From assembly GCA_029251375.1 (NCBI GenBank), contig JAQXDL010000039.1, positions 1-47,048 on the forward strand: a stretch of 47,048 nucleotides of DNA, read 5' to 3'. The position numbers and the translations under genes were made by a program. The first letter of the stretch is position 1; each line of letters opens with the position of its first letter. A model generated the notes under the pieces. It was not told the DNA's origin and did not search any database. It saw only the letters and a list, made by a program, of their open reading frames with translations. This DNA is from Pseudomonadales bacterium (GTDB lineage: Bacteria > Pseudomonadota > Gammaproteobacteria > Pseudomonadales > Azotimanducaceae). Below are positions 1 to 47,048 of the stretch, piece by piece.

Positions 1-2
1 AA

Positions 3-134
3 AAAGCCAATCTTACGACAGACTTGAAATTGAACGCGCAAAAACTTGAAAAGCTTCAAGAATATTATGTTAAATTGCATAAGCTCTCCCTAGATGGGAA
101 AACACTCGATATGAGATTACGACCAAGCCAATAA
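3..134 (+). CDS. C-terminal end of an unidentified protein (5' truncated by window edge)
   Basis: An open frame enters from the left edge and runs 43 codons to a TAA at 132-134. It is rich in Lys and Leu and ends in a basic stretch around LDMRLRPSQ. The composition looks like real protein, but the fragment is too short to assign a family. The beginning of the gene lies outside the window. It could be a chance open frame. Confidence 0.4.
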   Translation, partial: KANLTTDLKLNAQKLEKLQEYYVKLHKLSLDGKTLDMRLRPSQ

Positions 135-372
135 ACGATCGAGTCTCTCGTTCTCCGTAAACACCTGCTTATTTGCCGAGAACTCAACCAACAACCACTG
201 CTGACCTCAGACCACTCTCGCCAGAACCCACCTCAGAACAATCACCTCAAACTTCAAAACAGTCGCTGATAGGATCAGTAGCCGAAGCAACGCTGAAGTA
301 TTGAGCTGAAACAAATACTAAGCGCCAGGTTTTGACATCAGCTCGAGCTAAGCATGTACATAAACACGTTTG

Positions 373-1113
373 TTACTCGCTAACGTCTTTTGCCTTACCG
401 AAATCTATCGTGATGTCTTTATACTCAGGTAAATCGTCGATTGATCGAAAATAGAATTTTTGACCACCAATGGACGCCTCATACATTAAGCCGCCTTTGG
501 CAATGGTGAATACCGCCATACCTTTATAGTATCGATTCACCGACTGTGCATCTTGACTCGTACTCACACCCGCGGAATGACCTCTCGTTGATGCTTCAGC
601 TGAAACCCCTAAGGTGATCGCTACAGCGGTCGCTTGCGCGCCAAACTCAAAGGAACCCGTTGTAAACTCGTCATAGGCACGTTTGTCTTCAAAAAAGATT
701 ATCTGGCTATAAGCTTGGCCGCCCATTTGGAAGCCTATAGAGAGTTGGCTCATTGAAACGTCACCGGTAAAACTACCGCCAGCAAACACCTTACCTTTCC
801 CATAAGCTGCACCGACACCAAAACCGCCTTTTCCAACATTTGGAAATATTGCGTAGCCAAACGCGTCATCAAACAACCTTGATGAATAAGACGCTTCGCG
901 AAATGTCTCAATGGTATCTTGGTATTTATCGGCAAATGCTACGGTGGGCATAACGATTGCCGCTGAAACACAAGCAATCACACAGAATTTTGCTGTTGCA
1001 CGTGCCCTTGTCCTGGATACAATTTTATCTGGGACTGGAACGCTTTGAACGTGTGGACGATTCTGAAATTGATTTATAAACTGTTTTAGACAGCTTTTAG
1101 CGCACTTGAACAC
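373..1113 (-). CDS. SYLF/YSC84 lipid-binding domain protein, exported
   Basis: The 246-residue product matches the YSC84/SYLF family: Gly-rich segments (NVGKGGFGVGAAYGKGKV, then FTGDVSMSQLSIGFQMGGQ), a FFEDKRAYDEFT block, and a C-terminal KGGLMYEASIGGQKF segment. A hydrophobic stretch at about residues 42-61 ending in AFA-DKYQ looks like a signal peptide, so the protein should act in the periplasm or at a membrane. The basic region ahead of it is unusually long (about 40 residues). The start is a GTG at 1113 with AGGA about 11 nt upstream, and I find no closer ATG, GTG or TTG. Known SYLF domains bind phosphoinositides or acidic lipids; the role in bacteria is poorly defined. The family call is firm, the function is not. 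Confidence 0.88.
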   Translation of the reverse strand: MFKCAKSCLKQFINQFQNRPHVQSVPVPDKIVSRTRARATAKFCVIACVSAAIVMPTVAFADKYQDTIETFREASYSSRLFDDAFGYAIFPNVGKGGFGVGAAYGKGKVFAGGSFTGDVSMSQLSIGFQMGGQAYSQIIFFEDKRAYDEFTTGSFEFGAQATAVAITLGVSAEASTRGHSAGVSTSQDAQSVNRYYKGMAVFTIAKGGLMYEASIGGQKFYFRSIDDLPEYKDITIDFGKAKDVSE

Positions 1114-1449
1114 GTATACAGATCCTGTAAATGGCTAGTAATTGAATTGTATTCCAAGGCTGCGTCAGATGTTGAGACAGCATCTTTGTAGCCTGAATCA
1201 TTGCGACGTAAACGCGAGTTAATGTCAACTCACGTCAACTAACTTTAATTATCTTCAATGGACTTCAATTGACCGCAATCAACTTCAATCAACTTCAATC
1301 AACTTCAAACCGCGTAAGAAACCCACCTCTTCTACCTTGATTTCGTCGCGTACCTATAGTTTGACTAGCCGAGTCAGTATAGTTCCCCTGTCGATAAACA
1401 ATTGTAAAAGATAAACGGCACAAGCTAAGCATAAACCCTAGGAAGTTTT
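1114..1449. repeat. Intergenic region with 10-bp tandem repeats
   Basis: This 336-bp gap separates the divergent SYLF and penicillin-acylase genes, so it must hold both promoters. The clearest content is a tandem array of AACTTCAATC: exact units at 1281-1290 and 1291-1300 and a variant at 1301-1310. More degenerate copies (TCAACT / CTTCAAT) reach back to about 1223. No convincing gene is present. Confidence 0.7.
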
Positions 1450-3840
1450 ATGAAATTGACACACGTCGCATTTTTGTCATTGATTCTATCGCTGTTGATT
1501 CCGCTACAACTTATTGGCGCTGAAACAATCGAATACGAACTTGAAGGTCTTGAAGTTGATGCGGAGATTCGCATCGACCAATGGGGTGTGCCGCACATTT
1601 ACGCCAAGAAACATTATGACGCTTTTTTCGTGCAGGGCTTCAACGCAGCACGAGATAGATTATGGCAAATCGATTTATGGCGCAGACGCGGTCTAGGACA
1701 GTTATCGGAAGTACTGGGCCCCGCCTTTGTCGAACAGGACACAGCCGCCCGCTTGTTCCTCTATAGAGGTTCGATGTTCAGCGAATGGTTAGCCTATGGC
1801 TCCGATTCGAAACGCATAGCGCAATCGTTTACCGCCGGTATTAATGCCTATATCGATTTGATCGCCAGACAACCAGACTTACTGCCGCTCGAGTTTGAGT
1901 TACTGGGTTACAAACCATCTAAATGGAACGCGTCGGATCCCGTTCGGATCCGTAGCAACGGCTTATGGCGTAACGTTGTCACCGAGGTACGCCGCGCTAG
2001 ACTTGCTTGCCAACATGGCCTGCAAGTCGATGCCGTGATAAAGAAATTGGAACCAGAATGGACCACAAAGATTCCAGCTGGACTGGACCCTTGCGATATT
2101 CCCGCCGATGTTCTGAAACTGTATTCATTATCAAAAGCCCCGGTTGATTTTCGTCTGGCGAGTCAATTTCAGCAGCCGGCCTCTAAAACTCAATCGGCTG
2201 TCTTAGAGCAAGTTGATCACACTCGAACATTAGCATTATTGTCAGATCAACTTATTGATGCAGGCAGCAATAACTGGGCTGTCGCACCTGACAAAACAAT
2301 CACCGGCCGCCCTATTCTGGCTAATGACCCACACCGAGGCCATGCGGTGCCGTCACTACGTTACATCGCGCATTTGGTTGCCCCTGGTATCAACGTGATC
2401 GGTGCTGGCGAGCCGGGCTTACCGGGTATTTCGATTGGGCATAACGAGAAAATTGCTTTTGGCTTAACCATTTTCTCTATCGATCAAGAGGATTTAGTTG
2501 TTTACGACCAACGACGTAAAGGCAAGATTTACCAATATAAGTATCTGGACAAGTGGGTCGACATGAAGACCCAAGTAGATGAAATAAAGGTCAAGGGACA
2601 AGACGCTGTGTCAGTACCTTTATTGTTTACCCGCGATGGGCCCGTCATCTATAAAAATAAGAAACAGGCGTTTGCCGTTCGAGCGGCTTGGTTAGAACCG
2701 GGTATGGCACCCTATTTTGGGTCAATCGAATATATGCGCGCACAAAACTGGGATGAGTTTCTTGCGGCATTGAATCGTTGGGGAGCCCCAGCGGAGAATC
2801 AAGTTTACGCAGATACGCAAGGCAACATTGGTTACAAGCCCGCTGGCTTAACGCCGATTCGTACTAACTACGATGGGCTACTACCGGTGCCAGGCAATGG
2901 CGCATATGAATGGCACGGTTTCTATGACATGGACCAGCTACCTGTTCAGTACAACCCAGAAAACGGCTACGTCGCGACCGCCAACGCGATGAGTCTGCCA
3001 AAGGATTTTCCATACCAAGAAAAAATTACCGGCTTTGAATGGGCCAACCCCTGGCGTATAAATCGCATAAGAGAAATTCTAGACGATACACCGCAACACA
3101 ATATGGATACGTCGATAGATCTACAAAGGGATTATGTTTCACTACCGGCTCGACGCTTGCTGCAGCAGATTCAAATTAGTGAACTGCCCGCCCCTGCAAG
3201 TACTATATTCTCTCAATGGAACTATCAGCTTGAACGAGATTCGAGCGCTGCAACATTGTTTGAAGTGTGGATGAATCGTCACTTGACCCCGATGGTCATC
3301 GCAACGGTTACTGGTATTGATGACCCGGCTGCACTGGCATCACTGGATAATTTGAGTGCAATAGATGAGTTTGAAAAACTCAACGAAACACGCAGAACTC
3401 AAATCGTCGCTGATTCTATGGCCGAGGCCATTTTAGATGTTGAAGCATTGATGGGCGCGGACCCAACTAACTGGCAATGGGGTAGACTGCATAAAATGAA
3501 ATTTACCCACCCGCTTGTTGATCTTGTGGATGAAGACACCCAAGCGCTGTTGTCAATTCCTATTGTTTCAAGGGGTGGCAGCGGCGATACGGCAAACTCA
3601 ACTCGTTATCGTAAGGATTTTTCAGTTGCCAGTGGTGGTTCATGGCGAATGGTGATCGATGTGGGCGAATGGGACAATGCGGTTATGACCAATGCACCTG
3701 GACAAAGCGGTGACCCTAGCAGTCCTCACTATGACGATATGTTACAAACCTGGGCAGATGAAGGTCATATGCCACTACTTTACTCTCGAGAAAAGGTCGT
3801 CGCCAATACTCGTGTAATAATCAAGTTAAAGGCTAAATAA
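1450..3840 (+). CDS. Penicillin acylase family (Ntn-hydrolase) amidase, secreted
   Basis: The 796-residue protein has the layout of penicillin/AHL acylases: signal peptide (about residues 1-24), an alpha-chain opening with RIDQWGVPHIYA and the FVQGFNAARDRLWQIDLWRR block, then the junction G-S-N-N-W with Ser273 as predicted N-terminal nucleophile after autocleavage. The beta chain has NDPHRGHAVPSLRY, GLPGISIGHNEKIAFGLT and, near the end, GSGDTANSTRY and PGQSGDPSSPHYDD. It should mature in the periplasm to an alpha/beta heterodimer that cleaves an amide bond. Homologues act on penicillins, N-acyl-homoserine lactones or other acyl amides; the substrate cannot be read here. The ATG is preceded by AGGAAG. 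mnmH begins 13 nt after the stop, so the two are probably co-transcribed. Confidence 0.93.
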   Translation: MKLTHVAFLSLILSLLIPLQLIGAETIEYELEGLEVDAEIRIDQWGVPHIYAKKHYDAFFVQGFNAARDRLWQIDLWRRRGLGQLSEVLGPAFVEQDTAARLFLYRGSMFSEWLAYGSDSKRIAQSFTAGINAYIDLIARQPDLLPLEFELLGYKPSKWNASDPVRIRSNGLWRNVVTEVRRARLACQHGLQVDAVIKKLEPEWTTKIPAGLDPCDIPADVLKLYSLSKAPVDFRLASQFQQPASKTQSAVLEQVDHTRTLALLSDQLIDAGSNNWAVAPDKTITGRPILANDPHRGHAVPSLRYIAHLVAPGINVIGAGEPGLPGISIGHNEKIAFGLTIFSIDQEDLVVYDQRRKGKIYQYKYLDKWVDMKTQVDEIKVKGQDAVSVPLLFTRDGPVIYKNKKQAFAVRAAWLEPGMAPYFGSIEYMRAQNWDEFLAALNRWGAPAENQVYADTQGNIGYKPAGLTPIRTNYDGLLPVPGNGAYEWHGFYDMDQLPVQYNPENGYVATANAMSLPKDFPYQEKITGFEWANPWRINRIREILDDTPQHNMDTSIDLQRDYVSLPARRLLQQIQISELPAPASTIFSQWNYQLERDSSAATLFEVWMNRHLTPMVIATVTGIDDPAALASLDNLSAIDEFEKLNETRRTQIVADSMAEAILDVEALMGADPTNWQWGRLHKMKFTHPLVDLVDEDTQALLSIPIVSRGGSGDTANSTRYRKDFSVASGGSWRMVIDVGEWDNAVMTNAPGQSGDPSSPHYDDMLQTWADEGHMPLLYSREKVVANTRVIIKLKAK

Positions 3841-3853
3841 TTGTGATTTCGAA

Positions 3854-4954
3854 ATGGAAATAGATAGCGCCTCTGAAGAGAAAGAGTTTTCTGTACTTCA
3901 TGACTTGTTGAAGTCAGACACGCCTCTGCTTGATGTTCGCGCGGCGGTGGAGTTCTCCAAAGGCGCCTTCCCCTTCGCCACAAACATACCAATCTTAACT
4001 GATGAAGAGCGGCAACAGGTTGGCACCTGCTACAAACAAGAAGGCTCGCAAGCTGCAACCAAACTGGGCCATGAACTGGTCAAAGACGATACTAAACAGC
4101 ACAGGATAGATGCTTGGGCTGCCTTTTTGAACGCTAATCCACAGGCTTGGATATACTGCTTTCGAGGAGGCCAACGTTCGACGATCGCACAACGTTGGCT
4201 AGCAGAATCAGGTATTGATGTCCCTAAAATCGAAGGCGGCTACAAAGCGCTGCGTCGAAGCCTGCTTCATCTTTACGACAACCTACCACCTTTGGTCATC
4301 GTTGCAGGTAAGACAGGTGTTGGTAAAACAATTTTGATCAATGATCTCAATAACAGTATCGATTTAGAGGGCCGAGCCAATCATCGTGGTTCAGCATTCG
4401 GTAATTATTGGACCCAACAACCCTCACAGATCGATTTTGAAAATCGTGTCGCGATCGATCTTTTGAAAAGTAAAGGCACCGTTGTGCTTGAGGACGAAGG
4501 CAGACTGATTGGCAAACTAAGCTTGCCACTACCGCTGCAGGCGGCAATGAAACAGGCGCCTTTGGTATTACTTGAAGCGACCGTACAGGAACGTGTTGAG
4601 ACCATTTTTCAAGATTATATCGTTGATTCAATCGCAAGCTGTGATCAGACAGAAAACGCAGTTGAATTGCTCGAGACGAAATATTTAGATGCACTTAGTG
4701 CAGTAAAGAAACGCTTAGGTGGCGAGGCTTACGCGACAATATCATTAGCAATGAAAACGGCCTTTAATGACCATAGAAAGGGAGATCCAACTAGCCATAA
4801 AAACTGGATTAAGTCGATGTTAGTGACCTACTACGACCCCATGTATGAGTATCAGATTCAGAATAAACAGGACCGAATTATTTGTCGTGGATCGATAACG
4901 GAACTTAAGCAGTATCTGGCAGCGTCCAATCTCAACGAAGTTGCGGCGCGATAA
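3854..4954 (+). CDS. mnmH: tRNA 2-selenouridine synthase
   Basis: The product (366 residues, the usual MnmH/SelU/YbbB size) has an N-terminal rhodanese domain with the active-site loop YCFRGGQRS (Cys102), followed by a P-loop domain with Walker A GKTGVGKT at residues 152-159. MnmH converts 2-thiouridine at the wobble position of tRNA-Lys, -Glu and -Gln to 2-selenouridine via a geranylated intermediate, using selenophosphate from SelD. All key motifs are intact. Its presence implies that the cell makes selenophosphate, which matters for the TGA-containing gene at 27041. It starts 13 nt after the acylase gene; the pairing has no obvious functional logic. Confidence 0.96.
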   Translation: MEIDSASEEKEFSVLHDLLKSDTPLLDVRAAVEFSKGAFPFATNIPILTDEERQQVGTCYKQEGSQAATKLGHELVKDDTKQHRIDAWAAFLNANPQAWIYCFRGGQRSTIAQRWLAESGIDVPKIEGGYKALRRSLLHLYDNLPPLVIVAGKTGVGKTILINDLNNSIDLEGRANHRGSAFGNYWTQQPSQIDFENRVAIDLLKSKGTVVLEDEGRLIGKLSLPLPLQAAMKQAPLVLLEATVQERVETIFQDYIVDSIASCDQTENAVELLETKYLDALSAVKKRLGGEAYATISLAMKTAFNDHRKGDPTSHKNWIKSMLVTYYDPMYEYQIQNKQDRIICRGSITELKQYLAASNLNEVAAR

Positions 4955-5069
4955 ATGTCGACACCCTATTATTCTTAACGTGATAATAAAATTGGCAGCA
5001 ACCGCATGTTGAAAAGTGATCCTGCACAAAAAAATGTAGCACAAGGCCAGTGTTAGATAGGAGCCGAAT

Positions 5070-5513
5070 ATGACGGAAGACCAGAGCGACACACAAGAAG
5101 TAGTACCGAATCGTTGGCAGGTGTTGCGCGACGCAGTGGCTTTTCAATTTAAATTGTTAATGGATGGTGCGCGGGATGTGTTGTTGTCACCCATCTCTAT
5201 CGGTGCTGCCATTTTGGGTTTAATTTTTAAGCCTGATAATCCCGGTATTTATTTTAATCGGCTAATGAAGTTCGGTCACAAAACCGATGTCTGGATTAAT
5301 TTGTTCGGTCCTTCAAACCAACACCCAGAAACTCCGGTTGACGAAGGCACAACTCTGGACTTCGCACGCCCTCCTAAAGAAAACATTTCCTCCGATGCTT
5401 ATGTCAAAAAACTAGAGGATTTGTTAATTGCTGAATACAACAAAGGCGGACTGATCAAAGACCTGAAAGAAGGCACCGATACTCTGTTAGAGAAATTAAG
5501 AAAAGATCCATAA
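5070..5513 (+). CDS. Small conserved-looking protein of unknown function
   Basis: The 147-residue product has no domain I can name. It starts from an ATG with a good AGGAG site 7 nt upstream. Residues about 18-55 form an amphipathic/hydrophobic stretch (ISIGAAILGLIF at its core) that may be a single membrane-associated helix. A FNRLMKFGHKTDVWINLFG segment and a charged C-terminal helix (KKLEDLLIAEYNKGG...LLEKLRKDP) follow. It lies 115 nt downstream of mnmH on the same strand and converges on the antiporter gene. The ribosome-binding site and composition support a real gene. Confidence 0.75.
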   Translation: MTEDQSDTQEVVPNRWQVLRDAVAFQFKLLMDGARDVLLSPISIGAAILGLIFKPDNPGIYFNRLMKFGHKTDVWINLFGPSNQHPETPVDEGTTLDFARPPKENISSDAYVKKLEDLLIAEYNKGGLIKDLKEGTDTLLEKLRKDP

Positions 5514-5565
5514 CTGCAGCATCGAAGCCGACCGTAAACGTACGCATACGATGTAAAACTAATCT

Positions 5566-5594
5566 AACGATTTAAGTATCGTTGTTAGCTTTTT
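5566..5594 (+). terminator. Weak candidate terminator between convergent genes
   Basis: AACGAT (5566-5571) pairs with ATCGTT (5578-5583) around a 6-nt loop. A run of five T follows six bases later. It overlaps the stop codon of the convergent antiporter gene. The stem is short, so the call is tentative. Confidence 0.3.
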
Positions 5595-8089
5595 GGCTCA
5601 TGGTTAACGTGCGTACTCGAACTCTTCCTAGACTCATCAATTTCTTCTACTCGTGCTCTGATCTCCGGATGCGCCTCGCAAATTTTATCTAAATCGCTGC
5701 CTTTCAGTTCATAAAGACTGCAAGGCGTCGCGGCTGTCGCCGTCGCATTTCTAGGCGTGCCGTGCAGCATTGCTGACTCACCAAAAAAGTCGCCGGCGTA
5801 AAGCGCTGCAACCTGTTTCGACTCATCACCCTGTTTAATAGTGACATTGGCGATTCCTCTTGCGATTAGAAACATCGAATCTCCCGCAGTGCCTTGGCGG
5901 ATAATATCGGTTCCCCTGGGGTACGTTCGTGCTCTTAGATACTTCGCAATAAGTTCGAATCGCTTAGTTTCAATCTTCGAAAACGCAGGTACTTTTCTGA
6001 GCAACTCCTCGATTTCAATCTCAAATGTTGCGGACATATTATCCTGCGTCAGAATACGTAGACGTTCGGATTGGTCCTTAAGTATTTTGCCTGCGACGCC
6101 AGGCTGCAAAATACCCGTTTCCGCGGCATGTTCAACGCTATCCTTCTCAGCAATTAACATTAACCGTTGTCCTAGTTGTTCCATCGATGCCTCGACAAAC
6201 TCTGGGTATTGCTCCCCCACTTCATCGATGAGTTGTCGTACTTGGAGTTGGATCGATTCATAGACTTGCGTTAACTCAGAGACAATTTCCCGATCAATCT
6301 CTTCGCCCGCGATGCGGTTCATCTGCCCGATGACACTAACTGAACCTCGATAGCGCCCCCAAGCGACGCCATAATCACGCACGATCCACTGCGTTCTCAG
6401 TTGCTCTAACGGCCGACTTAGTCCGGGTATGTAATCCATGATGAACATAAGGATCTGACTGAATCGTTTGCCGATCGACGTTTCAATCTTCGCAGCTGGC
6501 AAAACATTTTTATGGCGCACGCCGTCCAACTGAACATCCACCGTATGGTCCAACTCTCTGAATGCCCACTCATTGATAAGTCCCTGGGAAAACAGCTCGT
6601 GGTAGCGGGATTTTTCTCTAACCAGACAACGCATTGCCAATATTGTGCGCATTTCGTCTGCCTGCATATTCTCATGCAACCCCTGCAGTTCGGCAGTCAA
6701 TTTTGTTATTTGTCTTGCGCTTTTATCTTGAATATTGTCAGCGATTCGTTTGGGGAAAATTTCACCCTTTGTAAGGATATCTAAGCGTGACAAACCTTCG
6801 ACCCGCGCCTCTCTATCACCTTCTATGCGAGCAAGATTATCCGGCAGGCTCATCTGGTCCAATTTGAGCCACTTAACCAGCACTTCGATAGTCAGGCCTT
6901 GCACAACGAGCGTGAATAGAACCGCGCCCATGACAACATTTATCAGTGTGTCTTTGTATTCAAATGGCGGCAGAGCCAACACAATCGCAAGTGCAATCGC
7001 GCCTCTCAAGCCACCCCAGTACATGACACATCGATAAGGCAAACCAATCGCTTCGACACCAGGGAATCTGCCTACCAGAGGTACAACGCCAAACACAACA
7101 ACGGCTCTGGAAATCAACATACCAGCAACAACGATACCGATTAGATCGATGTTCTGCCAAAGCGCAACCAGGTCAATTTGCATACCCACCATTAGAAAGA
7201 TCAAGGCATTGGCGAGATAGGCTAAATACTCCCAGAAGTGTTCCATAAACTCTTCTATAGAAGGCGAAATTTTCGATTTACCCCACGAGCCCATGAGCAG
7301 GCCAGCAGCGACCACCGCCATTATGCCGCTAACATGAAACACATGTTCTGCAATGATGAATGAGAAATAAGCGAGAATGGTTGATATGGTAATTTCAATT
7401 GCAGGGTCAGATTCAACGTTACCTAACAACAAACCTGCAGCGACGGCGAGAAGCCAACCAACGACAGCACCTCCAAGGAATACCACAACAAAATTAAGCA
7501 AACCATCGACGACAACCGCGCCCGAAAACGTGCCAGCAGTTAATATGCCTATCAAGATAGTCGCCAACACGAGTGACGTTGCATCGTTTAGCAGGCTTTC
7601 ACCTTCAACTAATATTGTCAGTCTTTCAGGTACACCCAGTTGTTTAAAAATGGATATCACAGCGACCGGGTCGGTCGCACTCAGGATCGCCCCCAGCAGC
7701 AAGGCCACCATAATTTCGAAGGGCGCAAACAGCGACAAGGTCAAACCAATAATCGCCGTCGACAACAACAGGCCTGGTACCGCAAGGGTCAAAATCGGTA
7801 GGATATTTCTACCCAACTGGCGAGCATTAAGATTGAAAGCCGATTCAAATATGAGCGTCGGTATAAAAACGAAAAGCACCAGATCAGGACTGAGCTCGAA
7901 CTCGGCGAGGGAGTGAAAACCGGGAATATTTTCTGCGGCAAAGGATAGAAAGATACCGATGAACACCAAAGCAATGGTCAGCGGTAGTTTTTGCATGCGC
8001 TTATTGACCGAACTGGCCGTCGCGGCAACCAGCATCAACAACATAATACCGGTGACTAACTCGGCGAGATGTACCCCTTCTTGCCCCAT
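5585..8089 (-). CDS. CPA1-type Na+/H+ antiporter with C-terminal cyclic-nucleotide-binding domain
   Basis: The 834-residue protein starts with about a dozen hydrophobic helices (residues 8-400) typical of NhaP/SOS1-like antiporters. It carries the signature S-A-T-D-P (ATDP 138-141) and EGESLLNDA (E164, N168, D169), which hold the ion-binding Asp residues. A long cytosolic helical region follows. At about residues 695-805 lies a CNB domain with the phosphate-binding cassette FGESAMLHGTPRNATA, including the R-x-A arrangement. The protein should exchange Na+ (or K+) for H+ at the inner membrane, with the tail suggesting gating by cAMP or a related nucleotide. The domain order resembles plant SOS1. 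It is transcribed alone. Confidence 0.94.
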   Translation of the reverse strand: MGQEGVHLAELVTGIMLLMLVAATASSVNKRMQKLPLTIALVFIGIFLSFAAENIPGFHSLAEFELSPDLVLFVFIPTLIFESAFNLNARQLGRNILPILTLAVPGLLLSTAIIGLTLSLFAPFEIMVALLLGAILSATDPVAVISIFKQLGVPERLTILVEGESLLNDATSLVLATILIGILTAGTFSGAVVVDGLLNFVVVFLGGAVVGWLLAVAAGLLLGNVESDPAIEITISTILAYFSFIIAEHVFHVSGIMAVVAAGLLMGSWGKSKISPSIEEFMEHFWEYLAYLANALIFLMVGMQIDLVALWQNIDLIGIVVAGMLISRAVVVFGVVPLVGRFPGVEAIGLPYRCVMYWGGLRGAIALAIVLALPPFEYKDTLINVVMGAVLFTLVVQGLTIEVLVKWLKLDQMSLPDNLARIEGDREARVEGLSRLDILTKGEIFPKRIADNIQDKSARQITKLTAELQGLHENMQADEMRTILAMRCLVREKSRYHELFSQGLINEWAFRELDHTVDVQLDGVRHKNVLPAAKIETSIGKRFSQILMFIMDYIPGLSRPLEQLRTQWIVRDYGVAWGRYRGSVSVIGQMNRIAGEEIDREIVSELTQVYESIQLQVRQLIDEVGEQYPEFVEASMEQLGQRLMLIAEKDSVEHAAETGILQPGVAGKILKDQSERLRILTQDNMSATFEIEIEELLRKVPAFSKIETKRFELIAKYLRARTYPRGTDIIRQGTAGDSMFLIARGIANVTIKQGDESKQVAALYAGDFFGESAMLHGTPRNATATAATPCSLYELKGSDLDKICEAHPEIRARVEEIDESRKSSSTHVNHEPKS

Positions 8090-8220
8090 GGTACGACCTT
8101 TTTATTATTGATCACGACTGAGTCTAACAAGATTCTAACGAGCACTATACCTAATTTGCCTGTCGATTCGATCTGCGCGCGTACAGTGCGATTACATCAA
8201 TATTCGAAATACCCGGCATG

Positions 8221-9387
8221 TTAGTAGCTCTTCTCTTGCCCTAATACCTGCTCCGCTATGAAGGATTTAACCAACTCCTGACTAACCGGTGCAATCACCG
8301 GAATCATGATTTCCCGCAGATAGCGTTCAACATGATATTCCTTCGCATAACCCATGCCGCCATGGGTCAGGACCGCTCTCTGACAGGCGCTTAAAGCCGC
8401 TTCGGCGGCGAGAAATTTAGCCGCATTCGCCTCTGCGCCGCAAGGTTTGCCCGCATCGTAAAGCGCAGCCGCTTTTTGCACCATCAGGTTTGCCGCTTCG
8501 AGCTGCATCCAGTTAACAGCCAAAGGATGTTGAATACCTTGATTCTTACCAATGGTTCTATCAAAAACGACACGATCCCGCGCGTACTGACTGGCCTTTT
8601 GTAATGCAGCCTGTCCTAAACCAACTGCCTCCGCCGCAATCAATATCCTCTCAGGGTTCAAGCCATGAAGTAAGTATTTCCAGCCCGAGCCTTCTTCACC
8701 AATCCTGTCTTCAACGGGAACGACCAAATCGTCGATAAATAGCGCATTTGAATCGATCGCTTTGCGGCCCATCTTTTCGATCAGACGTACTTCAATCTTG
8801 TCTCGGTCAAGGTCGGTATAAAACAATGACAAGCCGTCTGTAGGTTTAACACAATCTTCAATGTCTGTTGTTCGGCAGATAATCAGTATCTTGTTGGCCG
8901 TTTGCGCTGTTGTTGTCCACATCTTACGGCCGTTTATAATGTAGTGATCGCCATTGCGTACAGCCCGCGTTGATAGCCGAGTCGTATTTAGGCCCGCATC
9001 AGGCTCTGTCACGCCAAAACAGGCGCGATCTTGGCCTTTGATCAGCGGTGGTAGAAGGCGGGCTTTTTGTTCCTCAGTACCAAATACAACGATAGGATTG
9101 GGCCCAAACAGGTTTAAATGAACCGCTGAAGCACCACTCATGCCGGCGCCAGAGCGCGCGATTGTATGTGCAAGTATGGCTGCGTCAGAAATGCCAAGAC
9201 CGGCTCCACCATATGCTGCCGGCATAGCTATGCCCAGCCAGCCGCCATCAGTAACGGCTTTTACGAAGTCGTCGGGGAAATCACCCTGCGTATCTCTTGC
9301 TAACCAATAGTCATCATCAAACTGATCGCAGATCTTTTGTATCGCATCTTGAATCGCGATTTGTTGTTCTGTTAGGTCGAAGTTCAT
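8221..9387 (-). CDS. Acyl-CoA dehydrogenase (helix-G glutamate type)
   Basis: The 388-residue protein has the whole ACAD fold: N-terminal helices, the FAD/substrate segment CFGVTEPDAGLNTTRL, the MWTTTA strand, and the C-terminal THGGMGYAKEYHVERYLRE signature. Where many ACADs carry the catalytic Glu (E-G-T near the C-terminus), this protein has IAPVSQELV instead. A Glu in GLNPERI (Glu246) sits where isovaleryl-CoA dehydrogenase keeps its catalytic base, so activity is likely retained. It should oxidise an acyl-CoA to the 2-enoyl-CoA and pass electrons to ETF. The C-terminal -SY ending is common in this subgroup. It is divergent from the TetR gene at 9791, which may control it. Confidence 0.93.
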   Translation of the reverse strand: MNFDLTEQQIAIQDAIQKICDQFDDDYWLARDTQGDFPDDFVKAVTDGGWLGIAMPAAYGGAGLGISDAAILAHTIARSGAGMSGASAVHLNLFGPNPIVVFGTEEQKARLLPPLIKGQDRACFGVTEPDAGLNTTRLSTRAVRNGDHYIINGRKMWTTTAQTANKILIICRTTDIEDCVKPTDGLSLFYTDLDRDKIEVRLIEKMGRKAIDSNALFIDDLVVPVEDRIGEEGSGWKYLLHGLNPERILIAAEAVGLGQAALQKASQYARDRVVFDRTIGKNQGIQHPLAVNWMQLEAANLMVQKAAALYDAGKPCGAEANAAKFLAAEAALSACQRAVLTHGGMGYAKEYHVERYLREIMIPVIAPVSQELVKSFIAEQVLGQEKSY

Positions 9388-9790
9388 GATATTTGCCTTT
9401 CCTATATGCTCGCTAGGTTAGATAGAGACTAAAGACTGTGTTATATACTATTGATTAATATAACTTTATATGGCTAGAATTGCTGCCATGGGTGCGTTGA
9501 CTATTCAGTCCACTAAAAATACCTGAGTTACCTATACATTTCCATTTTATATTCAGTTTTACGGACTCGATTGCTGCTAGCCTAGTCAACCTGTTTTCTA
9601 CGTAACAAGATTGCACCCGATAAGTTGGCGCGCCATCAATGAAAGGCATTAGTGCAAACGTGAGATTGATATAAAAAGTAACAGCAATAACAACTGCGGC
9701 AGAACGACACGAGAACCCTATTTAATTTAAGCGACTAAAATTGTAGCGACGGACTAAAACTGCTTTTCACCTAATGGTAGATTGAAAAAA
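9388..9790. promoter_or_regulatory. Divergent promoter region with candidate TetR operator
   Basis: This gap of about 400 bp between the divergent ACAD and TetR genes has no credible gene. A perfect 7-bp inverted repeat, GTTATAT (9440-9446) / ATATAAC (9458-9464) with an 11-bp spacer, lies about 50-75 bp upstream of the ACAD start and is a candidate operator. The region is AT-rich, so chance symmetry is possible. A short direct repeat GACTAAAA also occurs just upstream of the TetR gene. Confidence 0.4.
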
Positions 9791-10489
9791 ATGGCAACCG
9801 ATATACAAGTAGTCTCAAAGAAAGAGAAAACTCGGCAACGACTCGTCGACGCTGCAAGAGCACTTGTCTTTGGCGCACAACACGAAAAAATATCCATACA
9901 AGAAATTACCGCTGCAGCTGAGGTTGGCTTGGGCACGTTTTACAACTACTTCGATACAAAACAGGACGTTTTTGAAGCAGTCTTGGATGATATGCGCGAT
10001 GCATTTCAGGCCCGTTTGTTTGAAGTCAGAAAGCCATTGAAAGATCCCGCAACAATGATCTCAGTGACGTTGCAGTATTGCTTTAGAGAAGCTCAAGACA
10101 ATGAAGAGTGGCGCACGTTCGTCGCCTACTCCGGTCTTCAGGGTGAATATTATTTACTACAGAATGAATCGCAGTGCCTAGACGACATCAGAATCGGCGC
10201 GCAGGGTGGACGTTTTGAAGTCGAGGATGTGCATTTTTGTAGCACTCTTATTATCGGTATGGTTCGACACGTTACTCGCGAGATTGCACAGGGACATCTT
10301 GCTAGAACGGCGATGAGTGAAACCACTCGCTATATTTTAAGGATGTTAGGAATTCCAGATTTAGTCGCAAAAGCATTAACACAAAACCCGCTGCCCCCTG
10401 TTGCTGCTCCGAAAAGGAACTCGCTGCAATCTAGTCTGCTCACCACTGAGAATATCAGGCTACCCGAAACTAACCGCAAATCCGGTTGA
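9791..10489 (+). CDS. TetR/AcrR family transcriptional regulator
   Basis: The N-terminal HTH is clear: KTRQRLVDAARALVF, then ISIQEITAAAEVGLGTFYNYFDTKQDVFEAVLDDM, the standard TetR recognition-helix pattern. The C-terminal ligand domain is divergent. About 232 residues follow from the ATG at 9791; an in-frame TTG three codons upstream (9782) is possible, and neither start has a strong ribosome site. It is divergently placed to the ACAD gene at 8221-9387, a layout typical of a local repressor responding to an acyl-CoA or related ligand. It ends 13 nt before the convergent luciferase-like gene. Confidence 0.9.
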   Translation: MATDIQVVSKKEKTRQRLVDAARALVFGAQHEKISIQEITAAAEVGLGTFYNYFDTKQDVFEAVLDDMRDAFQARLFEVRKPLKDPATMISVTLQYCFREAQDNEEWRTFVAYSGLQGEYYLLQNESQCLDDIRIGAQGGRFEVEDVHFCSTLIIGMVRHVTREIAQGHLARTAMSETTRYILRMLGIPDLVAKALTQNPLPPVAAPKRNSLQSSLLTTENIRLPETNRKSG

Positions 10490-10502
10490 TGATCAAGATA
10501 GA

Positions 10503-11510
10503 CTAACTAGACTTATTACCTAGGCCGAATGCCTCAGCAATAAGCTCATAAGATCTGGCTCGATCTTGGTAGTCATGGCAAATAGTCACGATGACTAATT
10601 CCTCAACACCGTGTTCTGCGGCTAACGACTCCAATTGACCCTTGACCTTATCGGGTGTGCCCGCAATCAGGTTTTTTCTTTTCTCGTTAATGCGTGTTTT
10701 TTCCTGTTCGGTGTAGGCATAACTCATTGCTTCTTCTATTGAAGGACAGGGTCCGGGATCCCCCTTCTCAAATCTTAGACGCCAAAGGTCGCGACAGGCG
10801 GCAAGTTGATCGGCACGCTCCTGCGTATCAGCACAAATTGCAAAGACTCCCAAATTAGCTCGAGGCGTGACATTTGCTTCTTCACAATTTTTAACATATT
10901 GACCAATGCAGGCTCTACTATGCTCGGGCGCTATAAAATGTGCGAACGAGTAAGCCAATCCGAAGTGCGCAGCATATATGGCACTTTGCGGGCTTGAGCC
11001 AAGCATCCACATTTCAGGCATGGTTGTCGTACGTGGAGTTGCCTCAACGCGCTCCAATCCTTTCGTAATGGCAGGTTCCCCTGCCAAGAAAGCTTTCAGA
11101 TCTGCCACTTTATTCGCAAAGTATTCGATACCAATTTGAGAACCGTAGGCTAACGCCTGAGCGGTCATTTGATCGCTGCCAGGTGCGCGACCAATACCGA
11201 GATCGATCCGATTGGGATACATGGTTTCGAGTAGCTTAAAGTTTTCTGCGACTTTATAAGGACTATAATGTGGCAGCATAACGCCACCGGAACCGACTCG
11301 AATCGAGTGAGTTTCAGCAGCAATACGACTGATCAGGATTTCTGGGGAGCAACCGGCAAAGCTATTGGAGCCATGATGCTCCGCCAACCAAACGCGGGAA
11401 TAGCCGAGAGACTCTGACAGCTGGGCTAGTTCGACGCTCTCATTGAGAGCGTCAACTGCTGTACCGCCAGAACGTATCGGAGATTGATCAAGTACCCCTA
11501 GATCAAGCAT
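10503..11510 (-). CDS. Luciferase-like flavin-dependent oxidoreductase (MsnO8/YhbW type)
   Basis: The 335-residue protein shows the LLM TIM-barrel pattern of the single-subunit group: LDQSPIRSGGTAVDALNES at the N-terminus, YSRVWLAEHHGSNSFAGCSPEILI, RVGSGGVMLPHYSPYKVAENF, and DLGIGRAPGSD. These enzymes bind reduced FMN or F420 and act as monooxygenases or dehydrogenases. The sequence reads as the bacterial FMN group, and the substrate is unknown. It is the last gene of a leftward run with the ACAD genes, 15 nt after the upstream gene's stop, so it probably works on the same substrate class. Confidence 0.92.
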   Translation of the reverse strand: MLDLGVLDQSPIRSGGTAVDALNESVELAQLSESLGYSRVWLAEHHGSNSFAGCSPEILISRIAAETHSIRVGSGGVMLPHYSPYKVAENFKLLETMYPNRIDLGIGRAPGSDQMTAQALAYGSQIGIEYFANKVADLKAFLAGEPAITKGLERVEATPRTTTMPEMWMLGSSPQSAIYAAHFGLAYSFAHFIAPEHSRACIGQYVKNCEEANVTPRANLGVFAICADTQERADQLAACRDLWRLRFEKGDPGPCPSIEEAMSYAYTEQEKTRINEKRKNLIAGTPDKVKGQLESLAAEHGVEELVIVTICHDYQDRARSYELIAEAFGLGNKSS

Positions 11511-11525
11511 TAAATCTTGCTCGAT

Positions 11526-12740
11526 CTAGAGTCCAAGTACCATTTTCGCCATGATGTTGCGTTGGATCTCGTTAGATCCAGCGTAAATGGACACTTTTCT
11601 TGTATTAAAGTAGGACGGTGCTGCACTACTCGCATACTCAGGACCGATAGGCTCGAAGTTAACACCTTTCAAAGAACCCGTATTATCAAATGGAATCATG
11701 TAGTTGCCGACAGCTTCTGTCATTAACTCCGTTAACGCCTGCTGAAGTTCTGTACCACGACATTTCAATAGCGACGACTCTGGACCAACATTCTTGCCGG
11801 TAGACAGGCTGCTGAGAATTCTCAACTCAGTGAACTCCATCGCATGAATATCAATTTCGATTTGATTGAGTTTCTTCTGAAAGTTTTGATCTTCATGTAA
11901 CGGCGTGCCGTCAGAACTGCGTTCCGTGGCGGCGATAGTCCGAAGGTTTGCCAAACTCGCCTTGAGTCCGTGCGAATAAGCGTTGCCACGTTCGAACTCT
12001 AGTAAGTACTTGGCGTAGGTCCAACCTTTACCTTCTTCACCAACAAGATTCTCAACCGGCACTCTTACGTCTGTAAAATGTACTTCGTTGATTTCCTGAT
12101 GGCCTTCGGGTGGTCCATCAATAGTTACAATCGGCTTCACTTCGATACCAGGGCTGTGCATATCAATGAGCAGAAAGGAGATACCCATTTGACGGATACC
12201 ATCGGAACTCGTTCTAACCAAACAAAAGATCCAATCAGCGTATTGGCCTAGTGTGTTCCATGTTTTTGAGCCGTTGACAACATAGTGGTCTCCATCAAGC
12301 ACCGCTTTGGTACCCAAAGATGCGAGGTCTGAACCAGCACCGGGTTCTGAGTAGCCCTGACACCACCAAACATTTGTCGCCAAGATATCCGGCAAGAATC
12401 TGTCTTTTTGTTCTTGTGAGCCGTACTCCATGATGACAGGTGCCACCATCGATTGACCAAATGGCATCACGTGTAATGTGCCAGCAGCAGCCATCTCTAA
12501 ATCGTAGAGGTAACGTTGTGTCGCGGTGAACTCGGGTCCGCCATACTCGGCAGGCCAATTTAATCCAGCCCAGCCCTTCTTATGAAGTGCTTGCTGCCAG
12601 TAAATATGGTCTTCCTTGTCGACATGGCCGTTAGCGCTTCTTGCCGCTCGCTGACGCATTTCTTCCGGATAGTTTTCTTTGATCCAACTACGCACTTCCT
12701 GTTGGAAGGCGAAGTCTTCATCACTAAATTTCAGGTCCAT
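11526..12740 (-). CDS. Acyl-CoA dehydrogenase (YAGSNEIQ type)
   Basis: The 404-residue ACAD has NWPAEYGGPEFTATQRYLYDLEM near residue 65, the flavin segment WWCQGYSEPGAGSDLASL and the VVNGSKTWNT strand. The usual C-terminal Glu is replaced by Ala (IYAGSNEIQRNI). A Glu-Arg pair in LLEFERGNAYS (Glu250) probably supplies the base, as in isovaleryl-CoA dehydrogenase. This subgroup is common in clusters for branched, cyclic or steroid-side-chain acyl-CoAs, some members acting as heteromeric pairs. It lies between another ACAD (67 nt upstream) and the LLM gene (15 nt downstream) on the same strand. Confidence 0.93.
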   Translation of the reverse strand: MDLKFSDEDFAFQQEVRSWIKENYPEEMRQRAARSANGHVDKEDHIYWQQALHKKGWAGLNWPAEYGGPEFTATQRYLYDLEMAAAGTLHVMPFGQSMVAPVIMEYGSQEQKDRFLPDILATNVWWCQGYSEPGAGSDLASLGTKAVLDGDHYVVNGSKTWNTLGQYADWIFCLVRTSSDGIRQMGISFLLIDMHSPGIEVKPIVTIDGPPEGHQEINEVHFTDVRVPVENLVGEEGKGWTYAKYLLEFERGNAYSHGLKASLANLRTIAATERSSDGTPLHEDQNFQKKLNQIEIDIHAMEFTELRILSSLSTGKNVGPESSLLKCRGTELQQALTELMTEAVGNYMIPFDNTGSLKGVNFEPIGPEYASSAAPSYFNTRKVSIYAGSNEIQRNIMAKMVLGL

Positions 12741-12807
12741 AACAACTCGTTCCCGTAACTAAAAGTCGATCATTATAAAGAAGTCACAAAAAGATGCCAT
12801 GCATCTC

Positions 12808-14424
12808 CTATGACGCTTTTTCAACAAGACTTCGGCCCACTACTTTCAGTGCCAAAGTCTCTTCCGTACCTTCAAAAATCGATAATACTCTAGCATCTAG
12901 CCAGTAGCGACTTACCGCGGTTTCTTCGGCATATCCCATTCCACCATGAATTTGCATCGCCTCGCGTGTAATCCATTCTGAGGACTTACACGCTAACAAT
13001 TTAACCAAACTTGCTTCCATTTGGCCTTGGCCCTTATCCATGAGCCGGCCAACGGAATAGGTATATTGTCGACAGGCTGCCAGCTTAGCAGCCATGTGTG
13101 CTAATTTCGTTCGGGTCAATCCGTAACTCGAAATTGGCTCATTAAATACTTTTCGATCGTTAGCGTAACTTATGGCTTTCTCAAAAGCGGCTTGCATTAG
13201 ACCGCAAGCTCTAGCAGCTGTCTGTATTCTGCCGCCCATAAGGCCTCGCATCGTGAAATAAAAACCTTTGCCCAGCCCCTTCTCTTCACCAATAACATGG
13301 CTGTCGGCAACAAAGAAATCATCGAAAAACAGCTGATAGGAGTGCATGCCTCGATAGCCTACGGTGGGTATCGCCACTCCAGAGATCTTACCACCCTGCT
13401 GAGATTCAAAACTAAACTCATGATCATCGGATGAGGGTTTCTCGACCATAAATAGTGAAAGGCCCTTGTGACCGATGGTTGGATCGGGATCCGTGCGCGC
13501 CAATGTGAGCAGCACGCCGGCCTTACCAGCAAACGTACTCCACGTTTTTGCTCCATTTAAACGCCAACCACCCTCAACTTGAGTTGCCTTAAGCTTCATC
13601 GACGCAACGTCTGAGCCGTAGTCTGGTTCTGTTAGCGCAATGCCACACATGGGTTCTCCTTGGGCAAGCTTTGGTAACCAGTAGCTTTGTTGATCGGCTG
13701 TACCACCCTCAATTAATGCTCTGGCCATAATCTCTGGCCGCGTGATAAGGCTACCGGCACCTCCCAAAGAACCTCGCGAAAGCTCCTCCGTGACGACGAT
13801 CATACCTAAACTGTCTTCGTGGTCGTCGGGTAGTAAACCGCCGAAACGCTCAGGTACTGATAGGCCAAAGCAGCCGAGCTGCTTCAATCCTTCAAGAATT
13901 CGATCTGGAATAATTAAATCTTCTCGATGAATGGATTCAGCTAGAGGCATGACCACGTTGGTGGCAAATTGTCTAAAGGTGTCGGCCATTAACTGCTTCT
14001 CTTCCCCCAGACCTCGCTCACCCAAGGGCTGCGTGTCGGCGGCAATAGCCTCGCCTAGACCATCTGAATAGCCGGCGCTTAAGAATGGTGCCGTTACATC
14101 GAATGCATGGTTTTCAAAATCAAAATCCGCCACCACCAAGCCTAAGTCATGTCGGCTACGTTTGAGACGGGCGATCACATTCACGATGACATCTGCAGCG
14201 AACAAATTAGCCAAGGCTTTTTCACGCTCGCCCTGCTCTGCGCTGTAGTTGAGAAAGTTATCAGCGGTCTGCGCTTCCGCGTAGCAGAAAGACAAGTCGT
14301 ACAATGCCGGTTGATGGTCATCTAATTTGGTGTTGTCAAAAACACCATCCACGCTACAACGCCGCTTAATATTTGAAAGTGCCAGGTCTATTAGGGTCTG
14401 GCAGCTTGCTAGCAAGTCTTTCAT
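12808..14424 (-). CDS. Acyl-CoA dehydrogenase with N-terminal extension, methylsuccinyl-CoA dehydrogenase-like
   Basis: At 538 residues this is about 140 longer than a standard ACAD. Residues 1-140 form an extra helical region with a LDDHQPALYDLSFCYAEA block resembling the N-terminal extension of (2S)-methylsuccinyl-CoA dehydrogenase (Mcd) of the ethylmalonyl-CoA pathway. The core follows, with CGIALTEPDYGSDVASM, NGAKTWST and IHGGMGYAEETAVSRYW. The canonical catalytic Glu is present (IFEGTEE, Glu518). Mcd oxidises methylsuccinyl-CoA to mesaconyl-CoA. The aldolase-family gene directly upstream makes a C5/C4 branched-acid route attractive, but no crotonyl-CoA carboxylase/reductase or mutase is in the window. 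The Mcd link is by memory of pattern, so the exact substrate is unproven. Confidence 0.9.
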   Translation of the reverse strand: MKDLLASCQTLIDLALSNIKRRCSVDGVFDNTKLDDHQPALYDLSFCYAEAQTADNFLNYSAEQGEREKALANLFAADVIVNVIARLKRSRHDLGLVVADFDFENHAFDVTAPFLSAGYSDGLGEAIAADTQPLGERGLGEEKQLMADTFRQFATNVVMPLAESIHREDLIIPDRILEGLKQLGCFGLSVPERFGGLLPDDHEDSLGMIVVTEELSRGSLGGAGSLITRPEIMARALIEGGTADQQSYWLPKLAQGEPMCGIALTEPDYGSDVASMKLKATQVEGGWRLNGAKTWSTFAGKAGVLLTLARTDPDPTIGHKGLSLFMVEKPSSDDHEFSFESQQGGKISGVAIPTVGYRGMHSYQLFFDDFFVADSHVIGEEKGLGKGFYFTMRGLMGGRIQTAARACGLMQAAFEKAISYANDRKVFNEPISSYGLTRTKLAHMAAKLAACRQYTYSVGRLMDKGQGQMEASLVKLLACKSSEWITREAMQIHGGMGYAEETAVSRYWLDARVLSIFEGTEETLALKVVGRSLVEKAS

Positions 14425-14538
14425 TACGATTTACTTTTCCTATTTTTTTGTTATTCAGCCGTCTAGCGCCAAGCTTTTCGACAGAAAAAACAGTTACCTA
14501 ATGACTACGATTATTAGAGAACAATAGATTCCCAATCC

Positions 14539-15930
14539 TTATGATTTATTGGTTCTATTTTCAATAATTTTTAAAAACGAGCGTGCCTTCAACTCTTCGA
14601 GGGTTAGCCCGGTCCGCAATACTTCCGTTTCTGTTATTGCACCGCAAGCTACGCCATTGACAAAAAAGTTAACGAGACCTTGTCCCGTTGCGGCATCGTC
14701 AAATGTATTACCCACCATCGATGCTTGTGCAGCCTTGTCGATAAACGTGCGCAATCTGTCCGAAGAAGTCTCGAGTCCCGTCACGAAAAAGTAATACACA
14801 GCCGCAAAACGCACAGGGATTTGCGCCGGGTTTAAATCCCAACCTTGGTAAATACCCCGTTCGAGCGAATGCAGTATATTGTCGAAATGAAGTTTCCACG
14901 CGGCGGTGACAATTTGTTTATTCTCTTCGCCCTGTTGAACCGTAAGAGTCTCGCCCTTGTGTGGCGCAATCGGCATGATATTCGTTATGCCGTCGATAAT
15001 TGCTACATCGGTTCCCATCAAGCTGGCTAACATCATCTGACGCGCAAAATCGACTGCGGCATGTGTATGGCTTTGATAGGTTGAGGCTACATTACAAGTT
15101 GCTGTGTAGTCGAATGTACCCAGAACGAATCCTGTGACTCGACCGTTGCCCGCCTTGACCATGTTCGGCATTGCAAGCCTACCGTCTTGATCAAAGAGAC
15201 TTTGGACGTTTTCTAGCATCAACTCAATTCGTATCGTACCGGCTTGCAACGAAAGTTTATGCTCCAACAACGTTAAAAATTCATTAAGGACTTCAACTTG
15301 TGTTGGCGAAATAACCTTTGGCAATGTGACGGTAAAGGGCTGCGGTAACTTGCCCTGGGTCGCAGTCACTAAAGCCGTGATAAACAAATCGAGTGTTCGT
15401 AGTGACCTGACCTTAGCTTCCTGTGAAAGGGCTTTGATTCGAATGCCGACGAAAGGCGGCAACTGGCCTGCGAGAAATGCTTCGGCCATAGCAGAGGCCG
15501 CACTAACCGCATGACCATCTTCTTCTTCATCACTTCTCGAACCATAACCGTCTTCAAAGTCAGCTCGATGATCTTCAATAGCTTCAATTGTTAATTTGGC
15601 GGTGACCCGATCAAACACAGTCTTGGCAATCCATGCATCTGATCCGTATTGATCAACCTTTGCTGGATTAGCGCCAATGCCTAAATTCTTTGCCATCGCC
15701 AAATAATCAGGCGCAAATGTTTCGAAATGTTTGATAGCAAGCGACGATATCTTCGCACTAGCACCAGCACTGTATAGATTAGCGCCACCATAAACCGTGT
15801 GGACGGGTTGTCTGCTAACTTGCAAGCCCGGAAATTGTGACTCGAAATGTTGGTTAGCAACCGACAGTCGGCTAAGTAGCGTTTCTACCTCGTTAGCCTG
15901 CATCGATTGTGTCATGGCGTCTTGCGTCAA
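14539..15930 (-). CDS. DUF6986 / HpcH-HpaI-type aldolase family protein
   Basis: The 463-residue protein looks like the DUF6986 branch of the HpcH/HpaI aldolase, citrate-lyase-beta and malyl-CoA-lyase superfamily. Visible blocks are ADFEDGYG near residue 125, FVGIRIKALSQEAK, a TLPKVISPTQVE strand, IELMLENVQSLFD, and GFVLGTFDYTATCNVASTYQSH, which parallel the metal-binding and carboxylate-binding positions. Such enzymes form or cleave C-C bonds of 2-oxo or malyl-type acids; the activity of this branch is not known to me. It is first in the leftward run with the Mcd-like ACAD, a second ACAD and an LLM protein. Confidence 0.85.
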   Translation of the reverse strand: MTQDAMTQSMQANEVETLLSRLSVANQHFESQFPGLQVSRQPVHTVYGGANLYSAGASAKISSLAIKHFETFAPDYLAMAKNLGIGANPAKVDQYGSDAWIAKTVFDRVTAKLTIEAIEDHRADFEDGYGSRSDEEEDGHAVSAASAMAEAFLAGQLPPFVGIRIKALSQEAKVRSLRTLDLFITALVTATQGKLPQPFTVTLPKVISPTQVEVLNEFLTLLEHKLSLQAGTIRIELMLENVQSLFDQDGRLAMPNMVKAGNGRVTGFVLGTFDYTATCNVASTYQSHTHAAVDFARQMMLASLMGTDVAIIDGITNIMPIAPHKGETLTVQQGEENKQIVTAAWKLHFDNILHSLERGIYQGWDLNPAQIPVRFAAVYYFFVTGLETSSDRLRTFIDKAAQASMVGNTFDDAATGQGLVNFFVNGVACGAITETEVLRTGLTLEELKARSFLKIIENRTNKS

Positions 15931-16120
15931 GGTCAGCCTCGTTATTGAAAAAGTCGATAGTCTAGCCTATTCGAGAACTGACATCTAAAGTAATTGGCCG
16001 ACAGTTTTTAGGTCTACCGTCGACGCAAACAACGTCGGTGTCACGCTACCTGGTCATGCATTTGAAGCGGATTTCCGGTATTGTTCGGGCTGAATTTTCT
16101 ATGCACACCCGAGCCATGCC

Positions 16121-17038
16121 ATGACGCCGAGTATTGATCTAGTAAAAGACTATTTCTTTGAACTACAAACCAAAATTTGCGACACGCTTGCAGAAATAGA
16201 TGCAAGGGGCGGTCAATCTGGAGAAGACGTTAGAGCGGGCTTCAGTATCGAAGATATCAGGCAAGACAACGGCGCACATTCAAGACCTCGCGTGCTTGAC
16301 GGACACCATATAGAAAGAGGCGCTGTTCAGTACTCTCACAGCATTGGCGCAAGCCTGCCTTCAGCTGCCAGCGAACGAAACCCGCATCTTGCTGGGCGCG
16401 GCTTTCAAGCAGCAGCTATTTCGATGATCATGCACCCTCGAAATCCCTACGTCCCCACCTTCCACGCTAACTTGCGATTCTTCATTATCGACGACGAAAA
16501 CTGGTATTTCGGTGGTGGGTTTGATCTCACACCTTATTATCCCTTTCGTGAAGATGTTGTGCATTGGCACCAGCAGGCAAAGGCTGCCTGTGACCCTTTT
16601 GGCGAAGACGTTTACCCAAAACTTAAAAAATGGTGCGATGACTATTTCTATCTTGATCATCGAAATGAAGCTAGAGGCGTCGGTGGTGTTTTCTTTGATG
16701 ATTGGACCCAGGGTGGCTTCGAGCAAAGTTTGGCCTTTACAAAAAGTATCGGCGACGCGATTCTTCCTGCTTATGTACCGATTGTCGAAAAACGCCTAGA
16801 CACACCTTATGGTGAACGCGAAGAAGAGTTTCAGTTGTATCGCAGGGGCCGTTACGCAGAGTTTAACCTCGCGATAGACCGAGGCACACGTTATGGTTTG
16901 CAATCGGGGCGAAGAATCGAGTCCGTATTAGCCTCGATGCCGCCTAGAGCAATTTGGAAATATAATTGGCATCCACAAACGGGCACACCTGAAGCGGCAC
17001 TTTATGACGATTTCCTGCCGGCTCAGGATTGGATCTAG
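16121..17038 (+). CDS. hemF: Oxygen-dependent coproporphyrinogen III oxidase
   Basis: The 305-residue product is full length for HemF and carries the family landmarks: RNPYVPTFHANLRFF, WYFGGGFDLTPYYPFREDVVHWH, a CDDYFYLDHRNEARGVGGVFFDDW block, FQLYRRGRYAEFNLAIDRGTRYGL, and MPPRAIWKYNWHP. It performs the oxidative decarboxylation of two propionates of coproporphyrinogen III to protoporphyrinogen IX using O2, in the cytosol. An upstream ATG at 16116 is out of frame and hits a stop at once, supporting 16121. The gene stands alone, convergent with the dipeptidase gene. It indicates aerobic growth. Confidence 0.97.
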   Translation: MTPSIDLVKDYFFELQTKICDTLAEIDARGGQSGEDVRAGFSIEDIRQDNGAHSRPRVLDGHHIERGAVQYSHSIGASLPSAASERNPHLAGRGFQAAAISMIMHPRNPYVPTFHANLRFFIIDDENWYFGGGFDLTPYYPFREDVVHWHQQAKAACDPFGEDVYPKLKKWCDDYFYLDHRNEARGVGGVFFDDWTQGGFEQSLAFTKSIGDAILPAYVPIVEKRLDTPYGEREEEFQLYRRGRYAEFNLAIDRGTRYGLQSGRRIESVLASMPPRAIWKYNWHPQTGTPEAALYDDFLPAQDWI

Positions 17039-17123
17039 AGTCGCAACAACGCTTCGTCGGCTCTGACGTTGGAGTCCTTACTTACGTGCCTGTAGGGGTA
17101 AGCATATAATCGCCTCGCCAAGG

Positions 17124-18335
17124 TTAGAGGTTCTGCGCAGCGTAAGCCTCAACAGTTTTCCAGACTCGCATGATATTGCCACTGAGAATTTTTTCGATAT
17201 CGGCCTGCGAATAACCACGTTCAATAAGACCATCGATAAAGTTGGGATAATCACTAACGTCTTTAAAACCGATTGGCAGAGAATCACCAACCCCATCAAA
17301 ATCTGAGCCAATGCCAATGTGATTGATGCCGGCAATTTTAACGACATGGTCTACATGATCCAACACGTCAGCCATCGTTGCGAATGTTAGTGGATTTTCC
17401 TTAAATATCTGCATCGCCGCTGCGCGCGCTTCGTCTGATGTTGGATCTAGGTTATTTTCCTCAACATAGGCCTTTGCAAGGGCCGTTCTTGCATCCGAAC
17501 TTTGACGTGAAGCGGCAGAGATAAACGTTGACCCTATATTGAGCTGCATAACACCGCCATTGTTCGCCAATGCACGCAACATATCGTCATCCATGTTCCT
17601 CTCGAAGCCAGGCACGAAATGCCTTGCAGAGGAATGCGACGCAATAACCGGTACCTGACTAATACGGATCACATCATAGAAGGCATCGTCTGATACGTGC
17701 GAAACATCAACCATCATGCCTATGCCATTCATTGCTAGAACCAGTATCTCGCCAAAATCGCTCAGGCCGCCCCACTGCCTAGCTTCGTCATAGGAGGAAT
17801 CAGAGATGTGATTGCTCTTCGAGTGGGTCAGTGTGATGTAACGAATACCGCGATCATAAAAATGCCGCAGCAGCTTTAAGTCGCCAGCGATTGGCGCACC
17901 ATTCTCCATGCCTAGGGCCAAACCCACTTTGCCCGAGTCTAGTGTCATTAGCGCATCAGATGCAGAGGTAACCAGACTAAATTTATCGGGATGTTCTGCG
18001 GCAATATTCTCAACATCATCGATCAGCTTATCAGCTAGTTCAGTCGCACCACCTTCAGCATCGACGGAAGCTGGGATATAAATTGACATAAAGGGCACGT
18101 TCAAGCCCCCCTGCTTAGCTCTTGGGTAATCAAACTCGCCCGAAGCCGTTGCGGCGCCGACATTTGCTGGCTTGCGATGTAGGCGAAACGGCACATCTAT
18201 ATGTGTGTCAACGATCAAGTACTTATTTGCAATTTCAGCACCCGTTAAAGCAACTTCTTCAGCATCCTGTTTTGGTGTTACTTGTGCGCATGCACTCAGC
18301 AAACAGGCAATTGATAACATACCGATATTTTTCAT
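17124..18335 (-). CDS. Membrane dipeptidase (peptidase M19), lipoprotein
   Basis: The product is a renal-dipeptidase-type zinc enzyme: the His-x-Asp metal motif in VDTHIDVPFR, the bridging Glu in LGMENGAPI, THSKSNHISDS, VDVSHVSDDAFYDV, IASHSSARHFVPG, and the late GIGSDFDGVG block. The N-terminus (MKNIGMLSIACLLSAC) is a lipobox signal, so it is probably lipid-anchored and periplasmic. I use the ATG at 18335; an in-frame TTG at 18347 only lengthens the n-region. Likely role: cleavage of dipeptides, possibly peptidoglycan-derived or D-containing. No partner genes are adjacent. Confidence 0.92.
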   Translation of the reverse strand: MKNIGMLSIACLLSACAQVTPKQDAEEVALTGAEIANKYLIVDTHIDVPFRLHRKPANVGAATASGEFDYPRAKQGGLNVPFMSIYIPASVDAEGGATELADKLIDDVENIAAEHPDKFSLVTSASDALMTLDSGKVGLALGMENGAPIAGDLKLLRHFYDRGIRYITLTHSKSNHISDSSYDEARQWGGLSDFGEILVLAMNGIGMMVDVSHVSDDAFYDVIRISQVPVIASHSSARHFVPGFERNMDDDMLRALANNGGVMQLNIGSTFISAASRQSSDARTALAKAYVEENNLDPTSDEARAAAMQIFKENPLTFATMADVLDHVDHVVKIAGINHIGIGSDFDGVGDSLPIGFKDVSDYPNFIDGLIERGYSQADIEKILSGNIMRVWKTVEAYAAQNL

Positions 18336-18535
18336 GGATCGACCCAAGTAGGAAGTTTTATAATGTAAGACTATACGCTAAATCTAACGCAAGACAGTGG
18401 CTGGAGGTCAATTGACCGAACAATAATAGCGAGACGAATTTTCTTGAATAAACTTCCGGTTGAATTGAAACCAGCATCACATTCACATTAAAGTGCCTCT
18501 CCCTTATTTAGAAATCATGTTCTGTTGGATATCGA

Positions 18536-19681
18536 ATGTTGAAGATCGCCAGTAAATTACCCCATGTAGGCACGACGATTTTTACCGTCATGTCACAAAT
18601 GGCCAACGAATATCAGGCGATCAATCTATCTCAAGGTTATCCCGATTTTAACGCACCCCAACCGCTGCTCGATCTCATGCAAAAGTATTTGAACGCTGGC
18701 ATGAACCAGTATCCACCGATGACCGGCGTAGCTTATTTGCGTCAGCAGATTGCTGCCAAAGTTGACAAGTTGTATAGCTGCACAGTTGACAGCGAAACAG
18801 AAATAACCGTGACATCAGGTGCCACAGAAGCTTTATTCGTTGCTATTCAAGCAACAATTGAGGCCGATGACGAAGTGATTGTTTTCGACCCTGTTTACGA
18901 TTCTTATGAGCCAGCCATTCAGTTAGCGGGTGGGCGAACAATTCACATCCCATTGGATGATAAGTTCAACATTAATTGGAACCTGGTTCGTGCGGCAGTG
19001 ACGAGTCGGACACGCATGATTATTGTTAACTCGCCACACAACCCGAGTGGTAGCACACTTAAAGCAGAAGATTTAGATCAACTGGAGGCCTTAACCGAAG
19101 ATTCGGATATTCTAGTATTATCCGATGAGGTCTATGAACATATGGTATTCAATAGCCTGGCTCATGAAAGTATATTACGTCGCCCAAAATTGAGAGAAAG
19201 AGCATTTGTTGTTTCTTCTTTTGGAAAAACTTATCACGCCACGGGATGGAAAGTCGCTTATTGCGTCGCCCCTGTAGCTTTAAGCGCAGAATTTCGCAAG
19301 GTTCATCAGTATGTAACCTTTACCACTCATACGCCGACGCAATGGGCACTTGCTGAATATATGGAAAACTATCCAGAGCATTACCTTGAGTTGCCTGCGT
19401 TCTATCAAGCAAAGCGAGATCTCTTTGTTGAAGAAATGAAAGACTCAAGGTTCAAGCTGACGCCTTCACAAGGCACCTATTTTCAACTAGCAGACTATAG
19501 TCAAATATCAGACAAATCGGATGTTGATTTTACTCACTGGCTCACGCAAGAAATTGGCGTTGCCGCCATTCCAATTTCAGTTTTCTACGATAAACCAACC
19601 CCTAGTCAACATGTTAGATTCTGTTTTGCGAAAGACGACGCAACCATTAGAGCCGCTTGTAAAATTTTAAGGGAGTTGTAA
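18536..19681 (+). CDS. PLP-dependent aminotransferase, methionine/glutamine-transaminase type (YbdL-like)
   Basis: The 381-residue protein is a fold-type I aminotransferase with INLSQGYPDFNAP at the N-terminus, the TSGATEALFVAI cofactor-binding loop, VNSPHNPSGS, DEVYEHMVF, and the PLP lysine in SSFGKTYHATGWKVAY (Lys231). The pattern is that of E. coli YbdL and of glutamine transaminase K, which transaminate methionine, aromatic amino acids or glutamine with 2-oxo acids. The gene immediately downstream encodes an omega-amidase-like nitrilase, a recognised functional partner. The gap between them is only 4 nt, so they form an operon. Confidence 0.93.
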   Translation: MLKIASKLPHVGTTIFTVMSQMANEYQAINLSQGYPDFNAPQPLLDLMQKYLNAGMNQYPPMTGVAYLRQQIAAKVDKLYSCTVDSETEITVTSGATEALFVAIQATIEADDEVIVFDPVYDSYEPAIQLAGGRTIHIPLDDKFNINWNLVRAAVTSRTRMIIVNSPHNPSGSTLKAEDLDQLEALTEDSDILVLSDEVYEHMVFNSLAHESILRRPKLRERAFVVSSFGKTYHATGWKVAYCVAPVALSAEFRKVHQYVTFTTHTPTQWALAEYMENYPEHYLELPAFYQAKRDLFVEEMKDSRFKLTPSQGTYFQLADYSQISDKSDVDFTHWLTQEIGVAAIPISVFYDKPTPSQHVRFCFAKDDATIRAACKILREL

Positions 19682-19685
19682 TCCA

Positions 19686-20489
19686 GTGAGTGAATATTTC
19701 GACATCACCGTCGTACAATCGGATTTAGTCTGGGAGAATATTGCAGCCAACATTGATCATTTTGATAAGCTTCTTGAGATTGAAAAGTTTGCCGAGACTT
19801 CTCCCGACCTTATTTTGTTACCAGAAATGTTTACCACCGGCTTTACCATGCAGTCACAAGCACTGGCTGAAACCATGCAAGACCAGACAGTGAGTTGGCT
19901 TAGAGAAAAAAGCGTGGCGCTGAACTGTGCCATCGCAGGCAGCGCGATTATAGTGGACGAAGGACAATTCTTTAATCGGTTTGTACTGGCGCAACCGAAG
20001 CAAGATCTGGTGTGGTACGACAAACGGCATTTGTTTCGTATGTCACAGGAGAATGATCACTACTCAGCCGGGCAATCGCACCAGTGTCTTGAGATCGGTG
20101 GTATCAGATTGAGTCCGCAAATATGTTATGACTTAAGGTTCCCAGCCTGGACCCGTAACCCTTCACCGTCAGCATTAGGTCACTATCAAATACAAACATT
20201 TGTTGCCAACTGGCCAGCTCGACGACGTAATCATTGGTTGAAATTATTGCAGGCACGAGCGATTGAAAACCAATGTTACGTTGTCGGCGTGAATCGTATC
20301 GGGTTAGATGGCAATGGCGTCGAGTACTGCGGTGACAGCGTTGTCGTCGATTTTCAGGGAGAAATCATTCTTGATATGAAGTCAAAAGCAGGCTTGGGCC
20401 ATCTCTCGCTCGATATGGACGCGCTTTCTGCCTACCGAGGCGACTTCCCTGCTTGGAAGGATAGTGATCGTTTTCAAATAGAAACCTAA
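19686..20489 (+). CDS. Nitrilase-superfamily omega-amidase (YafV/Nit2-like)
   Basis: The 267-residue protein has the Glu-Lys-Cys triad of carbon-nitrogen hydrolases: Glu47 (LLPEMFTTGF), Lys113 (YDKRHLF) and Cys147 (QICYDLRFP). Omega-amidases hydrolyse 2-oxoglutaramate or 2-oxosuccinamate to the dicarboxylic 2-oxo acid plus ammonia, pulling glutamine transamination forward. Together with the upstream aminotransferase this gives the glutamine transaminase/omega-amidase pathway, often used in methionine salvage. The start is a GTG with GGAG about 10 nt upstream, inside the end of the aminotransferase gene, which suggests translational coupling. Confidence 0.93.
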   Translation: MSEYFDITVVQSDLVWENIAANIDHFDKLLEIEKFAETSPDLILLPEMFTTGFTMQSQALAETMQDQTVSWLREKSVALNCAIAGSAIIVDEGQFFNRFVLAQPKQDLVWYDKRHLFRMSQENDHYSAGQSHQCLEIGGIRLSPQICYDLRFPAWTRNPSPSALGHYQIQTFVANWPARRRNHWLKLLQARAIENQCYVVGVNRIGLDGNGVEYCGDSVVVDFQGEIILDMKSKAGLGHLSLDMDALSAYRGDFPAWKDSDRFQIET

Positions 20490-20624
20490 AACAAAATGCT
20501 CCACATCCCTTTATTTGGACGACCCTCGCTTAGCCTAGGCTGTCCGCAACTCGATATGCGTATTTAGAAAGTTAACCCCTGCCATGTTAGAATGCCGACA
20601 GATATCGTTTCTGGAGACTCAAGA

Positions 20625-21857
20625 ATGTCACGCATCAATTTCGGCGCTTTTTTAGCACCACATCACCCCATCGGTGAGCATCCTATGTTGCAGTTTCAAC
20701 GTGACTTGGATCTTGTTGAGCATCTTGACCGACTGGGTTTTAACGAATTCTGGTGTGGTGAACATCACTCAACCGGTTGGGAAACCATAGCATCACCTGA
20801 AATGTTTCTGGCAGCGGCTGGTCAACGTAGCCACCGAATCAAACTCGGTACCGGCGTTGTCTCTCTGCCTTATCATCATCCTTACAATGTTGCTCAGCGT
20901 ATGGTGCAACTTGATCATATGACTGGCGGCAGAGCCATTTTCGGATCCGGCCCAGGCGCATTGCCTAGTGACGCCTATACATTAGGTATAGATCCAATGA
21001 CGCAGCGCGATCGACAGGACGAAGCAATCGGTGTTATTAAACGACTGATGAAAGGTGAAGCACGTTTCGATCATGAGTCCGAATGGTTTACGCTGAAGAA
21101 CGCCGCATTACAATTGTTACCACTTCAGGAAGATATGGAGTTTGTTGTCGCCTCAATGATTAGCCCATCTGGTATGACGTTAGCGGGCAAATACGGTGCA
21201 GGTGCCCTTTCGATTGGTTCAATGTCGACTGCAGGATTGCAATCCTTGCCACTACAATGGAGCTTCGCTCAGGATAGTGCCGAGAAACACGGCCAGTCGG
21301 TCGATCGCTCAAACTGGCGCATCGTCATGAATTTCCACATTGCTGAGACTAGAGAGCAGGCAAGAGAAGAAGCAAAACACGGGCTCATGAGATGGCACAA
21401 TGAATACACCGTTGGAACGCTCATGCGACCTGGCGCCGAGATCTATGAATCACCGGACGAAGCTGTTGACGCGATGGCTTTTGGTGATAACGCCGCAATT
21501 GTTATCGGCACACCGGACGACTTGATTGATTCTATTCGTAAGATGTATGAGCTCACCGGTGGATTCGGCACCGTTATAGGATTTGTCCATGACTGGTGTA
21601 CACCTGAGCAAAACTTTAGGAGCTGGGACAGAGTCGCCCGTTACGTTGTACCGGAGATTAACGGTTACCTAAACGCCTATCGGTCATCGCAACAGGATGT
21701 GATTGAAAATAGAGAAGTATTTGACCGGGCTGGCGAAGCCGTCGTTTCAAAGATTATGGAAAATGAAAAGGCTGTCCAAGCACTTAGCGATGAAGCAAAT
21801 GCTGCATCAGCGATTCAGAGCCATAATGCCCCTGATCTAAGCAAGGTCGGTAAATAG
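20625..21857 (+). CDS. Luciferase-like flavin monooxygenase (limonene-monooxygenase-like LLM protein)
   Basis: The LLM barrel is clear: NFGAFLAPHHPIGEHPML, EFWCGEHHSTGWETIASPEMF, KLGTGVVSLPYHHPYNVAQRM, FGSGPGALPSDAYTLGI, and WCTPEQNFRSWDRVARYVVPE near the end. The layout matches the large LLM group that includes proteins named limonene 1,2-monooxygenase, so it probably uses reduced flavin to oxygenate a hydrophobic substrate. I place the start at the ATG at 20625, which has a GGAG site 9 nt upstream; an ATG at 20592 would add 11 residues. It is only about 28% of the way between the two catabolic islands and has no operon partner. Confidence 0.9.
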   Translation: MSRINFGAFLAPHHPIGEHPMLQFQRDLDLVEHLDRLGFNEFWCGEHHSTGWETIASPEMFLAAAGQRSHRIKLGTGVVSLPYHHPYNVAQRMVQLDHMTGGRAIFGSGPGALPSDAYTLGIDPMTQRDRQDEAIGVIKRLMKGEARFDHESEWFTLKNAALQLLPLQEDMEFVVASMISPSGMTLAGKYGAGALSIGSMSTAGLQSLPLQWSFAQDSAEKHGQSVDRSNWRIVMNFHIAETREQAREEAKHGLMRWHNEYTVGTLMRPGAEIYESPDEAVDAMAFGDNAAIVIGTPDDLIDSIRKMYELTGGFGTVIGFVHDWCTPEQNFRSWDRVARYVVPEINGYLNAYRSSQQDVIENREVFDRAGEAVVSKIMENEKAVQALSDEANAASAIQSHNAPDLSKVGK

Positions 21858-22035
21858 CTCAGGCCTTTTGCTTGTTAATGTCACCAAGCGCACTGTTAAG
21901 TGTTAAGGCTGCGTCAGCATGCGTCGCTGAGGTGTCATGTAACGATTGGCATGCAGAGACTGGCATGTAAGGTTCGATATCCTGTTGTCCGAGTGTTAAG
22001 TTTAATAGTGCGACTGCGGGTAACGGGAGATCTTT

Positions 22036-22848
22036 ATGGTTGAACTGAAAATTCCACGAGCACACTCGAATGATTGGTATGACAATTTAGCCAAAAGCCA
22101 AGCGGGCTATTTCTATCCATGGCAATCGACGATTGGCGAGCATAATGGCGAAGAAAGTTTCCTTGCTTTGATTCGTCAGCACTTAACAGCCAAAACCCAC
22201 ATACTGGAAGTCGGCTGCGGCCACGGTGAACTGGCCCTATCACTTGTCAACGAATGTGAATCGATCATTGCCTACGATCGGGTCCCGCAATATATCGAAC
22301 TCGCTCAAAACAACGCCAAGCAAAACGCAGCGAACACATCAAGCCTGACTTACCTTTGTCACGAAGCGCTTGAATCAGATTCAGTTACCCTACCTGCCAA
22401 AGATAATTCCATTGATATGATTATAGGCCGACGGGCTCCCCTGCACTGGATTGCTGACGCTAAACGAGTATGCAAACCTGGCGCGGTGCTCATTGCGCTG
22501 TGCCCCATGGAAGAGCCAATCCCCGCTTGGTCGAGCAAGTTGCCATCTAGGCTTCACTATGAAAATTCGGGTAGACACACGGGCAGTGGTTCAATCCATC
22601 AGTCAGTGGATAACCGGCTGCATCAAGCCGGATTAATGCTGGATAGTGGCTGGGGTTTTGACGTGCCAGAAGTCTTTGCTAGTCGAGAAGCGTTGTACAA
22701 TATGATTACTTGGGGTCTACCCGCGCAACAGGTACCCCCAATTGAAGATATCGCCACAAAACTCGATGGTATATTTGACAGATATGCCACATCGGCAGGG
22801 ATAGAGTTACGACATTGTCGATATCTGTGGCGTGCATTTATCCACTAG
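22036..22848 (+). CDS. Class I SAM-dependent methyltransferase
   Basis: The 270-residue protein carries SAM-binding motif I (ILEVGCGHGELALSL, about residues 56-70), an acidic motif II (ESIIAYDRVPQYIELA) and a motif IV region (NSIDMIIGRRAPLHWI). The N-terminal DNLAKSQAGYFYPWQSTIG is typical of a small-molecule methyltransferase subgroup. The substrate is unknown. The ATG follows a GGGAGA site. The MraY-like gene lies 157 nt downstream on the same strand; whether they are related is unclear. Confidence 0.88.
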   Translation: MVELKIPRAHSNDWYDNLAKSQAGYFYPWQSTIGEHNGEESFLALIRQHLTAKTHILEVGCGHGELALSLVNECESIIAYDRVPQYIELAQNNAKQNAANTSSLTYLCHEALESDSVTLPAKDNSIDMIIGRRAPLHWIADAKRVCKPGAVLIALCPMEEPIPAWSSKLPSRLHYENSGRHTGSGSIHQSVDNRLHQAGLMLDSGWGFDVPEVFASREALYNMITWGLPAQQVPPIEDIATKLDGIFDRYATSAGIELRHCRYLWRAFIH

Positions 22849-23005
22849 CTGAAACCTAAAGCAGCCAAAGTTTTAGCAGCGAAAACCAATTCTCACTCAA
22901 TTTGAGACTGACTTCACTATCCTATGCGCATATCTCCCCTAAGCATCCATTTAATTCTTTGAATAAAACCCTATAATCTATTTCCAAACCAGTTGGGGTC
23001 AAATC

Positions 23006-24055
23006 TTGCTTTATTATCTCGGACAATATTTTGCAGACGTTTCAGGTCCGTTTCGTCTTCTGACGTCATACATTTTCTTGGCCGGTTTAGGTACAGCATT
23101 AGGTGCTGGCTTTACATGGTGGGCGCTGCCTCGACTGTGGCAAGTATTGCCAACGGATAAAGGCAGAGAGTTCGCCGTTGATGCATCAAAGAGTATCGGC
23201 AAACCGGTCAGTGCCGGCGTTCTGTTCATACCTGCATTTGCTGTTATCACGCTGCTAGTCGTGCCATTCGACTGGATGTATTTGCAGTTAATGGCTTGTG
23301 TACTCGTTGCCATGCTGGTCGGCTATTTTGACGATGTCGCTGTCGGTGGGTGGAGCGAATACCGTCTTGGCCTCATCGATCTTGTGGTTGCCGTTAGTGC
23401 GTCCATGATTATCTGTCAGATGCAGCCCTACACGATATGGTTACCCCTATTCAAAGAAGCATTTGTGATCAGCCCTTGGTTATTCATTGCTGGGGCGACA
23501 ATCCTTATTTGGGTGTCGATCAATGCCACAAATTGCACAGACGGCGTCGATGGTTTATCGGCAAGCTTGTCCGGTATGGGCATCTTGTTCCTTGGCGCGA
23601 TCCTCTATGGCATCGTTGGCCGTGCGGATATCGCCAACTATCTACTTGTACCCCACTACGTTAACGGCGCGGACTGGGCGATCATGTCTTTCGTGCTGGT
23701 TGGCTGTTTGGCTGGATACTTATGGCACAATAGCTATCCCAGCGCCGTACTCATGGGAGATGCAGGTTCGAGACCTATCGGCCTGATGTTGGGCGTATTA
23801 GTTTTGGCTTGTGGTAACCCTTTTCTGATTTTTGTGGTGGCATTTGTTGTCATCGTAAATGGGGCGACAGGCTTGATTAAAGTGGCGCTGCTGAGGTTCT
23901 TCAAGATCGGGATTTTTGGACAAGTTCGCTACCCTCTGCACGATCACGTTCGACATAACATGGGATGGTCTAATACTCAGGTTCTCGTCAGGTTTGTCAT
24001 TCTGCAAGCGGTGGGTACCCCTTTGCTGATGGTTTTGCTGCTTAAAGTTCGCTAA
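23006..24055 (+). CDS. MraY-like polyprenyl-phosphate phosphosugar transferase (glycosyltransferase family 4), stand-alone
   Basis: The 349-residue protein is a polytopic membrane protein (about 9-10 hydrophobic helices). MraY-type landmarks are GKPVSAG (MraY: G-T-P-T-M-G-G), Asp109-Asp110 in VGYFDDV, NATNCTDGVDGL (residues 173-183), LMGDAGSRPIGLMLG and a PLHDHVRHNMGW block where MraY has its P-I-H-H-H loop. The last (His-Asp-His at 312-314) differs from the canonical His triplet. It should transfer a phospho-sugar from a UDP-sugar to undecaprenyl phosphate. No division/cell-wall genes surround it, so it is more likely a paralogue than the housekeeping MraY. The start is TTG with a GGGG upstream; no ATG is close. 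Confidence 0.88.
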   Translation: MLYYLGQYFADVSGPFRLLTSYIFLAGLGTALGAGFTWWALPRLWQVLPTDKGREFAVDASKSIGKPVSAGVLFIPAFAVITLLVVPFDWMYLQLMACVLVAMLVGYFDDVAVGGWSEYRLGLIDLVVAVSASMIICQMQPYTIWLPLFKEAFVISPWLFIAGATILIWVSINATNCTDGVDGLSASLSGMGILFLGAILYGIVGRADIANYLLVPHYVNGADWAIMSFVLVGCLAGYLWHNSYPSAVLMGDAGSRPIGLMLGVLVLACGNPFLIFVVAFVVIVNGATGLIKVALLRFFKIGIFGQVRYPLHDHVRHNMGWSNTQVLVRFVILQAVGTPLLMVLLLKVR

Positions 24056-24126
24056 CTGCAAGGCAGCTCGTTAGCCAAACAGTTCATGAAACTGGTGCAC
24101 TTATGAGAGTTAGCGAGTGACATCGA

Positions 24127-24521
24127 GAAGGACTAAACTTCAGTTTTCAAACACCTTGTCACAACAATTTATCTCTGTTCTCAAACTCGCCAATCCCAAC
24201 TTATCTGATCGCGCCATCTCAATCGGAAACGAAGAAATCAGTCAAATGGTCGATACAGAGTTTGCGAACGGCACGCTATAAACGCGTATCTATAAAATAT
24301 ATGGCGACACCTTCACGGCACAGGAGCTTAAACAGCTCGTCACATTTCATCAGTTCCCGGTTGGCCAGAAAGCAAATCGTTTGATACCTTAACTGATGAG
24401 ACAAAGTTTGATCGCCGCGGAGAGTTGGTCGAGTGAATTGGGGCCGAGAATCTCTCAACGTATCTTGATTAGATTTAGTGAAGAAGGCATATCAGTGAAG
24501 ACAAAGATTCCGAGCCAGTAA
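24127..24521 (+). pseudogene. Remnant of a DUF2059-domain gene
   Basis: One continuous reading frame encodes a recognisable DUF2059 core: YKIYGDTFTAQELKQLVTFH, then QFPVGQKANRLIP, a stop, and LMRQSLIAAESWSSELGPRI. The first stop in this frame is TAA at 24279-24281. The second, at 24390-24392, replaces a position where homologues usually have Gln (CAA to TAA fits a single transition). The frame ends at TAA 24519-24521. No good start codon precedes it. The stops are TAA, so recoding as selenocysteine does not apply. The DUF2059 assignment rests on the F-T-x-x-E-L ... P-V-G-Q-K pattern. Confidence 0.72.
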
Positions 24522-24667
24522 ACTAGGTTTGGTTAAAACCTGATTATTTATCTCTTCTAATCAACGCTCGAAAAAACGTTATCCTATTTTTTGATGATTT
24601 TTTGAAGCATTAATTGATGCTCTATGCGCTAACTTATTGGCCGTTACGAAGGGCTTCGATTTCCTGC
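24522..24667. other. Intergenic gap after the DUF2059 remnant, nothing recognised
   Basis: AT-rich sequence between the pseudogene and the convergent GNAT gene. I see no gene, RNA or convincing terminator hairpin. With the pseudogene, the gene-free stretch from 24056 to 24667 is 612 bp. Confidence 0.5.
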
Positions 24668-25243
24668 TTACAAATGCTTTGGATTGATTAATGACGTGAG
24701 TATATGATCTTCCCACTGACCATTGATTAGCAGTAACTGCTTCGCCCTGCCTTCAATTTCAAAGCCTAATTTCGCCAGCAGCTTGCCGCTCCTTTCGTTG
24801 CCCGGAATGTAGTTAGCCATAATCCTATGCAGCCGTTGTTGTTCGAAGATGTAGGTAATAGCGACGCTCAACGCCTCAAACATTTTACCTTGTCCTTCAT
24901 GGCTAGCTGCCAACGCGTAGCCTAAGTGACAGGACTGAAAAGTTCCTCTGACAATATTTGTAAAGTTACAAACCCCAATGATTTCTTGTTGTGGTTTATC
25001 GAACATCACGAGCGCGAGACTGCTGCCGTGTCTGAAATCTCTGATAGACGCGCTGAGTTGGTACTCCCAAAAACCTTGCGTATAAAATTCAGGTTTGCGA
25101 GTAGGTTCCCATGCGGTCAGATGCTGGCGATTCTCCTTTCGAAATATGGCCATGAGTTTAGCGTCTTGCTGATGAGCGAGACGTAAACAAAGACGCTCCG
25201 TTTCGATGAAAGGAAGATCCTGATGATTAAACTGTTGCGCCAT
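24668..25243 (-). CDS. GNAT acetyltransferase, RimJ/RimL type
   Basis: The protein (191 residues from the ATG at 25243) opens with IETERLCLRLAHQQDAKLM, typical of RimJ/RimL-like N-acetyltransferases. It has a C-FTNIVRGTFQSCHLGYAL strand, an acetyl-CoA loop region around ASHEGQGKMFEAL, and NERSGKLLAKLGFEIEGRAKQ near the C-terminus. It may acetylate a protein N-terminus or a small molecule. The ATG has an AGGTGG site; an in-frame GTG at 25258 directly abutting the upstream stop is an alternative. It lies directly behind the SDR gene and is surely co-transcribed. Confidence 0.88.
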   Translation of the reverse strand: MAQQFNHQDLPFIETERLCLRLAHQQDAKLMAIFRKENRQHLTAWEPTRKPEFYTQGFWEYQLSASIRDFRHGSSLALVMFDKPQQEIIGVCNFTNIVRGTFQSCHLGYALAASHEGQGKMFEALSVAITYIFEQQRLHRIMANYIPGNERSGKLLAKLGFEIEGRAKQLLLINGQWEDHILTSLINPKHL

Positions 25244-25258
25244 GTTGTCTAGGTCCAC

Positions 25259-26110
25259 CTAATCATGGGGTTTAAATTCTTCATTCAACATTAACGACGA
25301 CGCAACCTCCTTAAATGTCTCGTAATCGACATCGTCACCTAACTCAATGCCCTCGTTGACACACATCTTGAGTATCGAAAAGTTACCCCCTGACGCCTGC
25401 AATATGACGCCGTTTGGGGCATCGTCTGAACTAAGGTAGAGAACTGCGGGACTCACTTGCTCCGGTTTACCGCGCAGGATTCCCGAAGGTAATCCTTCTG
25501 TCATTCGTGTTGTTGCACCGGGTGCCAAACAATTTGTGCGTATGCCCCGTTTTGCACCTTCAAGCTTGAGTACATTCATGAAGCCAAGAAGACCCATTTT
25601 AGCTGTACCGTAATTGGCCTGGCCAAAATTCCCAAAAATGCCACTACCTGAACTGGTTAACACAATCCGCCCCCAACCATTGCTAGACATGACTGGCCAA
25701 GCGGCTTTAGTAACATAAACACTACCAAGTAGATGCACATCCAATACAGCCCGAAAATTATCCATGGTCACATTTGTGAAGGTTTTGTCTCGAAGAATGC
25801 CTGCATTATTGATGAGGATATCCACGGAACCAAAGGTATCCATTGCCGTGTTAACAATACTTTGTGCTTCAGAAACGATGGCGACGGAGGCAGTATTGGC
25901 AACCGCGACACCACCGATTTCAGTGATTTCATCAACAACAGATTGCGCTGTGTTACTTGAGCCTGTGCCGTCTACACCACCACCCGAATCATTAACGACA
26001 ACTTTCGCACCTCGACGCGCAAACTCAATAGCATGTGATCGTCCAAGGCCGCGGCCTGCACCCGTAACGATAACAACCTTATCCTCAAACTCGTCAGCAG
26101 TATTATTCAT
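25259..26110 (-). CDS. SDR dehydrogenase, peroxisomal multifunctional-enzyme (HSD17B4)-like
   Basis: The 283-residue protein has the SDR cofactor motif TGAGRGLGRSHA, an NNAG motif in [14 protein letters not shown], Ser plus the Y-x-x-x-K pair in SSGSGIFGNFGQANYGTAK, and APGATTRMTE. The phrases GILRDKTF and GNFGQANY are typical of the 3-hydroxyacyl-CoA dehydrogenase domain of MFE-2/HSD17B4. It probably oxidises a 3-hydroxyacyl-CoA with NAD+. It resembles the SDR at 41455-42360. The GNAT gene follows without a gap. Confidence 0.92.
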   Translation of the reverse strand: MNNTADEFEDKVVIVTGAGRGLGRSHAIEFARRGAKVVVNDSGGGVDGTGSSNTAQSVVDEITEIGGVAVANTASVAIVSEAQSIVNTAMDTFGSVDILINNAGILRDKTFTNVTMDNFRAVLDVHLLGSVYVTKAAWPVMSSNGWGRIVLTSSGSGIFGNFGQANYGTAKMGLLGFMNVLKLEGAKRGIRTNCLAPGATTRMTEGLPSGILRGKPEQVSPAVLYLSSDDAPNGVILQASGGNFSILKMCVNEGIELGDDVDYETFKEVASSLMLNEEFKPHD

Positions 26111-26254
26111 AGCGTTACCGAATTAGGTAAAGCTTCAGCGTAGCGATTCTTCAATGTTGAGACAAATGGTATTTTTATCGCAGCGCATCATTTCAGCGTC
26201 CAATATTGACTCAAAAATAGCACCCGTAAGCTCCTCTGCCTAAGGGTATATTCG

Positions 26255-26344
26255 ATGTCCGATCAAGCAACGCAGGCAAAACTGTTCGCCGAAAACATGC
26301 TTGAACTAGCCCATTCCCGCTGGGTACTAAGTCTTTGGTACTAA
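26255..26344 (+). other. Possible 29-codon truncated gene start
   Basis: An ATG frame (beginning MSDQATQAKLFAENMLELAH) runs into a TAA at 26342-26344 inside the 14-bp tandem repeats. It reads like the beginning of a real helical protein but has no strong ribosome site and no continuation. It may be a gene remnant or chance. Confidence 0.22.
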
Positions 26345-26364
26345 GTCCTTGGTATTAAGTCCTG
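26323..26364. repeat. Three 14-bp tandem repeats
   Basis: Units GGTACTAAGTCTTT (26323-26336), GGTACTAAGTCCTT (26337-26350) and GGTATTAAGTCCTG (26351-26364) lie head to tail. The last overlaps the stop end of the leftward GNAT gene. Confidence 0.85.
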
Positions 26365-26852
26365 AGGGTGCGTGTTAGGTGTTTGATGAGGATGACGTAA
26401 TCGATGTCATTCTTCGCGTCGACAAAATAACTCAGGTCGTCATAACCAAAACTTCTGTAGAGATGCATCGCGCGGCGATTGAATTTTGCAACGGTAAGAC
26501 GAACAGATGTTGGCTCAAATGTTTGAATGGCAAAACGCTCAATGGTTTCAAAAAATTCAGCACCGTTACCATGGCCTGTATAGTTTGGTTTCATGCCGAG
26601 TCCAATATCTAAAGCCTGAAGAGAGTAATCCCCTCCCGCAACCTGGCCATCCCTGCCATATGAACAGAAACCGATAAAAGCATCCTTTCTATCCAAAATA
26701 GAATGAAAAGCAAACTCAGGTCGAAGAAACTGCTCAACGTAGAAGGTATTGCGACCATCCTGGGGAGGGTCATAGAAATCGTATGGTATTGGATAACGCC
26801 AGGTCAAAATTTCCCTAGCGTGCTCTTCATTGATGGCTTCAATCGTAAACAC
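26355..26852 (-). CDS. GNAT-family N-acetyltransferase
   Basis: The 165-residue product has the GNAT layout: an N-terminal MFTIEAINEEHAREILTWRYP, a central strand LDIGLGMKPNYTGHGNGAEFFETIERFA containing the acetyl-CoA loop (G-x-G-N/x-G), and TVAKFNRRAMHLYRSFGYDDLSYF, the usual C-terminal N-x-R-A-x-x-L-Y-x-x-x-G-F signature. The substrate is unknown. The start is GTG at 26852. It is divergent from the selenoprotein gene. Its last codons overlap the 14-bp repeats. Confidence 0.85.
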   Translation of the reverse strand: MFTIEAINEEHAREILTWRYPIPYDFYDPPQDGRNTFYVEQFLRPEFAFHSILDRKDAFIGFCSYGRDGQVAGGDYSLQALDIGLGMKPNYTGHGNGAEFFETIERFAIQTFEPTSVRLTVAKFNRRAMHLYRSFGYDDLSYFVDAKNDIDYVILIKHLTRTLRT

Positions 26853-27040
26853 CCGAACCCTAATCCTGTTTTCAATTTTAAACGGTCGTCACGTTAATAT
26901 TTATAACATACTGCAAACCATTTGATTATGACCGACTTAAAATGATTAAGTACGGTTGCGTGTGTTTTTCCCGTCGTGTTAACGACTTAACGGAAATAAT
27001 TCGTTGAAATAATTCGCCCCGACTCAAGGTTTTAACTACG

Positions 27041-27688
27041 ATGCATAAATTAATGAAAAACTTCAGTAAAAGTATGACTAAAGGGTGTCGATTATTCCTC
27101 ACAAGTTTCCTGCTCATAGTAGGTGCGTTTATATCTGTGTCCAGCTCTGCACAGCAAAACGCGGTCACTGAAACGGAACCAAAAGAATGGTCTGCTGATT
27201 TCCCGATTGGAACGGCAATGATCGAAGGTAAGGCTTCAGACCAGACAGGTCGTACATTCACGCTGTCCGAGTTATCCGGTGAGCGAGGCTATCTGCTAGT
27301 TATGAACCGCTCAGTTGTTTGGTGAGGATACTGCAAACGACAGCTCGTGCAGCTGTCAAATCGAGCAGAAGAATTCACATCTCAAGGCATCCAACTGTCG
27401 ACTATGACCTATGATAGTAATGAAGATGCTCTGGCATTCCATCAGCAATCGAACCTAACATTTCCGATACTTCAAGACGTCGATTCTGTCCATATAAAGG
27501 CACTAGGGATTCTCAACGAATCGGTCGCTAAGGATCATTGGGCGTATGGCATTCCGCATCCGGGCATATATCTTGTCGACGCTTCAGGGATTATACGTGC
27601 AAAGTTTGCTGAACAGGGCTACAAGAAACGACCCTTGATCGACGATATTTTGAAAGCTGTCAATCAACTCGTCACTGCCTCGCATTAA
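27041..27688 (+). CDS. Predicted selenoprotein: exported AhpC/TSA-like redoxin with U-x-x-C active site (TGA at 27323-27325 read as Sec)
   Basis: Read through the TGA, the frame is 215 codons with Sec at 95. A signal peptide (about residues 16-38, ending SSSAQQ) implies a periplasmic protein. A redoxin fold follows: FTLSELSGERGYLLV, then NRSVVW-U-GYCKRQLVQL, LSTMTYDSNEDALAFHQQ, FPILQDVDS, GIPHPGIYLVDASGIIRAKF. Homologues have W-C-P-Y-C-K-x-Q-L here, so TGA replaces the first redox Cys and Cys98 is the partner. Frame and similarity continue without shift on both sides, and a SECIS-like hairpin follows. The protein is probably a thiol/selenol oxidoreductase or peroxidase. The alternative is a pseudogene with one nonsense mutation, or two split ORFs; the hairpin and the TGA position argue against both. 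An M20 peptidase gene starts 50 nt downstream. Confidence 0.87.
27339..27357 (+). promoter_or_regulatory. Bacterial SECIS element
   Basis: GACAGCT (27339-27345) pairs perfectly with AGCTGTC (27351-27357) around the loop CGTGC. The loop begins 20 nt after the TGA (within the 16-37 nt known for bacterial SECIS), and its second base is G, as the SelB-binding consensus requires. The hairpin lies in coding sequence for KRQLVQLS. Confidence 0.82.
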
Positions 27689-27738
27689 TTTCGACAAATC
27701 GCTATGCTCCTGACACTGATTAGATTTGTTGGTGTGTT

Positions 27739-29214
27739 ATGTCGTTCTTTTTGCAAGCTTGTTCATCAAAGTGGTTGTCAATATATTTGACACAAGCATC
27801 GTCCATGCGTCGTATGTTACTCGCTTTATTTGTGACTATTTGCCATCTGTTCCCTGCGTCGGTTTTGGCGGCTACCGCCCCTGGGTTTGACCTCAAAAAA
27901 CTTCAGGACGACAGTCTTTCGACACTGGTTGACCTGATCAAAATGGATACGTCGCAGCCGGCGGGCAACGAATATCTCGCGACAGACTATTTAGGTAAAC
28001 GATTAGATGAAGTTGGCATTGCCTACAAAACTTTTGAAAGTGAGCCTGGACGAACCAACATCGTTGCCCGAATCAAAGGCGATGGCAGTAAAAAACCTCT
28101 TCTACTGCTAGGCCATACCGATGTCGTTACGGTAGAGAGAGAAAACTGGACCTTCGACCCTTTTTCAGGAACCGTTGCGCAAGGCAAAATATTCGGTCGT
28201 GGTGCGGCTGACGACAAAGGCATTGTTGCGGTTTCATTTGAAGTTCTGATTGCTTTGAAACGATACAATATTCCCCTATCTCGGGATGTTATTTTCCTAG
28301 GTGTTGCGGATGAAGAAGGCGGCGGTGGATTAGGCATCACCTACATGATTGAAAACCATCTTGAAGAAATTTCCGCGGAGTTTGGCATCAACGAAGGTGG
28401 CCGAGGCTCCATAGACCCGCAAACGAATCTATATAGTGTGTTCTCTATCGGTACCGCTGAAAAGACGCCAAGGCGTGCTGTATTGACAGTAGAGGGACGA
28501 GCCGGTCACGGCTCAGTACCAACTCGGGATAATTCTATTGGCGTGCTTGCAACAGCCGTTAGCAAACTATTCGAAACACCGTTGCCAATGCAGTTAAACG
28601 AAACGACACGCACATTCTTTACCCGTCTTGCACAGACTCGACCAAAGGCTGAGGCAGATATTTACCGGGCTATCCTCGCGCCAAACCCATCAATAGAAAC
28701 ACAGGAGAAGCTGCGGGACATTAACCCTTCCATGTTTTCCATTATTCGCACATCTGTCGTGCCAACAATATTTGAAGGCGGTTATCAGCGCAATGTCATT
28801 CCCTCATCAGCGCAAGCAACTTTAGATATTCGCGCCCTACCCGACACCGATCCCGAAGTGATGTTCGAGCAACTAGCGAACATCATTGACGACCCAAGGG
28901 TCAAAATCACACCGATGAAAGTGACGCGGCCAGCGCATTCCCCTGCGCCTTTGTCGACAGATTTGTTCAACGCATTTGAGCGAGTGTTAGCGCAGCAACA
29001 CCCTTCCGCGACTGTCTTACCCAGCATGCTAACGGGCGCGACCGACTCGGCCCAACTAAGGTCGGTCGGTATCGCCACATATGGTTTTGGCCCTGGTGCG
29101 TTCTTGGGTGAGAATAATGGCATCCATGGAAACGACGAGTACTTGCGAGTCGAACCCTTCTCAGAGTATGCCAGGCTCATGTGGTTGATCGTCACTGACG
29201 TGGCCGCGCAATAA
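27739..29214 (+). CDS. M20-family metallopeptidase/amidase, exported
   Basis: The protein is an M20 di-zinc hydrolase: LLLGHTDVVTVERENW (His-x-Asp ligands), FGRGAADDKGIVAV (bridging Asp), VADEEGGGGLG (catalytic Glu-Glu), then the dimerisation domain with GHGSVPTRDNS, and a late GFGPGAFLGENNGIHGNDEYL with the last ligand His. The family contains carboxypeptidases, desuccinylases and aminoacylases; this one is likely periplasmic. The longest start is 27739; an ATG at 27805 would begin directly at a clean signal peptide (MRRMLLALFVTICHLFPASVLA) and may be the true one. It sits 16 nt before the alanine symporter gene, suggesting coupled peptide breakdown and amino-acid uptake. Confidence 0.92.
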   Translation: MSFFLQACSSKWLSIYLTQASSMRRMLLALFVTICHLFPASVLAATAPGFDLKKLQDDSLSTLVDLIKMDTSQPAGNEYLATDYLGKRLDEVGIAYKTFESEPGRTNIVARIKGDGSKKPLLLLGHTDVVTVERENWTFDPFSGTVAQGKIFGRGAADDKGIVAVSFEVLIALKRYNIPLSRDVIFLGVADEEGGGGLGITYMIENHLEEISAEFGINEGGRGSIDPQTNLYSVFSIGTAEKTPRRAVLTVEGRAGHGSVPTRDNSIGVLATAVSKLFETPLPMQLNETTRTFFTRLAQTRPKAEADIYRAILAPNPSIETQEKLRDINPSMFSIIRTSVVPTIFEGGYQRNVIPSSAQATLDIRALPDTDPEVMFEQLANIIDDPRVKITPMKVTRPAHSPAPLSTDLFNAFERVLAQQHPSATVLPSMLTGATDSAQLRSVGIATYGFGPGAFLGENNGIHGNDEYLRVEPFSEYARLMWLIVTDVAAQ

Positions 29215-29230
29215 TTATGAGTAAGCCAGT

Positions 29231-30622
29231 ATGGATCAGTTAGAAGCAAGTCTAATTTACTTTGGTGAAGTCGCTTGGGGACCATGGCTACTGGTTTTGA
29301 TCTTAGGTGGCGGCCTGTATTTCTTAGTGCAATCGCGACTGATACCTTTTCTTTACATTGGGCACAGCATCGATTTGTTACGGGGCAAATATGATGACCC
29401 TGATAACCCCGGTGATATTACTCATTTTCAAGCCCTTTCAAGCGCCCTTGCTGGCACCATAGGCATGGGCAATATCGCCGGCGTGGCGGTGGCAATCCAT
29501 ATAGGAGGTCCTGGCGCAATTTTTTGGATGTGGATGACAGCCGTTGTTGGCATTGCGACCAAATTTTTTACCTGCACCTTAGCCGTCATGTATCGAGGTG
29601 AAGACTCCGCCGGTCAGCTTCAAGGTGGCCCCATGTACGTCATAACCCAAGGTCTAGGCCCAAAATGGAAACCTTTTGCGATATTTTTCGCGCTAGCCGG
29701 GCTAATTGGATGCTTGCCGTTGTTTCAAACCAATCAACTAGTACAGACGGTTCGCGATGTGATTTTCATCAATCAAGGTCTACTAGATCCAAAAGATACA
29801 TTTGAATTTAATTTGCTGGCAGGCATTGTCTTGGCCGTTATTGTTTCTTTCGTCATATTTGGTGGTCTGAAACGCATTGCGATGGTGGCATCAAAACTGG
29901 TGCCCTCGATGGCTGTCCTATATATGGGTAGTGCTCTATTCGTGATCGTGACGAACTTCGACAAGGTACCAGAATCTTTTCTGCTGATTTTCACCGATGC
30001 GTTTTCGGGTTTGGCAGCGGCTGGCGGCGCAATCGGTACCGTTATCGCCACGGGTGTACGGCGTGGCGCATTCTCAAACGAAGCAGGCATTGGTACAGAA
30101 GCCTTGGCACATGGCGCCGTGAAAACCAACGAACCGGTCAGAGAAGGCCTCGTTGCGATGGTCGGGCCCATTATTGATACCTTGCTGGTCTGTACATCAA
30201 CGGCGATGGTGATCCTTATCTCGGGTGTCTGGCAAGGTAATGATAGCAATGGCGTAACGATGACGGCTGAGGCTTTTTCTACCATGATGCCGACATTCGG
30301 CATCTACATTTTGATGGCCTGTATCTTCTGCTTTAGTGTCAGCACTATTTTTACTTACTCATATTATGGAACCAAGTGCTTCGGGTTTCTGTTCGGTGCA
30401 CACCGACAGTATTTATATAATTACTTCCTCATTGTCATGACTGTTTTCGCCGCGATCATGTCATTGGACGCAATGGTTGGCTTGGTAGACGGTGCGTTTG
30501 CACTAATGGCAATTCCGACCACAGTCAGTGCACTACTGTTATCAAAAAGAGTCATGGCGGCAGCTAAAATCTACTTCGCCAAGCTTGATCTAGAAAAACA
30601 GTCTGAGCGGGCGCAGTCTTAA
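29231..30622 (+). CDS. Sodium:alanine symporter (AGCS family)
   Basis: The 463-residue protein has about ten hydrophobic segments and AGCS landmarks: the FQALSSALAGTIGMGNIAGVAVAIHIGGPGAIFWMW region near residues 65-95, a QGGPMYVI motif, GAFSNEAGIGTEALAHGAVK, and a TYSYYGTKCFGFLFG segment. It takes up alanine, glycine or related amino acids with Na+ at the inner membrane. It starts 16 nt after the M20 peptidase gene and probably shares its transcript. The Na+ coupling is compatible with a marine habitat. Confidence 0.93.
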   Translation: MDQLEASLIYFGEVAWGPWLLVLILGGGLYFLVQSRLIPFLYIGHSIDLLRGKYDDPDNPGDITHFQALSSALAGTIGMGNIAGVAVAIHIGGPGAIFWMWMTAVVGIATKFFTCTLAVMYRGEDSAGQLQGGPMYVITQGLGPKWKPFAIFFALAGLIGCLPLFQTNQLVQTVRDVIFINQGLLDPKDTFEFNLLAGIVLAVIVSFVIFGGLKRIAMVASKLVPSMAVLYMGSALFVIVTNFDKVPESFLLIFTDAFSGLAAAGGAIGTVIATGVRRGAFSNEAGIGTEALAHGAVKTNEPVREGLVAMVGPIIDTLLVCTSTAMVILISGVWQGNDSNGVTMTAEAFSTMMPTFGIYILMACIFCFSVSTIFTYSYYGTKCFGFLFGAHRQYLYNYFLIVMTVFAAIMSLDAMVGLVDGAFALMAIPTTVSALLLSKRVMAAAKIYFAKLDLEKQSERAQS

Positions 30623-30694
30623 CAAAGCGTTTTGGATATTGTGTCGAGTAACGTTTTAAGAGATGTTTTAAGGCACGATAGGATAGATGTTCAC

Positions 30695-30766
30695 ATAGAT
30701 CATGTTATAGATCGTGTTATAGATCGTGTTATAGGTCCTGTCATAAATGTTGCGATAAATGCTGTG
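30695..30766. repeat. Six degenerate 12-bp tandem repeats
   Basis: Units begin ATAGATCATGTT (30695), ATAGATCGTGTT (30707 and 30719, identical), ATAGGTCCTGTC (30731), ATAAATGTTGCG (30743) and ATAAATGCTGTG (30755). An open frame across them encodes a 4-residue repeat (I-D-R-V), but it has no ribosome site and looks spurious. They lie between the convergent symporter and flavodoxin-like genes. Confidence 0.88.
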
Positions 30767-30813
30767 CATCGCCTATGTGTGTCGGCACGCGTCGTTTCAC
30801 CCATAGCATCAAA

Positions 30814-31281
30814 CTAGAAAAGTTTGCTCTCGACACCAGCGGCCATATACATACCTAGCTCCACGCAGGACTCAAGCGTGTCAGCGGACATCTCGCCTTG
30901 CGAAACCACCGGCGCCTGAACCTCTTTAAAAGGAAAACCCTGGCAGATGCGACGTATACTTGATAATGCCCCGCTACCATCGTTACCGGCACTGACAAAC
31001 ATCGCAAAGGCGAGCCCTTCAACTTTGCCTTCGGCCGGATAAAATACTCGATCGAAAAAGTCCTTCATGGCACCCGACATATAGCCAAAGTTTTCTGGCG
31101 TACCAAGTATCAGCGCATCTGCCCACAGAAGCTCTTCAAGACCCGCATCCTTTGCCAGCATCATCTTCAATTCAATATCTATATCAGGGTGACTAGCGCC
31201 CTGTTCGACCGCCGACGCCATCTTACCGGTGCTGCCATCTTTGGAGTGATAGATAATCAGAAGGTTTTGTTTTGTCGTCAT
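30814..31281 (-). CDS. Flavodoxin-fold NAD(P)H-dependent FMN protein
   Basis: The 155-residue protein has the flavodoxin phosphate loop (IIYHSKDGSTGKMASAV at residues 9-25), the strand ADALILGTPENFGYMSGAMKDFFDRVF typical of WrbA/flavodoxin-like reductases, and a late VSAGNDGSGALSS loop. It binds FMN and may act as a quinone or nitro reductase. It is short and lacks the long insert of classical flavodoxins. The Rieske gene lies 116 nt upstream on the same strand; a shared redox role is possible but unproven. Confidence 0.88.
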   Translation of the reverse strand: MTTKQNLLIIYHSKDGSTGKMASAVEQGASHPDIDIELKMMLAKDAGLEELLWADALILGTPENFGYMSGAMKDFFDRVFYPAEGKVEGLAFAMFVSAGNDGSGALSSIRRICQGFPFKEVQAPVVSQGEMSADTLESCVELGMYMAAGVESKLF

Positions 31282-31397
31282 CGGCTCTTTCCTTACGTCT
31301 CTTCAAACGTCTGTAGAGTCTGCTCGGCTATCGGTTCTGTTATCGTCGCTGCCATAACCATCAGATAAGCCCTTCGAGACGCGTCATCGCTGTGTGC

Positions 31398-31928
31398 TCA
31401 AGCATCACTGGCGTCTGAAGGCTCAAGTTTCAGTAAGTTACCAGAGATATAGCGATAGTTAGGCACTTCAAGATTTAATGGCGCCGCGGCCCCTTCAACC
31501 ACTCTTCCCGCCGCGTCATAATCGCTTTGGTGACAGGGGCACTTGAAGCCTTTGTCCTGCTTCACAACATCACAGCCTAAATGCGTACAGTTTGAAAAAC
31601 CAACAAATATATCTGCCCGCAACGAGCGATAGGCATTGGTTGCAAAAATAGGTTGCGCGGACTCTAGGGATTCCGGGTCTTTAAGAGGTTGTTCAGCACT
31701 CGTAAGTGATGCGATTGTCTCGTTAGTGCGGCGAATAACATGCAGATTCCGACCAAGCCAATGAACGATTTTTGACTCCCCTGGCGCCAGTTCAGATACA
31801 TCAATCTCTAAACCCAAGTCCTGTCCGAAGGATGGCACCCAGGCTTTTAGAAATGGGTAGGTAACAAATCCCAGGCCCGTAATCGAGAAACCTTGGACTA
31901 TTCGTGTCAGCAGTGTCCTGCGATTCAT
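31398..31928 (-). CDS. Rieske [2Fe-2S] protein resembling the bc1-complex iron-sulfur subunit, stand-alone
   Basis: The 176-residue protein has an N-terminal NRRTLLTRI twin-arginine-like motif plus one hydrophobic anchor, then a Rieske domain with CTHLGC (Cys114, His116, Cys119) and CPCHQS (Cys130, Cys132, His133). Cys114, His116, Cys130 and His133 are the cluster ligands and Cys119-Cys132 the disulfide, an arrangement specific to high-potential bc1/b6f-type Rieske proteins. [10 protein letters not shown] matches the bc1 subunit. No cytochrome b or c1 gene is adjacent, so it may be a second Rieske or serve another membrane electron path. Confidence 0.9.
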
Positions 31929-32027
31929 GCAATTTTCTCTTTACTTAACGTTGTGCTCAATGCGCTGGTGATGCACCAGTTGAGGGAGCTAAATTATCGT
32001 TTTCTGATCGCGTAATAGTACCGCAAA

Positions 32028-33044
32028 TTAGCCAGTGTTTGACTCTGACAATCGATAGAACCGCGTTGCCGTGTCATGAAACAAAGCCGCGCGTTCGTTT
32101 GGCGTGCAAGTTTGACTCATTTTTTTAAATGCATTCCACAGTACCTGATAGGAACAGGAGTCTTTATCAACAGGGAAGTTACTCTCGAACATGCATCGCT
32201 GTGCACCGAAAATTTTAATGCAATGCTCATAGTACGGCGCGGTCAGATCAACCAATTCATCGGAGCTTGGTGGTTGAGGTCGTTTATGCCAGTTAAAGCC
32301 ATTGACCTTCATGTTGATCCCGCCCAATTTAAAATGCACATTACCTAAATTCTTTAGAGGCTCAACCAAATCCCGCCACTGGCGCAGGACTTCATCAGCT
32401 TTGTTCTCATAAGGCCCAACACCTAGTGGTCCGCCAAAATGATCCAACACAATTTGCGTTTCAGGGAATGCTTTCGCCAGCGCGACAAACTCAGGCATTT
32501 GTTCGTGGTAGAACCAGGCATCGAAACTCAAACCCAATGGTGCTAAATGTGAAAACCCCTGTTGAAAACCCTCCTGACTCATCAAACCCTCGGTTGGCCT
32601 CGAGTGTGAATTTCTTATGGCTTTAGATTTGTGCCAGCCTGTGGCGTGACGTATACCACGAAATCTGTTTGTGCTAGCCGCCATGTGACTTTCAAGCACA
32701 CCTTTTACGTCATCTCCCAAGCTTAGATCAGCAAAACTGACGATCCCACTAGCAACTCTGGTCGAACCATACTGACCACTCGCGCTCATCGCAGCGATAC
32801 CTTGAACGAACTCCGTTTCACCAATGGGTGCAAGTGAAACCGGTCCTTGCGCCCGATACATCGAACTACATTCAACGAAAACGGTGCTACAAATATTGTG
32901 CCCTGTACCCGTATCTTGTTGCAGTTCATCTAACAAATAGCGACTACCAGGATGATCCCAAAGATGATGATGAGGGTCGCAAATTGGCAACTCTGGCTCA
33001 AGGGTCTCCTCTTTAATCTGATCCAACCATTGCGAGTTATTCAT
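32028..33044 (-). CDS. Amidohydrolase-2 family TIM-barrel hydrolase
   Basis: The protein (338 residues from ATG 33044) opens with the metal motif CDPHHHLWDHPGSRYLL typical of the amidohydrolase-2 / L-fuconolactonase-like group. It continues with RFRGIRHATGWH, IVLDHFGGPLG (His near the barrel strand) and MFESNFPVDK near the end, where the catalytic Asp usually sits. Members hydrolyse lactones or decarboxylate/hydrate ring-derived acids. A lactonase role would fit a Baeyer-Villiger pathway such as the one at 38 kb, but there is no direct link. The GTG at 33053 adds three residues and has a weaker site. Confidence 0.88.
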   Translation of the reverse strand: MNNSQWLDQIKEETLEPELPICDPHHHLWDHPGSRYLLDELQQDTGTGHNICSTVFVECSSMYRAQGPVSLAPIGETEFVQGIAAMSASGQYGSTRVASGIVSFADLSLGDDVKGVLESHMAASTNRFRGIRHATGWHKSKAIRNSHSRPTEGLMSQEGFQQGFSHLAPLGLSFDAWFYHEQMPEFVALAKAFPETQIVLDHFGGPLGVGPYENKADEVLRQWRDLVEPLKNLGNVHFKLGGINMKVNGFNWHKRPQPPSSDELVDLTAPYYEHCIKIFGAQRCMFESNFPVDKDSCSYQVLWNAFKKMSQTCTPNERAALFHDTATRFYRLSESNTG

Positions 33045-33240
33045 AAAATTCACTCTACTTTAATATTGGTATTTATCGTATTCGCTCTGTTGTCGTCTAA
33101 CGTATTTGCGTCTGCATCTGAAAATTGATTCGACTGACTCGTCTTGTAACTGACGTTCTAATAGTCAAGCACGGATGATCATGTTAGCGTTCGCTCAATA
33201 ATACGCATTAACTGGACCACTGTCCCAGAGTACTTCCCTT

Positions 33241-34044
33241 ATGACATTTAAAGCCCTAGCGATAGACCTTGATGGTACGCTCCTTATTGGTGAAGATCTT
33301 TCACAGGAAAATAAAAATGCCGTGCGTGCGGCCCATGATGCAGGTTTAGAAATCATCATCGCAACCGCCCGCTGGCGCCAAATGGCTGAACGAATAGCAG
33401 CAGAAATCGGTATACAAAAACCCATCATTGCTTGCAGTGGTGCGCAAGTGTATCTACCGGACACTCAACAGGATATTTTTAATCATCGGATTCCTCACGA
33501 AGTGTTAAGTGAAATCTATGCCGTGTGTAACGATCAGCGTTGTATTGCCACCATTAGTCTCGACAAAGATATTGTCATCAAACTTGATGGCGAACCCGCC
33601 GCGGGCATACTACCGAGTGATCTGACCTGGGTGCCACAACTCGACGTCACCTCTCACCCACAGGCGAGGATTGCGGCAATTCAGGGAAGCAAAATTGTCA
33701 ATTTCATCAAAACCGAGATATACCCAAAATACCAAGACAAAATAAACCTGTACGATTCGATCGGTCCCAGCGGCAAAATCGTGATTACAATCACAGCAAA
33801 GGAAGCAAGCAAAGGTGAAGCGCTGTTAGTTTGTTGTGAGCATCTCGGTATCGACCCGCTATCGGTCGTCGCTTACGGAGATGCTGAGAATGATATCGAA
33901 ATGTTCAAAGTATCGGGTGCGTCGGTAGCGATGGGACAGGCAGAGCAATTTATTAAAGACGCTGCGACAACTGTTACCGCAAGTAATGAGGAACACGGCG
34001 TAGCCCAGTCAATCATGAAGCTAATAGAAACTGGACAGCCTTAA
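33241..34044 (+). CDS. Cof-type HAD-superfamily phosphatase
   Basis: The 267-residue protein has HAD motif I (LAIDLDGTLL, nucleophile Asp within the first 12 residues), a Cof-type cap region in the middle, and motif IV VVAYGDAENDIEMFKVSGASVAMGQA. It belongs to the HAD IIB sugar-phosphate/FMN-type phosphatases. The substrate is unknown. Its stop TAA abuts the ATG of the next gene with zero spacing, so the pair is translationally linked. No strong Shine-Dalgarno is visible for this start. Confidence 0.92.
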   Translation: MTFKALAIDLDGTLLIGEDLSQENKNAVRAAHDAGLEIIIATARWRQMAERIAAEIGIQKPIIACSGAQVYLPDTQQDIFNHRIPHEVLSEIYAVCNDQRCIATISLDKDIVIKLDGEPAAGILPSDLTWVPQLDVTSHPQARIAAIQGSKIVNFIKTEIYPKYQDKINLYDSIGPSGKIVITITAKEASKGEALLVCCEHLGIDPLSVVAYGDAENDIEMFKVSGASVAMGQAEQFIKDAATTVTASNEEHGVAQSIMKLIETGQP

Positions 34045-34989
34045 ATGACGGACCGTGAACTGGTTAATTTCAGCAATAGTCAACATCAGAAAATACATTG
34101 TTACCGATGGTTAGCGCAGGACCCAAAAGGCATCGTGCACCTTGCCCATGGTATGGGTGAACACGCAGAGCGATACGAATGGACCGCTCAACAGCTCGTA
34201 AAAGCCGGTTACCATGTTTACGCGAATGATCATCAAGGTCACGGTCACACAACTGCGAGGCTCGGTGATTTTGGTAGTGACGGCTGGAATACGATGGTCA
34301 ATGATCTGCATGAACTCATCGAAGATCACAAACAGGCATACCCTGGCTTACCGACGATATTATTTGGTCACAGTATGGGCTCGATGCTGAGCCAACAGTT
34401 TGTCACCCGCTATGGTGATTCTATTGACGCACTGGTGCTATCGGGTTCACCCGGTTTTGCATCAAACCTTTACCTATGGCTCAACCGTCTGATATGTCGG
34501 TTTGAAAATTGGCGCTTACCGCCACTGACAGAAAGTAAACTGCTCAGCTTCCTGCTCTTTGGGGCAGCGAACAAACCCTTTGAGAGTAAACAAGAGCCGG
34601 GCACAGGATTCGAATGGTTGAGTCGGGACCCAGAGCAAGTATCCGCTTATGTGGATGATGCGCTGTGCGGCTTCGTTCCCTTTCCAGCATCTCTAGTCGA
34701 TATGACCGTCGGCGTTACAGACACACAACGAGCAACGTCAATTGCTAATATACCGAAAAGCCTGCCGATATATCTGTTCTCTGGCACACAGGATCCAGTG
34801 CATCAGAAAATGAAAAACATTGAACGTATGATTCAAGATTGGAGCGAGATTGGTATTAGTACTACCAGCCGTTTTTACGAAGGCGGTCGGCATGAAATGC
34901 TGAACGAGACTAACCGTGAAGAAGTTATTTCTGAGGCGATCGATTGGCTAGGTCATGTCCTCGGTCGTCCTAACGCCGTTACTTCTTGA
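34045..34989 (+). CDS. Alpha/beta hydrolase (monoacylglycerol-lipase-like)
   Basis: The 314-residue protein has the oxyanion strand GIVHLAHGMGEHAERY, the DHQGHGHT turn, the nucleophile elbow FGHSMGS (Ser110), the acid in LFSGTQDPVH and the His in YEGGRHEMLNE. That is the serine-aminopeptidase-S33 / lysophospholipase (monoacylglycerol lipase) pattern. It starts directly after the HAD stop. It ends 1 nt before the convergent MOSC gene. Confidence 0.93.
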   Translation: MTDRELVNFSNSQHQKIHCYRWLAQDPKGIVHLAHGMGEHAERYEWTAQQLVKAGYHVYANDHQGHGHTTARLGDFGSDGWNTMVNDLHELIEDHKQAYPGLPTILFGHSMGSMLSQQFVTRYGDSIDALVLSGSPGFASNLYLWLNRLICRFENWRLPPLTESKLLSFLLFGAANKPFESKQEPGTGFEWLSRDPEQVSAYVDDALCGFVPFPASLVDMTVGVTDTQRATSIANIPKSLPIYLFSGTQDPVHQKMKNIERMIQDWSEIGISTTSRFYEGGRHEMLNETNREEVISEAIDWLGHVLGRPNAVTS

Positions 34990-34990
34990 T

Positions 34991-35797
34991 CTAACTGCTC
35001 TCAAAAACATCGCCGACATTAAGCAGTCCTGTGCCCGCAGTGGTCAGATAGCTACCAAAGATTATGCCGCCGGCGTAGTCATTGGCGCGCTTTCGGTATT
35101 TGCTCAGCGTGTTTAACGGCTCCTTCGTCATCGAACCATTTTGCTGATCCATCGTCGTCACAATGCAGCGTTCACAGACAGTAACCCTTGTCAGCAAAAT
35201 ATCCCTTGTTCGGTAGTCTTGCTGTTGATCCTCTTGATAAGCTGCTAACCCACCGACGACAATGTTGGCGCGAAATCGCGTCATTGGCACGGCGATCGCA
35301 AGTCTCTCGTTAAGGTCATGTAAGGAGTTTTCGTTTGTGAGTAAAACCGGCGCAGCATCAACAAACTTTGCCTGCTTGTGTCCGTGCACAGGTGCAAATT
35401 CTGGCAAGGGTATAAACCAATCGACCGCATCGGTCATCTTTACCAAGCGCACCTCTTGGCCGGTCGCAGCAGAAAGCCAGTTAGCAACATCGTCACCCTG
35501 GTCAACCGTGGGCACAAGTTTAGAATAGATATCGACAATTTTACTTTGACCACTGGCGGATGGCGTCAAAGTAAAATCTTCCATGCTGGCATGGGATAAA
35601 CACAATGACCCGTCCGACAACCATGTTGGTTGAATTTCGACAAGTTTTGGCACCTGCTTCTGATTTGCAAGTTTATCTTCAAGCAATAAGGTGAAGACAC
35701 GATCACCCACCAAGCCCATCGGTTCGATGGATACCTGCTGCACAGAACAACCTCTTGCTCCTTTGATGGGATAAATATTCAGCTCAGAAATATGCAT
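34991..35797 (-). CDS. MOSC-domain protein (YcbX/MTARC-like)
   Basis: The 268-residue product has the N-terminal beta-barrel motif ISELNIYPIKGARGCSVQQVSIEPMGLVGDR and a MOSC domain with RFRANIVVGGL and the Cys of CERCIVTTMD, the residue that binds molybdenum cofactor in mARC-type proteins. Such proteins reduce N-hydroxylated compounds with molybdopterin cofactor. There is no fused ferredoxin domain, unlike E. coli YcbX, so it would need a separate electron donor. The tail is convergent with the hydrolase gene. Confidence 0.92.
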   Translation of the reverse strand: MHISELNIYPIKGARGCSVQQVSIEPMGLVGDRVFTLLLEDKLANQKQVPKLVEIQPTWLSDGSLCLSHASMEDFTLTPSASGQSKIVDIYSKLVPTVDQGDDVANWLSAATGQEVRLVKMTDAVDWFIPLPEFAPVHGHKQAKFVDAAPVLLTNENSLHDLNERLAIAVPMTRFRANIVVGGLAAYQEDQQQDYRTRDILLTRVTVCERCIVTTMDQQNGSMTKEPLNTLSKYRKRANDYAGGIIFGSYLTTAGTGLLNVGDVFESS

Positions 35798-35839
35798 CTA
35801 GCTACCGTCCTTTTTTAAATACCGCACAGAATTTAAAGC

Positions 35840-37192
35840 CTAAGTTATTCCTAGAATAAACACGATCAATACAGCGGGTGGAACCAAGTAACGGATTGAT
35901 AAAAACCATGATTTAAAAATAACGTTGTCTCGAATGTTGAGCTCTTTAATTAACGTTGTTCTGGACACAAACCAGCCCGCGAAAACCGCAATCATCAGGC
36001 CACCTAAAGGTAGCAATATCTGATTTGAAACATAATCCGTCAAACCATTTATGTCTCTGTTGAATACAGAGAGGTGGGAAAGAAGGTTATAACCCAGACA
36101 GCTAATTAAGCTTAAGGCGCCGATGGCTGAGATGATCAGAGTCGCGCTGACGTGACGGGAATAGCCCGCTTTTTCTTCCAGCCACCGCACAAGGGGTTCT
36201 ACCAACCCAACCATGGAGGTTATAGCAGCTACAGCAAGTAACAAAAAGAAGGTGACGCTTACCAGGTGGCCACCCGGCATGTCAGCAAATGCGACCGGTA
36301 ATGTTTGAAAAATAAGGCCAGGACCGCCGGCCGGGTCGAGCCCATTAACAAATACTGCCGGGAATATAACTAAACCTGCCAGCAGTGCGATGGCAGTATC
36401 GGCGATAATAATTTGGAAGGCCGACTTGGTAATTGATACATCTTTGGGCAAATAGGCGCCAAAGGTCATCATGCCGGCCATCGCAACGCCGATAGAGAAG
36501 AACGCTTGACCCAACGCAGCAAGAAAGACACTGCCGTCGATTTTGCTGAAATCAGGAATGAACAGATAAGCGGCAGCTTCAACAAAACCGCCGTTAATAA
36601 TGTTATAGCCGACTAGTATCAACATAAGCAAAAACAGCAATGGCATCAAGATCGTCACGGCCCTTTCGATGCCTTTCTCTATTCCGGCATAGATGATCGT
36701 GCCGGTAATAGCGAGCGAAAGATAAGTCCAGAAAAGCAAATCAATGGGGCTTTCTAGCAGGTCATCAAAGGCTTGATTCGCTGATATCGGATCGACACCG
36801 GCGAAACCCGAAGTAAGGGCGACGTACAGATAATAAAAAACCCAGCCAGCAACGACGGAGTAAGTCACCATAATCAGAAATGCCGTTAGCAGATTCATCC
36901 AACCGACACTACGCCAATGGCGCGAGGCGCCTTCTTCGACTGCCACCTTCTGCATTGAACCGGGTGGCGTCATCCCTCCCCGTCGTCCTATAGTCAGTTC
37001 AGCCATTAAAATGGGAATACCAATTAGCACGACACAAAGCAGGTAAATCAGAATAAAAGCGCCACCGCCGTTCTCGCCAGTCACATAAGGGAAACGCCAA
37101 ATGTTGCCAAGTCCCACGGCAAAACCAATGGATGCCATCAGAAACGCAAAACGCGACGTCCATGCCGGTGAACCGACAGCCAGTGAGGTCAT
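35840..37192 (-). CDS. Neurotransmitter:sodium symporter (NSS/LeuT family)
   Basis: The 450-residue protein begins with the NSS signature WTSRFAFLMASIGFAVGLGNIWRFPYVTGENGGGAF, covering the unwound TM1 Na+ and substrate site. It continues with about 11 hydrophobic segments, AALGQAFFSIGVAMAGMMTFGAYLP and VGLVEPLVRWLEEKAG. It should import an amino acid or a related solute with Na+. It follows the pattern of 11-12 TM bacterial NSS proteins. It is probably transcribed alone; the MOSC gene is 42 nt downstream on the same strand and could be co-transcribed. Confidence 0.93.
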   Translation of the reverse strand: MTSLAVGSPAWTSRFAFLMASIGFAVGLGNIWRFPYVTGENGGGAFILIYLLCVVLIGIPILMAELTIGRRGGMTPPGSMQKVAVEEGASRHWRSVGWMNLLTAFLIMVTYSVVAGWVFYYLYVALTSGFAGVDPISANQAFDDLLESPIDLLFWTYLSLAITGTIIYAGIEKGIERAVTILMPLLFLLMLILVGYNIINGGFVEAAAYLFIPDFSKIDGSVFLAALGQAFFSIGVAMAGMMTFGAYLPKDVSITKSAFQIIIADTAIALLAGLVIFPAVFVNGLDPAGGPGLIFQTLPVAFADMPGGHLVSVTFFLLLAVAAITSMVGLVEPLVRWLEEKAGYSRHVSATLIISAIGALSLISCLGYNLLSHLSVFNRDINGLTDYVSNQILLPLGGLMIAVFAGWFVSRTTLIKELNIRDNVIFKSWFLSIRYLVPPAVLIVFILGIT

Positions 37193-37345
37193 AGAATTAC
37201 TCGATTAAGTGATAACGTACTTATGGTCATTACAGTGAACCCTAGTGTATTTTGTTAGACAATACCGATTTATCATCATCCTGTCATTGCGAGCGCTAAA
37301 TCCTGGCAATGTCATTAGTAAATTTCTCACTTGGAGCCTTTCATA

Positions 37346-37978
37346 ATGGCCAAGAATCAAATAGACCATCTGATGTACGCTGTTAAAAATCTCGATGAGG
37401 GCATCGAACGCTTCCATGAGTTAACCGGTGTTAAAGCCGTCTACGGGGGGGCTCACGAAAACATGGGAACCTGTAACGCCCTGCTCTCATTGGGTAATCG
37501 GCAATATATCGAGTTGATCGCGCCGGATCCGAATCAAGCCCTGCAGGATAACCTTGGCTCGGTGCTTAGAGATGCCGACCGCGATGGGCTCCGCAGTTGG
37601 GCTATTGCAACAACATCGCTACCTGATCTAGCCGTTGAACTGACCGATTTTTGTCCCGGCAACGTCATCGATATGACGCGCGTTACGAAGGACAGTGAAC
37701 GGCTACAATGGCAATTAATGTTTCTTAAAGGCAGCGTAAACTTGCCGTTCTTCATCGATTGGCAGCACTCGCCGCACCCCTCGTTAAGCACTCCCCAGGG
37801 TTGTTCACTCATTGATGTCACTGTGAACAGCGACATACCGGAAAAGATGAACACACTGAAAACTGTATTGGGCTTAGATTTCTCTGTTGTTGATGGTGAA
37901 AACTCGCTGACCGCGAGGATTCAAACGCCTAACGGTGCGGTAACGCTCACCCCGTGGCAGCCAAAAAGCCCAGAATAA
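37346..37978 (+). CDS. VOC-family (glyoxalase-like domain) protein
   Basis: The protein (210 residues from the ATG at 37346) begins IDHLMYAVKNLDEGIERFHELTGVKAVYGGAHENMGTCNALLSLG, the typical metal-binding start of the vicinal-oxygen-chelate fold, and has a second half with SLIDVTVNS and LDFSVVDGENSLTARIQTPNGAVTL. It belongs to the large glyoxalase-like group, whose members bind divalent metal and isomerise, cleave or epimerise; the reaction is not inferable. GGAG lies 9 nt upstream of the ATG, which decides against the TTG at 37331. Confidence 0.88.
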   Translation: MAKNQIDHLMYAVKNLDEGIERFHELTGVKAVYGGAHENMGTCNALLSLGNRQYIELIAPDPNQALQDNLGSVLRDADRDGLRSWAIATTSLPDLAVELTDFCPGNVIDMTRVTKDSERLQWQLMFLKGSVNLPFFIDWQHSPHPSLSTPQGCSLIDVTVNSDIPEKMNTLKTVLGLDFSVVDGENSLTARIQTPNGAVTLTPWQPKSPE

Positions 37979-38070
37979 CCAGCCTATGCCAACCACTTCA
38001 CAAAGATAGAAATTCTACGCATACTGGAACATTGAAATTCTAACTTTAGATTTTACGTAATGAGGGGAAT

Positions 38071-39897
38071 ATGTCAGAGCTACAAATAGAAGATCTACTC
38101 GGACCTTTAGATTTTGATCCTGATGCACTGAAGCAAAAGTATCTACAAGAGCGAGATAAACGCGTTAGGCAAGAAGGCAACGAGCAGTACGTCGAAGTGA
38201 CAGCTGAGTTTTCTCACTACAAAGACGACCCTTACGTCGAACCTGGTTTTTCCAGAGAGCCCCTTTTTGACACAGTTGAAGTCGCTATTATCGGCGGAGG
38301 CTTTGGTGGATTGCTTGCTGGTGCGCGAATGAAGGAAGCCGGCTTTACCGATGTTCGCATGATTGAACAGGCTGGTGACTTCGGCGGCACATGGTATTGG
38401 AACAGGTATCCGGGCGCGATGTGCGACGTTGAATCCTATTGTTATTTACCTCTACTTGAGGAAATGGGATACATACCCAAGCATAAATACTCATTTGCAC
38501 CAGAGATTTACCAGCACAGTCAGAACATTGCGAAACACTACGACCTCTACAAAAATGCCTGTCTGCAAACGAGTGTTAAAGACCTAGCTTGGGATGAAGA
38601 AACGGGTTATTGGACCATCAAAACTAATCGGGGCGATGAAATGAAAGCCCGCTATGTCCTGATGGCTAACGGTCCTCTGAATCGACCAAAGCTGCCTGGC
38701 ATCCCCGGAATCAATGACTTCAAAGGCCATACATTTCACACCAGTCGCTGGGATTATGATTACACGGGTGGTGATTCCACAGGTAACCTAACAGGCCTCA
38801 AGGACAAGAAGGTTGGCATTATTGGTACCGGCGCAACGGCGGTTCAGTGCATACCTGCTCTCGGTGCCTCGAGCAAACAGCTATTTGTTTTTCAGCGGAC
38901 GCCATCGTCAATAGATGTACGAAACAATTCTGAAACCGACCCGCAATGGAAAGCCAGTCTCGAACCAGGCTGGCAGAAAGCACGTCGAGAGAATTTTAAT
39001 GTACTTGTTAGTGGCGGTGATCAGGATGTCGATCTTGTCGGTGATGGTTGGACCGAGATTATGCGTGAACTCACGGGTATCGCTGCAAAAACCGCCAGTA
39101 AAAAATTAGGCCGTCGACTAACAAAAGCCGAACGCGGTCAATTGATGGAGTTAGCGGACTACAAAAAAATGAACCAAGTCCGTGCGCGGGCTGAACAGAT
39201 CGTCAACGATCCTGAAACCGCAGAAGCGCTGAAACCCTACTATCGCCAATTCTGTAAACGACCCTGCTTCCATGATGAGTATTTAGACACTTACAACCTG
39301 CCAAATGTGAAATTGGTTGATACCCACGGCCAAGGAGTTGAGAGAATAACCGAAAAAGGCGTTGTTGTTGACGGAGTTGAGTATGAGCTTGATTGTCTGG
39401 TGTTTGCGACGGGATTTGAAGTCGGCACCTCCTATACTCGTCGTGCGGGTTACGACATCAAAGGCATTGACTCGACCCTAAGTGATTATTGGTCTGACGG
39501 TTTGAGAACCATGCACGGCACCCAAACCCACGGATTCCCCAACTGTTTCTTCCTTGGTTTCACACAAACTGCCGTCACCGTTAATGTGCCACAAGCGCTA
39601 GACGAGCAAGCTCAACACATCGCCTATGTACTGGATCAAGTACGTAACCAGGGCAAACATGTCGTGGAAGTGACCGCTGAGGCCGAACAAGCCTATGTTG
39701 ACGAGATTAAGCGCCTGGATGTTTCTGGCACACGCTTCTATCGCGAATGTACACCGGGCTATTACAACAATGAGGGCCAAGAACGCAGTGACAACGGTTT
39801 CTTTACCGGAATGTATGGAGGTGGCTCTATCCGATTCTTTGAGGTTTTGGAGAACTGGCGTAAACAGGGCGAGATGAAGGGACTCGATGTTAGGTAG
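38071..39897 (+). CDS. Baeyer-Villiger-type flavin monooxygenase
   Basis: The 608-residue protein has the FAD fold G-G-G-F-G-G (residues 75-80), the BVMO fingerprint F-K-G-H-T-F-H-T-S-R-W-D (217-228), and the second Rossmann motif IIGTGATAVQCIPAL (about 250-264) for NADPH. A 70-residue N-terminal extension before the FAD domain matches the larger BVMOs active on steroids, cyclic or long ketones. It inserts oxygen next to a ketone, giving an ester or lactone. GAGGGG precedes the ATG closely. The gene is convergent with PhyH and starts the second catabolic island. Confidence 0.95.
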   Translation: MSELQIEDLLGPLDFDPDALKQKYLQERDKRVRQEGNEQYVEVTAEFSHYKDDPYVEPGFSREPLFDTVEVAIIGGGFGGLLAGARMKEAGFTDVRMIEQAGDFGGTWYWNRYPGAMCDVESYCYLPLLEEMGYIPKHKYSFAPEIYQHSQNIAKHYDLYKNACLQTSVKDLAWDEETGYWTIKTNRGDEMKARYVLMANGPLNRPKLPGIPGINDFKGHTFHTSRWDYDYTGGDSTGNLTGLKDKKVGIIGTGATAVQCIPALGASSKQLFVFQRTPSSIDVRNNSETDPQWKASLEPGWQKARRENFNVLVSGGDQDVDLVGDGWTEIMRELTGIAAKTASKKLGRRLTKAERGQLMELADYKKMNQVRARAEQIVNDPETAEALKPYYRQFCKRPCFHDEYLDTYNLPNVKLVDTHGQGVERITEKGVVVDGVEYELDCLVFATGFEVGTSYTRRAGYDIKGIDSTLSDYWSDGLRTMHGTQTHGFPNCFFLGFTQTAVTVNVPQALDEQAQHIAYVLDQVRNQGKHVVEVTAEAEQAYVDEIKRLDVSGTRFYRECTPGYYNNEGQERSDNGFFTGMYGGGSIRFFEVLENWRKQGEMKGLDVR

Positions 39898-39963
39898 TTA
39901 ATAAGTCGCCTTGTAGCTTTTGATAAAGTCGTTATACGGTCCTAGTAAGATTGTGAGCACTGC

Positions 39964-40761
39964 TTACTTTCCAGTCGTTATATTTCTAACCTCGCCGGAT
40001 TTGAGTTGCGGAAATCCGGCAGGTTGGTAGGTGAAAATGATCGCCCTACGGGGGTGCTCTGATTCGTTGGGTAGTGAGCCGTGGATCGTATGGGGGTTGA
40101 AAAAGATCAATGAACCCTGCGGAACCTCCATAGCCACCTGCTCTTCTTGTAGGCAATATTTTGGGTCAGTAAAAAAACCACCCAGTTGACTACCATCATC
40201 GGTTCCGGGCAAGCAACCGTCTTTGTGGCTACCGCGTATAACCCTTAAGCAACCGTTATCTGCGGTCGCCTGATCAAATGAGACCATGACATTAGGCAAC
40301 TGATCGACGTGATCACAGTCGTGAATCCAATAGGGAGAATCTTGATGCCAACCGAATCCAGAACCCTCCCTAGGACGCTTAAGATTCAGTTTAGCTGTCC
40401 ACAAGGCAAGCATCTGCATGCCTAAAATACTTTGCATGGGAGCAACGATTCTTGCATCGTCTATCAGCTGATCTAACTGACTATTCAACTCATGAATAGG
40501 CTCGATCACCCGAGCAGTGTTACTGTCTGCAGCGTGTTCAAATTGGATGGTTGTGTGCCCAACGTCGACGAACCTTTTGCCATCTAAGATATACGTCTTG
40601 CCGTCGCTGCACATTGCTACCGCTTTACGACAGGCATCTTCAGCTGCGGCTCTGAGTGTTTTAATTTCTTCAGCTGAAAAAACCGATGCTCTGATCAAAA
40701 AACCGTCCCGCTCGTACAGACGCTGTTCTTCAGCGGTTAGTGAATGGTCATCTGGATTCAT
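39964..40761 (-). CDS. Phytanoyl-CoA dioxygenase (PhyH) family protein
   Basis: The 265-residue protein has the Fe(II)/2-oxoglutarate facial triad: His139 and Asp141 in FGWHQDSPYW and His227 in FNPHTIHGS, with Arg239 near EHPRRAI as the 2-oxoglutarate clamp. It belongs to the PhyH family and hydroxylates an aliphatic or acyl substrate. It is 27 nt downstream of the TetR gene, itself downstream of the SDR, so these genes look co-transcribed. A role in branched-chain or cyclic acid activation is plausible. Confidence 0.92.
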   Translation of the reverse strand: MNPDDHSLTAEEQRLYERDGFLIRASVFSAEEIKTLRAAAEDACRKAVAMCSDGKTYILDGKRFVDVGHTTIQFEHAADSNTARVIEPIHELNSQLDQLIDDARIVAPMQSILGMQMLALWTAKLNLKRPREGSGFGWHQDSPYWIHDCDHVDQLPNVMVSFDQATADNGCLRVIRGSHKDGCLPGTDDGSQLGGFFTDPKYCLQEEQVAMEVPQGSLIFFNPHTIHGSLPNESEHPRRAIIFTYQPAGFPQLKSGEVRNITTGK

Positions 40762-40788
40762 GTTAGGCGTCTACACCCCTTGGCGCTG

Positions 40789-41424
40789 TTAGGTATCACT
40801 GCTCAAGCCTGCTGCAAAAAGCTTCCAATAATGTTCCGCTATTTCAGTGGCTGGTAGTTTGGCATCATTTCCTGAGTCTGATTCAAACCAATAGGCGACG
40901 CCATTATGCAAATCAAACAAAGCCATCGTCGCCATTCTTGCATCAATCTTACCAGCGGACATGTTGATCGAATGATCCTTTAGTCCCGATCTAAATATCG
41001 ACTCAACACGAGTCTGTATCTGTCGTCGATTGTGCTTACTTTTCTTTCTTGAGTTAGCCTCTAGACTCTCTGGTTTTGTGAGTACTAAACAACGACCAAA
41101 GTCACCGCAGATCGCCTGTGTCCATCCAGAAAAGAACTGCTGTAACTTCTCAAGGCCGGTATTCTCGGTCGATTCAATTCGATCTAACAATGCTTTTGTA
41201 TTATCAAGCGCAATGCTGCCGATTTCGTACAGTAGTTCGTCTTTGCTTTTGGCGTAATAATACAGAGCAGGCTTTGTAACATTAAGAATCGCAGCAATAT
41301 CATCCATCGTTGTGTTGTGAAAACCACGCTCGTTGAACAGTATTGCCGCGGACCTCAACACCTCGAGCTTGCGCGTCCCATAAGAGACGCCCTGTCCTTT
41401 TGGAATACCCAGTAACTGTGACAT
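40789..41424 (-). CDS. TetR/AcrR family transcriptional regulator
   Basis: The 211-residue protein has an HTH at about residues 25-70 (LRSAAILFNERGFHNTTMDDIAAILNVTKPALYYYAKSKDELLYEIG), the classical TetR pattern. The C-terminal ligand domain has TKPESLEANSRKKSKHNRRQ and FDLHNGVAYWFE, resembling TetR regulators of acyl-CoA pathways. It lies inside the SDR-TetR-PhyH run (30 nt and 27 nt gaps), so it is likely autoregulated and controls the surrounding catabolic genes. Confidence 0.92.
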   Translation of the reverse strand: MSQLLGIPKGQGVSYGTRKLEVLRSAAILFNERGFHNTTMDDIAAILNVTKPALYYYAKSKDELLYEIGSIALDNTKALLDRIESTENTGLEKLQQFFSGWTQAICGDFGRCLVLTKPESLEANSRKKSKHNRRQIQTRVESIFRSGLKDHSINMSAGKIDARMATMALFDLHNGVAYWFESDSGNDAKLPATEIAEHYWKLFAAGLSSDT

Positions 41425-41454
41425 GTTAAAAGCTGCGCTCTGTCTGTCTCGGGG

Positions 41455-42360
41455 TTACTCGGGTGCTCTTAAGTTCATCATGATAGGACGATTAGATTCC
41501 TGAATCGTCGCTGGGTGATCAGCGTCTGTAAAGTCGCAAATCTCTTCCCATGCATCATTAACGTCTTCGGGCGTGAAACCCTCTTTGATACTGAAATTGG
41601 TACCTTTTGTTCGCTCCCAACGCACCTTGCCGATCCAACCTGCACCGACTTCGTACAGACCACCGGTCTCACTGCTGTTCTCGTCACAAAGCTTCAACAC
41701 TAAAGGCATGACAAACTCGGGACGAAGTGCATCGACAATTTCCTGCGGCATAACTGTTTCCGTTAGCCGAGAGCCTGCTATCGGTGCAATAGTGTTTACA
41801 AATACGTTTTTATTGCGACCTTCGAGAGCCAGCGTTTGCGACATACCGTGCAGACCAAGCTTGGCCATTGCATAGTTAGTTTGACCGAAGTTGCCATAGA
41901 TACCGGCAGCGGATGCGGTGAATATGATCCGACCGTAGTTTTGTTCTCGCATATGCGGCCATGCGGCGTGTGTGACTTTATAGGCACCTTTGACATGGAC
42001 ATCATAGATAAGGTCCCAGTCAGTATCAGTCATCTTGTGGAAGGTTTTATCTCGCAAAATACCGGCATTGTTAACGACAATGTCTATCTTGCCAAAAGTA
42101 TCCATAGCGGTTTGTACAATTTTGTCGCCATCCGTAACGGAATCATAGTTTGCAACAGCTTCGCCACCGGCAGCCTTAATTTCATCAACGACAACGTCCG
42201 CGGCTGCTTTGTCTGAGCCATCGCCAAATGCAGATCCACCAAGATCATTGACAACAACTTTGGCACCGCGCGCGCCCATTTCAAGGGCGTAAGTTTTGCC
42301 AAGCCCATTGCCTGCACCGGTTATGATAACCACTCGATCGTCAAATCTTACGTCTGACAT
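41455..42360 (-). CDS. SDR dehydrogenase, HSD17B4-like 3-hydroxyacyl-CoA dehydrogenase
   Basis: From the ATG at 42360 the protein is 301 residues; an upstream ATG at 42459 adds 33 residues that do not fit the family, while GGAGAG lies 4 nt before 42360. It shows [26 protein letters not shown], the active-site block [19 protein letters not shown], and [11 protein letters not shown]. The pattern is the MFE-2/17-beta-HSD type 4 domain and close to the SDR at 25259-26110. The extra C-terminal region (about residue 220 on) also fits bacterial MFE-2-like dehydrogenases. It should oxidise a 3-hydroxyacyl-CoA. Confidence 0.92.
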
Positions 42361-42383
42361 AGTTCTCTCCATTGTAGTAATTG

Positions 42384-42434
42384 ATTGTTCTGTTGATGAA
42401 ATTGTTCTGTTGATAAGGTTGTTCGATTGATAAG
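42384..42434. repeat. Three 17-bp tandem repeats upstream of the SDR
   Basis: Units ATTGTTCTGTTGATGAA (42384-42400), ATTGTTCTGTTGATAAG (42401-42417) and GTTGTTCGATTGATAAG (42418-42434) lie head to tail, 24-74 bp upstream of the leftward SDR start, where they could affect promoter or leader function. Confidence 0.85.
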
Positions 42435-42554
42435 TGAGCAGAAAATCCAAAGACCCCAAACCGCAGTTTCGAAATGCCGTTTAGGGTCGGTTACACACGT
42501 TTGTATGATGCTCGATTCAGTCGTTAGTCTTTTCGCAGACTGACTTGAGTAAAA

Positions 42555-43739
42555 TCAATCGTTCGAATACATGGTCACAACACATGCTCCACCCAACCCA
42601 AGATTGTGCTGTAGTGCATGTCTCGCGCCCTCTACTTGACGTGGACCCGAGTCACCTCGAAGTTGCCAGACGAGCTCAGTACATTGCGCCAGTCCGGTTG
42701 CGCCCAGCGGATGTCCTTTTGACAACAGACCGCCTGATGGGTTGGTCACAATTTTACCGCCGTAGGTATTGTCACCATCCCAGATGAATTTTTCCGCAGT
42801 GCCTTCAGGGGTTAAACCTAATGACTCATAGCTGAGTAACTCGTTGGCTGTGAAACAATCGTGTAGCTCAACGACTTGAACGTCCTCTGGACCAACGCCA
42901 GCCTGTTCGTAAACTTCTTTTGCCGCTTGTTTCGCCATGTCGACACCAACAAGCTTGCGCATGGAATGGTCATCTAACGTACTGGCAAAGTCTGTTGTCA
43001 TTGACTGTCCTTTAATCGAAATTGCATTGTTCAAGCCATGCTTCTTTGCAAAATCTGCGCTACAGATAACTGCGGCGGCCGCCCCGCAAGTAGGTGGGCA
43101 ACACTGATAGCGAGTTAAGGGGCCGTAGATATGAGGTGAATCCATGATCTGCTCAACCGTCAGCAACTCTTTAAAGACTGCATAGGGGTTGTTAGCGGCA
43201 TGTATTCGAGCTTTCTCCGAGATTTTCGCAAAGGTTTCGTCTTTCGTGCCAAACTCCTCCGCATATTCGCGACCCGCGCCACCGAAGTACTGCGCCGCAC
43301 CGGGGGCTTTTTTATCAATGCCCTGCACGTTTACCATTTCTTTAAACATTCGCTTCATAGGATTCGGACGATCAGTAAAAACCGCACCGAGTGCGCCAGG
43401 TACCATTTGCTCAAAACCCAGAGCCAGAGCGCAATCAACCATACCGGATTCGACTGCTTGCCTGGCGAGAAACAAGGCTGATGATCCGGTCGCACAATTG
43501 TTATTAACATTGATCACGGGGATTCCGGTCATACCTAAGCCATACACGGCTGCCTGCCCTGCTGTCGAGTCACCGTAGACATATCCGACGTAAGCCTGTC
43601 CGACATCTGAATACTTTATGCCAGCATCTTCTATTGCGATGCGAGCGGCTGTTTCACCCATAATCGGATAATCATCACTTTGCCCAGGTTTGGTAAATGG
43701 AATCATGCCAACGCCGGCTACTTTTACATTCTTAGTCAC
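42555..43739 (-). CDS. SCP2-type thiolase (lipid-transfer protein/acetyl-CoA acetyltransferase-like)
   Basis: The 394-residue protein is of the sterol carrier protein-X thiolase branch: NNNCATGSSALF (Cys82 nucleophile), ELHDCFTANELLSYE, and GGLLSKGHPLGATGLAQ with the catalytic His, then a GGACVV ending. It probably cleaves a branched or cyclic 3-oxoacyl-CoA with CoA. It starts the leftward run and is separated from the SDR by 194 bp, which contain the 17-bp repeats. The region upstream (43740-43967) is divergent with the SDR at 43968. Confidence 0.93.
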   Translation of the reverse strand: MTKNVKVAGVGMIPFTKPGQSDDYPIMGETAARIAIEDAGIKYSDVGQAYVGYVYGDSTAGQAAVYGLGMTGIPVINVNNNCATGSSALFLARQAVESGMVDCALALGFEQMVPGALGAVFTDRPNPMKRMFKEMVNVQGIDKKAPGAAQYFGGAGREYAEEFGTKDETFAKISEKARIHAANNPYAVFKELLTVEQIMDSPHIYGPLTRYQCCPPTCGAAAAVICSADFAKKHGLNNAISIKGQSMTTDFASTLDDHSMRKLVGVDMAKQAAKEVYEQAGVGPEDVQVVELHDCFTANELLSYESLGLTPEGTAEKFIWDGDNTYGGKIVTNPSGGLLSKGHPLGATGLAQCTELVWQLRGDSGPRQVEGARHALQHNLGLGGACVVTMYSND

Positions 43740-43839
43740 TTGAGTCCCTCTCGCTTCTTTTATGGAAAATTATTGTAAAAAATTCGTCTCAAAAATTGCT
43801 TTACTTACTGTTGGGTAAACAATAATAAATCCGCCCTGA

Positions 43840-43861
43840 TGCTGTCAACCTTGCGACAGCA
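43840..43861. promoter_or_regulatory. Candidate TetR operator in the divergent thiolase/SDR promoter
   Basis: TGCTGTC (43840-43846) and GACAGCA (43855-43861) form a perfect 7-bp inverted repeat with an 8-bp spacer. It sits between the divergent thiolase and SDR genes, where a TetR protein such as the one at 40789 could control both. Confidence 0.4.
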
Positions 43862-43967
43862 CTGATTACTTGGAGCAGTGATGGCGGTAATTGCTGAAGA
43901 CCCTCAAATATGGTCTATTGCCACAACGAAAAACACCTAATACGTAATACTTAACGAGCGGACAGTT

Positions 43968-44714
43968 ATGGATAACAAGATTGCATTAGTCACTGGCGCC
44001 GGCTCAGGTGTCGGACGCGCTTGCTCAATCGCATTGGCGCAACAGGGTTTCTTTATTGTCTTGGTGGGCAGACGTGAAGCTGCTTTAAATGAAACCCTCG
44101 CCGCTTTACAGGAGGGTGCTGGCATCGCCTGGACTGCGGACATTAGTGACCCGACGGCGGTCATTGAGCTGTTTAAGAGGGTTGAAACTGAGTATGGGCG
44201 CTTGGATCTGCTTTTTAATAACGCAGGTACCGGCGCACCACCAGTGCCTTTAGAGGAACTGACCACCGAACAATGGCAACGCGTTGTTGGCGCGAACCTA
44301 AATGGTACGTTTTATTGCTCACAGCAGGCGTTTAGGTTGATGAAACAACAACTGCCGCAGGGAGGCAGAATAATCAATAACGGTTCTATTTCTGCGCAAT
44401 CACCCCGGCCAAACTCAGCACCTTATACAGCGACAAAACACGCCGTCAGCGGCTTAACTAAATCACTATCGCTAGACGGTCGAGCCTTTAATATTGCCTG
44501 CGGTCAAATCGACATCGGTAATGCATTGACCGAGATGACAGCCAGAATGAGTCAAGGGGTGCCGCAAGCTGACGGTAGCCTTGTCGCAGAACCAACCATG
44601 AACGTACAGGATATCGCCGCCGCCGTTGCTTTCATGTCGCAATTACCATTGGAATCAAACGTGCAGCACATGACTGTGATGGCAACCAAAATGCCATTGA
44701 TCGGGCGCGGTTAG
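43968..44714 (+). CDS. SDR-family oxidoreductase
   Basis: The 248-residue protein has the cofactor loop [23 protein letters not shown], and the active-site pair in [25 protein letters not shown] (Tyr-x-x-x-Lys). The C-terminal half is less typical. The Asn-Gly-Ser at the serine strand keeps the catalytic Ser. It probably reduces a carbonyl or oxidises an alcohol, in the same pathway as the divergent thiolase. Confidence 0.9.
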
Positions 44715-44753
44715 AATAGCGCGTCAAAAAAAAACGTTAGGATTGGCGTGAAC

Positions 44754-44840
44754 AAAATAGAAAATAGAAACAGAAAACAGAAAACAGAAAACAGAAAACA
44801 GAAAACAGAAAACAGAAAACAGATAATAGATAATAGATAG
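44754..44840. repeat. AT-rich heptamer tandem array
   Basis: Seven exact copies of CAGAAAA occupy 44771-44819. They are flanked by related heptamers: AAAATAG twice upstream (from 44754) and AGATAAT twice downstream (44821-44834). The array lies just upstream of an inverted repeat, between convergent genes. Confidence 0.88.
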
Positions 44841-44843
44841 AAG

Positions 44844-44871
44844 CTGTGTCCCTGTTTTGAAAGGGACACAG
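44844..44871. repeat. Perfect 10-bp inverted repeat (hairpin), possible bidirectional terminator
   Basis: CTGTGTCCCT (44844-44853) pairs with AGGGACACAG (44862-44871) around an 8-nt loop. It lies between two convergent genes, where a terminator is expected, but no T-run follows on either strand. It could instead be a REP-like relic. Confidence 0.55.
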
Positions 44872-44938
44872 TGCATGGGTAACAGGCAGATTTAAACAGA
44901 CTTAGTTAAAACGAGCTTGTCAACATTAACGCTTAGCG

Positions 44939-45940
44939 CTAATCATCATCCGCCAATTTAACCAGCATTTTGCCCGTGTTTTGTCCCTGCAATAGACCGA
45001 TCAACGCGGCAGGCGCATTTTCGATACCGTCCATGATGGTTTCCTCATACTTCATTTTGCCCTGCTTCATCCAGCTTCGCATATCGGTCAGGAATTGCTC
45101 TCGCATATGATTGAATTCATATACGACAAACCCTTTCATCGTAACCCGGTTGTAGATCAGGTTCGATAAGGTTGTGACACCTTCAGAGCGAGCGCCTTTG
45201 TTGTTATATGCCGAGATCATGCCGCACACGGGGATTCTTCCCAACGGACGCATTTGGCCGCAGGCCGCATCAAGGTGCGCGCCACCGACATTCTCAAAAT
45301 AGACGTCAATGCCATCGGGCAAGCCAGCGTGAAGTTCACGGGAGATGCTTGAGGTTTTGTAGTTAAACGCATGGTCTACGCCGAGCTCATTCTTCAAATA
45401 GGCAACCTTTTCATCGGAACCGCAGCTAGCCGCAACCCGGCAACCTTTTATCTTGGCGATCTGGCAGACAACACTGCCGACTGCACCCGCCGCTGCAGAT
45501 ACAAAAACGTTCTCGCCTTCGGCTAATTGACCGGTGACTAACAGACCACCGTATGCTGTTAATCCGGTACCACCAAGAATATGCAAATGCGTCGTGATCG
45601 ATTCGTCTTCGAGCGTAATTAGATTCAAATCACTGCCATCTGACAAATAATATTCGCGAAAACCAGCACGATGAATGACATAACTGCCCTCGGGGAATTC
45701 AGTGGACGCGCTGGCGATGACCTTACCTATTGCGCCACCTTGCATGGTTTCATCTAGCTTTGTCTGACCATTAGAAAGCGCCGGTCGCATCGCCGGATCA
45801 ACCGACATATAGAGGTTCTTGACGACGATGTCCGATGCCGTCGGATTTAGTGTGTTCTCGATAAGCGTAAAATCCGAGGTTTCGGGAAGACCGTTCGGGC
45901 GTGTCGTTAGCTGGATTTCTCGACTGACAATTTCTGACAT
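44939..45940 (-). CDS. NADP-dependent zinc-independent MDR oxidoreductase (2-alkenal/prostaglandin reductase-like)
   Basis: The 333-residue protein has the short MDR pattern: an N-terminal LTTRPNGLPETSDF, VKNLYMSVDPAMRPALSNG, the nucleotide-binding loop VFVSAAAGAVGSVVCQIAK, YFENVGGAHLDAAC, VCGMISAYN and a C-terminal GIENAPAALIGLLQGQNTGKMLVKL. It belongs to the CurA/leukotriene-B4-dehydrogenase-like reductases, which reduce the C=C bond of enones with NADPH. It faces the SDR at 43968 tail to tail. Confidence 0.92.
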   Translation of the reverse strand: MSEIVSREIQLTTRPNGLPETSDFTLIENTLNPTASDIVVKNLYMSVDPAMRPALSNGQTKLDETMQGGAIGKVIASASTEFPEGSYVIHRAGFREYYLSDGSDLNLITLEDESITTHLHILGGTGLTAYGGLLVTGQLAEGENVFVSAAAGAVGSVVCQIAKIKGCRVAASCGSDEKVAYLKNELGVDHAFNYKTSSISRELHAGLPDGIDVYFENVGGAHLDAACGQMRPLGRIPVCGMISAYNNKGARSEGVTTLSNLIYNRVTMKGFVVYEFNHMREQFLTDMRSWMKQGKMKYEETIMDGIENAPAALIGLLQGQNTGKMLVKLADDD

Positions 45941-46179
45941 GATTAATCTACGTTAATTAGGTTGGCGTTATCGTATCACGGTTGCCTTTTTTATCTCTAG
46001 GATATCGAACACAAGCCTTACAGGTCACTTTGCTGAAGTGAGGTGACACAATAACTAACGCTTTTGCCAAGCAAAATTTACCCTCACAGCAGTTGCTGAA
46101 CAAGCATCGCGAAAAGGATAGACTGGAAGCCGAAAACTAACATAACTAACTAAGCCAAATACTAAGCTAAGGAATCATC

Positions 46180-46956
46180 ATGAGTTACCCTACCCCTAAT
46201 TTCTCCCTCGACCTAAGCGGTGACGTTGCTATCGTCACGGGCACCACATCAGGCTTGGGCAAACGCTTTGCACAAATCTTAGCCGCATGCGGTGCAACCG
46301 TCGTTCTAACGGGACGCAGAGTCGAGAAGCTAGAAGAACTGGCTGAGGAGATTCGCGCCAACGGTGGTATATGCGAGCCGATCGCAACGGATATGACCGA
46401 TCGAGAAAGTATCCGAAACATGGTTAACGCAGCAGAAGCAAAGTTTGGCACCGTCAATATTCTGATCAACAATGCTGGCGTACCCGATGCACAAAGAGCC
46501 GTTCGCATGTCCGACGACCTGATCGACTCAGTGGTTGATACTAATCTTGTCGGCCCCTATGTGCTTTCCTGCGAAATTGCTAAGCGACTCATGGCTGAGA
46601 AAAAACCCGGTCGAATCGTCAATATATCGTCTATCGCAGCCTTTAATACCAGCCCTGGTTCCGCCGCAGCACTGTATTCAATTACAAAATCGGGCGTGGT
46701 TCGGATGACCGAAGCTTTGTCGGTTGAATGGTCTAAATTCCGTATCAACGTCAACTGTATTGCACCAGGCGCGTTTTCGTCTGAAATGATGGACGGCATG
46801 CTAGAGCGCATGGGTGATTTTACCAAGTCGTTTCCAAGAGAACGTATTTGCGATCCTGCTCAAATGGATAGCACATTGCTATTTCTCGTGTCACCTTCGT
46901 CTGAATGCGTCACAGGTACCGTAATTAAAATTGATGATGGCCAGGGATCGCGTTGA
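46180..46956 (+). CDS. SDR-family oxidoreductase
   Basis: The 258-residue protein has TGTTSGLGKRFA, NNAGVPDA, SSIAAFNTSPGSAAALYSITK (Ser, Tyr-x-x-x-Lys) and a GTVIKIDDGQ C-terminus typical of FabG-like SDRs. AAGGA lies 8 nt before the ATG. It is the last gene in the window, probably part of the same catabolic island as the thiolase and MDR reductase. Confidence 0.92.
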   Translation: MSYPTPNFSLDLSGDVAIVTGTTSGLGKRFAQILAACGATVVLTGRRVEKLEELAEEIRANGGICEPIATDMTDRESIRNMVNAAEAKFGTVNILINNAGVPDAQRAVRMSDDLIDSVVDTNLVGPYVLSCEIAKRLMAEKKPGRIVNISSIAAFNTSPGSAAALYSITKSGVVRMTEALSVEWSKFRINVNCIAPGAFSSEMMDGMLERMGDFTKSFPRERICDPAQMDSTLLFLVSPSSECVTGTVIKIDDGQGSR

Positions 46957-47028
46957 GCAAAAGTTGTTTAACCTAAAGTCGTCATAACCTAACGTAGTTG
47001 AAGCTCAGCTATCGAACGATCATTGAAA

Positions 47029-47048
47029 GATGATTGATGATTGATGAT
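47029..47048. repeat. Tandem GATGATT repeat at the window edge
   Basis: GATGATT occurs twice exactly, followed by GATGAT at the window end (7-bp unit, nearly three copies). The array may continue beyond the window. Confidence 0.65.

Follow-up and report, generated by a model that had tools for sequence, protein, structure and literature searches.

The window, a 47,048-nucleotide stretch of DNA from a Pseudomonadales bacterium, is contig C20 of a 4.16-Mb assembly that is 99.6% complete. Translation of its plus strand from position 27041 to position 27688 gives a frame of 94 residues, a TGA codon at 27323-27325, a further 120 residues and then TAA. A mechanical ORF list reports this frame as two pieces, 27041-27325 (94 amino acids) and 27347-27688 (113 amino acids), which are separated by a gap of seven sense codons. 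The initial annotation, which had described one gene split by an in-frame TGA into same-frame ORFs of 94 and 113 codons and had expected standard gene calling to fragment it, was thus correct with respect to the coordinates, the description and the fragmentation. The residues around the TGA read V-V-W-U-G-Y-C-K-R-Q-L-V-Q-L, in which U95-G-Y-C98 represents the UxxC motif of the Prx-like class. When the TGA was translated as a residue, two Pfam matches were found to span it, namely AhpC-TSA (75.3 bits against a cut-off of 26, residues 56-187) and Redoxin (41.5 bits against a cut-off of 26.6, residues 63-197). The features of the locus are collected in Table 1.

Table 1. Features assigned to the redoxin locus, in window positions
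Feature	Position	Strand	Basis
Predicted selenoprotein gene encoding a 215-residue redoxin (PF00578) with Sec at residue 95 (U-G-Y-C)	27041..27688	+	translation, homologues, Pfam, dN/dS
Putative signal peptide region with a basic start, a LFLTSFLLIVGAFISV core and SSSAQQ (approximate boundary)	27041..27160	+	by eye
Predicted Sec codon TGA, aligned to the first Cys of the WCxxC of homologues	27323..27325	+	alignments
Second active-site residue, Cys98 (TGC), invariant in both homologue alignments	27332..27334	+	
Putative SECIS hairpin, with loop CGUGC	stem 27339-27345 with 27351-27357, loop 27346-27350	+	covariation, RNAalifold

A signal peptide is likely, judging by eye, and the protein therefore probably acts in the periplasm. 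The N-terminus of L023, an 80%-identical copy of the gene from the same genus, is similar to that of the window gene when the two copies are compared. The AlphaFold model of the protein has a mean pLDDT of 86 and is confident outside about the first 50 residues; pLDDT is low across about residues 1-50. Seven TGA-interrupted frames were found in the window, and the six others were set aside, as they lie within, lie largely within, or run on from longer ORFs.

Conservation of the in-frame TGA

The homologue search covered 145 genomes, including the one that contains the window, and the 60 best matches had E values of 1.3e-26 or better. TGA was the sole type of internal stop in 58 of these 60, with one internal TGA in 57 of them and two in the other. 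Of the two exceptions, G132, which comes from another family of the same order, has no internal stop and carries the Cys form, and G019 has a TAG and a TAA inside the frame. A sequencing error at the TGA, which the initial annotation had named as a potential flaw, is excluded, since 58 of the 60 best matches carry the codon; a chance TGA is likewise excluded, because the same TGA is present in L023.

Among the fetched loci, 61 W-U-x-x-C copies were found in 60 of the 145 genomes, one of them being frameshifted near the motif. Four columns do not vary in an alignment of 30 sequences (29 Sec forms plus L036, a Cys form), namely W49, column 50 with its Sec or Cys, C53 and Q56. We read the residue at the TGA position in the 61 W-U-x-x-C copies and in 81 Cys homologues, where Sec and Cys, respectively, were found; 80 of the latter were obtained from a contig scan that kept the best 80 of 234 relatives and used a pattern requiring WC, so that the Cys in those 80 homologues does not constitute an independent count. 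The homologue alignments bear out the earlier proposal that the TGA falls at the first active-site Cys of the family and that the second Cys is kept.

The window gene was compared with L023 on either side of the TGA. Before the TGA, dN was 0.19 and dS was 1.19 (dN/dS about 0.16), and after it dN was 0.07 and dS was 1.48 (dN/dS about 0.05). The 44 bases from 27320 to 27363, starting with the TGG codon that precedes the TGA and ending shortly after the hairpin, are identical in the two copies, the next longest identical run being 21. A run of 44 was matched by 6 of 5000 codon-column shuffles, and the synonymous sites elsewhere are near saturation.

The downstream hairpin and its imprint on the protein

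The hairpin sequence, GACAGCU-CGUGC-AGCUGUC, is located 14-32 bases past the TGA, and its loop begins after 20 bases. The apical loops of bacterial SECIS elements lie 16-37 bases from the UGA (PMC10778597) and contain a G (PMC1088965); the CGUGC loop has a G, and its distance of 20 bases falls inside the range of 16-37. Because single-sequence folding of the window gene was unremarkable (z of -1.08 for 43 bases and -0.59 for 91 bases), the case for a SECIS element rests on comparison. The 43-base piece of the window gene folds preferentially into a different structure, and Rfam gave no match within the window at the gathering score. When the window gene alone was subjected to synonymous shuffling, 2.5% of the shuffles folded equally well.

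The covariation set comprised 55 distinct sequences and excluded the window gene and its nearest relative, L023. Pairing was observed in 98.5% of the 330 cells of the hairpin, versus at most 46.1% in slid controls, which retain the relatedness of the sequences. Changes on both sides of a pair were present in 61 cells, as compared with a mean of 18 after shuffling, and none of 500 shuffles reached 61, where this and the other covariation and shuffle p-values count related genomes as independent. At one stem position, 29 sequences have C-G and 26 have U-A; a second pair is G-C in 41, A-U in 9, G-U in 3 and unpaired in 2, and the outermost pair occurs as six standard pair types. RNAalifold, unaided, arrived at the same six pairs. 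The number of pair types did not exceed that in column shuffles for two of the three variable pairs or for the total (313 and 457 of 500 shuffles reached the observed values); it is by the count of compensated cells and by the covariation score that the hairpin exceeds the shuffles.

Some of the covariation is purely synonymous. In the 43 genes with Gln, Glu or Lys two codons after Leu, where changes at the C-G/U-A pair are synonymous, the first base of the Leu codon and the third base of the [QEK] codon form C-G in 32 and T-A in 11, with no mixed case. The neighboring Gln/Leu codon pair is G-C in 39, A-T in 10, G-T in 3 and A-C in 2 of the Sec genes, whereas the same table for the Cys genes showed no association (p 0.68). 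The full set of five inner pairs is present in 52 of the 54 distinct Sec sequences (from which one frameshifted copy was left out), versus 2 of 79 distinct Cys sequences. The mean hairpin energy of the Sec genes was -8.3 kcal/mol, compared with -3.8 for synonymous shuffles (0 of 500 reached the observed value), and that of the Cys genes was -1.5, compared with -1.6 (393 of 500). In its form the hairpin corresponds to the SECIS elements of bacteria, and the changes within it are compensatory and in part synonymous.

The Sec and Cys sequences were also compared at three consecutive codons beginning with the loop codon. The loop codon encodes Val in 52 of 54 Sec sequences versus 8 of 79 Cys sequences; at the second codon, Gln, Glu or Lys is encoded in all 54 versus 19 of 79, and at the third, Leu in all 54 versus 48 of 79. 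At the second of these codons, Asp is the commonest residue in the Cys sequences (46 of 79), but it is absent from all 54 Sec sequences. Given that Asp (GAY) lacks the purine that pairs in the stem, the motif QLV[QEK]L, though it resembles an extension of the active site, is best explained as an imprint of the SECIS element. All of the Sec genes belong to a single order, and most of the Cys genes are from outside it; mere ancestry is argued against by nine Cys rows from Gammaproteobacteria that cluster with the Sec forms and by L036, from the same order, all of which hold just two to four of the five pairs. The contrast between the 54 and 79 distinct sequences shows directly how an in-frame SECIS element restricts the protein. 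It suggests a rule for annotation, together with the caution that a conserved motif past a Sec residue need not be catalytic.

Decoding of the TGA and the predicted activity

The initial annotation had proposed a search of the genome for selA, selB, selC and selD, and all were encountered. SelB is full-length (420 bits against a cut-off of 242.25), and SelD scored 273.7 bits against a cut-off of 125; each of these two models exceeded its cut-off in 2 of 14 control genomes. A tRNA-Sec was detected with Rfam (60.1 bits against a cut-off of 47, a score that by itself is weaker evidence because the model passes in 5 of the 14 control genomes) and with ARAGORN, which reported tRNA-SeC with the anticodon tca. 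A SelA-like gene, recognized by eye from its sequence and its place beside selB, lies directly upstream of selB at L009 8047-9456 and overlaps the selB start by four bases. SelB at E 1e-60, a threshold at which the control matches were E. coli and M. jannaschii only (2 of 14), was found in 53 of the 60 genomes with a WUxxC copy versus 27 of the 85 others (Fisher p 3.7e-12, with genome relatedness ignored). The seven WUxxC genomes that lack a SelB match at E 1e-60, including the nearest relative G003, are 73-91% complete.

Several observations accompany the decoding genes. SelD is a 728-residue fusion (L021 1396-3582, minus strand) whose N-terminal half resembles, by eye, an NADH-dehydrogenase-type oxidoreductase; the SelD half has Cys, also by eye. 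The fusion is similar to the Ndh-SelD fusions named in the GOS survey (PMC2398784). The window itself contains a gene for the tRNA 2-selenouridine synthase MnmH/SelU (3854-4954, plus strand; 453 bits against a cut-off of 361), and from this second selenium gene it follows that the organism probably uses selenium in both protein and tRNA. The G019 copy (L162) is decayed: its Sec codon is replaced by TGG, and it carries additional stops. That genome, which is 91% complete, has no SelB match at E 1e-60. Such decay is what would be expected if the gene decays once decoding is lost, this being a single case.

If the gene were a pseudogene or the product of a sequencing error, the TGA would either terminate translation or result from a misread base, and the part after it would go untranslated. 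The standard ORF list does split the gene, and a decayed copy with TGG for TGA and other stops does exist in G019; however, this explanation is in effect refuted by the 58 best matches, out of 60, that have TGA as their only stop, and the low dN/dS after the TGA, the compensatory changes in the hairpin and the decoding genes of the genome leave it with practically no probability. An open frame past the TGA does not alone reveal which residue is inserted, and one could envisage that the codon is read without selenium as another residue, such as Trp, through reassignment or suppression. We consider this very improbable, since the column holds Cys in G132, which was found without a Cys requirement, as well as in the 80 pattern-selected homologues, since the genome has tRNA-Sec and SelB, and since almost all of the Sec genes read have the hairpin and few of the Cys genes do, a feature for which suppression would have no need. 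Based on the conserved TGA, the compensatory changes in the hairpin and the dN/dS of about 0.05 after the TGA, we conclude from the sequence comparisons that 27041-27688 is a selenoprotein gene, neither a pseudogene nor an error, and the reading of the in-frame UGA as a selenocysteine codon is supported by computation. Support for the selenoprotein gene is firm; standard ORF listing cuts it in two and can be expected to do likewise with its relatives.

A search with the AlphaFold model showed that the nearest solved folds, among the matches listed, are peroxiredoxins, including ApPrx, Bcp4 and AhpE; for AhpE of M. tuberculosis, TM was 0.90 of the target length at 1.7 A and 25% identity. In a profile alignment to ResA, both Cys residues of WCxxC were aligned. 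When the profile was aligned to a BCP chain, Ser stood opposite the Sec column and the peroxidatic Cys opposite the second Cys; the BCP Pro lands on R90 with one residue inserted, and VAKRAVF lies opposite GvPhPai, with the Arg of the former at the P of the latter. The peroxidase motif of peroxiredoxins consists of P-x-x-x-T/S-x-x-C and a catalytic Arg, of which the Cys alone is retained in the alignment to the BCP chain, and W-C-x-x-C and a G-[IV]-P loop are thioredoxin-type features. As modeled, the protein is a peroxiredoxin scaffold that bears a thioredoxin-type active site. Given that Sec stands at the Thr/Ser position of peroxiredoxins and that the Arg is not kept, the motif and fold indicate that the protein is most likely a thiol:disulfide oxidoreductase in which Sec95 is the nucleophile and Cys98 is the resolving residue. 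A true peroxidase, in which Cys98 at the peroxidatic position or Sec95 would reduce peroxides and the U-C pair would serve as the resolving couple, is in keeping with the peroxiredoxin fold of the nearest structures, with the alignment of the second Cys to the peroxidatic Cys of BCP, and with the property of Sec as a fast peroxide nucleophile. We nonetheless judge a peroxidase, which is the main alternative, to be rather unlikely, since the peroxiredoxin Pro, Thr/Ser and Arg are not kept and the W-C-x-x-C motif and G-[IV]-P loop are of the thioredoxin type.

The explanation that we hold with considerable confidence is that of a probably exported selenoprotein redoxin, in which UGA is the selenocysteine codon and the peroxiredoxin scaffold would function as a thiol:disulfide oxidoreductase. 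According to established knowledge of selenocysteine insertion, SelB bound to the hairpin would deliver Sec-tRNA to the UGA, yielding a precursor of 215 residues. The exported mature domain, with its W-U-x-x-C motif and conserved G-[IV]-P loop, would then act as the thiol:disulfide oxidoreductase; Sec95 would attack a disulfide or an oxidized substrate, Cys98 would close a selenenylsulfide, and a periplasmic reductant would reopen it. A broader proposal, which we offer as speculation and regard as rather doubtful, is that an apparently gammaproteobacterial family centers its periplasmic redox housekeeping on Sec redoxins, that a hybrid site with Sec in place of Thr and a peroxidatic Cys could use a selenenylsulfide to reduce peroxides as well as disulfides, and that the SECIS element, not catalysis, dictates QLV[QEK]L.

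Related proteins, phylogeny and neighboring genes

Selenoproteins of this kind have been described from marine samples. A Prx-like family of 22 sequences, 21 of them with UXXC, was reported in the Sargasso Sea survey (PMC1088965), the GOS survey lists Prx-like 1 (pfam00578, UxxC) with 225 sequences (PMC2398784), and a 2026 review includes a Prx-like thiol:disulfide oxidoreductase of PF00578 with UxxC or UxxU (PMC13188914). The 2006 survey gives one selenoprotein family in Gammaproteobacteria outside the groups that it lists separately, and it reports a remnant SECIS in some Cys forms (PMC1794560). The statement in the initial annotation that U-x-x-C redoxins are known from marine metagenomes therefore agrees with the published PF00578 selenoproteins. 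That annotation had left undecided whether this exact family is described; on the available portions of these papers, the answer is affirmative for the kind (PF00578, UxxC) but does not extend to subfamily identity, the published members having been compared by description. The published Prx-like UxxC selenoproteins have in common with the present protein the PF00578 domain and a single Sec in UxxC, and compared by description, the available portions of those reports do not mention a signal peptide, a clade-wide Sec form or a covariation-tested SECIS element. The literature search, which had most subscription journals outside its range, returned no title or abstract start naming the gene in this clade. 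Thus the kind is already known from the sea, and the present case is an unusually clear and clade-wide one; the clade-wide use, the covariation-tested SECIS element and a hairpin that fixes QLV[QEK]L are apparently new as far as this literature, available in part, shows.

The Cys homologues (L052-L131 and L036, from Alphaproteobacteria, Acidobacteriota, Gammaproteobacteria and others) share the domain, the G-[IV]-P loop and a C-terminal part resembling Y-K/R-x-RP, and most have R-S-x-x-W-C-P-[FY]-C. They differ in having Cys for Sec and, mostly, other residues at the position of V-[QEK]-L in the Sec genes. The AhpE/BCP peroxiredoxins share the fold and the position of the second Cys, but their Pro, Thr/Ser and Arg are not kept here, and Sec occupies the Thr/Ser position. 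The ResA-type thiol-disulfide oxidoreductases share WCxxC, with both Cys residues aligned; in contrast to them, the first residue here is Sec, and peroxiredoxins make up the 50 structures listed for the model. No NCBIfam model listed for the protein reaches its cut-off, the best match being the SelL-related redox protein (NF040769) with 38.8 bits, far below the cut-off of 120.

The genome contains further Sec redoxins. One, at L011 940-2091 (minus strand), is a 383-residue AhpC-TSA protein with WUPPC, and its C-terminal part matches the DsbD N-terminal domain with 26.9 bits against a cut-off of 25. Another, at L012 1225-1983 (plus strand), has WUPYC, 252 amino acids, an AhpC-TSA match of 79 bits and, by eye, a hydrophobic N-terminal third. 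A scan of the genome for TGGTGANNNNNNTGY gave 142 matches versus 37 in the reversed control; of six selected places, L198 reads as a redoxin and the other five do not. The L198 frame, redoxin-like by eye, carries WUPYC and lies on the minus strand at about base 850 of the reverse complement; it is a candidate for the fourth such redoxin of this genome.

The tree contained 126 rows, made up of 47 of 60 Sec copies (13 were removed by a length filter) and 79 of 81 Cys rows; L036 was absent. The Sec label requires two changes on this tree, and a single change sufficed in none of 200 bootstrap trees. Nine gammaproteobacterial Cys homologues (L052, L053, L055, L056, L060, L061, L066, L069 and L073) are placed inside the Sec group, with moderate support (90/80 and 94/83) at the forks concerned, and each of the nine lacks at least one of the five hairpin pairs. 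Their position may reflect reversion from Sec to Cys, a possibility that we note as a lead only.

The genes neighboring the redoxin gene indicated no pathway in the window or in six larger relative loci. An acetyltransferase gene (26355-26852, assigned by eye) adjoins the redoxin gene in five of those six loci (L204-L208, not L209), and a short-chain dehydrogenase gene (25259-26110, by eye) comes next in L204 and L205. The conserved neighbors are a sign that the locus has been inherited vertically rather than a clue to function.
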